DNA of 47,975 nucleotides, from NCBI RefSeq assembly GCF_009741975.1, contig NZ_WPCF01000005.1, positions 1-47,975 of the forward strand. The letters are read 5' to 3'. The notes beneath the pieces are model-generated. The model had not been told where the DNA came from. It saw only the letters and a list, made by a program, of their open reading frames with translations, and made no database searches. Shown here piece by piece: positions 1-47,975 of the stretch; position 1 is the first letter of the stretch, and every line of letters starts with the position of its first letter. The translations under genes and the position numbers were made by a program. Source of the DNA: Halobacterium sp. CBA1126 (lineage in GTDB: Archaea > Halobacteriota > Halobacteria > Halobacteriales > Halobacteriaceae).

Positions 1-437
1 CCGGTAGCGGCATCCCCGGCTTCGGCATGGGCATCGCGCTCATCGCCGTGCTCGGCGCCGCCCTGCTGGCACTCCGCCAGAACATAACGAATCACGACCT
101 GACGCCCGTAACGCGGTCACTAACGACGTACGCGATTTCTTTCTTTTGCGCGCTACGCCCTGTAGCGACGGCTCTATCGACACGACCGCTGGGCCGTATT
201 CGCCACGCATACCGACAGCTCCACAGTCCCGCTGTCTCGGCACCAACACGCCCAGTGTCGCCCATTCCGTCTCACCTCGTGACGTCCACTGTTCCGCACG
301 TCGACCCCGCCCTGTCCACGGCGAGCGAGACGCTCGTAAACATATCACTCGAACTGGCGGCGAGCAACCGCCGGGAGCTGCCACGTGGATCCCGGACTAC
401 TCGACGACACCCTCCTTTCGGGGTAGTGTTTAGATAA
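1..437 (+). CDS. C-terminal fragment of a PGF-CTERM surface protein, with an abnormal read-through tail
   Basis: The frame is open from the left edge, so only the C-terminus of the gene is in the window. It begins with the archaeosortase signal: Pro-Gly-Phe at codons near 15-23, then a hydrophobic stretch rich in Ile, Ala, Val and Leu, then Arg-Gln-Asn. In this family the protein normally stops within a few residues of that basic end. Here the frame instead runs on for about 110 residues that look non-coding (Arg, Ser, Thr and Pro rich, not acidic) and stops at 435-437, inside the end of an IS6-type relic. I infer that the native stop was lost, by a small indel or by insertion. The PGF-CTERM reading is firm; the tail is probably not native. 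Confidence 0.6.
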   Translation, partial: GSGIPGFGMGIALIAVLGAALLALRQNITNHDLTPVTRSLTTYAISFFCALRPVATALSTRPLGRIRHAYRQLHSPAVSAPTRPVSPIPSHLVTSTVPHVDPALSTASETLVNISLELAASNRRELPRGSRTTRRHPPFGVVFR

Positions 438-525
438 GCTGATTCCATGCGAAGGCGAACGCTTGTAACCAATTTTCAGCGGCACTCGCTTCGACGTGCC
501 TTTCGGGTGGCAAAAAGCTAACCCG
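425..525 (-). mobile_element. 3' end of an IS6-type transposase gene and its terminal repeat (relic)
   Basis: On the minus strand the frame ending at 430-432 reads E-N-W-L-Q-A-F-A-F-A-W-N-Q-L-I-stop, the C-terminal signature of haloarchaeal IS6-family (ISH) transposases. The DNA end (complement of 425-446) closely matches the right end of the longer IS6 relic at 11582-11603, but in inverted orientation. Upstream of about 525 (minus strand) no transposase homology is visible, so only about 100 bp survives. Confidence 0.6.
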
Positions 526-532
526 TTACCAC

Positions 533-541
533 GCATATAGC
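533..541 (+). promoter_or_regulatory. TATA box upstream of the surface-protein/ABC operon
   Basis: A catatag box is centred near 537. Haloarchaeal transcription starts about 25-28 bases downstream of the TATA centre, which here falls on the ATG at 562. That predicts a leaderless mRNA beginning with the small upstream frame at 562-636. Confidence 0.4.
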
Positions 542-561
542 CAGATACGACCGCCCAACTC

Positions 562-636
562 ATGTCCCACCACACCGCACCGTCGACGACCTGCAGCACC
601 CACCCGGTTGCGCTCCACTCAACGGGACCCAAATGA
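562..636 (+). CDS. Possible leaderless 24-residue upstream ORF
   Basis: This is a 24-codon frame whose ATG lies about 25 bases after the TATA centre, where a leaderless transcript would start. Its TGA overlaps the ATG of the secreted-protein gene at 633 (ATGA), so translation of the two could be coupled. The peptide is rich in Ser, Thr, His and Pro and resembles no family I know. The arrangement is clear in the sequence; expression is inference, and a chance ORF is possible. Confidence 0.25.
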   Translation: MSHHTAPSTTCSTHPVALHSTGPK

Positions 637-1804
637 GCGTAGTCACCCGCCTTGTAGCGACGATCGTGGCTGTGTTCGTCGTGCTCTCGCTGGTGACCAC
701 CGCACCCGTCGCCGCCCAAACGGCGGATGAGACTGCTCCGTCACCATCGGCGAAATCGACGTCGAGCCAGCCAACCCCACGACCGACTCCCGAACTATCC
801 TCACGCCCACGATTACGAACTCCGAGACGGCGACCGGGAACGCGAAACTCACCGAGGTGAGCATTCGGAGCGGCGGCGTCCTCAACACCGCGGACAACCT
901 CGGCCGGCTCGGCGCCGGAGATTCGGTCGACGTCCCGCTCGCTCATACCTTCGACACGCCCGGCGAGCGCCGCATCACCGTCTCCGCGCGTGGCACCAAT
1001 CCCGACGGCAGCGTCTTCGTCGTCCAGAAAGCCGTCTATCTCACCGTCGACGACCGCTCGACGGACGTCGACCTCTCCGCGCGCGCCCAGTCCGTGAACG
1101 GCTCGACGGGCGTCGCCGCGACGCTCACGCAGTACGGCACTGTCCCCGTGGAATCCGGCGAAATTCAGCTTCGCTCACAGGGTGAAACCGTCGACCGCGC
1201 CCCCGTCTCGAACGTCGCCGGCAGCCAGTCCCAGACCGTCACCTTCGACGGTGACACCATCCCCGCAGGCGAACTCACCGTCCGCGCCCAGTACACGCTC
1301 ACGGACGAATACCGCACGCGAACCACGACGACGACGCTCCAGTACAACCCCCAGCGGGCTGCCGACATGGCGCTGACCGCCATCGAAACTACCGCGCGAG
1401 GAACGACGTACACGATCAGCGGTGATGCGTCGAACCTCGGCGGCGCCGACGCCGACGCCGTGCTCATCGACGTCGCCACGGCCGACGGTCTCTCCGCGAA
1501 CGGCGGCTACTTCGTCGGCACCGTCGAAACCAGCGAGTTCGCCACCTTCGACCTCACCGTCACCGCCGACAGCCCCGTCGAAACCATCCCGGTTCAGGTC
1601 AACTACTCGGCCGACGGCGAGCAGTTCTCCGAAACCGTCACCGTCGACGTAAGTGACACGAATGCGGGCGTACCTGTCGACCGCGACCCCCGCCCACAGT
1701 CCGGCGGCTCGCCATTCGGCGGCCTCCCGGTGACCGCGCTCGCAGTCGGGGTCCTCGTCCTCGTCGGCGTTGGAATCGTTGCCTACCGCTGGCGTCGCTC
1801 ATGA
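633..1804 (+). pseudogene. Secreted CARDB/COG1361-like surface protein, frameshifted after its signal peptide
   Basis: The gene starts at 633 with a clear signal peptide (Met-Ser-Val-Val-Thr-Arg, a hydrophobic core, Ala-Gln cleavage region) and then breaks. The frame with good coding sense resumes at 731 and runs to 1804. A duplicated 'ga' at about 727-732 explains the shift: removing two bases joins the halves as ...Thr-Ala-Asp-Asp-Cys-Ser-Val. The mature part (about 355 residues) has repeated beta-rich segments of the cell-adhesion-like type in COG1361 proteins. It ends in a single membrane helix at about 1720-1795 and a basic tail, so it is anchored outside the cell. The stop overlaps the ABC ATPase start (ATGA). 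It probably acts as the surface partner of the MacB-like exporter. The shift may be real or a sequencing error. Confidence 0.7.
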
Positions 1805-2466
1805 GCATCATCGAACTCGACGACGTGGTGAAACGCTACGAGAGCGGTGCCGAAACCGTCGAAGCGCTAAAAGGCGTGGATTTCCACTCCGACCGCGGCG
1901 AGATGGTGACGATCGTCGGCCCCTCCGGCTCCGGCAAGAGCACCATGCTCAACATGATCGGCCTGCTCGACTCCCCTACCGAGGGGACCGTCTCTCTCGA
2001 CGGCCGGAACGTGACCGACCTCACGGAGGACGAACGCACCGAAGAACGCCGCTCCAAGCTCGGCTTCGTCTTCCAGTCATTTCACCTCTTACCGATGCTT
2101 ACGGCCGTCGAGAACGTCGAACTCCCGTCGATGTGGGACACCACGGTCGACCGCCACGACCGCGCCATCGACCTGCTGGAGCGGGTCGGCCTCGGTGACC
2201 GCCTCCAACACACCCCCAAACAGCTGTCGGGCGGCCAGCAACAGCGCGTCGCCATCGCTCGCGCACTCATCAACAAACCCGATATCCTGCTGGCAGACGA
2301 GCCAACCGGGAATCTCGACCAGGCGACTGGCGGCACGATCCTCGAGGAGATGCAGCGGCTCAAAGACGAGGAGAACATCGCCGTCGTCTCAATCACCCAC
2401 GACCAACAGCTCGAACAGTTCTCCGACCGCGTCGTCCGCCTCGTCGACGGGGTGGTGCGCTCGTGA
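1801..2466 (+). CDS. ABC transporter ATP-binding protein (LolD/MacB type)
   Basis: A 221-residue ATPase of normal length for the LolD/MacB family. Walker A (GPSGSGKST) is at residues 40-48, the ABC signature LSGGQ at 142-146, and Walker B plus catalytic Glu (ILLADE) at 162-167, followed by the TGNLD D-loop typical of this family. It starts at the ATG that overlaps the previous stop, and its own stop overlaps the GTG start of the permease. The three genes are therefore a tightly coupled operon. It should power the permease at 2463-3608, a mechanotransmission-type exporter moving molecules out of the membrane rather than an importer. Substrate unknown. Confidence 0.92.
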   Translation: MSIIELDDVVKRYESGAETVEALKGVDFHSDRGEMVTIVGPSGSGKSTMLNMIGLLDSPTEGTVSLDGRNVTDLTEDERTEERRSKLGFVFQSFHLLPMLTAVENVELPSMWDTTVDRHDRAIDLLERVGLGDRLQHTPKQLSGGQQQRVAIARALINKPDILLADEPTGNLDQATGGTILEEMQRLKDEENIAVVSITHDQQLEQFSDRVVRLVDGVVRS

Positions 2467-3608
2467 GCATCCTCGCCCGATTCCCTAGCGTGTTGATGGC
2501 GTGGCGGAACCTCGGCCGCAACCGCGTCCGCACGGCGCTGGCGGCGCTCGGCATCGTCATCGGCGTGATGTCGATCGCGTCGCTCGGCATGGCCGGCGTC
2601 GCAATCAACCAGCAGGCAACCGCACAGCTCGGCAGCATCGCCAACGAGGTGACGATTACGCCCGGCGAAGACAACCCCGACGACGGCGTCACACAGGAAC
2701 AACTCGAGGAGATCGAGGCGCTCGTCACGGACGCAGCCGTCGTCGAACAGAAAACCAACAGTACGGACGTCTCCGCGCGCGGTGAAGACGTCCGCGTCAG
2801 CGTTACCGGCGTCACCGAAGCCAACGAGCTCTACACCGTCTCGGCCGGTGAGGCACCATCGCGACTGCAGTCGGGAGCATTACTCTCGAATTCGACGGCC
2901 CAGGAGCTCGGGCTTGAGCTCGGCGACCCGGTCGAGTACGACGGCCAACTCTACCGCATCCGGGGCTTACTCGAGTCCGAGAACAGCTTCGGGCCGAGCG
3001 GCGGTGGGGAGCTAGTGTTGCCGCTATCAGCGCTTTCGGAGCAAGACCACTACGATTCGGTGACTATCATCACCGCAGACGGCGACGACACGGCGGCAAT
3101 CGCCGACCGGATCGACGCCGCGTTCAACAGCTACGGCCGCACCGAGGACGTTCAACTGAGCATCTTCACCAGCGCCGACATCCAGAGCGGCATCAGCGGA
3201 TTCATGAACACGCTCGAGCTGGCGCTGCTCGGCATCGGGTCGATCTCGCTGGTCGTTGCCAGCGTCGCCATCCTGAACGTGATGCTGATGAGTACCATCG
3301 AGCGCCGCGGGGAGATCGGAGTGCTGCGGGCGGTCGGCATCCGTCGCGGCGAGGTGCTGCGCATGATTCTCACGGAGGCAGCGTTCCTCGGGACGCTTGG
3401 TGGGTTCGTCGGGGCGCTTGCCTCATTCGCGATCGGCTTTCTCATGTTTGGCGCGCTCACCGGCGACCCGACGGGTGTGCTGGCCTGGCCCAGCGCCCGC
3501 TATCTCGTCTACGGGTTTGCGTTTGCGGTCGGCGCGAGCGTCCTGAGCGGGCTGTACCCCGCGTGGAAGGCCGCAAACGAATCCCCCGTTGACGCCCTGC
3601 GTGGATGA
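2463..3608 (+). CDS. ABC transporter permease (MacB/LolE, FtsX-like)
   Basis: A 381-residue permease with the MacB/LolE layout. There is an N-terminal membrane helix (about residues 20-45, with a Gly-Ile-Val-Ile-Gly-Val-Met motif). A large extracellular MacB-PCD-like domain follows (about 50-250). Three more helices form the C-terminal FtsX domain (about 255-370), with the conserved R-R-G-E-I-G-V-L-R-A-V-G segment. The start is a GTG overlapping the ATPase stop. It forms the transmembrane part of the exporter with the upstream ATPase, and the secreted protein before it may be an accessory. It ends with a family-typical Pro-Val-Asp-Ala-Leu-Arg tail, so the gene looks intact. Confidence 0.9.
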   Translation: MSILARFPSVLMAWRNLGRNRVRTALAALGIVIGVMSIASLGMAGVAINQQATAQLGSIANEVTITPGEDNPDDGVTQEQLEEIEALVTDAAVVEQKTNSTDVSARGEDVRVSVTGVTEANELYTVSAGEAPSRLQSGALLSNSTAQELGLELGDPVEYDGQLYRIRGLLESENSFGPSGGGELVLPLSALSEQDHYDSVTIITADGDDTAAIADRIDAAFNSYGRTEDVQLSIFTSADIQSGISGFMNTLELALLGIGSISLVVASVAILNVMLMSTIERRGEIGVLRAVGIRRGEVLRMILTEAAFLGTLGGFVGALASFAIGFLMFGALTGDPTGVLAWPSARYLVYGFAFAVGASVLSGLYPAWKAANESPVDALRG

Positions 3609-4301
3609 TTTCGCGGCCGTACGCCACGTCGGCCCCACGATGGGTTTGCACGCCGAAGGCGACACCATCGAACCTGGGGTCGTTTCGGCGACGATACCGC
3701 GTTCATCTGCTACTCTCGGGCTAGCGCCTGCCTGACGGAACCGTCGAACCCAAACACTTAGGACGCGAGCGCCGCTACGGTCTGTTGCCCCGCCACCCCG
3801 ATGACGGACCGTGTGCACTCCGACTAGCCTGTCGCACTCACGCGGCCTCCGGGTTGGCGGTGGCTCCCGTCACCAGGCTGATGGGTGTTCGCCCTCCATC
3901 CCCAGCAGGCGCCGCCTGGTGTGCCCCCACGCTGCGGGCGACCACCCATCGCTACGCGCCGGGTTCGCCGTGGCCCTTCGAACCGGTGTCTGCTGACTGA
4001 GGCCACGGCTGTCGCTGGCCAGACCCGACGGTGCGTCCGAGTGCGTCTCGCAGACAACTCGACGTTTTCCGCTCCGTCCGGCCAGCGACCACCCGCTTCG
4101 CATACTCGGCAGCGACACGCTTCGCGACGTCGCCGACGAAGCCGATGCTGTCGCTGGTCGCATCGATGTATTGGCAGCCTGCGGACTGCCGCCACTGGCG
4201 AGCGGTACTCTCACGGCTAGCTCTGTGGTGATTGCTGCGTGCCTAGGGCCGTCACCAACAAAACATAGTTTCAAGATGCAGTATTCCCAACGACACCGCT
4301 A
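3609..4301 (+). other. Gap of about 690 bp; possible decayed gene, nothing intact
   Basis: No frame here has convincing coding sense throughout. A TATA-like acacttagg (about 3753-3761) precedes an ATG at 3801 that meets a stop after eight codons. Further on, frame 1 from about 4048 to 4230 reads as an acidic, plausible haloarchaeal segment (Leu-Arg-Asp-Val-Ala-Asp-Glu-Ala-Asp-Ala-Val-Ala-Gly). I infer a possible gene relic broken by several indels. Function cannot be assigned. Confidence 0.2.
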
Positions 4302-5936
4302 ATGAACGGTCCGCGTCGCTTCGGCGTGCTCTTCGTCAGTCTGCTCTGCGTCGCTGCCGTCGCCGTCCCCGCCGTCAGCGCGGCCAGCTCGGAGCCGATG
4401 GCCGTCGCTGAACCCGCCACCGACGACACACACAACTACAGCCAGCAGACAGCCAGCCCGAACATCTCAGTCACGGTCGGGGGGACAGTCCTCCCTGCCG
4501 GCGAGACGATCACGACGACGAATGACCCGGCGCTGACCCTGACTATCACCGCTGACGAACCGATCGAGATTATCTCCGTCCGTGTCGACGGCGAAACCCG
4601 CCGTTCGTACGTCCCCAATTCGACCACGTTCGCCGAGACGACGACGCTCGACCTCGATGCCGGTACCCACGACCTCGCCATCGTCGTCCGCACGGCCGAT
4701 AGAACGACCACGTATGCCGCGACAGTGACTGAGGATTCGGGGGCACCACTGATGACGTTCGAATCCCCGATTTCAGCCGGGTTCGTCGGGCCGAATGGGA
4801 CCTACGAGCAGCTTAATGACACGTACACGCTGAACAAATCAACCGTCGAGCTCCGAGGGCGCATCCACGACCAGTCGAACGTCGAGCAGGTTATCATCGA
4901 ACACGAGTACCGCTATCAGTACGGCACCGAACCCCGGGACACGGACACTCGAATCGAGATCACGGAGCCCAATCAGACGATCTCCCGCACGCTCCGCCTC
5001 GGCCCGACACAACCCGACGTCGGAAGCGGCGTGAACAGCCTCACTATCGAGCTCCGCGACGAGTTCGGCCACGTTCGCGAATACGAGACCACGCTCCGTG
5101 TTGAGGACACGGACCCCCCGAATATCAGCGTGCTTAAACAGTATCCTGTCGCGACGCGTTCGGCCGTCCGCATCGACGCAGAGGCGACTGACCGCGTCGG
5201 GCTGGCATCGGTCGGCCTCCGCATCGGCCCAGCTAACGGGTCGGGCCAGCAGTATCTCTACACCGAGCGCCAGCCGACCAAACAGGCAATCAGCAAAGTC
5301 ATCACCCCGACGGTCGACGTCTTCGATGGGACGCGCAACATCACGCTTATTGCGACCGACCAGGCCGGCCGGACGACAACCCGAGAACTCTCGGTCAACT
5401 ACACGGAGCTCGTCACACCCCAAATCCAGTTCAACCGCTCGCTGTCCGGTTCAGTCGACGACCGCACGGTCCAGGCCGCTGGCACGGTCTCTGAGGGCCA
5501 GATCACTCGTGTCCGGATTGAAACACTCACCCCGGACGGCGAGACGATCGATATTAACTCCGTCTACAGCGGTGGCGTCACTGAAAACCTCACCTTCAGA
5601 GAGCGCCTCGACGCCGGGAGCTATCCCGCCGCGGTCCGCGTCCGTGTGCTCGACGTGACGGGCACCGAACACACCCGGCGGCTCGCGCTGTCCCAATCTG
5701 AACCCGCTGACCCACTGACTCGTCCCACCGAACAGTCTGCCGACCGTGGCATAGATACGATGAGCGAGACCACTCTAGGGGCAGTCGAATCCAGTGATCC
5801 GCTCGAACCAAGCAGCTCGAACCAGTCTTCGCTGTTAGGCGGTCTGCTCTCGTTTATCAGTCGGCATGCGCTCGCCATCGGGGTGCTCACTGCAGCTGGC
5901 ATCGGTGGCGCAGCCTTTCGACAACGCCGCGGCTAA
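4302..5936 (+). CDS. Large secreted, membrane-anchored surface protein of unknown family
   Basis: 544 residues. The N-terminal signal peptide spans about residues 1-28 (basic start, Leu/Val/Ala core, Ala-Ser-Ala cleavage site). A long acidic, Thr/Ser/Asn-rich beta-type ectodomain follows. It contains repeated modules of the Ig-like or cadherin-like sort, for example segments starting Asp-Pro-Pro-Asn-Ile-Ser and Asp-Ser-Gly-Ala-Pro-Leu. There are several Asn-X-Ser/Thr sequons suited to N-glycosylation. A C-terminal helix (about 515-538) and a basic end (Arg-Gln-Arg-Arg-Gly) anchor it in the membrane; there is no Pro-Gly-Phe motif, so archaeosortase processing is not predicted. I do not recognise the family. 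It stands alone between a decayed stretch and an IS element. Confidence 0.75.
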   Translation: MNGPRRFGVLFVSLLCVAAVAVPAVSAASSEPMAVAEPATDDTHNYSQQTASPNISVTVGGTVLPAGETITTTNDPALTLTITADEPIEIISVRVDGETRRSYVPNSTTFAETTTLDLDAGTHDLAIVVRTADRTTTYAATVTEDSGAPLMTFESPISAGFVGPNGTYEQLNDTYTLNKSTVELRGRIHDQSNVEQVIIEHEYRYQYGTEPRDTDTRIEITEPNQTISRTLRLGPTQPDVGSGVNSLTIELRDEFGHVREYETTLRVEDTDPPNISVLKQYPVATRSAVRIDAEATDRVGLASVGLRIGPANGSGQQYLYTERQPTKQAISKVITPTVDVFDGTRNITLIATDQAGRTTTRELSVNYTELVTPQIQFNRSLSGSVDDRTVQAAGTVSEGQITRVRIETLTPDGETIDINSVYSGGVTENLTFRERLDAGSYPAAVRVRVLDVTGTEHTRRLALSQSEPADPLTRPTEQSADRGIDTMSETTLGAVESSDPLEPSSSNQSSLLGGLLSFISRHALAIGVLTAAGIGGAAFRQRRG

Positions 5937-5983
5937 CTAACGCTCTCGCCGCCACTCTGGGTTACAGCGGTAGCGAAGCGAAA

Positions 5984-6014
5984 GCCCCCTCTTCAGGGGT
6001 GGGATGAAGCCGAC
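5984..6014 (+). repeat. IS605-type left-end hairpin
   Basis: A stem of CCCCT/AGGGG with a four-base loop is followed by gtgggatgaagcc. Such imperfect hairpins near the ends are the recognition structures for the single-strand transposase of this group. A related hairpin with the same gtgggatgaa motif lies at 6361-6388. Confidence 0.5.
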
Positions 6015-6360
6015 AACTGGGGAGCAAACCACGGGTGCGCCCCGGCCGATATTCCCCCGTTTTAATACCATTCAGCCATACGTTACATTTGTGAGAGAAG
6101 TCCGGTGGGTTGAGGGGCTAAGCGTCACGTGTCGGTAGCTGGTGCGTCGGCGAAGATCTCGACGCGGGACATAGGTAGCCACCCACACATCCATCTCACA
6201 GCCTCGCTCACCCAAACACTTACTAACATCCACCACTCAACGCAAGGTTGTCGCCGGTCATAATCCCTCGACTGGGTGTGCCCGCGGTATCACAGTTGCG
6301 TGGACTCCCATCCGAATTCGGCCGGCGACACTTCCTCTCCCGTAGAGAATTGCAGGAGAA

Positions 6361-6388
6361 CCCCCAAGCTTTAGCCGTGGGATGAATC
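6361..6388 (+). repeat. Second IS605-type end hairpin upstream of tnpB
   Basis: The hairpin cccaagcttta/gccgtggg is followed by gtgggatgaatcc, nearly the same trailer as the end at 5984-6014. The 375 bp between the two hairpins holds no supported gene. Two nested ends in the same orientation suggest one element inserted beside another, or an older end left behind. Confidence 0.4.
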
Positions 6389-6472
6389 CGTAAGCTCCGT
6401 TCCACAAACCACCGGACGTAGTCACTATGACTCCCCCCAATACTGATAGCCCACCAGCACCACAGCTAATCT

Positions 6473-7609
6473 ATGGAAGTGCGCCGGACTGTCCCCGTCA
6501 CGCTTGACGTGGAGAGTGACGACGACGCACTTCTCTGCGACACCGTTAACGAATTTCTGTTCGCGGCACAGTTCGTGGTTGACTACGCCCTCCAAGGCGA
6601 ATACGTCACGACAAGCAAAGGCCAACTCCAAGACGAAACCTACAACGACGTATGCGAGCAGACGCCGCTAAACACAGGGTTGGTCCAAAACGCCCGTAAC
6701 AAGGCCGATAAAGCCTGCAAGAGCGTGGTTGAACGCTGGAAACAAGGCAAGAAAGCCTCGAAACCGCGTATGACTTCGCCACACGTCGTCTATGACCACC
6801 GCACCGCCATATTCTACGACGACTACGTGTCTCTCGCCACTACGGACGGTCGAGTTGAAGCCGACTACGTGCTACCAGACGAAGACAGCGACACGCCCCA
6901 TGCAGACTATTTGTTCTCCGACGAGTACGAGACGACCGGGGCAGAACTTCATCGAAAGCACGGCGAGTGGCAACTTCACATCTACTGCAAGAAGGAAGCG
7001 GAGTCTGACACGCCGGACCAGGCAACGACCACGCACGGAACGGTGCTTGGTGTTGACCTCGGCGTGAACACCCTTGCCGTCACCTCGACAGGGACGTTCT
7101 GGACGGGTGACGAGTTCGACCACTGGCGCAGAGAGTACGAGAAGCAGCGTGGCGACCTCCAAGCGTGCGGGACGCGCTGGGCGCACGAGAACGTTCAGGC
7201 AGTTGGTCGCAAAGAGGAAGGACGGTTCAAGCTGACATTACACCGGATAGCGAACGAGTTGGTGGCTGAAGCCCGTGACCACGACTGTTCGGTGATTGCC
7301 TTCGAGGACTTGACGGATATTCGTGAGCGTACCAGCGCGTCGTGGGAGCACAAATGGGCGTTCAATCGCCACCACGAATACGTCGAATACAACGCCGCCG
7401 AGTACGGCATCGCGGTGGCACAGGTGGACCCAAAGAACACGTCGCGTCGGTGTTCGACGTGTGGATTCACGCACCCGGATAACCGCGAGAGTGAATCGTT
7501 CGAATGTCAACAGTGTGGCTACGAGAACAACACCGAGTACAACGCTGCGAAAAATATTGGGGCACGGTATCTTCGTCGCAACCTGGGGGCGACGAAGGCG
7601 CACCCTTAG
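6473..7609 (+). CDS. tnpB: TnpB, RNA-guided nuclease of an IS605-group element (C-terminus frameshifted)
   Basis: 378 residues in the open frame. The RuvC-like core is visible: Asp195 in GVDLGVN, Glu278 in FEDL, and a zinc ribbon with Cys327, Cys330, Cys345 and Cys348. The third RuvC acidic residue is normally Asp in D-x-N-A-A-K-N. Here it is Glu355 (TEYNAAKN), which may weaken cleavage. The usual haloarchaeal tail (G-V-R-L-N-S-G-x-L-N-V-N-G-E-Y) is present but in another frame, running to 7722. The break is in the G run at 7585-7589. TnpB proteins are known to cut DNA guided by an RNA made from the 3' end of the gene and the right end of the element; whether this copy is active is doubtful. 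Confidence 0.85.
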
Positions 7610-7699
7610 GCGTGCGCTTGAACAGCGGGGCGCTGAACGTGAACGGTGAGTATGCATTACCTGCCGAAATCTCGGCCAGAACGGGCGTCCACACTGGGC

Positions 7700-7719
7700 C
7701 CCACCGCTTCAGCGGCGGG
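7700..7719 (+). repeat. Right-end hairpin of the TnpB element (possible omega-RNA end)
   Basis: A near-perfect inverted repeat, cccaccgct followed by agcggcggg, directly after the frameshifted tnpB tail. In this family the guide RNA spans this region, so the hairpin may also be part of the RNA scaffold. The RNA role is inference. Confidence 0.45.
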
Positions 7720-7763
7720 TAGCTCAATAATGGTCTAAATAGCGCCGATAGAACTAACCGCCG

Positions 7764-8582
7764 ATGCTCAAGCAAATCACGCTCCATGGCCGGCCGTATG
7801 AGTCACGCCAGCGGATCTGTTGTATCCAAGAGGCCCACCAACACGTTGTCGAGGAATGCCAGTTACTACGCACGGAGGCAGCCGCATTCAGCGAGTTCTG
7901 TACCCGTGTTGACGCGATTGACTGTGACCCTCGCCCGCAGGTCGGCTCGCCGAACGTAGCGACACACGACACAGTTACGTCCCATGGAAATTCCGCGTCT
8001 CGACAGAGAGAGACACCGATTCGAGATGCGTACGTCGAGACGATAATGGCGACGCCACACTACGAAAGCGAATACGGGGATTCATACTGGGAGAGCGTTG
8101 CCGCGGAGTTCGGCAACGAGTTCGTGATGCTACTCAAACAGGCGGCAGCGATTCCACCCTCGTTACAACAGCAAGTACTGACGGCAGCACAGCAGGCGAA
8201 GACGCAACGCAAACAGCTGCTCGCGAGGCTCAAACAGGAAGCGGCCGCATTAGAAACAGCGAACGCGGAGCTACAGACCGTCGCAGAGGAGTTGACCGCT
8301 CTCCGAACACGGCCGTTGTACGACTGCACGCCAGCGGAACTTTGCCATCTTTGCGAGGATATCGACGACCTCCACGCGCAGTGCGAAGACGTCGCGGTTC
8401 GCCGCCAATCCGGCGATTTGACGGTGCAACCATTAGGGGCCAGCCTCGACGGTAACCGTCAACTCACCGGTTATTTTTACGAAGAACTGCCGACGACACA
8501 CCCAGTCCTCTACGCGGTTGCAACTATCAGTCAGGAACTCACCTCGATGCAGGATACAATAACGACCATTCGTGACCAGTAA
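7764..8582 (+). CDS. Coiled-coil protein, haloarchaeal DUF7260-like
   Basis: 272 residues, no signal peptide. The N-terminal part has Cys and His scattered (Cys-Cys at 19-20). The middle has a Tyr-rich conserved-looking stretch (Arg-Asp-Ala-Tyr-Val-Glu-Thr-Ile-Met-Ala-Thr-Pro-His-Tyr). After that comes a long Ala/Leu/Gln/Glu helix, very likely a coiled coil, at about residues 135-180. The pattern recalls the DUF7260 family; that match is from memory and unverified. A TATA-like tctaaata box is centred near 7737, 27 bases before the ATG, which fits a leaderless message. It ends 57 bp before cetZ on the same strand, so they are probably co-transcribed. Cytoplasmic; function unknown. Confidence 0.65.
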   Translation: MLKQITLHGRPYESRQRICCIQEAHQHVVEECQLLRTEAAAFSEFCTRVDAIDCDPRPQVGSPNVATHDTVTSHGNSASRQRETPIRDAYVETIMATPHYESEYGDSYWESVAAEFGNEFVMLLKQAAAIPPSLQQQVLTAAQQAKTQRKQLLARLKQEAAALETANAELQTVAEELTALRTRPLYDCTPAELCHLCEDIDDLHAQCEDVAVRRQSGDLTVQPLGASLDGNRQLTGYFYEELPTTHPVLYAVATISQELTSMQDTITTIRDQ

Positions 8583-8639
8583 GTGCGGTCTGTCACACCG
8601 GGGAGTCAACTGTTTACGCGCTCGCGTGAAACACCACAT

Positions 8640-9734
8640 ATGCGCGTCGCAGCCATCGGTGTCGGCGGTGCGGGCGGACGCATCGTCGACGCCCTCCTCG
8701 AAGATGACGGGTCGCGGGACGTGTCGTATCTCGACGGTGCATGCGTTCTAGACACCGACCGCGCGGCTCTCGCCGACCTCAATACGGTCCCCGAGGCCGC
8801 ACGGCAGCTGTTCGGGCAAGCCAAAACTAGTGGGACCGGAGCGGACGGTGATCCAGAGCGCGCGACAGCGGCATTCGAGGCCGACCGCATCGAAAGTCGG
8901 CGCGCCGCTGAAGACATCGTCACGGCCGAGGCCGCCGCAACCGTACTCATCGCCTCACTTGGCGGTGGCACCGGCGCTGGCGTCACCGCCAAACTCGCGG
9001 GTGCACTTCAGGAGCTGTACGACCACCCCATCTATGCAGTCACCGTCCTCCCTGCGGCCCACGAGGAGATTCCCGAGAGGAACCCGGCACGGGCGCTCCA
9101 AGCAGTGGATAGCGCGGTGGACGCACAGATCGTCTTCGACAACGACGTGTGGCTCGATCCGGACGACGACATCACAGCTGTCGCTGGAGAGCTAAATCAA
9201 GTGCTTGTGGAGCGGCTCGGCGCGCTCTTCAGCGCTGGTGAAGTTGCAGCCGCTGATACGGTGGGTCAGCGCGTCGTCGATGCCAGCGAGATCATCGCCA
9301 CGCTGAACGAAGGCGGGTTAGCGACAATCGGGTACGCCGAGCAGCGCCTGCAAAGCGAGCAACAGTCCGGGCTAGAAGCAGTTCTCGACCGCATTCGTGG
9401 CCTCGTCGGGTCAGCTGACGGGGCTGTCGACGAAATCGCGGCGATCAAGACGGTCGAGACGACGCTTCGGCGGGCGACGCGGGGACGCTTAACTTTCGAC
9501 TGTCCCCTAGATGGAGCAGCAAGCGGGCTGCTAGTCGTCGCCGGTCCACCGTCATGGCTACATCAGTCAGCGATCTCGGACGGGCAGAGCTGGCTCGCCG
9601 AGGAGATCGGGTCAGTGCAGCTCCGCACCGGCGACAATCCACTGCCGAACAGCGATAGTCTAAGCGTCCTCGTGGTATTCGCAGGAATCCGAGATGCACC
9701 ACGGATCGACGCCCTGCGAACCACGGATCGGTAA
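8640..9734 (+). CDS. CetZ-family tubulin-like GTPase (divergent member)
   Basis: 364 residues from the ATG at 8640. An upstream extension to 8583 is open but starts poorly, and the Met-Arg-Val-Ala-Ala-Ile-Gly-Val-Gly-Gly-Ala-Gly start matches the family. Tubulin/FtsZ features: N-terminal nucleotide loop GVGGAGG (residues 7-13), the T4 signature GGGTGAG at 108-114, and the segment F-D-N-D-x-W used for nucleotide contacts. The family-typical A-G-P-P and P-x-P-N-S-D motifs are near the C-terminus. CetZ proteins are haloarchaeal cytoskeletal GTPases controlling cell shape and motility. This copy differs from CetZ1/2 (Ala for Ser in the T4 loop, a long acidic insert after residue 65), so it is an accessory paralogue. 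Role unknown; it pairs with the coiled-coil gene upstream. Confidence 0.88.
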   Translation: MRVAAIGVGGAGGRIVDALLEDDGSRDVSYLDGACVLDTDRAALADLNTVPEAARQLFGQAKTSGTGADGDPERATAAFEADRIESRRAAEDIVTAEAAATVLIASLGGGTGAGVTAKLAGALQELYDHPIYAVTVLPAAHEEIPERNPARALQAVDSAVDAQIVFDNDVWLDPDDDITAVAGELNQVLVERLGALFSAGEVAAADTVGQRVVDASEIIATLNEGGLATIGYAEQRLQSEQQSGLEAVLDRIRGLVGSADGAVDEIAAIKTVETTLRRATRGRLTFDCPLDGAASGLLVVAGPPSWLHQSAISDGQSWLAEEIGSVQLRTGDNPLPNSDSLSVLVVFAGIRDAPRIDALRTTDR

Positions 9735-9808
9735 CGCAACTTGGGCAACGCCAGCTCCGTATCGAGCAGAAACAACCGCTCCAGCAGACACTGCAGTAGT
9801 ATTGAGGG

Positions 9809-10522
9809 TTAGTTCGATATCCAGCCAGGCTCTTCGACGTCGGTGTCGTTGAGCTGGCTAACGGTCGCGGTGAGCGTCGTGGTTATCGTCTGGTCGCCCT
9901 GCGTGTACTCGAATTCGCCAGTAAACTGGCGAATCCGGCCACGATCGTCAACGGCGACTGTCCCCGAAAAGTCCGTCACCGTGGTGTTTGCACCCGTCGA
10001 GTTACGGAACGACTGCCGAAGCGCGTCGGTGCCCGCGGTCTCATACGCCATCACCTCATCGCCGTCAAACGTGTGGGTTCCGTTGCGTTCGAACGTGGCA
10101 TTTGGCGATACGTACGTGGCGATCGGCTCAACGCCGCGTCGCGCAGATGTCACGTTGACAGCTTGGTCAGACTGTGAGACGCGTGTTTGGTTGCCGTACT
10201 GGAACCGCTGCTGGGTCCAATTCCCAGCCGTATAGACCGTCGTATTGGCGAACGAGTTCATCGAATGCTGGAGATACCGCTGGGCGGCGGGGTCGATCTG
10301 ATATTCGATGCGAGAGGAAGTGTCGCCGGCCTGTGTAATCGCAAGGACGGTGGTGAAACTCGTGTCGTTTAACGCAGCCGCGTGGCGGTCGATCCGCTCG
10401 TCTGTAATCGACACGGTTTCCGGATAATCAGATGTTGTTGCGGGTGAGCTACCTATGCCGGCGCAACCGGCGAGCAGCAGCAGGCCGAGTACGGCGACCG
10501 TAAGAAATGGACGACGATGCAT
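9809..10522 (-). CDS. Secreted lipoprotein, DUF7537-like
   Basis: 237 residues with a lipoprotein signal: basic start, Leu-rich core and lipobox Leu-Leu-Ala-Gly-Cys with the lipidated Cys at 20. The mature part is acidic, Asn/Thr rich with many N-glycosylation sequons. It carries the pattern seen in haloarchaeal DUF7537 lipoproteins (Ala-Thr-Tyr-Val-Ser-Pro-Asn, then Gly-Thr-His-Thr-Phe-Asp-Gly, then Asp-Asp-Arg-Gly-Arg-Ile). An AT-rich box (complement of 10544-10551) lies about 26 bases before the start, so the message is probably leaderless. It is convergent with cetZ and is anchored outside the cell. Function unknown. Confidence 0.8.
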   Translation of the reverse strand: MHRRPFLTVAVLGLLLLAGCAGIGSSPATTSDYPETVSITDERIDRHAAALNDTSFTTVLAITQAGDTSSRIEYQIDPAAQRYLQHSMNSFANTTVYTAGNWTQQRFQYGNQTRVSQSDQAVNVTSARRGVEPIATYVSPNATFERNGTHTFDGDEVMAYETAGTDALRQSFRNSTGANTTVTDFSGTVAVDDRGRIRQFTGEFEYTQGDQTITTTLTATVSQLNDTDVEEPGWISN

Positions 10523-10888
10523 ACGTTCAATCGGACCGCCGGGGAGAAAAGGGCTTGTACTTTCGGCGGGGTGGCAATCAGTAAGCCACCAGCCACTTGG
10601 CCCCTCTACTGTAGAGTTGGACTCGTAATTACGTAGATAGAGGGTCTCGTTCGAGAAGCGTCCGTGTCACGCGCAGTAGCTGTTGCTGTAGTAGTCTGTA
10701 TCAAGTCGGGGACTGGTGGGTGTGGCTCCGCGTGGATGACAGCCTGACACCACTCCCAAGTCACCGACAGTCGAAAATAGACAGTGCAGCATATTAATTG
10801 TTGTGGTGAGACAGGGTGCAGTGTTCAGGTGCGGAGTCAATAGACGAGTAAGGTAATTAGTAGTTGGTAGTTTGTGGGCTCGGGTGTC
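10523..10888. other. Intergenic stretch, no gene seen
   Basis: Apart from the lipoprotein promoter at its left edge I find no frame with coding sense, no hairpin of note and no tRNA. It is relatively A+T rich for the window. Confidence 0.4.
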
Positions 10889-10935
10889 GGCTTCCTCCCC
10901 GCCCACTGTGGGACGGGGAATCCGCCTCGCTACCT
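10889..10935 (-). mobile_element. Solo IS605-type left end
   Basis: Read on the minus strand this is gtagcgaggcgg followed by a hairpin (ccccgtccca/tgggcgggg), matching the left ends at 5967 and 42795 (gcggtagcga plus hairpin). No tnpB gene follows it in its own orientation. It sits directly beside the IS6 relic, so it is probably a leftover from an older element. Confidence 0.4.
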
Positions 10936-10944
10936 AGTTTGAAT

Positions 10945-11603
10945 GGTGTGGTAGAGCCTTTCCTGCGTGTCTGTGCCCGAAACACTCGCCTCAACGGGAG
11001 TATCATCCAGATTGACTTAGAGTTTGTTGAACGAGAAACGATACCGCAGCTGCTGATGAAGGTCCGTATTCAACACGATCTTGCTGACCGCTGGCTTTCG
11101 AATACTGTCCCTATTCTTTAGATATTTGGTGCGAACGAATACGCTCCATCGTTCACAACTGGGTGCAAGGCCGAGTTACACCCCGAGCCTAGACGGAGCC
11201 CGGGCCCCGTCGCGGTAGACGAAACAGTGGTCCGACTCAATAACGAACAGTACTGGCTGTACGCTGCTGTCGTTCCCGAAACGAACGAATCACTCCATAC
11301 AAATAAGAAACCAACGCTACGAACGTGATTCGCTCGTTTTCGCCGATTTCCGAGAGAAACACGGCGTCGATAATGCCGTGTTTCTCGTTGATGACGTACC
11401 CACACTGAAAGACGCTTGTCAGCGATACGGGCTTCGATTCCAGTAGGAAAACAGGGGGATCGGGATGGTACTGAGCAGATCTTTCGAGCGGTAAAACGAC
11501 GAACAGCCTCGTTCTCAAACTGTTGCAGTATCGCCGCAGCAGATACCGCCGATGATTGGCTCAGTTCGTTCACCTTCACATGGAATCAGCTAATCTGAAC
11601 ACC
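10945..11603 (+). pseudogene. IS6-family (ISH) transposase relic with both ends
   Basis: The order of an IS6 transposase can be followed through several frames. First comes L-E-F-V-E-R-E-T-I-P-Q-L-L-M-K, then L-S-N-T-V and V-H-N-W-V. Next is the DDE-region piece V-A-V-D-E-T-V-V-R-L-N-N-E-Q-Y-W-L-Y, then A-V-F-L-V-D-D and V-K-R-R-T-A-S-F-S-N-C. The usual W-N-Q-L-I stop is at 11596-11598. Stops and indels break it in at least three places (near 11190, 11330 and 11445), so it cannot be active. Short terminal repeats lie at about 10945 (ggtgtggtaga) and 11603 (tctgaacacc). The size of about 660 bp fits this group. Confidence 0.75.
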
Positions 11604-11869
11604 ACCGCATCACCGTTCAATCCCCAGTCATCGCTACTGGGGCATTCGGCAGTCCCGTCCGTGGACATATCCATCCTACCCTCCATCTGCGTAGCTCTTC
11701 GAGACACCCCCTTTTGTACGCCAACTAACAAAGTCCCTTGTGTGGTCAGTTCTTTCCTAAAGCGACTGGACTCCACGTTCAATTTAGCCTTACCCTTAGC
11801 CGTTGTCGCCCAGGCCGACTTCCGAAGAGCTGGAAGAAGGTCGATTTCTCTAAAATGGTAGTTCTCGGA
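11604..11869. other. Intergenic, no gene recognised
   Basis: Short frames on both strands lack the acidic composition and codon pattern of haloarchaeal genes. A small hairpin (ccccagt/actgggg near 11621-11642) is the only structure seen. Confidence 0.3.
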
Positions 11870-11956
11870 TTATGCGTCGTCTTCTCTCCGACGGCGGAGA
11901 GCGATAGCAGCGATAGCAACGATTGCGATTCCAGCGATCAGTTTGGGTCGAGACAT
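11870..11956 (-). CDS. Possible 28-residue single-pass membrane microprotein
   Basis: Reads Met-Ser-Arg-Pro-Lys, a hydrophobic helix of about 15 residues (Ile, Ala, Val, Leu), then four Arg and an acidic end (Glu-Asp-Asp-Ala), stop. The helix and flanking charges are what a tiny membrane protein would show. An alternative is the detached anchor of a former surface protein, since such tails also end in Arg runs. There is no strong promoter. Low certainty. Confidence 0.3.
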   Translation of the reverse strand: MSRPKLIAGIAIVAIAAIALRRRREDDA

Positions 11957-12255
11957 ACAGTTGGATGTACGTGTCTATGACACAAAAGGGTGGGCGGTCC
12001 GCAGTAGCGTGGACAGCCGGGGTTTCTTTGGAAGCATGAGAAGTATCCGATAACTTCCGCAGTTCTTCAACTCTCGAAGCGGAGAACGCAGTAATCACCC
12101 ATCCATCCTACCACTCGCCGGTAGATAATAACTAGGGGCGTTTCCCAGATGACTCCGGCGGATGTCCCACCAAACACGGCAATCACTCTCCAGAGTGATA
12201 GACGGTCGGCGGCGAAACGGACCAGCACAGTCGCACTATCGACAGCGTGTCGGCT

Positions 12256-12414
12256 ATGACCACGCAACTCGCAGCCGCCGGCGGTCAGACAACACAACAG
12301 GTCCTGCTCGTCGACGGTATCGCTGGCGGTTTCTCCGGTCCACTCGTCGGGCTCGTCCTCGTTAGTGCCTGCGTTAGCTGGGCCGGCTATCGGCGCTTCC
12401 GGACCACCGACTGA
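12256..12414 (+). CDS. Small membrane protein of 52 residues
   Basis: The ATG at 12256 opens a 52-codon frame. After a polar N-terminus (Gln, Thr) a single hydrophobic helix at about residues 24-44 (Gly-Pro-Leu-Val-Gly-Leu-Val-Leu-Val) is followed by a basic end (Tyr-Arg-Arg-Phe-Arg). High G+C at third positions supports coding. It lies 57 bp upstream of the TrmB-like regulator on the same strand. Family not recognised. Confidence 0.45.
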   Translation: MTTQLAAAGGQTTQQVLLVDGIAGGFSGPLVGLVLVSACVSWAGYRRFRTTD

Positions 12415-12471
12415 TTGCACGCTGCGAGTTATGAGCCACGATTTTTAGCAGTGTGGTTCTTAGCGGGAGTT

Positions 12472-13233
12472 ATGGACGATACCGCCCTGACAGAGACGCT
12501 CAAGGAGTTGGGATTATCGACGTACGCCGCAGAGACTTTCCTCGGGTTACAGCGGGTTGGCACTGCAACAGCCAGCGACATCGCCGCCGTTACTGACGTC
12601 CCGCGTTCGCAGGTGTACGGGGCAGCTGATGAGCTAGCACAGCTTGGCTTGGTAAACGTTCAATCAGCGAACCCCAAAGAGTTCCGGGCTGTCGCTCCGG
12701 ATACAGCCGGTGAACTGCTACAGTCACGAATTGCTCGACAGACGACGGAGATGGTGAACCAACTGGAAGCGATTCGGGAGGCGGACGCTCGGCCCGGACA
12801 GGAGGAATCGAATTCAATCTGGCGGGTGCAAGGACTGCAAAACACCAACCAGAAGGCAATCGACCTCCTTGAATCCGCGGACCGCCGAGTTCAGTACTAC
12901 GTTACTGCTGCTGCGTTTCTTCCGAGCACCGCGGTTGACGCTCTCAAGGCGACCGCCGTCGACGACTGCACGGTCTCAGTATTTGCACCGGCTGATACTA
13001 CAGTTGCTGAGCGTCAACCAGAACTAACCACGGAAACAATCGGTGTCGAGTATATTGACCCTCCGACCGCGTTTGCGGACAACTGCACCCGGCTTCTGGT
13101 CGTCGATGACAGCGCAGTCCTGGTCGGCGTCACAACGCCACGGGCCCCCCACGAGGAGCTATGCTTCTGGAGTGCCAGTGAACGAATCGCCCCGCCACTC
13201 GCAGTGGCTTTTCGCGCGGTGCTGCGCCAGTAG
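12472..13233 (+). CDS. TrmB-like winged-helix transcriptional regulator
   Basis: 253 residues from the ATG at 12472. A TATA-like atttttag box is centred 27 bases upstream, so this start suits a leaderless message better than the longer frame opening at 12415. The N-terminal winged helix (about residues 5-75) has the TrmB pattern: Leu-Gly-Leu-Ser-Thr-Tyr-Ala-Ala-Glu-Thr-Phe, then Ala-Ser-Asp-Ile-Ala, then Val-Pro-Arg-Ser-Gln-Val-Tyr. A short coiled linker follows (about 90-110), then an effector domain (about 115-250) of the phospholipase-D-like/TrmB C-terminal type. It would bind DNA as a dimer; its ligand and targets are unknown. The 52-residue membrane protein lies just upstream. Confidence 0.8.
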   Translation: MDDTALTETLKELGLSTYAAETFLGLQRVGTATASDIAAVTDVPRSQVYGAADELAQLGLVNVQSANPKEFRAVAPDTAGELLQSRIARQTTEMVNQLEAIREADARPGQEESNSIWRVQGLQNTNQKAIDLLESADRRVQYYVTAAAFLPSTAVDALKATAVDDCTVSVFAPADTTVAERQPELTTETIGVEYIDPPTAFADNCTRLLVVDDSAVLVGVTTPRAPHEELCFWSASERIAPPLAVAFRAVLRQ

Positions 13234-13280
13234 TGTCCCCATCGCACACGTGGGCTGACGGGCGTTGACTGCGGGACCCA

Positions 13281-13451
13281 TCAAGGGAGCTGCCGCCATT
13301 CCGTCCCGCACTCCGGGCAGGCCCGAACCGTACCGACCTCATCGGGATCGTTCTTCGTGACCAACTGTTCCTCGCAGTCCGCACACTCCAAGCGCTCGTA
13401 CACATCTTTCGAAATTGCACCCTCGCGAAGGGCACGTCGAACGGAATCCAT
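13281..13451 (-). CDS. HVO_0758-like zinc-finger microprotein
   Basis: 56 residues with two zinc-knuckle motifs, C-A-D-C (residues 23-26) and C-P-E-C-G (about 47-51). Between them lies the family-typical Thr-Lys-Asn-Asp-Pro-Asp-Glu-Val segment. Length, start (Met-Asp-Ser-Val-Arg-Arg-Ala-Leu-Arg) and order match the HVO_0758 family of haloarchaeal one-zinc microproteins. An AT-rich box on the minus strand (about 13476-13482) is 28 bases before the start, so the message is probably leaderless. It converges with the TrmB-like gene. Probably regulatory or protein-binding; exact role not known from sequence. Confidence 0.85.
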   Translation of the reverse strand: MDSVRRALREGAISKDVYERLECADCEEQLVTKNDPDEVGTVRACPECGTEWRQLP

Positions 13452-13562
13452 ACATCCGGCTCCGCGCTCCCGGCAGAAAAACTCTGCTGGTCATAGAGCC
13501 TGATACGTAGCGAGCGGAAGTTCTCTCCTTCATCGACAGGAGGATATCTATCTGTCGACGAC

Positions 13563-14186
13563 TCAGTCCGCGAGAACCGTCTCCAAATAAGCGTGAATCG
13601 CTTCGCGGACTGGCTCTACGTCCGCATTCGTCGTGACTCGGCGGGAGAAGACGCCGATCAAAAGCGTTGAAACGACCGACGCCACGCATTCCGCATCGAC
13701 GTCAGCAAACTGGCCACTGTCGATCCCCGCTTGAATGACATCCCTAATGTGGTCCTGCTGGAGACGCGTAATCTCCGTAATCTTCTCTCGGTAGGCGTCA
13801 TCGTGGGTTGCCTGTGCCCGAATCTGTATGAATACTCGAAGCGTCTCCTCCGACGGTGGCGAGAACCCCGTTGGCTCCCCGTTTATCTGTCGTCCAAAGA
13901 CGATCTGATCGATGAAGCACCGGAGCTGCTGAAGGGGGTCGGCATCCTCCCGCTGAACCGTCCGGTATTTCATCTCCTCGATGACGTAATCAACGAGCGC
14001 GAGCAGGAGGCTGTCCTTGTCCGAGTAATAGTGATACACCGATGCCTTCTCGATGCCGGCCTCCTCTGCGATGCGGCTCATCGTGAGCCCACTGTAGCCA
14101 TACCGCTCCAAAACGATAAACGAGGCCCGGAGAATTCCCTCACGAGTGTCCTCTGGAGGGCCTGCAAAGGGGCTCTCTATATCCAT
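13563..14186 (-). CDS. TetR/AcrR-family transcriptional repressor
   Basis: 207 residues from the Met at 14186; the frame is open further upstream, but that part lies in the A+T-rich promoter and is not acidic. The N-terminal helix-turn-helix (about residues 15-60) shows the TetR pattern: Leu-Thr-Met-Ser-Arg-Ile-Ala-Glu-Glu-Ala-Gly, then Ala-Ser-Val-Tyr-His-Tyr-Tyr-Ser-Asp-Lys. The rest is an all-helical ligand-binding domain. It is divergent from the surface-protein/RND exporter pair at 14502-18600. By analogy with AcrR-type systems it should repress that operon and release it on binding a small hydrophobic molecule. The shared 315 bp region would hold its operator. Confidence 0.88.
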   Translation of the reverse strand: MDIESPFAGPPEDTREGILRASFIVLERYGYSGLTMSRIAEEAGIEKASVYHYYSDKDSLLLALVDYVIEEMKYRTVQREDADPLQQLRCFIDQIVFGRQINGEPTGFSPPSEETLRVFIQIRAQATHDDAYREKITEITRLQQDHIRDVIQAGIDSGQFADVDAECVASVVSTLLIGVFSRRVTTNADVEPVREAIHAYLETVLAD

Positions 14187-14501
14187 AGTTGTACTTCTCG
14201 GGGTGGTTTTTTTCAAGTTGCTGTTTGACAAAGTACTGTTGTAAGTATAAAGGTTGATTACCTCCCAAACGTTCGGTAGGCACACAGTCGGGCAGCTGAC
14301 AGCAACCGACACTCGCTCTCGAGCCGACTACTGCACCGTACGAGCACCCCCAATCACGATGACAGGACCGCCCACACTCCACTCCGCTGGACTATACACG
14401 CAGATGAACGCCCAAACCAAACTTCCACGGTATCACTCAGCACTATCTCCCGCGACACGGCTGTCGCCGGTGAACCACAACACCGCTAACGAACGCACGT
14501 A
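14187..14501. promoter_or_regulatory. Divergent promoter region of the TetR gene and exporter operon
   Basis: The TetR-proximal end is clearly A+T rich. The complement of about 14240-14252 gives a tttatac TATA-like box for the repressor gene. The imperfect symmetric sequence agtactgttgtaagta (14232-14247) is a candidate operator. The other half is ordinary sequence leading to the ATG at 14502; no TATA box there is convincing. Confidence 0.35.
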
Positions 14502-16154
14502 ATGAACACGTCACGAATCCCGACGATCATCGTCGTTGCGGTCGTCGTAGCTTCGGTCGCCATCGCAGGCGTTCCTGGCGCAGTCAGCGCCCAAGAATCC
14601 GGGGAAGTAATCGGCCAACCGGACATTTCCTTCGCCACGTCAACCGGCGAAGTCTCAGCCGGGACCAGCGACGAACTCAGCATCGCGATCACGAACCGCG
14701 GATCCATCGATAAGGGTGGCCCGTCCCAATACGAAAACCGAGTGACGACCGCCCGAGGGATGACGATGAGCCTGGATGACGGCAACGTGCCGATTGACGT
14801 TCAAGCCGGTGAACTCTCCATCGGGAACGTCCCAACTGGCTCCAGCCAAGTGGCAGTCCCGATCGAAATCGCTGAAGATGCTGCATCGGGCACGTACAAG
14901 ATTCCGGTCGAGTACGAGTACCAGTTCTCACGAGTCGTTGACTACGACGCGTACGGAACCGATTACAGTGACTTCACACGCACGCGTACCGGGTCTATCA
15001 CGGTGGTGGTAGCTGACGACGCCCGCTTCGAAGTGGTTGACATCTCTGGCACGGCCCAGATCGGCGATGACAGTGACGTCTCGATGACACTTCGAAATAC
15101 GGGCGCGGAAATCGCTCGTGGAGCCACCGTCGGTATAACCTCCCGCAGCAACGCATTAACCTTTGATTCCGGTGGCCCGAGCGCAACGTCGTACGTGGGT
15201 GACTGGGAGTCCGGGGAGACCCGGAACGTGTCGTATGGCGTCTCTCTCGCACCCGATGCGACACAGCGTGGGTACACGCTCGATCTAACGGTTGACTACG
15301 AGGATGCGAACGGCATCAGCCAGTCATCCGAGCCGATGACAGCCGGCGTTGAGGCCATCGATGAACAAGCGTTCGCGTTCAGTGATGTAGACACGTCACT
15401 TCGCGTGGGTGAGGACGGCGAAATCACGGGGACCGTCACAAACCAGGGCCCACAGCCTGCAAGGAGTGTCGTCGTTCGCTACGCCGATGAGTCCACGACG
15501 ATGGTGCCGATCGAAGAATCTGTCGCCGTCGGCTCGCTCGACGCGGGCGAATCCGCATCGTTCCGACTGCCGATCGAAGTTACGAGTAGCGCCGAGGCGA
15601 GTCCGAACCTAATCGACTTCGCAGTTGACTACCGGAACGCCGATGGTGACCGGCGGGCGTACGATAAGCTCGACGTCCGCGCTGCTGTCGCTCCCGAACG
15701 CGATCAGTTTACTGTTGAGCTCGCCGAACGGACAATCGAGACGGGCGGCTCACGCACGATCGCTGTCGACGTGACGAACAATCTGAACGAAACCGTCACG
15801 GACATCGAAGCACGGCTGTTCGCTGACGACCCCCTCGATACGGGTGATGCAGACACCGGCTACGTCGAGTCTATGGAGCCAGGGGAAACCGTCACGGTGT
15901 CCTTCGAGTTGACGGCAGCGTCGTCGGCAACGCCGGATAAGACGTACCCGATTTCGTTCGACTTCCGGTACGACGACCAGCGGGGGAACAGCCAGTTGAC
16001 GGACACCATGCGCGTCCCGATCAACGTCGTGGAGAGTAGTGGTGGCGGCCTCCCGATGCCGCTAATCATCGGCGCAGTCGTCCTCATCGGGGGGGGCTGC
16101 AGCAGTGCTCTGGTATCGGAGGCAGTAACTGATGGGAATCGGAGACCGGATTGA
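14502..16154 (+). CDS. COG1361/CARDB-type secreted protein, partner of the RND exporter (C-terminus frameshifted)
   Basis: 550 residues in the open frame. The signal peptide spans about 1-30 (Ile/Val/Ala core, Ala-Gln cleavage). Four or five repeated beta-sandwich modules follow, with the CARDB/COG1361 rhythm (Val-Thr-Asn-Gln-Gly, Leu-Asp-Ala-Gly-Glu-Ser). The membrane anchor starts near residue 515. The last residues are odd. With one G fewer in the run of eight at 16089-16096 the protein would end Ala-Ala-Ala-Val-Leu-Trp-Tyr-Arg-Arg-Gln, stop at 16126-16128, a normal anchor and basic tail just before the RND start. As given, it overlaps the RND gene by 23 bases. I take the 8-G run as a +1 slip or sequence error. 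It probably works with the exporter at the outer face. Confidence 0.85.
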   Translation: MNTSRIPTIIVVAVVVASVAIAGVPGAVSAQESGEVIGQPDISFATSTGEVSAGTSDELSIAITNRGSIDKGGPSQYENRVTTARGMTMSLDDGNVPIDVQAGELSIGNVPTGSSQVAVPIEIAEDAASGTYKIPVEYEYQFSRVVDYDAYGTDYSDFTRTRTGSITVVVADDARFEVVDISGTAQIGDDSDVSMTLRNTGAEIARGATVGITSRSNALTFDSGGPSATSYVGDWESGETRNVSYGVSLAPDATQRGYTLDLTVDYEDANGISQSSEPMTAGVEAIDEQAFAFSDVDTSLRVGEDGEITGTVTNQGPQPARSVVVRYADESTTMVPIEESVAVGSLDAGESASFRLPIEVTSSAEASPNLIDFAVDYRNADGDRRAYDKLDVRAAVAPERDQFTVELAERTIETGGSRTIAVDVTNNLNETVTDIEARLFADDPLDTGDADTGYVESMEPGETVTVSFELTAASSATPDKTYPISFDFRYDDQRGNSQLTDTMRVPINVVESSGGGLPMPLIIGAVVLIGGGCSSALVSEAVTDGNRRPD

Positions 16155-18600
16155 GGCGGCGACAAGACGACTCAACGACACGATCGTCTCCCGTCCGCGT
16201 GCGGTCGTGTTGGCGTTTCTCGTCGTCACAGCCATGTTCGTCGGTGGCTTCGGGCTGATCTCGACCGAAACCGATTCGACCGAATCATTCACCGATGGTC
16301 TTGAAGCACAGCAGGCGCTCGATTCGGTCAACGCGGAGTTCGAGGACCCATTCCAGCCGGAGATGGAGTCCACGCAGCTCATCCATACCGGCGGCAACGT
16401 CCTCACGAAGGAAGCGCTCGTCCGGAATATCCGCCTCATCGAACAGATCGAAAGCCGCGACGACCTCCGAATGGCGTCGGCGACCGGGCCGGCAGCGATT
16501 GTCGCCCAAGCGATCGATCCATCAGCGACAACGGTTACTGAACAGCGTCGCGTGCTCGAAGCTGCGTCGGCAACTGAAATCCGGCAAACAATCCGCAGCC
16601 TCGCTGACGACCCCCGGTTTACGGGCGTTATCTCGGAGGACTTCAATCCAACGTCCGTTTCTGCAACGGCGTCAATCACATCCGTCTCTCACGATGTCCC
16701 CCAAGGGTTCACGGATAGTGACCTGACCGCGGTCCAGACGTCCATTCAGTCGCTTGCGAGTAGTGAACCCGGCGATATCCGTGCGTTCGGTGCTGGGATC
16801 ACGAACGCGGAGATGAGCAACGTTATCAGTGACTCACTAATCATCGTGATGCCGGTCGTCGTCATTCTCTTGTTGGTCTTCCTGGTGGTCGCATACCGGG
16901 ACCCGATCGACCTGCTGTTGGGGTTGTTCGCCCTATTGATGACAATCATCTGGACGTTTGGGTTCCTCGGCTACTCGGGGATTCCCTTCAACCAACAGAT
17001 GATCTCCGTCCCCGTATTGCTGCTGGCAGTCGGGGTTGACTTCGGGATTCACATCATCAACCGCTATCGGGAGGAAACAGTCCAAGGCTTCGAACCGGTC
17101 GAGGCGATGCGGACAGCGAACAACCAGTTGATGATCGCGTTCGTGATCGTCACTGTGACGACCGTATTCGGGTTCGGGGCGAACGTCATCTCGGACCTCA
17201 CCCCGATCCGGAACATGGGTATCGCGTCGAGTGCAGGAATTATCTTCACGTTCCTCATCTTCGGCCTGTTTCTCCCGGCAGCAAAGCTTGAAGTAGATAA
17301 ACTCCGGGACCGATTGGGTGTTCCTGAGTTCAACTCGGAGCCGATTGCGTCCGAAGACTCTGCACTCGGTCGTGCACTATCGCTACCCGCCGTTGTAAGC
17401 CGGTATGCGCCCACCGTTTTCGTGCTCGTCTTACTGCTTACGGGCGGTGTCGCCGCCGCCTACGGTTCTGGAGTTGACACGTCCTTCGAGACGGAGGACT
17501 TCCTCCCACCCGAACAACAACCAGGGTACGTGACAGGACTGCCGGAGCCGTTTGCGCCCAGTGACTACACTGTCACGGAGACGACGAACTTACTCGAAGA
17601 CAAATTCGCAACGAACCAAGATCAATCAGTGACAATATATTTCGAGGGGTCGTTCGAGGAAGACCACGCGCTCGAAGCGCTTGCCAGCCCGAATGATGAT
17701 CCACCTGAGGAGCTCGCAGTCGGTGCCGGTGGTGGGGCGCAGGCTCAAAGTATCCTCACGGTTATCCGATCGCACGCCCAGCAGAACCCCGAATTCGCGG
17801 AACTTGTCGCGCGAAACGACCGAAATGACAACGGTATTCCCGATCGAAACCTCGACCGCATCTACGATGTGCTGTTTGCGTCCAGCGCAAGCGACCAAGC
17901 ATCACAGTATCTGACGGAAGACCGGCAGGCAGCCCAGGTCGTCTATTCGATAGACTCGGATGCCTCACAGTCAGCGGCTGCCGACGCAACCCGACAGTTC
18001 ACCGAAGACTTCCGGTACACCGCAACGGCAACAGGCCAGGTCGTGGTGTTTGACGCCGTTACGGGGATTATCTTCACGTCCGCGATTGAGGGACTGGTGC
18101 TTGCCATCGGCTTGACCGCGCTCTTCCTCGTGATCGCCTACGGGGTGTTGGAGCGGAAACCGATGCTCGGCATGGTGAACGTGTTCCCCATCCTCATCTC
18201 GATTGCGTACTTAATCGGGACGATGCGATATCTTGGGATGGCATTAAACGCCTTGACAGCAACTATCCTCTCAATCTCGATCGGACTCGGAATCGCCTAC
18301 TCCGTTCACACAACGCATCGCTTTATCGACGAGTTCAACGAGAGCAGCGATGCACACAAGGCGATGGTGCGCACGCTCTCAGGAACTGGTGGGGCGCTGT
18401 TAGGCAGCATGCTAACCACCTCTCTCGGGACGGGTGCACTTGCACTCGCCATCACCCCCGTTCTTGGTGACTTCGGGCTGTTGATGGCGATTAGTGTGGT
18501 GTACTCGTTCATCTTCTCCATCGTCGCATTACCACCCGCAGTATTGCTGTGGTCACGGTACCGTAACAGCGAACCCCTCGCGATACTGCGTTCCCGCTGA
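16132..18600 (+). CDS. RND/MMPL-superfamily exporter (COG1033 type)
   Basis: 822 residues, the normal length for an archaeal two-domain RND/MMPL protein. The layout repeats twice: one helix, an extracellular domain, then a bundle of five helices. The first set has the helix near residues 20-42, the ectodomain about 45-220 and the bundle about 225-385. The second has the helix about 420-440, the ectodomain to about 630 and the bundle about 635-810. Conserved polar residues sit in the fourth helix of each half (Val-Gly-Val-Asp-Phe-Gly; Ile-Gly-Leu-Gly-Ile-Ala-Tyr-Ser), where the proton-relay residues of this family lie; the Asp is kept only in the first half. It would use an ion gradient to move lipids or hydrophobic compounds. 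It forms an operon with the COG1361 protein, divergent from a TetR repressor. Confidence 0.9.
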   Translation: MGIGDRIEAATRRLNDTIVSRPRAVVLAFLVVTAMFVGGFGLISTETDSTESFTDGLEAQQALDSVNAEFEDPFQPEMESTQLIHTGGNVLTKEALVRNIRLIEQIESRDDLRMASATGPAAIVAQAIDPSATTVTEQRRVLEAASATEIRQTIRSLADDPRFTGVISEDFNPTSVSATASITSVSHDVPQGFTDSDLTAVQTSIQSLASSEPGDIRAFGAGITNAEMSNVISDSLIIVMPVVVILLLVFLVVAYRDPIDLLLGLFALLMTIIWTFGFLGYSGIPFNQQMISVPVLLLAVGVDFGIHIINRYREETVQGFEPVEAMRTANNQLMIAFVIVTVTTVFGFGANVISDLTPIRNMGIASSAGIIFTFLIFGLFLPAAKLEVDKLRDRLGVPEFNSEPIASEDSALGRALSLPAVVSRYAPTVFVLVLLLTGGVAAAYGSGVDTSFETEDFLPPEQQPGYVTGLPEPFAPSDYTVTETTNLLEDKFATNQDQSVTIYFEGSFEEDHALEALASPNDDPPEELAVGAGGGAQAQSILTVIRSHAQQNPEFAELVARNDRNDNGIPDRNLDRIYDVLFASSASDQASQYLTEDRQAAQVVYSIDSDASQSAAADATRQFTEDFRYTATATGQVVVFDAVTGIIFTSAIEGLVLAIGLTALFLVIAYGVLERKPMLGMVNVFPILISIAYLIGTMRYLGMALNALTATILSISIGLGIAYSVHTTHRFIDEFNESSDAHKAMVRTLSGTGGALLGSMLTTSLGTGALALAITPVLGDFGLLMAISVVYSFIFSIVALPPAVLLWSRYRNSEPLAILRSR

Positions 18601-19116
18601 CATCCGCCCACGGCTAAAGCTGTGGGAGCTCCCCCACTGGATTGAACCCACGGACACGGAGAGGTTCGCAGGTTCGTCGTCGATCGTAACGACGAACCTG
18701 TGATTCGGGCCGTGCCAGTACAACCCCCGTCTCGGACAGCGGCTCTCGTTGCCTAACAGTTGTTGCAAATACGATTTCTTTATTCGTCGTGGACGGCATC
18801 ACATGCCGTTCCACGCCTACGTACTCGGCAATCACTGAATAGAAGATCGCGTGTTTTCAACTACTGCTAAGGCTCGTTTCCCAACATTCAGCGCCGCGCT
18901 CTTGTCTGCATCGTCGTCCAACCCGGATTCAGGCTGTAGAACACCGTGCTCCCCTCTTAATTCAACGCCGGTGAGACACGCGTCGGCCGCATTCCACTCG
19001 TTTATAGGCTGCACAGGCGCAATACCACAGTCTTCAGGCCGTGGTATTTCACCTGTGCAGCCTATAAACCAGCTGAAAGCCACTCCCGTCTCACTTTTGG
19101 CTAAACACGGTCCCAT
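18599..19116 (-). pseudogene. Decayed TnpB-type IS605 element
   Basis: On the minus strand, short pieces of a TnpB C-terminus are readable in several frames: Ala-Ala-Leu-Asn-Val-Gly-Lys-Arg-Ala-Leu, then Pro-Leu-Ser-Glu-Thr-Gly-Val-Val-Leu-Ala-Arg-Pro, then Glu-Pro-Ala-Asn-Leu-Ser-Val-Ser-Val-Gly. The element's right end is intact: hairpin gctttagccgtggg-type with cggatgtca at 18599-18630, as at 44356-44384. Stops and shifts separate the pieces. The long frame on the other strand (from 18851) covers this relic and is not a true extension of the surface-protein gene. Confidence 0.6.
19001..19068. repeat. 28-bp near-perfect palindrome with 12-base spacer
   Basis: The left arm 19001-19028 and right arm 19041-19068 pair with two mismatches. 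It would form a very stable cruciform or RNA hairpin. It lies inside the TnpB relic and is not a usual IS605 end hairpin, which is much shorter. Confidence 0.75.
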
Positions 19117-19285
19117 CGTTGCCCAAAGTATTTATCCAGACAATCACTTCGTCCAGACAACGAACTATCGCCCGGGGGAATGTCGGAGGACGTATGACGG
19201 CGAATCCACTACCACCACTACCACCGGTCTCTCATCGGGGACCAGCCCCGAAACCCCGGTTGAGACGCTACCAGTCGCTTCACAT

Positions 19286-21247
19286 ATGATGCGTGCTCTC
19301 TCCCCACGAACGATACTCTGTCCGTTGCTCGTCGTGATAGTGCTCACAGCAGCGGTCTGCACACCGGTCGTCGGAGCGGCGACAGCTACCGCTGAATCGG
19401 CATCGCTTTCTCACGACCCTGCCACCACCTCGGGCTCGAGCGTTTCACCGGTTATGGACGCCCCACCGCGGTCAACGCAGTCGGCTGCTGGAAACAGTTC
19501 CTCCGACGGCTGGAGCCAGACGCGTTATGAGCAGCCAGCCGGCGACATCGTCACGGTCTCACTCAATCTGTCCGCGACAACAACGACCGACGGCGACACC
19601 GCCGAACGCGCGCCAGCACGCGACCACGCCTACATTCAAATCGGGGATGTTTCGGCCGGCTTTATTGACGTCCTTCGTGTTGAAGACACCGACGATGATG
19701 GGGCGGTCACGTTTTCGATCAATACGCGGACGCTCGGGACGAGCGACAGCATCAGCGCCACCGATAGTGACCTCGTGTACCATAGCGAGGGCGACGTCGT
19801 CCGGAGCAGCGTTCACGGCCGCCTTTCAGCCACCGACGACGGCCCGACCTTCTTCGGACCCGACGGCTCTGAACTGTCCGGCTTTGATGACTATCTCGCT
19901 ACACTCGGTCTCATCGACTCGGCGGCAGCCGACCGTGGTATTGACCAGCTTCGGCGGCCGTTGCAGCCAGGTGACTACCCTCTTCTAGCCAGTACGGAAG
20001 GTGAATTCTGCGCCAACGTGACACCCCCCGCCGGCCGCTCATCCAGTAGCTCCGCTACGTACACGTCCGAGTCGACATCGTCCACTATTGGGACAACCAC
20101 GATCGAGCTGACGAAGCCAGGCCTCGATGGCCTCTCCATCCAGGCTGCGCCGGCGGGTCCAGCGAATGCTGCCCCTAATCAGACGGCGTTGTCGGCCTCA
20201 GCGACTGAGAGCCGGTCGGTCACGTCGACCGACCGTATCGTAATCACCGCCGAGGCGACCGGCATTTATGGCCATCTCGTTGCGATTGAGGGTGGGTTTG
20301 AAGGTCTCTCAACTGGGTTCGGTCCCGGAACACTATCGCAGTTAGAAACCAGAACCGGGGAGGGCGTTGAGTTCGCGGTTGAGTCGACTGACGGGCCGGT
20401 TCTACGCGGTCCCGGCCCCTCGGAAGGGCTTGAATCTCCACTTGAGGTTTTGGACTTGTCCTCGCTTGACGCAACCGCTGTCGCCGTGTATGCGAACAAC
20501 ACCGCGGGGAAGCTCTACATCGTCATCGATCCACGTGCAACAGACGCTTTCACGTTGACTGACAACGCAAGCCGGAACTTCTCGGCTTCCCTCGGGTACC
20601 ACAGTAACTCGACGCAGCCATTCCTCTTCGACCGTGAGGACCGGAACATCCAGTCGTACTATCGTGGTTTGGTGGGTGGTGCTGGGGGCGATGTCAATAC
20701 GCCCGCTTTCCCATACTTCGAACCTGGTGAGAAGGCTACCGCGACGGCGCAGTTCTCACTCGTCGAACCACACATTCAATTTAAGAGCACGGGTGGATGG
20801 GTGGAGTCGGACGCACCGGTTGTCGTCGACCGAACGTCACCCACTCGAATCCAAGGGAAAACGAACGTAGCCCCTGGAACGGAAGCAATTCTCCAAGTAA
20901 CGTCTCAGTCGGAAAACAGCTCATTCACGTCCCTGCAGCAGTCGACCGTCTCTATCGCCCCTAACGGCACGTTCTCCGGCACATTTTCCCTCCCTACGAC
21001 AGCGATCGGTGAAACGTCTACCCTCTCGGTTCTCATTAGGGGGACGGAGATTGCTCACACAGAGTTGGTGACTGTCGCGCCGGAAGCTCAGCAGACAACG
21101 AGCCAATCTACACAAGCGACCGTAGCTTCCGCTGAGTCGCAAACGGCTACAGGAGAATCAGGTGGAGCTACGCCCGGACTCACCCCCCTTGTCGCCCTCC
21201 TTGCTGTGGCTGCCGCTTTCGCTTGGCTGTTCATCTTCCGACGGTGA
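19286..21247 (+). CDS. Surface protein with DUF7827/BGTF-like domain and archaeosortase-type tail
   Basis: 653 residues from the ATG at 19286 (a second ATG follows at 19289). I reject the longer frame from 18851 because it covers the TnpB relic. Signal peptide at about residues 3-32 (Leu/Val core, Gly-Ala-Ala). A Thr/Ser-rich acidic ectodomain follows with many sequons. Near the C-terminus (about 500-585) a module reads Asp-Arg-Thr-Ser-Pro, Gly-Lys-Thr-Asn-Val-Ala-Pro-Gly-Thr, then Asn-Gly-Thr-Phe-Ser, as in the DUF7827/BGTF surface domains of haloarchaea. A Thr/Gln/Ser linker precedes Thr-Pro-Gly-Leu, a hydrophobic helix and Phe-Arg-Arg. That is the PGF-CTERM layout with Leu for Phe. Archaeosortase A is encoded 310 bp downstream, so processing and lipid anchoring are likely. 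Confidence 0.8.
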   Translation: MMRALSPRTILCPLLVVIVLTAAVCTPVVGAATATAESASLSHDPATTSGSSVSPVMDAPPRSTQSAAGNSSSDGWSQTRYEQPAGDIVTVSLNLSATTTTDGDTAERAPARDHAYIQIGDVSAGFIDVLRVEDTDDDGAVTFSINTRTLGTSDSISATDSDLVYHSEGDVVRSSVHGRLSATDDGPTFFGPDGSELSGFDDYLATLGLIDSAAADRGIDQLRRPLQPGDYPLLASTEGEFCANVTPPAGRSSSSSATYTSESTSSTIGTTTIELTKPGLDGLSIQAAPAGPANAAPNQTALSASATESRSVTSTDRIVITAEATGIYGHLVAIEGGFEGLSTGFGPGTLSQLETRTGEGVEFAVESTDGPVLRGPGPSEGLESPLEVLDLSSLDATAVAVYANNTAGKLYIVIDPRATDAFTLTDNASRNFSASLGYHSNSTQPFLFDREDRNIQSYYRGLVGGAGGDVNTPAFPYFEPGEKATATAQFSLVEPHIQFKSTGGWVESDAPVVVDRTSPTRIQGKTNVAPGTEAILQVTSQSENSSFTSLQQSTVSIAPNGTFSGTFSLPTTAIGETSTLSVLIRGTEIAHTELVTVAPEAQQTTSQSTQATVASAESQTATGESGGATPGLTPLVALLAVAAAFAWLFIFRR

Positions 21248-21557
21248 CACCGCCCGACGGTGAACGGCGAGCTGTTCTCCTACCTGACAACCTCTACGGT
21301 CAACCGAGTATGTCCTCTCCCTTGATCAATTCAGAGTCGTCCCGAGGAGCGGCAGGCCGACAGCGAGTGCGACTATAGTTGGGCGACTACTCATATCCGC
21401 AGAACGGAGTTAACCAACACACCTACTCGTTTATGGACAGCTGCTTCGACAACTGGCCACTGACTATGACTGCACAGCGACAGTTCCCCAACGAATTGGA
21501 TCGCCGGCGTAGCCCTTACCAACACGCCTATACTCGGGACGCCCGACACATCGTATA
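21248..21557. other. 310-bp gap at the edge of the core region
   Basis: No supported gene. A TATA-like cctatact box (about 21528-21535) lies 27 bases before the artA start. Codon use and G+C change sharply here: genes to the right have the high G+C of the core genome, those to the left do not. Confidence 0.4.
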
Positions 21558-22460
21558 ATGGTATCTGCGTTGACCGACACGCTCGCGTGGGTCGTCATCG
21601 CGGCGTTCGGTACGAGCGCCGTCCTCCAGGCAGACTACCGCCGGTACAGCCGGTACGCGGCGGTCGCGGCGTGGACGCTGTTCGCGGCGTTCTGGGGGCT
21701 GCTCGCGCCGTACTACTTCTTCGAGCACTTGAGCGTCATCGAGGGCGCGCTGAGCGCGGTCGCCGTCCCCGCCTGCCTCTACACCGCGTACCTCGTCGGC
21801 ACGGGCAAGCGCCAGCTCGAGACGCTGACGCGCTCGATCGCCATCATGGGGCTGCTGTTCCTCCCGTTCCAGACCATCGAGCCGACGCGGCAGTTCGCCA
21901 TCGAGACGGTCGCCCAGCAAGCGGAGTGGCTGATGGCGCAGTTCGGCTACTACCCGCCCGTCGTGGAGGGCGACCACGGCTACATGGCGAAGTTCGTGTT
22001 CACGGGCGAGTCCGTGAACGGGACCCCCGGCCACAAGTACACGACCACGGTCCTGATGGCGTGTACGGGCATCGGGAGCATGTCCATCGTCGGCGGGCTC
22101 GCGCTCGCGGTGAAGGCGCCGCTGCAGCGCCGGCTGCAGGCGATGGCGGTCGCGCTCCCCGTCATCTACGGGCTGAACGTGATTCGCGTCGCGTTCATCG
22201 CCGTCGCGCACGGCGAGCAGTGGTTCCGCGGCGGCGTCTACAAGACGCTCGCGTTCGCACTCTTCCCGACGAACGACGGCAACATGGTGTCGTACCTGTT
22301 CGCCGACCGCATGCTCGCCCAATCCCTGTCCGTCGTCGCGCTCGTCGCCCTGACGTTCGCGCTGCTGCGCATCGTCCCCGAGCTCGGCGGCGTCGTCGAG
22401 GACGTCGCCTACATCGCGACCGGCAACGAGTACGACATCACCGAGCGGTTCGCGCAGTAG
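21558..22460 (+). CDS. artA: Archaeosortase A
   Basis: 300 residues, a polytopic membrane enzyme with about eight helices. The catalytic Cys is visible as Cys169 in Ala-Cys-Thr-Gly-Ile-Gly-Ser. The conserved Arg is Arg210 in Gly-Leu-Asn-Val-Ile-Arg-Val-Ala-Phe. Both match the archaeosortase/exosortase signature. It recognises PGF-CTERM tails of surface proteins, removes the C-terminal helix and hands the protein to a lipid anchor; the S-layer glycoprotein is the classic substrate. The start is the ATG at 21558, with a TATA-like box at 21528-21535 that fits a leaderless message. A likely substrate is encoded just upstream (19286-21247). Family match is strong. Confidence 0.93.
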   Translation: MVSALTDTLAWVVIAAFGTSAVLQADYRRYSRYAAVAAWTLFAAFWGLLAPYYFFEHLSVIEGALSAVAVPACLYTAYLVGTGKRQLETLTRSIAIMGLLFLPFQTIEPTRQFAIETVAQQAEWLMAQFGYYPPVVEGDHGYMAKFVFTGESVNGTPGHKYTTTVLMACTGIGSMSIVGGLALAVKAPLQRRLQAMAVALPVIYGLNVIRVAFIAVAHGEQWFRGGVYKTLAFALFPTNDGNMVSYLFADRMLAQSLSVVALVALTFALLRIVPELGGVVEDVAYIATGNEYDITERFAQ

Positions 22461-22505
22461 GCCGTCAGAATCCTTTTACGCCAGTTCGACGTCTTCGCGG
22501 GTGTG

Positions 22506-22739
22506 ATGGCGAGCGCATCCCGAGACCCAGACGACGATGGCGTCCACTTCGTCCACGAGGACGACGGCAGTGTCACCGCCGTCGACGAGGAGACGGGGCT
22601 GGCTCGACGTTGGGAGACGAAGTCGGATGCTCTCTCCCAGCTCGCGGAGGCGCTCGCGCTCCACGAGGATCGCGGCGATCCCATCGAAGATCCCGACGCG
22701 GTTCTCCGCGACGAACTCGATATCGAGCCCACCGAGTAG
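22506..22739 (+). CDS. HicB-like small protein
   Basis: 77 acidic residues. The middle (Asp-Gly-Ser-Val-Thr-Ala-Val-Asp-Glu-Glu-Thr-Gly ... Ala-Leu-Ser-Gln-Leu-Ala-Glu-Ala-Leu) has the beta-strand/turn/helix rhythm of haloarchaeal HicB-type proteins. HicB normally pairs with a HicA toxin; I see no hicA beside it, so this would be an orphan. The ATG at 22506 follows a tccttttac box about 30 bases upstream. The HicB assignment is tentative. Confidence 0.55.
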   Translation: MASASRDPDDDGVHFVHEDDGSVTAVDEETGLARRWETKSDALSQLAEALALHEDRGDPIEDPDAVLRDELDIEPTE

Positions 22740-22802
22740 GCATGGATGCAGCGTCCCAGAATACGAACGAAAAGCGACGGACGAGAGCGGTCGCGAGCGG
22801 GA

Positions 22803-23246
22803 CTACTGCAGTTCAGGCGGGGTCGATGCTGACGGGATGTCACCGTCGAATTCGTAGTCGCTCGCCCAGTTGATCGAGGGGTGGTCGATTTCGGCTGAGA
22901 AACGCAGTTCCATCTTCTGGTCGGTCGCTTCCGAGACGTCAATCCAATACAGGTCGTCCGTGTCGGGGTAGCGGACGATGAAAGCGTCGACCGCGTCGTG
23001 GTAGGTGCTTTCGTGGTACTCGCCGTCTCGGGTCGTCTGGGAATGCGTGTTGAATCGAATCGTCCCTGTTTCGGTCTCCCAGGCTGTTTTGCACTGGATG
23101 CGGAGGAGACGGCCATCGTCGTCGACGATGAGGTCGTATTTGTCGTTGTCCCCGAAGGGGACGGCGACGCTGTGGCCGTTCGAGATGAGCGTGTGGAGGA
23201 TCTTGGATTCGGTTTCGTCACCGACGGCTTTCGAATTCCGACTCAT
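22803..23246 (-). CDS. PD-(D/E)XK endonuclease-like protein (group I intron-associated type)
   Basis: 147 residues from the Met at 23246; the longer frame to 23438 adds non-acidic sequence and is rejected. The order of conserved pieces is Gly-Asp-Glu-Thr-Glu-Ser, then Pro-Phe-Gly-Asp-Asn-Asp-Lys-Tyr-Asp-Leu-Ile-Val-Asp, then Leu-Arg-Ile-Gln-Cys-Lys-Thr-Ala. This matches the small nucleases related to intron-encoded PD-(D/E)XK enzymes: Asp in Tyr-Asp-Leu, Gln-x-Lys in Gln-Cys-Lys. Gln in place of the usual Asp/Glu is normal for this subgroup. No intron is seen nearby. It lies between artA and tRNA-Asp, a typical place for mobile or defence genes. Substrate unknown. Confidence 0.75.
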   Translation of the reverse strand: MSRNSKAVGDETESKILHTLISNGHSVAVPFGDNDKYDLIVDDDGRLLRIQCKTAWETETGTIRFNTHSQTTRDGEYHESTYHDAVDAFIVRYPDTDDLYWIDVSEATDQKMELRFSAEIDHPSINWASDYEFDGDIPSASTPPELQ

Positions 23247-23683
23247 GGGACCGTATACGTCGTTTCGTCGCTTTGTCGGATGAACGTCAGGCCCGGACAG
23301 GTGGCAATCAGACAACCCGCTGTTAGTGCGACGGGATGCAAGAGCGGTGACAGCTGGACGAATCGAGTGCTGTGTGGAGACGAGCGACGTACCTAGAGCG
23401 GGAGGTACGCGAGCAAAACGAGGCCCTAGCAGGTTCACAACCGCGAGCAGTCGTTTCGGGATAGCGCCGTCTCTCTGCGGATTGCGTCGAAGAGAAAGCG
23501 CCCGGAGCGGGAGTCACGCGAGCCGCGCGAGCGTGACGCCGGCAGACGGAGTCTGCCGGGATGTGAACCAGAGGAAGACGCTCTTCGGTCGTCTTCCAGG
23601 GTTCAAATCCCTGCCGTATTCACTGAACTCGGTGCTCACGACACAGCAAGCTGGTCGCTCGCGGTTCGAGTTCAGTAGAAGTA
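23247..23683. other. Gene-free stretch with tRNA-like repeats next to tRNA-Asp
   Basis: No coding frame is supported. A 14-bp copy of the tRNA-Asp 3' end lies at 23499-23512 (cgcccggagcggga, same as 23684-23697). A hairpin element with a T-arm sequence lies at 23558-23611. These look like scars of tRNA-targeted integration or a dispersed repeat. Confidence 0.5.
23558..23611. repeat. Hairpin element carrying a tRNA T-arm sequence (copy 1)
   Basis: The left arm (23558-23580, gggatgtgaacc...gaagacg) pairs with the right arm (23590-23611, cgtcttcc...ttcaaatccc). The right arm contains a perfect T-arm, cagggttcaaatccctg (23597-23613), but no acceptor or anticodon arm surrounds it, so it is not a tRNA. 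A second copy lies at 42027-42097. Confidence 0.6.
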
Positions 23684-23756
23684 CGCCCGGAGCGGGATTT
23701 GAACCCGCGTCACGGCCGTGACAGGGCCGTATGATGGGCCACTACACCATCCGGGC
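23684..23756 (-). tRNA. tRNA-Asp (anticodon GTC)
   Basis: 73 bases on the minus strand. Acceptor stem gcccgga/tccgggc pairs fully, discriminator G. The anticodon loop is ctgtcac with GTC in the middle. The T-arm is gcgggttcaaatcccgc. No intron. CCA is not encoded. A TATA-like ccttaagaa box (complement of about 23786-23792) lies about 30 bases upstream. Confidence 0.95.
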
Positions 23757-23934
23757 TTGCTGCACTCATTCGTAGCCGGCTTGCATTCTTAAGGCTTTCC
23801 AAACGCAGGGGTGTGTGCGTCGTGGTGGCGTAACCCGCGACGGGAATCGTAGTTGACAAGACCTAAGTGCGCCGCTAGCGAATTGGCCTGTAGTATCTCG
23901 TGAGAGGTAGTTCTCCCCCCATCCAGGCACACCC

Positions 23935-24162
23935 ATGGTAGACGTAAGCCAACACGAACTCGTCCCCGAGCACACAGTCCTCGACGAGGAGGACGTCGAG
24001 GACGTGCTCGTGGACTACGACATCGACCGGACGGACCTGCCGAAGATCAAACGGAAGGACCCTGCCCTACCGGACGACGCCGAGGTCGGCGACGTCGTCA
24101 AAATCGTGCGGGACTCGCGGACCACGGACAAAGCCATCGTGTACCGACTGGTGATCGAATAA
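23935..24162 (+). CDS. rpoH: RNA polymerase subunit H (Rpo5)
   Basis: 75 residues, the archaeal homologue of the C-terminal domain of eukaryotic Rpb5. It starts [13 protein letters not shown] and has the conserved core Asp-Leu-Pro-Lys-Ile-Lys ... Asp-Pro-Ala. Subunit H forms part of the lower jaw of the polymerase that grips downstream DNA. It is the first gene of the RNA polymerase operon, with the stop followed directly by the rpoB2 start. A TATA-like acctaagtg box at about 23861-23869 would give a leader of about 45 bases. Confidence 0.95.
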
Positions 24163-25725
24163 ATGCAAATGGAAGACCGACGCGAACTGTCGCGGGCGTA
24201 TTTCTCGAAAGAACGACTGGCCGAACACCACTTCAGGTCGTTCAACTCCTTCCTGAAGCGGGGTATGCAGGACGTCGTCACCGAGAAGGAGCGCATCGAG
24301 ACGGACATCGGTGACAAGGAAGACGAGGAGCCGGTGTGGGTCGAGCTCGGCGACGTCCGCATCACGACGCCGCGCGTGCGTGAGGCGGACGGCTCCGAGG
24401 AGCTGCTGTACCCACAGGAGGCGCGGCTGCGGAACATCACGTACTCGGCGCCGGTGTTCATGGAGATGAGCATCGTGCGCGGCGGCGAAGAGGAAGAGGA
24501 GCGCGTGCTGGACACGACGGAGACGAAGGTCGGCCGGATGCCGATCATGGTCGGCTCCGACAAGTGCAACATCGCGGGCTTCTCCGAGGACGAGCTCATC
24601 GAGATCGGCGAAGACCCCGCCGACCCCGGCGGCTACTTCATCGTGAACGGCAGCGAGCGCGTCCTCATGACGAGCGAGGACCTCGCGCCGAACAAGATTC
24701 TCGCGGAGTACGACTCGAAGTACGGCGACGAGATCCAGGTCGCGAAGACGTTCAGCCAGCGCCGCGGCTATCGCGCGCTGGTGCTCGTCGAGCGCAACCG
24801 CGAGGGGCTGCTCGAAGTGTCGTTCCCCTCCGTCTCGGGGTCGATCAACTTCGTGACGCTGGTGCGGGCGCTCGGCCTCGAGTCCGACGAGGAGATCGTC
24901 CACCGCGTCAGCGAGGACCCCGAGATCGTGAAGTTCATGCTGGAGAACCTGGAGGAAGCCGACGTCCAGACCCAGGAGGAGGCCATCGAGGAGCTCGGGA
25001 AGCGGGTCGCCTCCGGCCAGGGGAAGAACTACCAGCTGAAGCGCGCGAACTACGTCATCGACCGCTACCTGCTGCCGCACCTCCACGAGGAGGGCATCGA
25101 GGACGAGGAGACCCGCATCAACAAGTCCTACTACCTCTGTCGGATGGCCGAAGCGTGTTTCGAGCTGGCGCTCGACCGCCGCGAGGCCGACGACAAGGAC
25201 CACTACGCGAACAAGCGTCTGAAGGTCTCCGGCGACCTGATGAAGGACCTGTTCCGGACGGCGCTGAACAAGCTGGCGCGGGACGTGAAGTACCAGCTCG
25301 AGCGCGCGAACATGCGCAACCGCGAACTCACCGTCAACACGGTGGTCCGCTCGGACGTCCTGACCGAGCGGCTCGAACACCCCATCGCGACCGGGAACTG
25401 GGTGGGCGGCCGCTCGGGCGTCAGCCAGCTCGTCGACCGGACGGACTTCATGGGCGTGCTCAGCCACCTGCGCCGACTGCGCAGCCCGCTGAGCCGCTCG
25501 CAGCCCCACTTCGAGGCGCGGGACCTGCACGCGACTCAGTGGGGGCGCATCTGTCCCTCCGAGACCCCGGAGGGCCCGAACTGTGGGCTCGTGAAGAACT
25601 TCGCGCAGGCGATGGAGCTCTCCCAGACCGTCGACGACGAACGCGAGCTGAAACGCGAGCTCTCGTCGATGGGCGTCGAGGGCATCCCCGGGATCAGCAC
25701 GGAAGCGACACCAGCGGACGACTAA
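24163..25725 (+). CDS. rpoB2: RNA polymerase subunit B'' (Rpo2 N-terminal half)
   Basis: 520 residues, the N-terminal half of the beta-like subunit, split from B' as in haloarchaea. It holds the protrusion, lobe and the start of the fork. Typical segments: Ile-Val-Asn-Gly-Ser-Glu-Arg-Val (the Asn-Gly loop, about residues 159-166), Arg-Arg-Leu-Arg-Ser-Pro-Leu (about 439-445) and the fork motif [13 protein letters not shown]. It starts right after the rpoH stop; an internal Met two codons on is an alternative. It ends one base before the rpoB1 ATG region, consistent with tight stoichiometry. Confidence 0.96.
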
Positions 25726-25726
25726 C

Positions 25727-27553
25727 ATGAGTACGGAACGAGAAGCGAAAGTCTACGTCAACGGCAGTCTCGTCGGGACCCACGAGGACCCCGAGGAGCT
25801 GGCAGCACAGATTCGGGAGGCGCGCCGCCGGGGAGAGGTCTCCGAGATGGTGAACGTCTCCGTGAAGGACCGCACGAACGAGGTCATCGTGAACGCGGAC
25901 GCGGGCCGGGCCCGGCGTCCGCTGCTCGTCGTCGAGGACGGCGAGCCGCTCGTCACCGACGAGGAGCTCGACGCCATCGAGAACGGCGACATCGAGTTCG
26001 AGGACCTCGTGCAGGCGGGGAAGGTGGAGTTCATCGACGCCGAGGAAGAGGAGGACATCCTCGTCGGCGTCGACCGCGACGAGCTCACCGAGAAGCACAC
26101 CCACCTCGAGATCGACCCGCAGCTCATCTTCGGCATCGGCGCGGGGATGATCCCGTACCCCGAGCACAACGCCAGCCCCCGCATTACGATGGGCGCGGGG
26201 ATGATGAAGCAGAGCCTGGGCCTGCCGGCGGCGAACTACCGCATCCGGCCGGACACCCGCCAGCACCTCCTGCACTACCCGCAGAAGGCGATGGTGAACA
26301 CCCAGACGACCGAGCAGATCGGCTACGACGACCGGCCGGCCGGCCAGAACTTCGTCGTCGCCGTGATGTCCTACGAGGGGTTCAACATCGAGGACGCGCT
26401 CGTCATGAACCAGGGCTCGGTGGACCGCGCGCTCTCCCGCTCGCACTTCTTCCGCACGTACGAGGGCGAGGAGCGCCGCTACCCCGGCGGCCAGGAGGAC
26501 CGCTTCGAGATTCCCTCCGACGACGTGCGTGGCGGCCGCGGCGAGGACGCGTACACGCACCTCGACGACGACGGCCTCGTCAACCCCGAGACGCAGGTCG
26601 ACGACTCCTCGGTGCTGCTCGGCAAGACGAGCCCGCCGCGGTTCCTCGAGGAGCCCGAGGACATGGGCGGCCTCAGCCCGCAGAAGCGCCGCGAGACGTC
26701 GGTGACGATGCGCTCCGGCGAGGACGGCGTCGTCGACACCGTGACGCTGATGGAGGGCGAGGACGGCTCGAAGCTCGCGAAGGTCTCCGTGCGGGACGAA
26801 CGCATCCCCGAGCTCGGGGACAAGTTCGCGTCCCGCCACGGCCAGAAGGGCGTCGTCGGCCACCTTGCGCCCCACGAGGACATGCCGTTCACGCAGGAGG
26901 GCGTCGTGCCCGACCTCGTGCTGAACCCGCACGCGCTGCCGTCCCGGATGACGGTCGGCCACGTGCTGGAGATGCTCGGCGGGAAGGCCGGGTCTCTCGA
27001 CGGGCGCTCCGTCGACGGCACGGCGTTCACCGGCGAGAACGAGGAGGAACTGCGCTCGACGCTCGAGGAGCGCGGGTTCAAGTCCTCCGGGAAGGAAGTG
27101 CTGTACTCCGGGGTCTCCGGGGAGAAGATCGAGGCCGAGATCTTCGTCGGCACCATCTTCTACCACAAGCTCTACCACATGGTGTCGAACAAGCTCCACG
27201 CCCGCTCGAAGGGGCCGGTCCAGGTCCTCACGCGGCAGCCGACGGAGGGGCGCGCCCGCGAGGGCGGCCTCCGCGTCGGGGAGATGGAGCGGGACACCGT
27301 CATCGGCCACGGCGCCGCGATGGTGCTCAAAGAGCGGCTGCTGGACTCCTCGGACCGCGAGGAGATCCACGTCTGCGGGAACTGCGGCATGACCGCCGTG
27401 GAGAACTACGAGCAGCGCCGCGTCTACTGTCCGAACTGTGAGGAAGAGACGGACGTGCACAGCCTCGAGATGAGCTACGCGTTCAAGCTCCTGCTCGACG
27501 AGATGAAAGCGCTCGGCATCGCGCCGCGACTCGAACTGGAGGACGCAGTATGA
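25727..27553 (+). CDS. rpoB1: RNA polymerase subunit B' (Rpo2 C-terminal half)
   Basis: 608 residues carrying the rest of the beta-like subunit: external domains, hybrid-binding domain, wall and clamp. Visible landmarks are Ser-Arg-His-Gly-Gln-Lys-Gly (residues near 371-377, contacts the active site), [10 protein letters not shown] (about 403-412), and a C-terminal zinc ribbon with Cys-Gly-Asn-Cys-Gly and Cys-Pro-Asn-Cys. The stop overlaps the rpoA1 start (ATGA). In frame throughout, no anomalies. Confidence 0.96.
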
Positions 27554-30462
27554 GCACAGGACAATCACCCAAGGAGATCGGGGAAATCAGCTTCGGGCTG
27601 ATGGACCCGGAGGAGTACCGGGACATGTCCGCGACGAAGGTCATCACCGCGGACACGTACGACGACGACGGCTTCCCCATCGACATGGGCCTGATGGACC
27701 CCCGGCTGGGGGTCATCGACCCCGGGCTGGAGTGCAAGACCTGCGGCCAGCGCTCCGGGAGCTGTAACGGCCACTTCGGCCACATCGAGCTCGCCGCGCC
27801 CGTCATCCACGTCGGGTTCGCGAAGCTCATCCGGCGGCTGCTCCGCGGGACGTGCCGGGACTGCGCGCGGCTCCTGCTCACCGAGGAGGAGAAAGAGGAG
27901 TACCGCGACGACCTCGACCGCACGCGCAGCCTCCGCGAGGACGTATCCGACGTCACGAAGGACGCCATCCGGGAGGCCCGCAAGAAGGACCACTGCCCGC
28001 ACTGCGGGGAGGTCCAGTACGACGTCAAACACGAGAAGCCGACGACGTACTACGAGGTCCAGCAGGTGCTCGCCAGCGACTACAGCGAGCGCATCGCCGC
28101 CGCGATGCAGCCCGACCCCGACGAGGACGACGCCGGGGTCAGCCCGCAGGAGCTCGCCGAGCAGACGGACATCGACATCAGCCGCATCAACGACATCCTC
28201 TCCGGGGAGTTCCGGCCGCGCCGCGAGGACCGCGAGGCCATCGAGGCCGCCATCGGCGCGGACCTCACCACCGAGGACATGAACAAGCTGATGCCCTCGG
28301 ACATCCGCGACTGGTTCGAGGACATCCCCGGCGAGGACCTCGCCGTGCTCGGCATCGACCCCGAGAAGAGCCGGCCGGAGTGGATGATTCTGACCGTCCT
28401 CCCCGTGCCGCCGGTGACCGCGCGTCCCTCCATCACGCTGGACAACGGCCAGCGCAGCGAGGACGACCTGACGCACAAGCTCGTGGACATCATCCGCATC
28501 AACCAGCGGTTCATGGAGAACCGTGAGGCGGGTGCGCCACAGCTCATCATCGAGGACCTCTGGGAGCTGCTGCAGTACCACGTCACGACGTTCATGGACA
28601 ACGAGATCTCGGGGACGCCGCCCGCCCGTCACCGCTCCGGCCGCCCGCTGAAGACGCTCAGCCAGCGGCTGAAGGGCAAGGAGGGGCGGTTCCGCGGCTC
28701 GCTGTCCGGGAAGCGCGTGAACTTCTCCGCGCGGACCGTCATCAGCCCGGACCCGACGCTGTCGCTGAACGAGGTCGGGGTGCCCGACCGCGTGGCGACC
28801 GAGATGACCCAGACGATGGTCGTCAACGAGCAGAACGTCGAGCGCGCCCGCAAGTACGTCCGGAACGGGCCGGAGGGCCACCCGGGCGCGAACTACGTCA
28901 CGCGCCCCGACGGCCGCCGCGTCCGCGTCACCGAGAAGGTCTGCGAGGAGCTCGCCGAGCGCGTCGAGCCCGGCTGGGAGGTCCAGCGCCACCTCATCGA
29001 CGGCGACATCATCATCTTCAACCGGCAGCCGTCGCTGCACCGGATGTCCATCATGGCCCACGAGGTCGTGGTGATGCCGTACAAGACCTTCCGCCTGAAC
29101 ACCGTCGTCTGTCCGCCGTACAACGCCGACTTCGACGGCGACGAGATGAACATGCACGCCCTCCAGAACGAGGAGGCCCGTGCCGAGGCGCGCGTCCTGA
29201 TGCGCGTCCAGGAGCAGATTCTCAGCCCGCGGTTCGGCGAGAACATCATCGGCGCGATTCAGGACCACATCTCCGGGACGTACCTGCTCACGCACGACAA
29301 CCCCCGGTTCAACGAGACGCAGGCCTCTGACCTCCTGCGCCAGACGAGCATCGACGAGCTCCCCGAGCCCGCCGGCACCGAGGACGGCGAGCCGTACTGG
29401 GAGGGGCGCCAGATCTTCTCCGAGCTGCTGCCCGACGACCTCAACCTCGAGTTCACGGGGACGGTCGGCGAGCCCGTCGTCATCGAGAACGGCCAGCTGC
29501 TCGAGGGCACCATCGCCGAGGACGAGATCGGCGGCTTCGGCGGCGAGATCGTCGACACCATCGCGAAGGTCCACGGGAAGACCCGCGCCCGCGTGTTCAT
29601 CAACGAGGTCGCGGCGCTCGCGATGCGCTCGATCATGCACTTCGGGTTCTCCATCGGCATCGACGACGAGACCGTCTCCACGGAGGCCCGCGAGCGCATC
29701 GACGAGGCCATCCAGTCCGCGTACGACCGCGTCCAGGAGCTCATCGAGACCTACGAGAACGGCGACCTCGAGAGCCTGCCCGGCCGTACGGTCGACGAGA
29801 CCCTCGAGATGAAGATCATGCAGACGCTCGGGAAGGCCCGCGACTCCGCCGGCGACGTCGCCGCGGAGAACTTCGACGCGGACAACCCCGCGGTCGTGAT
29901 GGCCGACTCCGGCGCGCGTGGGTCGATGCTGAACCTCACGCAGATGGCCGGCTGCGTCGGCCAGCAGGCGGTTCGCGGCGAGCGCATCAACCGCGGCTAC
30001 GAGGACCGCACGCTCAGCCACTTCGAGCCGAACGACCTCTCCAGCGAGGCCCACGGCTTCGTGGAGAACTCCTACACGAGCGGGCTCACCCCCAAGGAGT
30101 TCTTCTTCCACGCGATGGGCGGCCGCGAGGGGCTCGTGGACACGGCGGTCCGCACCTCGAAGTCCGGCTACCTGCAGCGCCGGCTCATCAACGCGCTCTC
30201 CGAGCTGGAGACCCAGTACGACGGCACCGTCCGGGACACCAGCGACACCATCGTGCAGTTCGAGTTCGGCGAGGACGGCACCTCGCCCGTCGAGGTGTCC
30301 TCCAGCGAGGACGTCGACGTCGACGTCGAACAGATCGCCGACCGCATCGTCGAGTCGGAGTTCGACAGCGAGGCCGAGAAAGAGGAGTTCCTCGGCGTCC
30401 AGGAGCCGCCGACGAACCTCTCCGAGCACGGCGCGTCCTGGGAGGTGGAATCCGATGACTGA
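27550..30462 (+). CDS. rpoA1: RNA polymerase subunit A' (Rpo1 N-terminal part)
   Basis: 970 residues, the large part of the beta'-like subunit. An N-terminal zinc site has Cys-Lys-Thr-Cys and a further Cys-x4-His pattern. A second zinc site is near residues 106-109 (Cys-Arg-Asp-Cys) and 149-152 (Cys-Pro-His-Cys). The catalytic Mg loop is Asn-Ala-Asp-Phe-Asp-Gly-Asp with Asp527, Asp529 and Asp531. The bridge-helix and trigger-loop lead-in follow ([10 protein letters not shown]). About residues 185-255 form a haloarchaeal acidic insert. It ends overlapping rpoA2 by eight bases, as expected for A'/A'' coupling. Confidence 0.96.
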
Positions 30463-31642
30463 GATCACTGACGGGATTCGGAACGCCGTCGAGGACACGG
30501 AGCTCCCGCGGCGCCTGAAGGACCGCGTGCTCGACACCATCGAGGACCGCGGGGGCGTCACCGTCCAGCAGGCCGAGGAGATCGCGACCGCCGTCGAGTC
30601 CCAGTACCTCGACACGCGCGTCGACCCCCTCGAGCCGGTCGGCACGGTGTCCGCGCAGTCCATCGGCGAACCGGGGACGCAGATGACGATGAACACGTTC
30701 CACTACGCGGGCGTCGCGGAGATGGACGTCACGCAGGGCCTGCCGCGGCTCATCGAGCTCGTGGACGCCCGGAAGACCCCGGACACGCCGATCATGACGG
30801 TGTACCTCGAGGACGAGTACGCCGAGGAGCGCGAGCGCGCCCACGAGGTCGTCTGGAACATCGAGGCGACGAAGATTCTCGCGCTCGGCGACATCTCCAC
30901 GAACGTCGCCGACATGGTCGTCCAGATCGACCTCAACGAGGACACCCTCCAGGAGCGGTGGCCGCTCGTCGACTCCACGACCGAGATCGCGGGCGAGATC
31001 GCCGAGACCATCGAAGGGAGCCTCGGCGTGCAGGTCACCCAGCAGGGGACCGTCCTCGAGTTCGGCCCGAGCGAGCCGTCGTACCGCGAGCTGCTCCAGC
31101 TCGTCGAACAGCTCCGCGACATCGTGTTCAAGGGCATCGAGGACGTCTCCCGCGTCGTCATCCGGCGCGAGGAGACCGACGAGGGCGAGGAGTTCGTCCT
31201 CTACACGGAGGGGTCGGCGTTCAAGAAGGCGCTCAGCATCGAGGGCGTCGACGCCTCCCGCACCTCGTGTAACAACATCCACGAGGTCCACAAGACCCTC
31301 GGCATCGAGGCCGCCCGCGAGGCCATCATCGAGGAGACGATGACCACCCTCGAGGAGCAGGGCCTCGACGACGTGAACATCCGCCACCTGATGCTCGTCG
31401 CGGACATCATGACCAACGACGGCACCATCCAGTCCATCGGCCGGCACGGCATCTCCGGGAACAAGGACTCCGTGCTCGCCCGCGCCGCCTTCGAGGTCAC
31501 CGTCAGCCACCTGCTCGACGCCGCCATCTACGGCGAAGCCGACGACCTCGACGGCGTCATCGAGAACGTCATCGTCGGGAAGCCCGTCCAGCTCGGCACC
31601 GGCGACGTCGACCTCCGGATGGGCGCCAGCAAGTCCGACTGA
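30455..31642 (+). CDS. rpoA2: RNA polymerase subunit A'' (Rpo1 C-terminal part)
   Basis: 395 residues completing the largest subunit. Near residues 65-90 are the trigger-loop motifs [11 protein letters not shown] and Asn-Thr-Phe-His-Tyr-Ala-Gly. Jaw and clamp-closing segments follow (Gly-Leu-Pro-Arg-Leu-Ile-Glu-Leu; [12 protein letters not shown]). No intein or intron. The final TGA overlaps the nusA ATG. Confidence 0.96.
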
Positions 31643-32067
31643 TGACAGTCAGGCTCTCCGACGAGGCGCGCCGCCTCATCGCCGCGTTCGAGGACGAGAC
31701 CGACGCCAGCGCCGTCGACTGCGTCGTCGACGACGAAGAGGACCGCGTCATCTTCGTCGTCGCCGCCGGCGAGATGGGGTCGGCCATCGGCCCCGGCGGC
31801 AGCCGCGTCGAAGAGCTCGAGGCGAAACTCGGCCGCGACGTCATGCTCGTCGAGGACGCCCCCACGCCCGAGGGGTTCGTCGCGAACGCCCTCTCCCCCG
31901 CGGCCGTCTACAACGTCACCATCAGCGAGAACGACACCACGGTCGCGTACGCCGAAGTCGCCCACGAGGACAAGGGCGTCGCCATCGGCACCGGCGGGAA
32001 GAACATCCAAGCCGCCAAACGCCTCGCCGACCGGCACTTCGACATCGACGACATTCAGCTCACGTAG
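31642..32067 (+). CDS. nusA: NusA-like KH-domain transcription factor
   Basis: 141 residues with two KH domains, without the N-terminal and S1 parts of bacterial NusA, as usual in Archaea. The KH loops are visible: Gly-Pro-Gly-Gly (about residues 51-54) and Gly-Thr-Gly-Gly-Lys (about 114-118). It binds RNA, probably in elongation or rRNA processing. It overlaps the rpoA2 stop by one base (TGATG), so it is the last gene of the RNA polymerase operon. A T-rich hairpin follows at 32072-32114. Confidence 0.93.
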   Translation: MTVRLSDEARRLIAAFEDETDASAVDCVVDDEEDRVIFVVAAGEMGSAIGPGGSRVEELEAKLGRDVMLVEDAPTPEGFVANALSPAAVYNVTISENDTTVAYAEVAHEDKGVAIGTGGKNIQAAKRLADRHFDIDDIQLT

Positions 32068-32071
32068 CCAC

Positions 32072-32114
32072 TTTTTGCTGCGCTCACTCGCTCCGCTCGT
32101 TCGCTGGCAAAAAC
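32072..32114 (+). terminator. Probable terminator after nusA
   Basis: The run ttttt at 32072-32076 starts an imperfect inverted repeat closed by cgctggcaaaaa (32103-32114). T runs are the known archaeal termination signal; the hairpin may add to it. Termination here would separate the polymerase operon from rps12. Confidence 0.5.
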
Positions 32115-32489
32115 TTGGGGCAAAAGCCAGCGTCACCCCCTACCGGGGGTTCCTCGGCCCGCTCGCTCCGCTCGCGGTGAACGGCTTCGCTCAGGTTCTC
32201 CGAACCGTTCACTCGCCGATGCTTGCCAGTCACGTCGTCAAACGGCTGTCGGGCATCCGGCGACCGAGTGGTCCGTCAGGACCCGGAAGGTCGCCGGTTC
32301 GCCGCGTCGTCAGGCGCGGGCGCGAGGACCCCCGGTAGGGGGTCCGACGGCGCTTTTGGCCGAGCTTTTGCCGAGCCGAGCGAGACCGCCGGTCTCGCTG
32401 GCCGTGCGAACGGGCGGCGATGCCGCCCGTGAGCAGAGAGCGGCCCTTGGCCGCGAGCGCAGCGCAAAAGGTCGGAGCGAAAGGCCGAG
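32115..32489. repeat. Long inverted-repeat element between nusA and rps12
   Basis: No gene is seen. The arm 32121-32150 (ending accccctaccggggg) pairs with 32329-32359 (cccccggtaggggg and on to cgcttttg). Inner hairpins lie between them, for example gtgaacgg/ccgttcac (about 32177-32215). The whole stretch could fold into one branched structure of about 240 bases. Confidence 0.5.
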
Positions 32490-32495
32490 TTTAAG
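32490..32495 (+). promoter_or_regulatory. TATA box of the rps12-rps7 operon
   Basis: A tttaag box is centred about 27 bases upstream of the rps12 ATG at 32520, so the transcript should begin at or next to the start codon (leaderless). Confidence 0.55.
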
Positions 32496-32519
32496 TGCTT
32501 CCGCTGGGTAAACGACTGT

Positions 32520-32948
32520 ATGTCGAACGGCAAGTACGCCGCTCGGAAACTGAAGAAGGACCGCCAGAAGCACCGGTGGTCCGACTCGGAGTACGCGCGG
32601 CGAGAACGGGGGCTCGGCAAAGAGTCCGACCCCCTCGAGGGTGCGCCGCAGGGGCGCGGCATCGTCCTCGAGAAGGTAGGTATCGAAGCGAAACAGCCGA
32701 ACTCCGCGATCCGGAAGTGCGTTCGGGTCCAGCTCATCAAGAACGGGAAGCAGGTCACCGCGTTCTGTCCCGGTGACGGCGCCATCTCGTTCATCGACGA
32801 GCACGACGAGGTCACCATCGCCGGCATCGGCGGTGCGAAGGGCCGTGCGATGGGCGACCTCTCGGGCGTGAACTACAAGGTCGAGAAGGTCAACGGCGTG
32901 AGCCTCATCGAACTGGTCCGCGGGAACGCTGAGAAGCCGGTGCGATAA
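32520..32948 (+). CDS. rps12: 30S ribosomal protein S12
   Basis: 142 residues, the archaeal S12 length. Conserved decoding-site region: [15 protein letters not shown], and Gly-Asp-Gly-Ala (about residues 86-89) before the second loop. S12 guards accuracy at the A-site. It is followed two bases later by rps7. Confidence 0.97.
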
Positions 32949-32950
32949 TC

Positions 32951-33565
32951 ATGAGCGAGGAAGAAGCCCCCGAACCCGAGGCGCCCGCCGGTAGCGACGA
33001 GGAGGACGTGAACGCGAAGCTGTTCGGCAAGTGGGAGGTCTCGGACATCCAGTACCGGGACCCGAGCACGCGGCGCTACCTCTCCGTGACGCCCATCGCG
33101 CACACGATGGGGCGGCACGCCTCCAAGCAGTTCAAGAAGAGCGAGATTAGCGTCGTCGAGCGGCTCGCCAACCGGCTGATGAAGACCGGTGCGAACGCCG
33201 GCAAGAAACAGCAGGCGCTCCGCATCGTCCGTGACGCCTTCGACATCGTCCACGAGCGCACCGACGAGAACCCGATTCAGGTGCTCGTCCGCGCCGTGGA
33301 GAACTCCGCGCCCCGCGAGGAGACCGTCCGCCTGAAGTACGGCGGCATCTCCGTCCCGAAGGCCGTCGACGTGGCGCCCCAGCGCCGCGTCGACCAGGCG
33401 CTGAAGTTCATCGCCGACGGCGCGCACTCGTCGTCGTTCAAGACGCCCGTCGACGCCGCCGAGGCGCTGGCCAACCAGCTCGTCGGCGCCGCCGACTACG
33501 ACGTCCAGACGTACGCGGTCGGCCAGAAGGAAGAGAAGGAACGCGTCGCGGCCGCGGCCCGCTAA
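32951..33565 (+). CDS. rps7: 30S ribosomal protein S7
   Basis: 204 residues. An acidic haloarchaeal N-terminus (Ser-Glu-Glu-Glu-Ala-Pro) precedes the S7 fold, with Arg-Tyr-Leu-Ser-Val, Lys-Lys-Gln-Gln-Ala-Leu-Arg-Ile-Val and Asn-Pro-Ile-Gln-Val-Leu-Val. It binds the 3' major domain of 16S rRNA and starts assembly of the head. Two bases after rps12, so co-transcribed. A T run (33586-33590) after the stop is a probable terminator. Confidence 0.97.
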   Translation: MSEEEAPEPEAPAGSDEEDVNAKLFGKWEVSDIQYRDPSTRRYLSVTPIAHTMGRHASKQFKKSEISVVERLANRLMKTGANAGKKQQALRIVRDAFDIVHERTDENPIQVLVRAVENSAPREETVRLKYGGISVPKAVDVAPQRRVDQALKFIADGAHSSSFKTPVDAAEALANQLVGAADYDVQTYAVGQKEEKERVAAAAR

Positions 33566-33585
33566 CGCGGGAGACGGTTCTGCGG

Positions 33586-33590
33586 TTTTT
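33586..33590 (+). terminator. T-run terminator after rps7
   Basis: A ttttt run preceded by a G+C-rich stretch (gacggttctgcgg) 20 bases after the rps7 stop. Such T runs end transcription in Archaea. Confidence 0.4.
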
Positions 33591-33660
33591 CTCTCGTTTC
33601 GAGCGACGGCGCCGCGGGGATACCTGAAAGCAGTTAACGCTGGACGCCGGACCACCGGGT

Positions 33661-35073
33661 ATGCGATGTAACCGCCGTTCGTTCCTCGCTGCCGCGGGGC
33701 TGGCCGGCGTCGCCGGGCTCGCGGGCTGTACGTCGCCGGACGAGCCGCGCGACGCGACGACCGCCCCCGACGCACCGCCCGTGACGACGGTCGACGACCC
33801 CGACTACGACCTCGGCGTCGGGCACGACATCGAGACGTGGGGTGAGTACGACCCCGACTGGTCCCACCCCGTGGAGGCGCCGAACCTCGACGTGACGACC
33901 GAGACCGTCATCGAGGGGCTGGAGATTCCGTGGGACCTCTCCTTCGCGCCGAACGGCGACCTGTTCATCAGCGAGCGCGTCGGCCGGATCGCCCGGTACG
34001 ACTCCGACGAGCTGGAGACCGTCGCGACCCCGGAGGTCATCGACCACGCCGAGGCGATCGCGCCCGGCGAGGAGGGCGGCTGGTGGGCGGCGGGCAGCGA
34101 GGGCGGCCTGATGGGCATCGCGGCCCACCCGAACTACCCGGACGTCCCGCTCGTGTACGCCATCTACACGCGGGAGGACGAGCCGGCCGTCCCCGGCGGC
34201 GACCCGTACGTCAACCGGCTCTCGTACTTCGACGTCTCCGCGGACGACACCGCCGCCAGCGAGACGGTCGTCGTCGACGACATCCCCGGCAACGAGATCA
34301 TCCACAACGGCGCCCGCATCACGTTCGGCCCGGAGAACTACCTCTGGGTGACGACGGGCGACGCGGCGTCGGTCAACCCCGACCTCGGGACGAACCAGCC
34401 GCTCCCGCAGGACCCCGCGTCGCTCGCGGGGAAGGTGCTCCGCATGGAGCCGGACGGGAGCGCGCCCGAGAGCAACCCGGAGATCGCGGGCGGCGACCCG
34501 CGGGTGTTCACGATGGGGCACCGGAACCCGCAGGGCATCACGTTCATGCCGGACGGGACGCCCGTGGAAACCGAGCACGGGCCGTCCGCGCACGACGAGG
34601 TGAACGTGCTGAACGCGGGGGAGAACTACGGCTGGGGGCCGGAGGGCGAGCGCGCGCGCACGGCGGAGACGTACCGCGGCACGGACTACGCGCGCCCGGT
34701 CGTGAACACCGACGAGACGTGGGCGCCGCCGGGCGCGGTGTTCTACACGGCGGACGCGGTGCCGTCGTGGCAGAACCGCCTCGTCGTCGGCGGCCTGCGC
34801 TCCCAGCGCATCAACCTCGTCACCATCTACCCGACGGACGGCGAGCCGGCGTCGGCCGCCAACGGCGGGACGCGCTTCGACGCCGACTGGATGAACCCGA
34901 ACTACAGCGCCGTCCACCACACGACCCTCGAGGACGAGCTCGGGCGCATCCGGCACGTCGAACAGGGGCCGGACGGCACGCTGTACGCGATCACGTCGAA
35001 CCGCGACGGCCGCGCGCAGGGCGACTTCCCGCGGGAGGGCGACGACCGGCTCGTCCGCATCAAACCGGCTTAG
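33661..35073 (+). CDS. PQQ-type sugar dehydrogenase, Tat-exported lipoprotein
   Basis: 470 residues. The N-terminus has the Tat signal Asn-Arg-Arg-Ser-Phe-Leu, an Ala/Gly/Leu core and a lipobox Leu-Ala-Gly-Cys with Cys23, so it is exported folded and lipid-anchored. The mature part is a six-bladed beta-propeller of the glucose/sorbosone dehydrogenase family. Signature pieces are Trp-Asp-Leu-Ser-Phe-Ala-Pro-Asn-Gly, Gly-Leu-Met-Gly-Ile-Ala-His (with one Ala inserted), Gly-His-Arg-Asn-Pro-Gln-Gly and Glu-His-Gly-Pro. Such enzymes oxidise soluble sugars outside the cell with PQQ or a similar cofactor; the substrate is not predictable. Convergent with the DUF5781 gene, their stops overlapping by two bases. 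Confidence 0.88.
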   Translation: MRCNRRSFLAAAGLAGVAGLAGCTSPDEPRDATTAPDAPPVTTVDDPDYDLGVGHDIETWGEYDPDWSHPVEAPNLDVTTETVIEGLEIPWDLSFAPNGDLFISERVGRIARYDSDELETVATPEVIDHAEAIAPGEEGGWWAAGSEGGLMGIAAHPNYPDVPLVYAIYTREDEPAVPGGDPYVNRLSYFDVSADDTAASETVVVDDIPGNEIIHNGARITFGPENYLWVTTGDAASVNPDLGTNQPLPQDPASLAGKVLRMEPDGSAPESNPEIAGGDPRVFTMGHRNPQGITFMPDGTPVETEHGPSAHDEVNVLNAGENYGWGPEGERARTAETYRGTDYARPVVNTDETWAPPGAVFYTADAVPSWQNRLVVGGLRSQRINLVTIYPTDGEPASAANGGTRFDADWMNPNYSAVHHTTLEDELGRIRHVEQGPDGTLYAITSNRDGRAQGDFPREGDDRLVRIKPA

Positions 35074-35834
35074 TCGGCCGCGGGCCCGGTCGTGGTCTCC
35101 TGGGCGTCGACGTACGTGCGGATGGTGTCGACGAGGCCGCGTCGCAGTCGCTCTCGTCGGGGTCGGCGGCGAGTTCGGCGAACCGCTCGCGGAACGCCTC
35201 GACGTCGATCTCGGGGGGCGTCCTCGGCGGCCGCGTGCGCGAGGTCGTAGATGCGGTGGTCGTCGGGGACGGCGTCGTGGCGTTCGAGCAGGGCGAGCGC
35301 GAACGCGGCGTTGACGGCGGTCATCGAGGGGTCGGCGCCCGCGGTGAGCCGCTGGCCGACCGACGGCCCGGCGGCGGGCTGGTCGGCGAGCGCGGCCGCG
35401 AGCTCGGACTCGAGGAACGCGACGAGCTTGTCGGTCGGGCCGACCGAGAGCGTGATGTCGTCGGCGTAGATGTCCTTGACGTGGTTGGCGATCTGGTAGC
35501 AGTGCGTGAGCACGCGGCGCTCGACGCTGCGGCCCGTCAGCGCGAGAAAGAGCACTTCGTCCATCGAGAGGACGTGGCTCGGGTGGTCGTGCTCGTGGCG
35601 GTGCATATGCGCGAACTCGTGGAGCGCGAGCTCGCGGGCCATCGCGGACGTGGCGGCCTGCTGGGAGATGTTGAGGACGTGGTGGTCGTCGTAGTGGCCC
35701 GCCCACGTTCGCTCGTCGGGGTTCTCGCGGACGCGCACCTCGACCGGTTGTTCGAGGTCGTGTTCGGTCTGGAAGACGTCGCGGGCGCCGAGAAACGGCT
35801 CGGCGGGCCCTCCGCCGGTCACGCGCAACTGCAT
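35070..35834 (-). CDS. DUF5781-family protein with HExxH motif; internal double frameshift
   Basis: 254 residues. Residues 1-190 read well: acidic, with His72-Glu73-Phe-Ala-His76 in a His-rich stretch, a possible zinc or protease-like site. Then about 25 residues turn abruptly Arg-rich (about 206-232) before the acidic sense returns for the last 20 residues. Two compensating one-base changes explain this: an extra C in the run of six at 35212-35217 and a missing base near 35133-35141. In the alternative frame the same DNA reads Glu-Ile-Asp-Val-Glu-Ala-Phe-Arg-Glu-Arg-Phe, normal haloarchaeal sequence. The family name is from memory. Cytoplasmic; function unknown. Confidence 0.75.
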   Translation of the reverse strand: MQLRVTGGGPAEPFLGARDVFQTEHDLEQPVEVRVRENPDERTWAGHYDDHHVLNISQQAATSAMARELALHEFAHMHRHEHDHPSHVLSMDEVLFLALTGRSVERRVLTHCYQIANHVKDIYADDITLSVGPTDKLVAFLESELAAALADQPAAGPSVGQRLTAGADPSMTAVNAAFALALLERHDAVPDDHRIYDLAHAAAEDAPRDRRRGVPRAVRRTRRRPRRERLRRGLVDTIRTYVDAQETTTGPAAD

Positions 35835-35967
35835 GATAGTTGTTCACACGGCCGTAGCGGCAAAGACTCTTTCGCCCACGGCAGCCACCGCGCCCGGGGA
35901 GACGAACCAGACGAGTTGGCGGCTCCGCGCCGTGTTCCGCCGTGCCGTGGTCTCGGCAAAACACTAT

Positions 35968-35975
35968 CCTTTTGA
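35968..35975 (+). promoter_or_regulatory. TATA box of the EF-2 gene
   Basis: A ccttttga box is centred about 29 bases before the ATG at 36000, consistent with a leaderless or nearly leaderless message. Confidence 0.45.
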
Positions 35976-35999
35976 ACCCGCTGGCAGTATGAATGCCTA

Positions 36000-38189
36000 A
36001 TGGGCCGACGCAAGAAGATTGTCGAGAAGTGCGAACGGCTGATGGACGAGCCGGAGCAGATCCGGAACATCGCCATCGCCGCGCACGTCGACCACGGGAA
36101 GACCACCCTGACGGACAACCTGCTGGCCGGCGCCGGCATGATCTCCGAGGACACCGCGGGCGAACAGCTCGCGATGGACACCGAGGAGGACGAGCAGGAA
36201 CGCGGCATCACCATCGACGCCGCGAACGTCTCGATGACCCACGAGTACGAGGGCGAAGACCACCTCATCAACCTCATCGACACCCCTGGCCACGTCGACT
36301 TCGGCGGCGACGTCACGCGGGCGATGCGCGCGGTCGACGGCGCGCTCGTCGTCGTGGACGCCGTCGAGGGCGCGATGCCCCAGACGGAGACGGTGCTCCG
36401 GCAGGCGCTCCGCGAGGGCGTCAAGCCGACGCTGTTCATCAACAAGGTCGACCGCCTCATCTCCGAGCTCCAGGAGGGGCCCGAGGAGATGCAGGAGCGG
36501 CTCCTGAGCGTCATCCACGAGGTCAACGAGCTCATCCGCGGGATGACCGAGGAGATGGACGACATCGACGAGGACTGGACGGTCTCCGTCGAGGGCGGCA
36601 CCGTCGGGTTCGGCTCCGCGCTCTACAAGTGGGGCGTCTCGATGCCGTCGATGCAGCGCACCGGCATGGACTTCGGCGACATCATGGAGCTCGAGCGCGC
36701 CGACAAGCGCCAGGAGCTCCACGAGCGGACGCCCCTCTCGGACGTCGTCCTCGACATGGTCTGTGAGCACTTCCCGGACCCCATCGAGGCCCAGCCCCAC
36801 CGCATCCCGCGCATCTGGCGGGGCGACCCCGAGTCCGAGATCGCGGACACGATGCGGATGGTCAACGAGGACGGCGAGGTCGTCCTGATGGTCACCGACA
36901 TCGGCATCGACCCGCACGCCGGCGAGATCGCCGCGGGCCGCGTCTTCTCCGGCACCCTCGAGAAGGGCCAGGAGCTGTACGTCTCCGGGACCGCGGGCAA
37001 GAACCGCATCCAGAGCGTCGGCATCTACATGGGCGGCGAGCGCGAGGAAGTCGAGGAAGTCCCCGCGGGGAACATCGCCGCCGTCACCGGCCTCAAGGAC
37101 GCCATCGCCGGCTCGACCGTCTCCAGCGTCGAGATGACGCCGTTCGAGTCCATCGAGCACATCTCGGAGCCGGTCATCACGAAGTCCGTCGAGGCCCAGA
37201 ACATGGACGACCTGCCGAAGCTCATCGAGACGCTCCAGCAGGTCGCCAAGGAGGACCCGACCATCCAGATCGAGATCAACGAGGACACCGGCGAACACCT
37301 CATCTCCGGGCAGGGCGAGCTCCACCTCGAGGTCATCACCCAGCGCATCGAGCGCAACCAGGGCATCCCCGTCAACACCGGCGAACCCATCGTCGTCTTC
37401 CGGGAGTCCCCGACCAGCGACTCCCGCGAGGTCGAGGGCGTCTCCCCGAACCGCCACAACAAGTTCTACATCACCATCGAGCAGCTCGACGACGACGTCC
37501 TCGAGCAGCTCCGCCTCGGCAACGTCACGATGGACATGCCCGAGCAGGAGCGCCGCGAAACGCTCCAGGACGCCGGCATGGACAAGGACACCTCGCAGAA
37601 CGTCGAGAACATCATCGGGAAGAACATCTTCATCGACGACACGAAGGGGATCCAGCACCTCAACGAGACGATGGAGCTCGTCGTCGAAGGCCTCGAGGAG
37701 GCCCTCGAGGACGGCCCGCTCGCCGCCGAGCCCGTCGAAGGCGCGCTCATCCGCCTCCACGACGCCCGCCTCCACGAGGACGCCATCCACCGCGGCCCCG
37801 CGCAGGTCATCCCGGCCGTCCGCGACGCCGTCCACCGCGGCCTCATGGACGCCGAGATTCGCCTGCTCGAGCCGATTCAGGACGTCCGCATCGACGTCCC
37901 CTCCGAGCACATGGGCGCCGCGTCCGGCGAGATTCAGGGACGCCGCGGCCGCGTCGACGACATGTACCAGGAGGGCGGCATGATGGTCGTCGAGGGCATC
38001 GCGCCCGTCGAAGAGATGATCGGCTTCTCCAGTGACATCCGCTCGGCCACCGAGGGCCGCGCCTCCTGGAACACGGAGAACGCCGGCTTCCGCGTCATGG
38101 CCGACAACCTCCAGCCCGAGATCATCAAGCAGATTCGAGAGCGCAAGGGCATGAAGACCGAGCTGCCCGAGCAGATCGACTACTTCTAA
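36000..38189 (+). CDS. fusA: Translation elongation factor EF-2
   Basis: 729 residues, full length. GTPase motifs: G1 Ala-His-Val-Asp-His-Gly-Lys-Thr-Thr (about residues 25-33), G3 Asp-Thr-Pro-Gly-His, G4 Asn-Lys-Val-Asp. The diphthamide site of archaeal and eukaryotic EF-2 is present near residue 600 (Leu-His-Glu-Asp-Ala-Ile-His-Arg-Gly), so the modified His is conserved. It drives translocation on the ribosome. Monocistronic, followed by a perfect hairpin terminator (38196-38230). Confidence 0.97.
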
Positions 38190-38195
38190 GGTACC

Positions 38196-38230
38196 TTTTT
38201 ACGCGGTTCGCGCGGCGAACCGCGTAAAAA
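38196..38230. terminator. Perfect 16-bp hairpin terminator after EF-2
   Basis: tttttacgcggttcgc, a three-base loop, then its exact complement ending in aaaaa. Because both strands end in T runs, it can stop transcription from either side. It begins six bases after the EF-2 stop. Confidence 0.7.
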
Positions 38231-38340
38231 TCTACGCTAAAAAACCGCAACCGGCTGCGGACTCTCGCGGTTCTCGCTGCGAAGGCACTCGACGACCAGC
38301 ACTGCCGCTATCCATCGGTAGGATTTGTGCGGGCCGAAGG

Positions 38341-38347
38341 CTTATAG
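38341..38347 (+). promoter_or_regulatory. TATA box of the ACT-domain/homoserine dehydrogenase operon
   Basis: A cttatag box is centred near 38345. The start expected 26-30 bases on falls at 38371-38375, next to the ATG of the small frame at 38373, not at the ACT gene start (38480). Confidence 0.5.
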
Positions 38348-38372
38348 CGCGAACGCCCCCGAGTGAGAGTGT

Positions 38373-38483
38373 ATGCACGCAGGCAGACGCGCCCGGCGTG
38401 GTATCGGCACGGAGCGACGGCACTCGCGCTCGCAGCCGACAACAACAGCCGGGGCGTCGCCGAGGACGGAGGGGAGACGATGA
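38373..38483 (+). CDS. Possible leaderless leader peptide (36 residues) of the hom operon
   Basis: The ATG coincides with the predicted transcription start. The peptide is Arg-rich (10 of 36) and has three consecutive Thr codons (aca aca aca, about 38439-38447). Its TGA overlaps the ACT-gene ATG (ATGA). A good Shine-Dalgarno (ggagggga) for the ACT gene lies inside it. Thr is an end product of the homoserine pathway, so this resembles a Thr-sensing leader; that role is inference. Confidence 0.3.
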   Translation: MHAGRRARRGIGTERRHSRSQPTTTAGASPRTEGRR

Positions 38484-39001
38484 GCGAGGTCGACGACCGC
38501 GCGCACACGCTCCGGCTGGAGCTCGTCGACGAGCCCGGGGAGCTGCTGCGCGCGCTCTCCCCCATCGCGGAGAACGGCGGCAACCTCCTGTCGATTTTCC
38601 ACGAGCGCGGGTCGCTGACGCCGCGCGGCCACATCCCCGTGGAGGTCGACCTGGAGTGTTCGCCCGAGCGCTTCGACGACATCGTGGAGGCGCTCCGTGA
38701 CGCCGGGGTCACCATCATCCAGGCGGACTCCGAGCGGTACGGCGAAGCGCTCAGCGTCCTGCTGGTCGGCGACCTCGTCGACACCGACCTCTCGGACACG
38801 CTCGCGGAGCTGGAGGGCTGCGGGAGCGCGACGGTCGCGGACTTCTCGCTGACCACCGAGAAGGGGACCGAGGGCGTCTCCAGCGCCCGCGTCCGGCTCG
38901 CCATCGAGTCCGGGAGCACGGACCGCGCGCTCGAACAGGTCCGCGACGTGGCGGCGCAGAAAGACCTCTCGGTCGTCGAACCGCTCGTGGGGGAACTATG
39001 A
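38480..39001 (+). CDS. ACT-domain regulatory protein linked to homoserine dehydrogenase
   Basis: 173 residues from the ATG at 38480, which has a strong Shine-Dalgarno (ggagggga) just upstream; the open frame reaching back to 38363 lacks coding character. The N-terminal ACT domain (about residues 8-75) has the classic start Leu-Arg-Leu-Glu-Leu-Val-Asp-Glu-Pro-Gly-Glu-Leu-Leu. ACT domains bind amino acids and switch biosynthetic enzymes. The stop overlaps the hom start (ATGA), so the protein is probably the separate regulatory subunit sensing threonine or a related amino acid. In bacteria this domain is fused to the enzyme. Confidence 0.85.
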   Translation: MSEVDDRAHTLRLELVDEPGELLRALSPIAENGGNLLSIFHERGSLTPRGHIPVEVDLECSPERFDDIVEALRDAGVTIIQADSERYGEALSVLLVGDLVDTDLSDTLAELEGCGSATVADFSLTTEKGTEGVSSARVRLAIESGSTDRALEQVRDVAAQKDLSVVEPLVGEL

Positions 39002-39938
39002 GACTGGCAGTGATGGGCGCCGGCGACGTCGGCCGCTCGGTCGCGGACCTCGCCGGCGAGTACGGCCACACGGTGACGGCGTTCGCGGACTCCACGGGCG
39101 CCGTCGTCGACCCGGACGGCGTCGACGTCGACGCCGCGCTCGACCACAAGGAACGCGTCGGCAGCGTCGGCGAGGACGACCCCGCGGACGCGCTCGCCGC
39201 GGAGTACGACGCGCTCGTGGAGGCGACGCCGACGACGCTCGGCGACGCCCACCCGGGCTTCGAGCACGTGCGGGCGGCCCTCGAGAACGACCGCCACGTC
39301 GTCCTCGCGAACAAGGGGCCGGTGGCGGAGCGCTACGACGACCTGCGCGCGCTGGAAGCCGACAGCGCGGGCGAGATCCGCTTCGAGGCGACGGTCGCGG
39401 GCGCATCCCCGCGCTGTCGACCATCGACGGCGTCGGCGCCGAGCGCGTGACCGCGGCCCGCGGCGTGCTCAACGGCACGGCGAACTTCATCCTCACGCGG
39501 ATGGCGACCGACGGCCTCGACTACGAGCACGTGCTCGCGGAGGCACAGGACCTCGGCGTCGCGGAAGCCGACCCGACGTTCGACGTGGAGGGGACCGACG
39601 CCGCGCTGAAGTGCGCGATTCTCGCGAACGTCATCCACGGCGGCGGCTACGCGCTCGAGGACGTCGACGTCGAGGGCATCACGGACGTCCCGCCGTCGGC
39701 GCTCGAACTCGCCGCCGAAGACGGCCGGACGGTCCGGCTCATCGGCGAAGTCACCGAGGACGGCGCCCGCGTCGGCCCGCGGCTCGTCCCCGAGAACCAC
39801 ACGCTGGCGGTCTCCGGGACGATGAACATCGTCCAGCTGGAGACCGAGCACGCCGGCCGCCTGAACCTCTCCGGGCGGGGGGCCGGCGGCCCCGAGACGG
39901 CGACCGCGGTGCTGGGCGACGTGAACCGGCTGGAGTAG
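38998..39938 (+). pseudogene. hom: Homoserine dehydrogenase, one-base frameshift
   Basis: About 313 residues if repaired. The N-terminal NAD(P)-binding fold starts Leu-Ala-Val-Met-Gly-Ala-Gly-Asp-Val-Gly and continues to Leu-Ala-Asn-Lys-Gly-Pro (about 103-108, the conserved Asn-Lys). The frame breaks at 39403-39405, where one base (probably g) is missing in gcgggcgcatcccc. Downstream the catalytic part reads normally: Gly-Val-Leu-Asn-Gly-Thr-Ala-Asn-Phe-Ile-Leu-Thr, then Glu-Ala-Asp-Pro-Thr-Phe-Asp-Val-Glu-Gly-Thr-Asp-Ala-Ala-Leu-Lys with the catalytic Asp/Lys pair. The enzyme reduces aspartate semialdehyde to homoserine for Thr and Met synthesis. Either the strain lacks this step or the base is a sequencing loss, which is likely given similar breaks elsewhere. 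Confidence 0.85.
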
Positions 39939-40019
39939 GCGGCCGCCCGCGCCGTTCGTGTGCCGTGTTCGCACAAACCCCGAGAAGGCGTCGGGGTCGC
40001 GCTGAGTGCGTACCGAAAT

Positions 40020-40027
40020 GGTTTTAG
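40020..40027 (+). promoter_or_regulatory. TATA box of the EF-1A gene
   Basis: A gttttagt box is centred near 40024. The start would be about 40051, giving a leader of about 30 bases that contains the small hairpin gcgcgcc/tcgcgcg (about 40056-40071). Confidence 0.5.
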
Positions 40028-40080
40028 TGCGAACTGCCGAATGATTCCCACAGAGCGCGCCTTTCGCGCGATACCAGACA

Positions 40081-41346
40081 ATGAGCGACGAACGACACCA
40101 GAACCTGGCCGTCATCGGCCACGTCGACCACGGCAAGAGCACGATGGTCGGGCGCCTCCTCTACGAAACGGGGAGCGTTCCCGAGCACGTCATCGAACAG
40201 CACAAAGAAGAAGCAGAGGAGAAGGGCAAGGGCGGCTTCGAGTTCGCCTACGTCATGGACAACCTCGCCGAGGAGCGCGAGCGCGGGGTCACCATCGACA
40301 TCGCCCACCAGGAGTTCTCCACGGACGAGTACGACTTCACCATCGTCGACTGTCCCGGCCACCGGGACTTCGTGAAGAACATGATTACGGGCGCCTCGCA
40401 GGCGGACAACGCCGTCCTCGTCGTTGCGGCTGACGACGGCGTCGCGCCCCAGACCCGCGAGCACGTGTTCCTCTCGCGGACGCTCGGCATCGACGAACTC
40501 ATCGTCGCTGTCAACAAGATGGACATCGTCGACTACGACGAGTCCAAGTACAACGCGGTCGTCTCCGACGTCAAGGACCTGTTCGGTCAGGTCGGCTTCG
40601 ACACGGAGGACGCCTCGTTCATCGCGACGTCCGCCTTCGAGGGCGACAACGTCGCCGAGCACTCCGACAACACCCCCTGGTACGACGGCCCGACGCTGCT
40701 GGAGGCCCTCAACGACCTCCCCGAGCCGTCCCCGCCGACGGACACCGACCTCCGTCTCCCCATCCAGGACGTCTACACCATCTCCGGCATCGGTACCGTC
40801 CCCGTCGGACGTATCGAGACCGGCGTGATGAACACGGGCGACAACGTCAGCTTCCAGCCCTCGGACGTCGGTGGCGAGGTCAAGACCATCGAGATGCACC
40901 ACGAAGAGGTGCCGAAGGCCGAGCCCGGTGACAACGTCGGGTTCAACGTCCGCGGCATCGGCAAGGACGACATCCGCCGCGGCGACGTCTGTGGCCCGGC
41001 CGACGACCCGCCGACGGTCGCCGAGACGTTCACCGCGCAGGTCGTCGTCATGCAGCACCCGTCCGTGATCACGGCGGGCTACACGCCGGTCTTCCACGCG
41101 CACACCGCGCAGGTCGCGTGTACCATCGAGTCCATCGACAAGAAGATGGACCCCTCCTCGGGCGAGACCCAGGAGGAGAACCCGGACTTCATCCAGTCCG
41201 GCGACGCTGCGGTCGTCACCGTGCGCCCGCAGAAGCCCCTCAGCATCGAGCCGTCCTCCGAGATTCCGGAGCTCGGCTCCTTCGCCGTCCGCGACATGGG
41301 GCAGACCATCGCAGCCGGCAAGGTCCTGGACGTCAACGAAGCCTAA
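40081..41346 (+). CDS. tef1a: Translation elongation factor 1-alpha (EF-Tu homologue)
   Basis: 421 residues. GTPase motifs: Gly-His-Val-Asp-His-Gly-Lys-Ser (residues 12-19), Asp-Cys-Pro-Gly-His (about 90-94), Asn-Lys-Met-Asp (about 145-148). Two beta-barrel domains follow, with Pro-Val-Gly-Arg-Ile-Glu-Thr-Gly and the C-terminal Ala-Val-Arg-Asp-Met-Gly-Gln-Thr. It brings aminoacyl-tRNA to the ribosome. It is followed four bases later by rps10, the classic archaeal pair. Confidence 0.97.
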
Positions 41347-41349
41347 TCC

Positions 41350-41658
41350 ATGCAGCAGGCACGCGTTCGTCTCGCCGGCGTCAATCCCGACGACCTCGAC
41401 GACATCTGCGACGACGTCAGGGAGATCGCGGACAAGACCGGCGTGAAGCTCAGTGGGCCGGTCCCGCTCCCGACGAAGACTCTCGAAGTCCCCTCGCGGA
41501 AGTCCCCCGACGGCGAAGGGACGGCCACGTGGGAGCATTGGGAGATGCGCGTCCACAAGCGTCTCATCGACATCGACGCGGACGAACGCGCGCTCCGCCA
41601 GCTGATGCGGATTCAGGTGCCGAACGAAGTCAGCATCGAGATCGTTCTCGAAGACTGA
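41350..41658 (+). CDS. rps10: 30S ribosomal protein S10
   Basis: 102 residues, normal for S10. It begins Gln-Gln-Ala-Arg-Val-Arg-Leu-Ala-Gly and has the conserved loop Pro-Leu-Pro-Thr-Lys-Thr followed by His-Lys-Arg-Leu-Ile-Asp. It belongs to the 30S head. Translationally linked to the EF-1A gene. Confidence 0.97.
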
Positions 41659-41785
41659 CGCGGGCTGTCACACGCCCCCTTCCCCACTTATTCGCGCTCC
41701 GTAGCCGTGGCTCCGGTCGAGCGCGACTCCCCGAGGGCTCGCGAAACAGAAGTCTGAAATACGTCGGTCGACTTCGATTGGGTGC

Positions 41786-41857
41786 GGGCTCGTAGATCAG
41801 TGGTAGATCGCTTCCTTCGCAAGGAAGAGGCCCTGGGTTCAAATCCCAGCGAGTCCA
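41786..41857 (+). tRNA. tRNA-Ala (anticodon CGC)
   Basis: 72 bases. Acceptor gggctcg pairs with cgagtcc and contains the G3:U70 pair, the universal identity mark of tRNA-Ala; discriminator A. Anticodon stem cttcc/ggaag with loop ttcgcaa, anticodon CGC (codon GCG). T-arm ctgggttcaaatcccag. No intron. A tgaaata box about 30 bases upstream is a probable promoter. Confidence 0.95.
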
Positions 41858-42268
41858 TTCCTTCGCTCACTTCGTTCGCTACGTCCGCGTGAGCGGAGCG
41901 AACGCGGACTCGAAAGAACGAGTTCTTTCAACGCTCGCGAGAATCCCAGCGAGTCCACTTCTCTAACACTCGACCGCGGAGCGACTGCTGTGTCACTCCG
42001 CGTCAAGGCAGTGTAGTTGACGAGTCGGGATTTGAAGCCCTGGAAGTCGCAACCGCGAGCGTAGCGAGCGGTCCGTCTTCCTCTGGGTTCAAATCCCGGC
42101 GCGACTCCGTCGCGCCGACCCTCGCGAACGCGTAGCGGTCGCTCAGTCCCGGCGAGTCCCCCTCTCACAACGTCACCCGCGACCGACTGCTGTGTCGCTC
42201 GCCCGTCGACATCTCCAACACGCGACCACGAACCCACGAATCCCACCGCGAGAGAGCGACGGACGCAG
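41858..42268. other. Gene-free stretch with repeated tRNA 3' ends after tRNA-Ala
   Basis: The last 16 bases of the tRNA (aatcccagcgagtcca) recur exactly at 41942-41957, 100 bp on. A hairpin with a T-arm copy lies at 42027-42097, and a degenerate copy (cccggcgagtcc) near 42145-42156. A hairpin gtccgcgt/acgcggac (41883-41909) sits just after the tRNA. No gene is supported. The pattern fits successive integration events or a dispersed repeat. Confidence 0.55.
42027..42097. repeat. Hairpin element carrying a tRNA T-arm sequence (copy 2)
   Basis: The left arm gggatttgaagccctggaag (42027-42046) pairs with the right arm around cttcctctgggttcaaatccc (42077-42097). Same plan as 23558-23611: a T-loop sequence at the outer edge and a gaagtc/gtcttc part inside. 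Each copy lies beside a tRNA gene. Confidence 0.55.
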
Positions 42269-42790
42269 TCAGCCCGAGAGCGCGTGGAATCGTTCTCGGG
42301 CGCGCTCGGGGACGTCGCGGCCGACCGTGACAGTGGCGTCGCCGTCCTCGAACGTGAGCTGGACGAACGCGGGGAGTCCCGACTGGGGGTCGCCGGGGTA
42401 CGCGAGCACGGGGACGAGCGCGTCGCCGCTGCGGACCGCACTCGGGGCCGGCGCGTCGTCGCGGGCGAACAGCGAGCGGCCGGCCATCGCGTCCGCGAGC
42501 GACGCGCGCCACGCGGGGTCCCCGCAGAGCCGTTCGAGCTTCTCGACGTCCATGCCGGTCTTGGCGGCGCTGTCCTTGCACTCGACGAGCGCGAGCGCGC
42601 CGTCCCGGCAGTACACGAGGTCGTTGATGACGGCGTTGGCGTTCTTCGTGAGGCTCTGCGTGCCGCCGGGCTCTTTCACCTCGAGCCGCGGGACGTCCGT
42701 CCCCCGGGGCGGGTCGCTGGCGAGAATCGTCCAGTCCCGCGAGCGGAACAGCCGCTTCGTCCAGAGGTACACCTCCGCTTCGGACGTCAT
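42269..42790 (-). CDS. Predicted PD-(D/E)XK nuclease-like protein
   Basis: 173 acidic residues. The middle reads Ile-Asn-Asp-Leu-Val-Tyr-Cys then Leu-Ala-Leu-Val-Glu-Cys-Lys, that is Asp followed about 15 residues later by Glu-x-Lys, the core of PD-(D/E)XK nucleases. The N-terminus (Met-Thr-Ser-Glu-Ala-Glu-Val-Tyr-Leu) is helical. I do not recognise a named family. The gene begins at 42790, exactly where the TnpB element inserted. Before the insertion it would have followed the gene at 44382-45368 directly, probably with overlapping stop and start. It may thus belong to the same operon as the regulator and the methyltransferase locus. Confidence 0.6.
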   Translation of the reverse strand: MTSEAEVYLWTKRLFRSRDWTILASDPPRGTDVPRLEVKEPGGTQSLTKNANAVINDLVYCRDGALALVECKDSAAKTGMDVEKLERLCGDPAWRASLADAMAGRSLFARDDAPAPSAVRSGDALVPVLAYPGDPQSGLPAFVQLTFEDGDATVTVGRDVPERARERFHALSG

Positions 42791-42884
42791 CTTTGCGGTA
42801 GCGAGGAAACCCCGCCTCTTGCGGCGGAGAGGAATCGCGTGCGTTTAGCTGGGCATTCGCACGTGTTTCGCCCGGCTGTCTGTC

Positions 42885-43025
42885 CTACTCGGCCGTCTCG
42901 TCGGTGTTGAGTGCTTCGACCCCTTCGAGCATGAGGCCTTTCCATGTGTATCCTCGCTTGTCTTTGATTGCTTTCAGTCGCTCGTACTGTTCTTCGTCTA
43001 CTTCGAACCTGATCTCTACACCCAT
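42885..43025 (-). CDS. 46-residue ribbon-helix-helix-like protein, divergent from tnpB
   Basis: It starts Met-Gly-Val-Glu-Ile-Arg-Phe-Glu-Val-Asp-Glu-Glu-Gln-Tyr-Glu-Arg-Leu-Lys. A strand of alternating residues followed by a helix, then a second helix (Trp-Lys-Gly-Leu-Met-Leu-Glu-Gly-Val), recalls small ribbon-helix-helix DNA-binding proteins. It lies inside the element, starting 58 bp from the tnpB ATG on the other strand, so it could control tnpB. The fold is inferred from pattern only. Confidence 0.55.
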   Translation of the reverse strand: MGVEIRFEVDEEQYERLKAIKDKRGYTWKGLMLEGVEALNTDETAE

Positions 43026-43083
43026 GCATTAGTGTACTACCCATGTAATTTATGTGGGTTACGGTCGTGCCTTGTACTGTCGG

Positions 43084-44367
43084 ATGGCTGCCGAAACCAC
43101 CGCCACGAAAACGCTCGAAGCCACGCTCGCGCCACCAACGGCGCACAAAGAGCAACGGCTTCAGCGGACCGTGGCGACGTACCGCCGCGCTCTTGACGAC
43201 GCGTTCGAGAGTGGCGCGGATACGCAGACGGCGGTCAACGATGTCGTTACCGGCTACAATCTCACGTCCTACGCGAAGGACGCGCTCAAGAACTACGTCC
43301 CGCAACTCCGCCGGACGTACAACGCCTCGGAACTCGAAGACGACCACCCAGTCCGATTCACGAACCGAGGGTTCCGAATCGACCACTCCGAGGAACGCGA
43401 ACACGAGTTCTGCTGGCGCGTTCCCCAAGCCGGACGTGGCAACGCCTTCTGGATTCCGCTCCGTATCAATCCCGCTCAGCGGGAGTTGTGGGAGGACTTG
43501 TTCACCGACGACGCGACGGTAGGCGAGTTCCGTCTGCAAGAACACCGGAAGAACTGGGTTCTTCACGTTACTGTCGAGTACGATGTCGCGGAACCCGAGG
43601 AGCCGGACGACCCAACACCGATTGGATTCGATATCGGCGAATCCAAACTCCTGACGGGCTGTGCCTGTCGGGACGATACTCCCACCCAACCGATGATGTT
43701 TGACGGCGGACGTGCTCGTCACCTCCGCAAGGAGATGTTCACGACTCTCCGACGATTGCAAGAACGTGACGCTGACTGGCGCATTAACGAGCGATTCGAC
43801 CACTACCAGAACGCGCTCACGGATATTGTCGAGAAGGCGTCTCGACAGGCTGTCGAGTACGCTCGTTCCTTCGAGAGTCCGGTTATCGTCCTTGAAGACC
43901 TCTCTGAGATCCGCGAACATCTGGATTACGGCAAGTGGATGAACCGTCGTCTCCACAACTGGGCGTTCGCCCGTCTCACCGGGCGCATCGAGGACAAAGC
44001 CCTCGACGCCGGTATTCCCGTCCGATTTGTGAATCCATCGTATACGTCCCAAACGTGCCATGCGTGCGGGAATCTCGGACGGCGTTCGGCACAGGCCGAG
44101 TTCCGGTGTACGAACAGCGAGTGTTGGGTGACGGAGTATCAAGCGGATATCAACGCGGCGGCCAATATCGCTGGTCGCCTCAACCCGTGGGGTGAGAGCG
44201 TTCGTTGGAAACCGGAACGCGATGACACGCCACAGGATGGGAGCACTTGTGACAGTGCCTTGGGACACCGGGAGATGAGTCGGAACTCCCGACAGACGAC
44301 TCTCTCGGAGTATGGTTCCGGAACCCCCGACGATGAGGCTTCCCTTGTAGGAAGCCCCGCCCTTTAG
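43084..44367 (+). CDS. tnpB: TnpB, RNA-guided nuclease (intact RuvC site)
   Basis: 427 residues from the ATG at 43084; an earlier start at 43054 adds ten doubtful residues. RuvC residues: Asp183 in Gly-Phe-Asp-Ile-Gly-Glu-Ser, Glu271 in Leu-Glu-Asp-Leu, Asp355 in Gln-Ala-Asp-Ile-Asn-Ala-Ala. Zinc ribbon: Cys325, Cys328, Cys342, Cys347. The full triad makes this a likely active copy. Family members cut DNA next to a short motif using a guide RNA from the element's right end, which helps keep the element in the genome. The C-terminal tail (Thr-Thr-Leu-Ser-Glu-Tyr) and the right-end hairpin follow closely, so the guide RNA probably overlaps the 3' end of the gene. Confidence 0.9.
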   Translation: MAAETTATKTLEATLAPPTAHKEQRLQRTVATYRRALDDAFESGADTQTAVNDVVTGYNLTSYAKDALKNYVPQLRRTYNASELEDDHPVRFTNRGFRIDHSEEREHEFCWRVPQAGRGNAFWIPLRINPAQRELWEDLFTDDATVGEFRLQEHRKNWVLHVTVEYDVAEPEEPDDPTPIGFDIGESKLLTGCACRDDTPTQPMMFDGGRARHLRKEMFTTLRRLQERDADWRINERFDHYQNALTDIVEKASRQAVEYARSFESPVIVLEDLSEIREHLDYGKWMNRRLHNWAFARLTGRIEDKALDAGIPVRFVNPSYTSQTCHACGNLGRRSAQAEFRCTNSECWVTEYQADINAAANIAGRLNPWGESVRWKPERDDTPQDGSTCDSALGHREMSRNSRQTTLSEYGSGTPDDEASLVGSPAL

Positions 44368-44373
44368 GGCGGG
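44356..44373 (+). repeat. Right-end hairpin of the second TnpB element
   Basis: Perfect 7-bp stem cccgccc/gggcggg with loop ttta, followed by cgaggatgtca. Same structure as the relic at 18599-18630 on the other strand. The guide part of the RNA would start just beyond the element end. Confidence 0.6.
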
Positions 44374-44381
44374 CGAGGATG

Positions 44382-45368
44382 TCACCGGTACTGGTCGATG
44401 CGGCCCCGGTCGCCCTGGCGGAACTGCGCGAAGTCCGTGAGCACGTCGTCCGAGAGGACGAGCGCGTCCGCGCAGGCGTACCAGAGCGCGGTCTTGTTGC
44501 CGGGCTTGTAGGGGTGGTAGTCGAACCACGTCTCCCGGTCGAGTTCCGGCATGTCGAGGACGAGGTTGCGGTCGCGGTCGGCGACCGACGGCCCGGTGCG
44601 GCAGTAGAGGTAGTCGTAGGCGAACTGCGCGCCGACGTACGGGTCGGTGCGCCGCGTCCGGAAGCCGAACTCGCAGACGACCGTCTCGTCGCGGTCGGTG
44701 CGGAACGACCCGCTGCCGGGGAGGCCGTCGTGCTGGGCGACGACGTCCTCGGTGGGCCGGATGGCGACGGAGTTCGGCGGCCGCTCGTAGGGCGCGTACT
44801 CCGAGAGGATGCGCTCGGCGCCGCGCTCGGACTGCTCGCGAATCTCGTCGGCCGCGGGGACGTCGGGGTCGCAGCCGTTGCGGAGGAACTGCGTCACGAA
44901 CCGGCCGACGAGCTCGTCCTCGGAGCCGTCGTGGACGAGTTCGTAGTCGTCGTCGGTCGGCCACGGCGGAATCAGCATCGGCGTGTCGTTGACGGCTTCG
45001 ATGCGGCGCAGCGCCTGAATCGCGCGGTAGTTGAGGTTCGTCTTGGAGGCGTTCTCGCCGTGTTTCTTCGCGGCGTACGGCACGAAGAAGACGCCGGGGA
45101 CGCCGAGTTCGGCGGCCTTCACGAGCCGCGCGACCCGCTGGAGGGGGTTCTTCCCGGTGGGGACGTGGCCGGTCTTCTCGACGACGAGCACGGGGTCGTC
45201 GTCGGCGAGCAGGATGACGTCGGGGCGGTCGTAGCTCGCGATCTCGAGGACGGCCTCGGGGGCGTCGTCGTCCAGCCGGGAGATGGTCGCGCCCGCGAGG
45301 TCGTCGGCGAGCCGCTGGAACCAGTCGGCCTCCTGGATCGCGTCGTGGACGATGGTGTACTCGGTCAC
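44382..45368 (-). CDS. Unrecognised protein, possible nuclease, in the regulator operon
   Basis: 328 acidic residues from a GTG at 45368 that overlaps the stop of the winged-helix gene. The longer frame would run into that gene and is rejected. An early stretch reads Arg-Pro-Asp-Val-Ile-Leu-Leu-Ala then Val-Leu-Val-Val-Glu-Lys-Thr-Gly, with Thr-Gly-Lys-Asn-Pro-Leu-Gln-Arg a few residues later. A Pro-Asp followed by Glu-Lys is suggestive of restriction-type nucleases but not a textbook match. The C-terminal part has Glu-Phe-Gly-Phe-Arg-Thr-Arg-Arg and many aromatic residues. I do not recognise a family. Its place between a regulator, a second nuclease-like gene and a methyltransferase suggests DNA cleavage. 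The TnpB element inserted right after its stop. Confidence 0.6.
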   Translation of the reverse strand: MTEYTIVHDAIQEADWFQRLADDLAGATISRLDDDAPEAVLEIASYDRPDVILLADDDPVLVVEKTGHVPTGKNPLQRVARLVKAAELGVPGVFFVPYAAKKHGENASKTNLNYRAIQALRRIEAVNDTPMLIPPWPTDDDYELVHDGSEDELVGRFVTQFLRNGCDPDVPAADEIREQSERGAERILSEYAPYERPPNSVAIRPTEDVVAQHDGLPGSGSFRTDRDETVVCEFGFRTRRTDPYVGAQFAYDYLYCRTGPSVADRDRNLVLDMPELDRETWFDYHPYKPGNKTALWYACADALVLSDDVLTDFAQFRQGDRGRIDQYR

Positions 45369-45658
45369 CGCGAGGCCACCTCCGCGGAGACGGTCTCGCC
45401 GAGCGGCGTCAGCCGGTAGACGCGGCCGCGCTTGCGCTCGGGGTTCACGCACGTCACGACGTCCTCGTCGGCGAGTTCCGACAACACGTTGCTCACGTGG
45501 TTCAGTCGGATGTCCGTCCGTTCGGATAGCTGCTTCGGTGTCCGCGGGTTCTCCCGCAGGGCGGTGACGACGGCGACGCGGCGCTCGCTGGCGGAGACGT
45601 AGCCGTAGCGGTCTAGCTCCTCGTCGGACAGGCCGTCGCTGTCGGCCTCGTCGGGCAT
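45365..45658 (-). CDS. Winged-helix transcriptional regulator (ArsR-like)
   Basis: 97 residues from the Met at 45658. A winged helix at about residues 25-90: Glu-Arg-Arg-Val-Ala-Val-Val-Thr-Ala-Leu, then the recognition region Thr-Pro-Lys-Gln-Leu-Ser-Glu-Arg-Thr-Asp-Ile-Arg-Leu-Asn-His-Val-Ser, then a beta wing (Lys-Arg-Gly-Arg-Val-Tyr-Arg-Leu-Thr). Its stop overlaps the GTG start of the next gene, so they are one operon. The region just upstream holds repeated gtgtgtatcc motifs, probably its own binding sites, also covering the promoter of the divergent zinc-finger/methyltransferase genes. It may act like the controller protein of a restriction-modification system. Confidence 0.75.
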   Translation of the reverse strand: MPDEADSDGLSDEELDRYGYVSASERRVAVVTALRENPRTPKQLSERTDIRLNHVSNVLSELADEDVVTCVNPERKRGRVYRLTPLGETVSAEVASR

Positions 45659-45717
45659 CGTGTGTCCGAACGGATACACACGAGGTAGATAAGCGTTAGC
45701 GTCGGGATACACACGAG
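45658..45717. promoter_or_regulatory. Operator repeats between the regulator and the zinc-finger/methyltransferase genes
   Basis: ggatacacacgag occurs twice, at 45672-45684 and 45705-45717, 33 bp apart (about three helical turns). An inverted partner cgtgtgtccg (45658-45667) makes the first copy an imperfect palindrome overlapping the regulator's start codon. The sites flank a gcttatc TATA-like box on the minus strand. This is a typical layout for autorepression. Confidence 0.6.
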
Positions 45718-45774
45718 ACAGGGACGGAGTACCTCACAAAAGCTAATAACCGTGGCGCACAACGACGAGCCAAG

Positions 45775-45942
45775 ATGGCCGAGAAGCGCGACTCTGACGA
45801 GGTGGTGTCGAGCTATCCGTTCGCCAGCGACGACGCCGACGCCGGGGAGTCGTTCGTCTGCGAGGACTGCGAGCGGGAGTTCGACTCCCGGCGGGGGCTG
45901 AACATCCACCGCGGCCAGCAGCACGAGCAGGGTGGGGAGTGA
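45775..45942 (+). CDS. C2H2 zinc-finger microprotein
   Basis: 55 residues. A single finger: Phe-Val-Cys-Glu-Asp-Cys-Glu-Arg-Glu-Phe, then Leu-Asn-Ile-His-Arg-Gly-Gln-Gln-His, that is Cys-x2-Cys and His-x4-His. The N-terminal half is acidic and unstructured. A ctaataac TATA box centred 29 bases upstream fits a leaderless message. It ends five bases before the methyltransferase ATG, so they are co-transcribed. Possible DNA-binding or protein-binding accessory to the methyltransferase; not proven. Confidence 0.7.
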   Translation: MAEKRDSDEVVSSYPFASDDADAGESFVCEDCEREFDSRRGLNIHRGQQHEQGGE

Positions 45943-45946
45943 GCGG

Positions 45947-47010
45947 ATGGCGGTCCTGGACCTCTTCTGTGGCGCGGGCGGCCTCTCCGCGGGGTTCGAG
46001 CAGGCGGGCTACGACGTGGTCGGCGGCGTCGACCACGAGGGGGCGTTCGCGGCGACGTTCGAGCACAACCACGACGCGGCGTTCGTCGAGGCCGACCTGA
46101 GCGAGGTCACCGGCGGGGACGTGCTGGACCGGCTGGGCTACGACCCCGGGGACCTCGACGCGTCGTCGGCGGGCCGCCGTGTCAGGGGTTCAGTCTGGCG
46201 GGCGCGAAGACGACGCCGGGCGACGAGCGGAACTTCCTCGTGACGAACTTCGTGAAGTCCGTCTACGAGGTCGACCCGGACTGGTTCGTGATGGAGAACG
46301 TCCCCCGCATCACGTCGATGGAGGACGGGAAGGTCCTGGAGTACCTGCTCGACCAGTTCGCGGAGATCGGCTACGAGACGGAGTGGGCGGTGCTGAACGC
46401 GGCCGACTACGGGGTGCCACAGCGCCGGCGGCGGGCGTTCTTCGTCGGCCGGAAGAGCGGCGAGGGCTTCGAGTTCCCCGAGGGGTCGTTCCGGGAGTCC
46501 AAGGACCAGCAGACGCTGTTCGCGGACCGCGAGCCGCCGCGGACGGTCCGGGACGCGTTCGGCGACCTGCCGTCGCTGGAACCCGGCGAGGAGAAGACCG
46601 CGTACGCGGCCGACCCGGACGGCGAGTACCAGACGGCGATGCGGGCCGGCGGCGCGGGGCTGCGGAACCACCGCGCGCCGAACCACGGGGAGACGGTGAC
46701 CGAGCGCATCGAGCGGACGGCGCCCGGGGAGAAGATCCCCTACGACAGCTGGTCCCAGAAGCGCCGCCTCGAGTTCGGGGAGCCGGCGCCGACGCTGCTG
46801 GCGGGGCCGCGGCCGACCTACCACTTCGCGCACCCGACCGACGACCGGGGGCTGAGCGTCCGCGAGCGGGCGCGCCTCCAGTCGTTCCCCGACGACTACG
46901 AGTTCCGGGGCCCGATCGCGAAGCAGCGCCAGATGACGGGGAACGCGGTGCCGCCGCTGCTCGCGCGCGCTGTCGCCGACGCCATCGCCGAGCAGACCGT
47001 CCCCGCGTAG
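45947..47010 (+). pseudogene. DNA (cytosine-5) methyltransferase, one-base frameshift
   Basis: About 355 residues if repaired. C5-methyltransferase motifs in order: I Asp-Leu-Phe-Cys-Gly-Ala-Gly-Gly-Leu (residues 4-12), IV Gly-Gly-Pro-Pro-Cys-Gln-Gly-Phe (catalytic Cys, read in the second frame), VI Met-Glu-Asn-Val-Pro, VIII Gln-Arg-Arg-Arg-Arg, and X Gly-Asn-Ala-Val-Pro-Pro. The target-recognition region between VIII and X is short. The frame breaks at 46160-46162, where one base seems missing just before motif IV; adding one restores Val-Val-Gly-Gly-Pro-Pro. This may be a real loss or a sequencing error. It shares a transcript with the zinc-finger gene and is divergent from the regulator and nuclease-like genes. 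Confidence 0.85.
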
Positions 47011-47069
47011 CCTGCGCGGCCGCACGGCGAGCGGTACGTTAATGCCGGCTACGCGACACGTCGCCGAGT

Positions 47070-47975
47070 ATGGGCCGCGTGCTGGTGGCGCTCGCGGTGC
47101 TCGCGCTCGTCGCCAGCGCCGGCTGTCTCGCCGCGGAGCCGACCGTCGTCGACACGGACACGGCCACGGACCGACCGTCGGCGCCGTTCACGGTGACCGA
47201 CCGGCCCGCCGACCGCGCAGTGAACCCGTGGGGGCCGGGGCCGATTACGGTCGCCGTCGAGGACCACGCGGGCACCAGCCGGGCGCTGCGGCCGGCGGTC
47301 CGGGAGACGGTGGCGTTCTGGGAGAACGAGACGTACGCGGACGACCGCTATCGGCCGTCGTTCGAGGTGGTCGCGAGCGACGAGTCAGCGGACGTCCGCG
47401 TGGAGGCCGTCGCGGCGGTCGACCGGTGTCCCGTCGACGAGGCCGACGTGGCGCTGGGGTGTGCGCCGGTCGTGCCGCCGAGAGCGACGGTGACCGAGGA
47501 CGTGACGATACGGGTGCGCGCCGGCCACACCCGGGCGACGATGCGCGCCGTCCTGAAACACGAGTTCGGCCACGTGCTCGGGTTCCGGCACGGCGAGGGG
47601 CCGGACGGCGTGATGACGCAGAGCCTCTCCTCGCGCGTGGACGGCGACGTCGCGGACGCGCGGCGCGGGCGTACTCGTGGGACTCGGACACGCTACAGGT
47701 CGCCGTCACGGCGGAGACGGGGACGACGGACGCGGCGCGGGAGCGCGTGCGGGAAGCCGTCGGCTACTACGAGCGCGGCGCGGACGGCACCGTCGCGAAC
47801 CCGCCGGCGTTCGAACTCGTCGACGACCCCGACGACGCGGCAGTCGTGGTGGCGCTCCGGGAGTCCGTCGACTGCGACGCGATCGGCGTGTCGTCGTCGT
47901 GTGCGCACTGGGACGGCCCGGACGTCGACGGCGACGGCACCCCCGAGTACTACACGGACGTCCGCGTCGTCGTCG
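47070..47975 (+). pseudogene. Metzincin-type metalloprotease lipoprotein, frameshifted and cut by the window end
   Basis: Begins with a lipoprotein signal (Leu/Val/Ala core, Ala-Gly-Cys at about 17-19). At residues 164-174 is His-Glu-Phe-Gly-His-Val-Leu-Gly-Phe-Arg-His, the HExxHxxGxxH zinc motif of metzincins, followed by a Val-Met-Thr-Gln turn. Near 47660 the sense jumps frame: after the break the acidic reading Trp-Asp-Ser-Asp-Thr-Leu-Gln-Val-Ala-Val continues, in the frame one base back, to the right edge. A single lost base in the G+C-rich stretch explains it. An extracellular membrane-attached protease is likely; substrate unknown. The C-terminus lies outside the window. Confidence 0.75.

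What the first reader, a model, noticed from the sequence alone, without database searches (positions are those of the whole stretch)
42269..47010. Candidate restriction/defence-like locus: methyltransferase, zinc finger, winged-helix regulator and two nuclease-like genes
Seen: a C2H2 microprotein and a C5-methyltransferase on one strand. Divergent from them are a winged-helix regulator, a 328-residue protein with Pro-Asp...Glu-Lys-like elements and a 173-residue protein with Asp...Glu-x-Lys. Regulator-type repeats lie between the two arms. Known: restriction-modification systems often pair a methyltransferase with a nuclease and a small controller. Inference: these genes form one modification/cleavage unit with an added zinc-finger partner. 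I know of no described system with this exact set.
Basis: partly seen in the sequence, partly recalled or inferred. Interest (0 to 1): 0.8.

Follow-up and report, generated by a model that had tools for sequence, protein, structure and literature searches.

The report
Mobile haloarchaeal restriction-modification cassette
This is a small, patchily inherited DNA-protection cassette of salt-loving archaea (one enzyme that marks DNA, two probable nuclease subunits that cut unmarked DNA, two small likely regulators) that in this genome has a transposon sitting between the two nuclease genes; it is a new variant of a familiar kind of defence, not a new kind.

Summary
An IS200/IS605-type TnpB element (42791-44384) lies between the two nuclease-like genes, and the C5-methyltransferase is split by a one-base deletion (46159/46160), probably a sequencing or assembly error. 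A same-genus genome (G011) has the locus intact: methyltransferase and zinc finger on one arm; winged helix, 328-aa R and 173-aa S on the other, overlapping by 4 bp, with no transposon. Among 392 genomes of the order, S homologues occur in exactly the 7 genomes holding close R homologues, always beside R and a C5-methyltransferase. A genome of another family has all five genes; four others have a methyltransferase-HhH-GPD fusion, R and S only. Cassettes abut tRNA genes in 6 of 7; the same-genus site is empty, decayed or filled by an Eco57I-like system. S keeps invariant E, D, ExK residues and weakly resembles Hjc; all R homologues weakly match a PADLOC 'Type II nicking endonuclease' model. Best reading: a Type II RM system whose nuclease is a large specificity/nicking subunit plus a small catalytic subunit, as in BtsI/BspD6I. 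Two-subunit function and regulation are inferred; the folds could not be modelled.

The parts
45947..47010 (+). C5-cytosine DNA methyltransferase, frameshifted by a 1-nt deletion at 46159/46160 just upstream of the PCQ motif; intact in G011
   Evidence: PF00145 7.9e-9 and 6.1e-43 on the two pieces, 2.1e-69 on the intact G011 copy; DNA alignment to G011
45775..45942 (+). 55-aa C2H2 zinc-finger microprotein, 4 bp upstream of the methyltransferase start; probably co-transcribed
   Evidence: Pfam zf-C2H2 1.5e-3, below cut-off; C-x2-C-x12-H-x4-H conserved in G011 and G254
45672..45717 (.). two copies of GGATACACACGAG (45672-45684, 45705-45717) upstream of the winged-helix gene; candidate operator
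   Evidence: core TACACACGA also in G011 and G254
45365..45658 (-). 97-aa winged-helix regulator (HVO_A0261_N family), first gene of the R-S arm; 4-bp overlap with R
   Evidence: PF25213 4.3e-12; start inferred from homologues
44382..45368 (-). R: 328-aa predicted restriction endonuclease large subunit; PD-x13-E-x-(T/S)...N-xx-QR motif
   Evidence: weak match to PADLOC PDLC03392 'Type II nicking endonuclease' in 7 of 7 homologues; alignment A3
42791..44384 (+). IS200/IS605-type (TnpB-only) element inserted exactly between the R stop and the S start
   Evidence: absent from G011, where R and S overlap by 4 bp; homologous element ends coincide in Haladaptatus and Halorubrum plasmids
43054..44367 (+). 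tnpB, RNA-guided endonuclease family, inside the element
   Evidence: NF040570 1.5e-37, PF07282 1.9e-16
42885..43025 (-). 46-aa ORF inside the element, faint ParD-like similarity, function unknown
   Evidence: Pfam ParD 0.071, not significant
42269..42790 (-). S: 173-aa predicted PD-(D/E)XK nuclease, proposed small catalytic subunit
   Evidence: invariant E4, D57, E70, K72 in 7 homologues; Hjc and AHJR-like hits in homologues, Hjc best weak PDB hits
41786..41857 (+). tRNA-Ala(CGC), integration-hotspot anchor; its 3' end is repeated at 41945-41956 and (1 mismatch) 42148-42159
   Evidence: empty or other-cargo sites in the genus

Best explanation
A mobile Type II restriction-modification cassette. 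The C5-methyltransferase marks a host sequence. R recognises the same sequence when unmodified and cuts one strand. S, a small PD-(D/E)XK protein whose gene overlaps R's, joins R and cuts the other strand, so the restriction enzyme is a large plus small heterodimer of the BtsI/BsrDI/BspD6I working type. The winged-helix protein, binding the TACACACGA repeats between the divergent arms, and perhaps the C2H2 microprotein on the methyltransferase arm, set the timing so that modification precedes cutting. In this genome a TnpB element has since separated S from R, so S is probably poorly expressed and R may act alone as a nickase or not at all; the methyltransferase frameshift is probably technical. 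Shown: gene content, conservation, co-occurrence, the insertion, motifs. Inferred: cleavage, heterodimer, regulation, target.
For: Intact five-gene set in G011 and in G254 of another family. R and S found in exactly the same 7 of 392 genomes, adjacent, always with a C5-methyltransferase; identity to the window's copy falls in near-parallel order for R and S. 4-bp overlaps wHTH-R-S. S: E...D...E-x-K invariant, Hjc/AHJR similarity. R: PDLC03392 match in all 7. More distant R relatives (G132, G282, G273) sit beside N4/N6 methyltransferases and are followed by another small protein; in two groups (G132/G282, G264) the small protein carries a PD...E motif by eye. Known precedent for a large nicking plus small catalytic subunit (PMC2909958; PMC4081073). 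tRNA-site insertion with empty, decayed and alternative-cargo alleles.
Against: No fold evidence: AlphaFold models pLDDT 33 and 38, no PDB sequence hit for R. The R match to PDLC03392 is weak (1.2e-4) and covers only the putative catalytic stretch. Known Type IIT enzymes generally have two methyltransferases (PMC4081073); here one is found in six of the seven loci. The R motif lacks the canonical Lys. hhalign gives little support for homology between S and the small partners of distant R relatives. No activity data.
Confidence: 0.58

Rival explanations
1. A Type II RM system in which R alone is the complete (homodimeric) restriction enzyme and S is an accessory repair nuclease, for example a Vsr-like enzyme acting at T:G mismatches left by deamination of 5mC, or an Hjc-like end-processing nuclease.
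For: S resembles Hjc/AHJR-type repair nucleases; C5-methyltransferases are often paired with Vsr (general knowledge; a methyltransferase paired with vsr is noted in PMC10609329); only one methyltransferase per locus in most cases, as expected for a palindromic target.
Against: Four cassettes already carry an HhH-GPD glycosylase domain on the methyltransferase, a known kind of deamination-repair partner, yet keep S. S is never found without R, is coded directly after R with an overlap in the intact five-gene cassettes, and distant R relatives with N4/N6 methyltransferases, where no 5mC deamination arises, also have a small downstream partner.
Confidence: 0.25
2. In this genome the locus is a decaying relic: the methyltransferase is truly frameshifted and S is uncoupled from R, so there is neither modification nor restriction (not exclusive of the main reading for intact copies elsewhere).
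For: 1-nt deletion in the methyltransferase and TnpB insertion; the relative G004 keeps only the last 46 codons of the methyltransferase at the same site.
Against: R stays open and constrained (dN/dS 0.163), while an unprotected host with an active R would be damaged; two more 1-nt deletions break neighbouring conserved genes (39406 in homoserine dehydrogenase, 47660 in a metalloprotease), which points to sequencing or assembly error.
Confidence: 0.2
3. Not a restriction system but an epigenetic/regulatory cassette in which the nuclease-like proteins serve another role such as mobilisation of the cassette.
For: tRNA-adjacent, mobile distribution; two DNA-binding regulators.
Against: R matches a restriction-type nuclease model and its distant relatives sit beside RM-type methyltransferases; one distant locus carries a separate integrase, so R/S are not needed as mobility genes.
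Confidence: 0.05

Closest known systems
Type IIT heterodimeric RM systems (BtsI, BsrDI, BspD6I)
   Same: Large subunit proposed to recognise the site and nick one strand, small nuclease-only subunit coded with it; a nicking-endonuclease model is the best hit of R
   Different: One C5-methyltransferase rather than two in six of seven loci; zinc-finger and winged-helix genes; haloarchaeal; direct sequence homology to these named enzymes not shown
Type II RM with controller (C) protein
   Same: Methyltransferase and nuclease arms diverge from a shared regulatory region with repeats and a small DNA-binding regulator
   Different: Regulator is a winged helix of the HVO_A0261_N family, plus a C2H2 microprotein on the methyltransferase arm
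C5-methyltransferase with Vsr or with a mismatch glycosylase (M.Mth/Mig.Mth, from general knowledge)
   Same: Four homologous cassettes carry an HhH-GPD domain fused to the methyltransferase
   Different: The window's version has no such domain; S keeps R company in both layouts
IS200/IS605-group TnpB-only elements (IS1341 type)
   Same: TnpB only, no TnpA, conserved element ends shared with haloarchaeal plasmids
   Different: Nothing unusual except its precise landing between R and S

Membership tests
Type II restriction-modification system | DNA methyltransferase genetically linked to a nuclease gene, across genomes | tested here: met
   7 of 7 loci with close R homologues
Type II restriction-modification system | nuclease cleaves unmodified target, methyltransferase protects the same target | not testable with these tools
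   needs protein work or methylome
C5-cytosine methyltransferase (PF00145) | motifs I, IV (PCQ), VI, VIII, IX, X and profile score over cut-off | tested here: met
   2.1e-69 on the G011 copy; in the window all motifs are present but split over two frames
PD-(D/E)XK nucleases, S (173 aa) | E...D...(D/E)xK conserved | tested here: met
   E4, D57, E70, K72 invariant in 7 homologues; Hjc 2.2e-4 in one homologue
PD-(D/E)XK nucleases, S and R | alpha-beta core fold | tested here: inconclusive
   single-sequence models pLDDT 38 and 33
PD-(D/E)XK nucleases, R (328 aa) | PD...(D/E)xK conserved | tested here: not met
   PD...E conserved but Lys at E+2 replaced by Thr/Ser; a variant at best
Type IIT heterodimeric endonuclease | two different subunits, each with one catalytic site, coded together | tested here: inconclusive
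   co-occurrence 7/7 and motifs support it; no fold or activity evidence
Type IIT heterodimeric endonuclease | generally two methyltransferases (or a fused pair), one per strand | tested here: not met
   single C5-methyltransferase in six of seven loci; a second one adjoins only in G103
C-protein-controlled RM | small xre-type HTH controller with C-box | tested here: not met
   regulator is a HVO_A0261_N-type winged helix
IS200/IS605 TnpB element | TnpB with RuvC-like core and TNB zinc finger, precise insertion | tested here: met

The most novel reading that the evidence does not exclude
A haloarchaeal C5 RM lineage with a two-subunit nuclease whose expression is timed jointly by a winged-helix repressor and a zinc-finger microprotein, a control scheme that I found no description of for RM systems, and which in this strain has been converted by a TnpB insertion from a double-strand cutter into a nickase-only system.
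Probability: 0.12. Interest if true: 0.6.

Novelty: new variant of a known kind. Interest (0 to 1): 0.42.

Why it matters
It gives a defined, testable archaeal RM family with an unrecognised small nuclease partner (no Pfam or NCBIfam model for R; only a weak PADLOC hit), a regulator pair unlike bacterial C proteins, and a natural series of intact, interrupted, decayed and empty alleles at one tRNA site. If S is a strand-specific partner, the family would be a source of haloarchaeal nicking enzymes.

Tried and rejected
Pfam, NCBIfam and PADLOC on all genes: R and S unnamed apart from the weak PADLOC hit. PDB sequence searches: nothing for R; only weak Hjc for S. Collection scans of genome contigs with P0002 and with A1, viral contigs, plasmids and phages: no R or S relatives. 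Homology of S to the small partners of distant R relatives by hhalign: not significant, kept only as a motif-level hint. A real methyltransferase frameshift was considered and judged less likely than error because of two further 1-nt deletions nearby.
Full report
What is there. The window is a whole contig (C177) of an incomplete assembly, G000 (87% complete, 209 contigs), of a haloarchaeon (inferred from the related genomes and plasmid hits). Between a tRNA-Ala(CGC) gene (41786-41857) and a metalloprotease-like gene (47070 onward) lie a 173-aa ORF (S, 42269-42790, -), a 328-aa ORF (R, 44382-45368, -), a winged-helix gene (-), a C2H2 microprotein gene (45775-45942, +) and a C5-methyltransferase (+).

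First, between R and S sits a TnpB element. The ORF 43054-44367 (+) is an RNA-guided endonuclease TnpB (NF040570 1.5e-37, Cas12f1-like TNB domain 1.9e-16). In G011, a genome of the same genus, R and S overlap by four bases (TACCG ATGACC) and the element is absent; in the window the same junction is split as TACCG + 1.59 kb + ATGACG. Element ends match TnpB elements on Haladaptatus and Halorubrum plasmids. Both reading frames survive the insertion, but translational coupling of S to R is lost.

Second, the methyltransferase is split by a 1-nt deletion at 46159/46160, a few codons before the GPPCQG motif; G011 has an intact 359-codon frame with otherwise collinear DNA. Two other 1-nt deletions in the compared stretches break neighbouring conserved genes: one at 39406 in homoserine dehydrogenase and one at 47660 in the metalloprotease. 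Three such breaks in about 11 kb make sequencing or assembly error the likelier cause; raw reads would settle it.

Is it one unit? In 392 genomes of the order, a profile of R found seven close homologues (G000, G011, G254, G104, G153, G103, G143) and five remote ones. A profile of S searched in an order sample of the same size found the same seven and nothing else; in 393 genomes of the phylum it found only loci that also hold R. All seven have a C5-methyltransferase adjacent. Two layouts exist. Layout A (G000, G011 and, in another family, G254): methyltransferase and zinc finger diverge from winged helix-R-S. Layout B (G104, G153, G103, G143): a methyltransferase of 611-754 aa (as ORFs) with a C-terminal HhH-GPD domain, followed by R and S, without winged helix or zinc finger. 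R and S identities to the window fall in nearly parallel order (90/62/43/45/31/33 and 79/53/38/30/26/25 %), as expected for joint inheritance. All genes are under purifying selection between G000 and G011 (dN/dS 0.16-0.32).

Mobility. A tRNA gene lies within about 430 bp of the cassette in six of seven loci, and copies of the tRNA-Ala 3' end lie between the tRNA and S (matches of this length and looseness are near chance for the window as a whole, so the argument rests on their position). In the genus the interval between EF-1alpha and the metalloprotease is 0.6-1.5 kb in seven genomes, 4.2 kb in G011, 5.7 kb in the window and 7.0 kb in G009. G009 carries there a 1408-aa Eco57I-type enzyme; G004 keeps only the last 46 codons of the cassette's methyltransferase. 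This is a hotspot for RM systems with gain and loss.

What R and S are. S has invariant E4, D57, E70 and K72 across seven homologues; three homologues hit Pfam Hjc and two hit AHJR-like (best 2.2e-4), and the four best PDB hits of the profile are Hjc resolvases at E 0.05-0.12, so a PD-(D/E)XK nuclease is likely. R has no named family; all seven homologues hit PADLOC PDLC03392 'Type II nicking endonuclease' (1.2e-4 for the window's own) over a segment PD-x13-E-x-(T/S)-...-N-xx-QR-xx-R in which the canonical lysine is missing. Remote R relatives sit beside N4/N6 methyltransferases (in G132 two of them) and are followed by another small protein; in G132/G282 and G264 that protein shows a PD...E-x-(D/K) pattern by eye, though hhalign does not prove homology to S. 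AlphaFold without alignment gave unusable models.

How it most likely works. Known Type IIT enzymes such as BtsI, BsrDI and BspD6I have a large subunit that recognises the site and nicks one strand and a small subunit without specificity that cuts the other (PMC2909958; PMC4081073). R plus S fits this pattern: large gene with a nicking-endonuclease match, small gene with a bare nuclease motif, overlapping genes, strict co-occurrence. Against it, such systems generally have two methyltransferases, while here one is found in six of seven loci. The main rival is that R acts alone and S is a repair nuclease; the presence of S in cassettes whose methyltransferase already carries a glycosylase domain argues against a deamination-repair role.

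Regulation. The 13-bp repeat GGATACACACGAG occurs twice just upstream of the winged-helix start (not reached in 1000 simulations) and the core TACACACGA is present in G011 and G254. The winged helix (HVO_A0261_N type) is the obvious candidate binder; a role for the C2H2 microprotein is inference only. A literature search for a zinc finger tied to haloarchaeal RM found nothing on point.

Verdict. It is a new variant of Type II RM, interrupted by a transposon in this genome. Interest is moderate.

Noticed in passing
42791-44384: TnpB-only IS200/IS605-type element with a 46-aa ORF on the opposite strand, landed exactly between the stop of R and the start of S; both frames survive.
   Followed up: yes
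39406, 46160, 47660: Three 1-nt deletions relative to G011 that break conserved genes (homoserine dehydrogenase, methyltransferase, metalloprotease), suggesting indel errors in this assembly.
   Followed up: partly
L010 4209-6044, L011 6439-8703, L025 8308-10167, L026 8456-10297: C5-methyltransferases fused to a C-terminal HhH-GPD (endonuclease III-like) domain, a possible built-in repair of deaminated 5mC, in four related RM cassettes.
   Followed up: partly
L045 1247-5473 (G009): The same tRNA-Ala site holds a 1408-aa Eco57I/TaqI_C-type RM enzyme in another species of the genus.
   Followed up: partly
L044 1441-1578 (G004): Only the last 46 codons of the cassette's methyltransferase remain at the same site, a decay product.
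   Followed up: yes
L027, L028 (G132, G282): Remote R relatives beside N4/N6 methyltransferases and a 144-aa PD...EVD protein; in G282 an integrase gene adjoins.
   Followed up: partly
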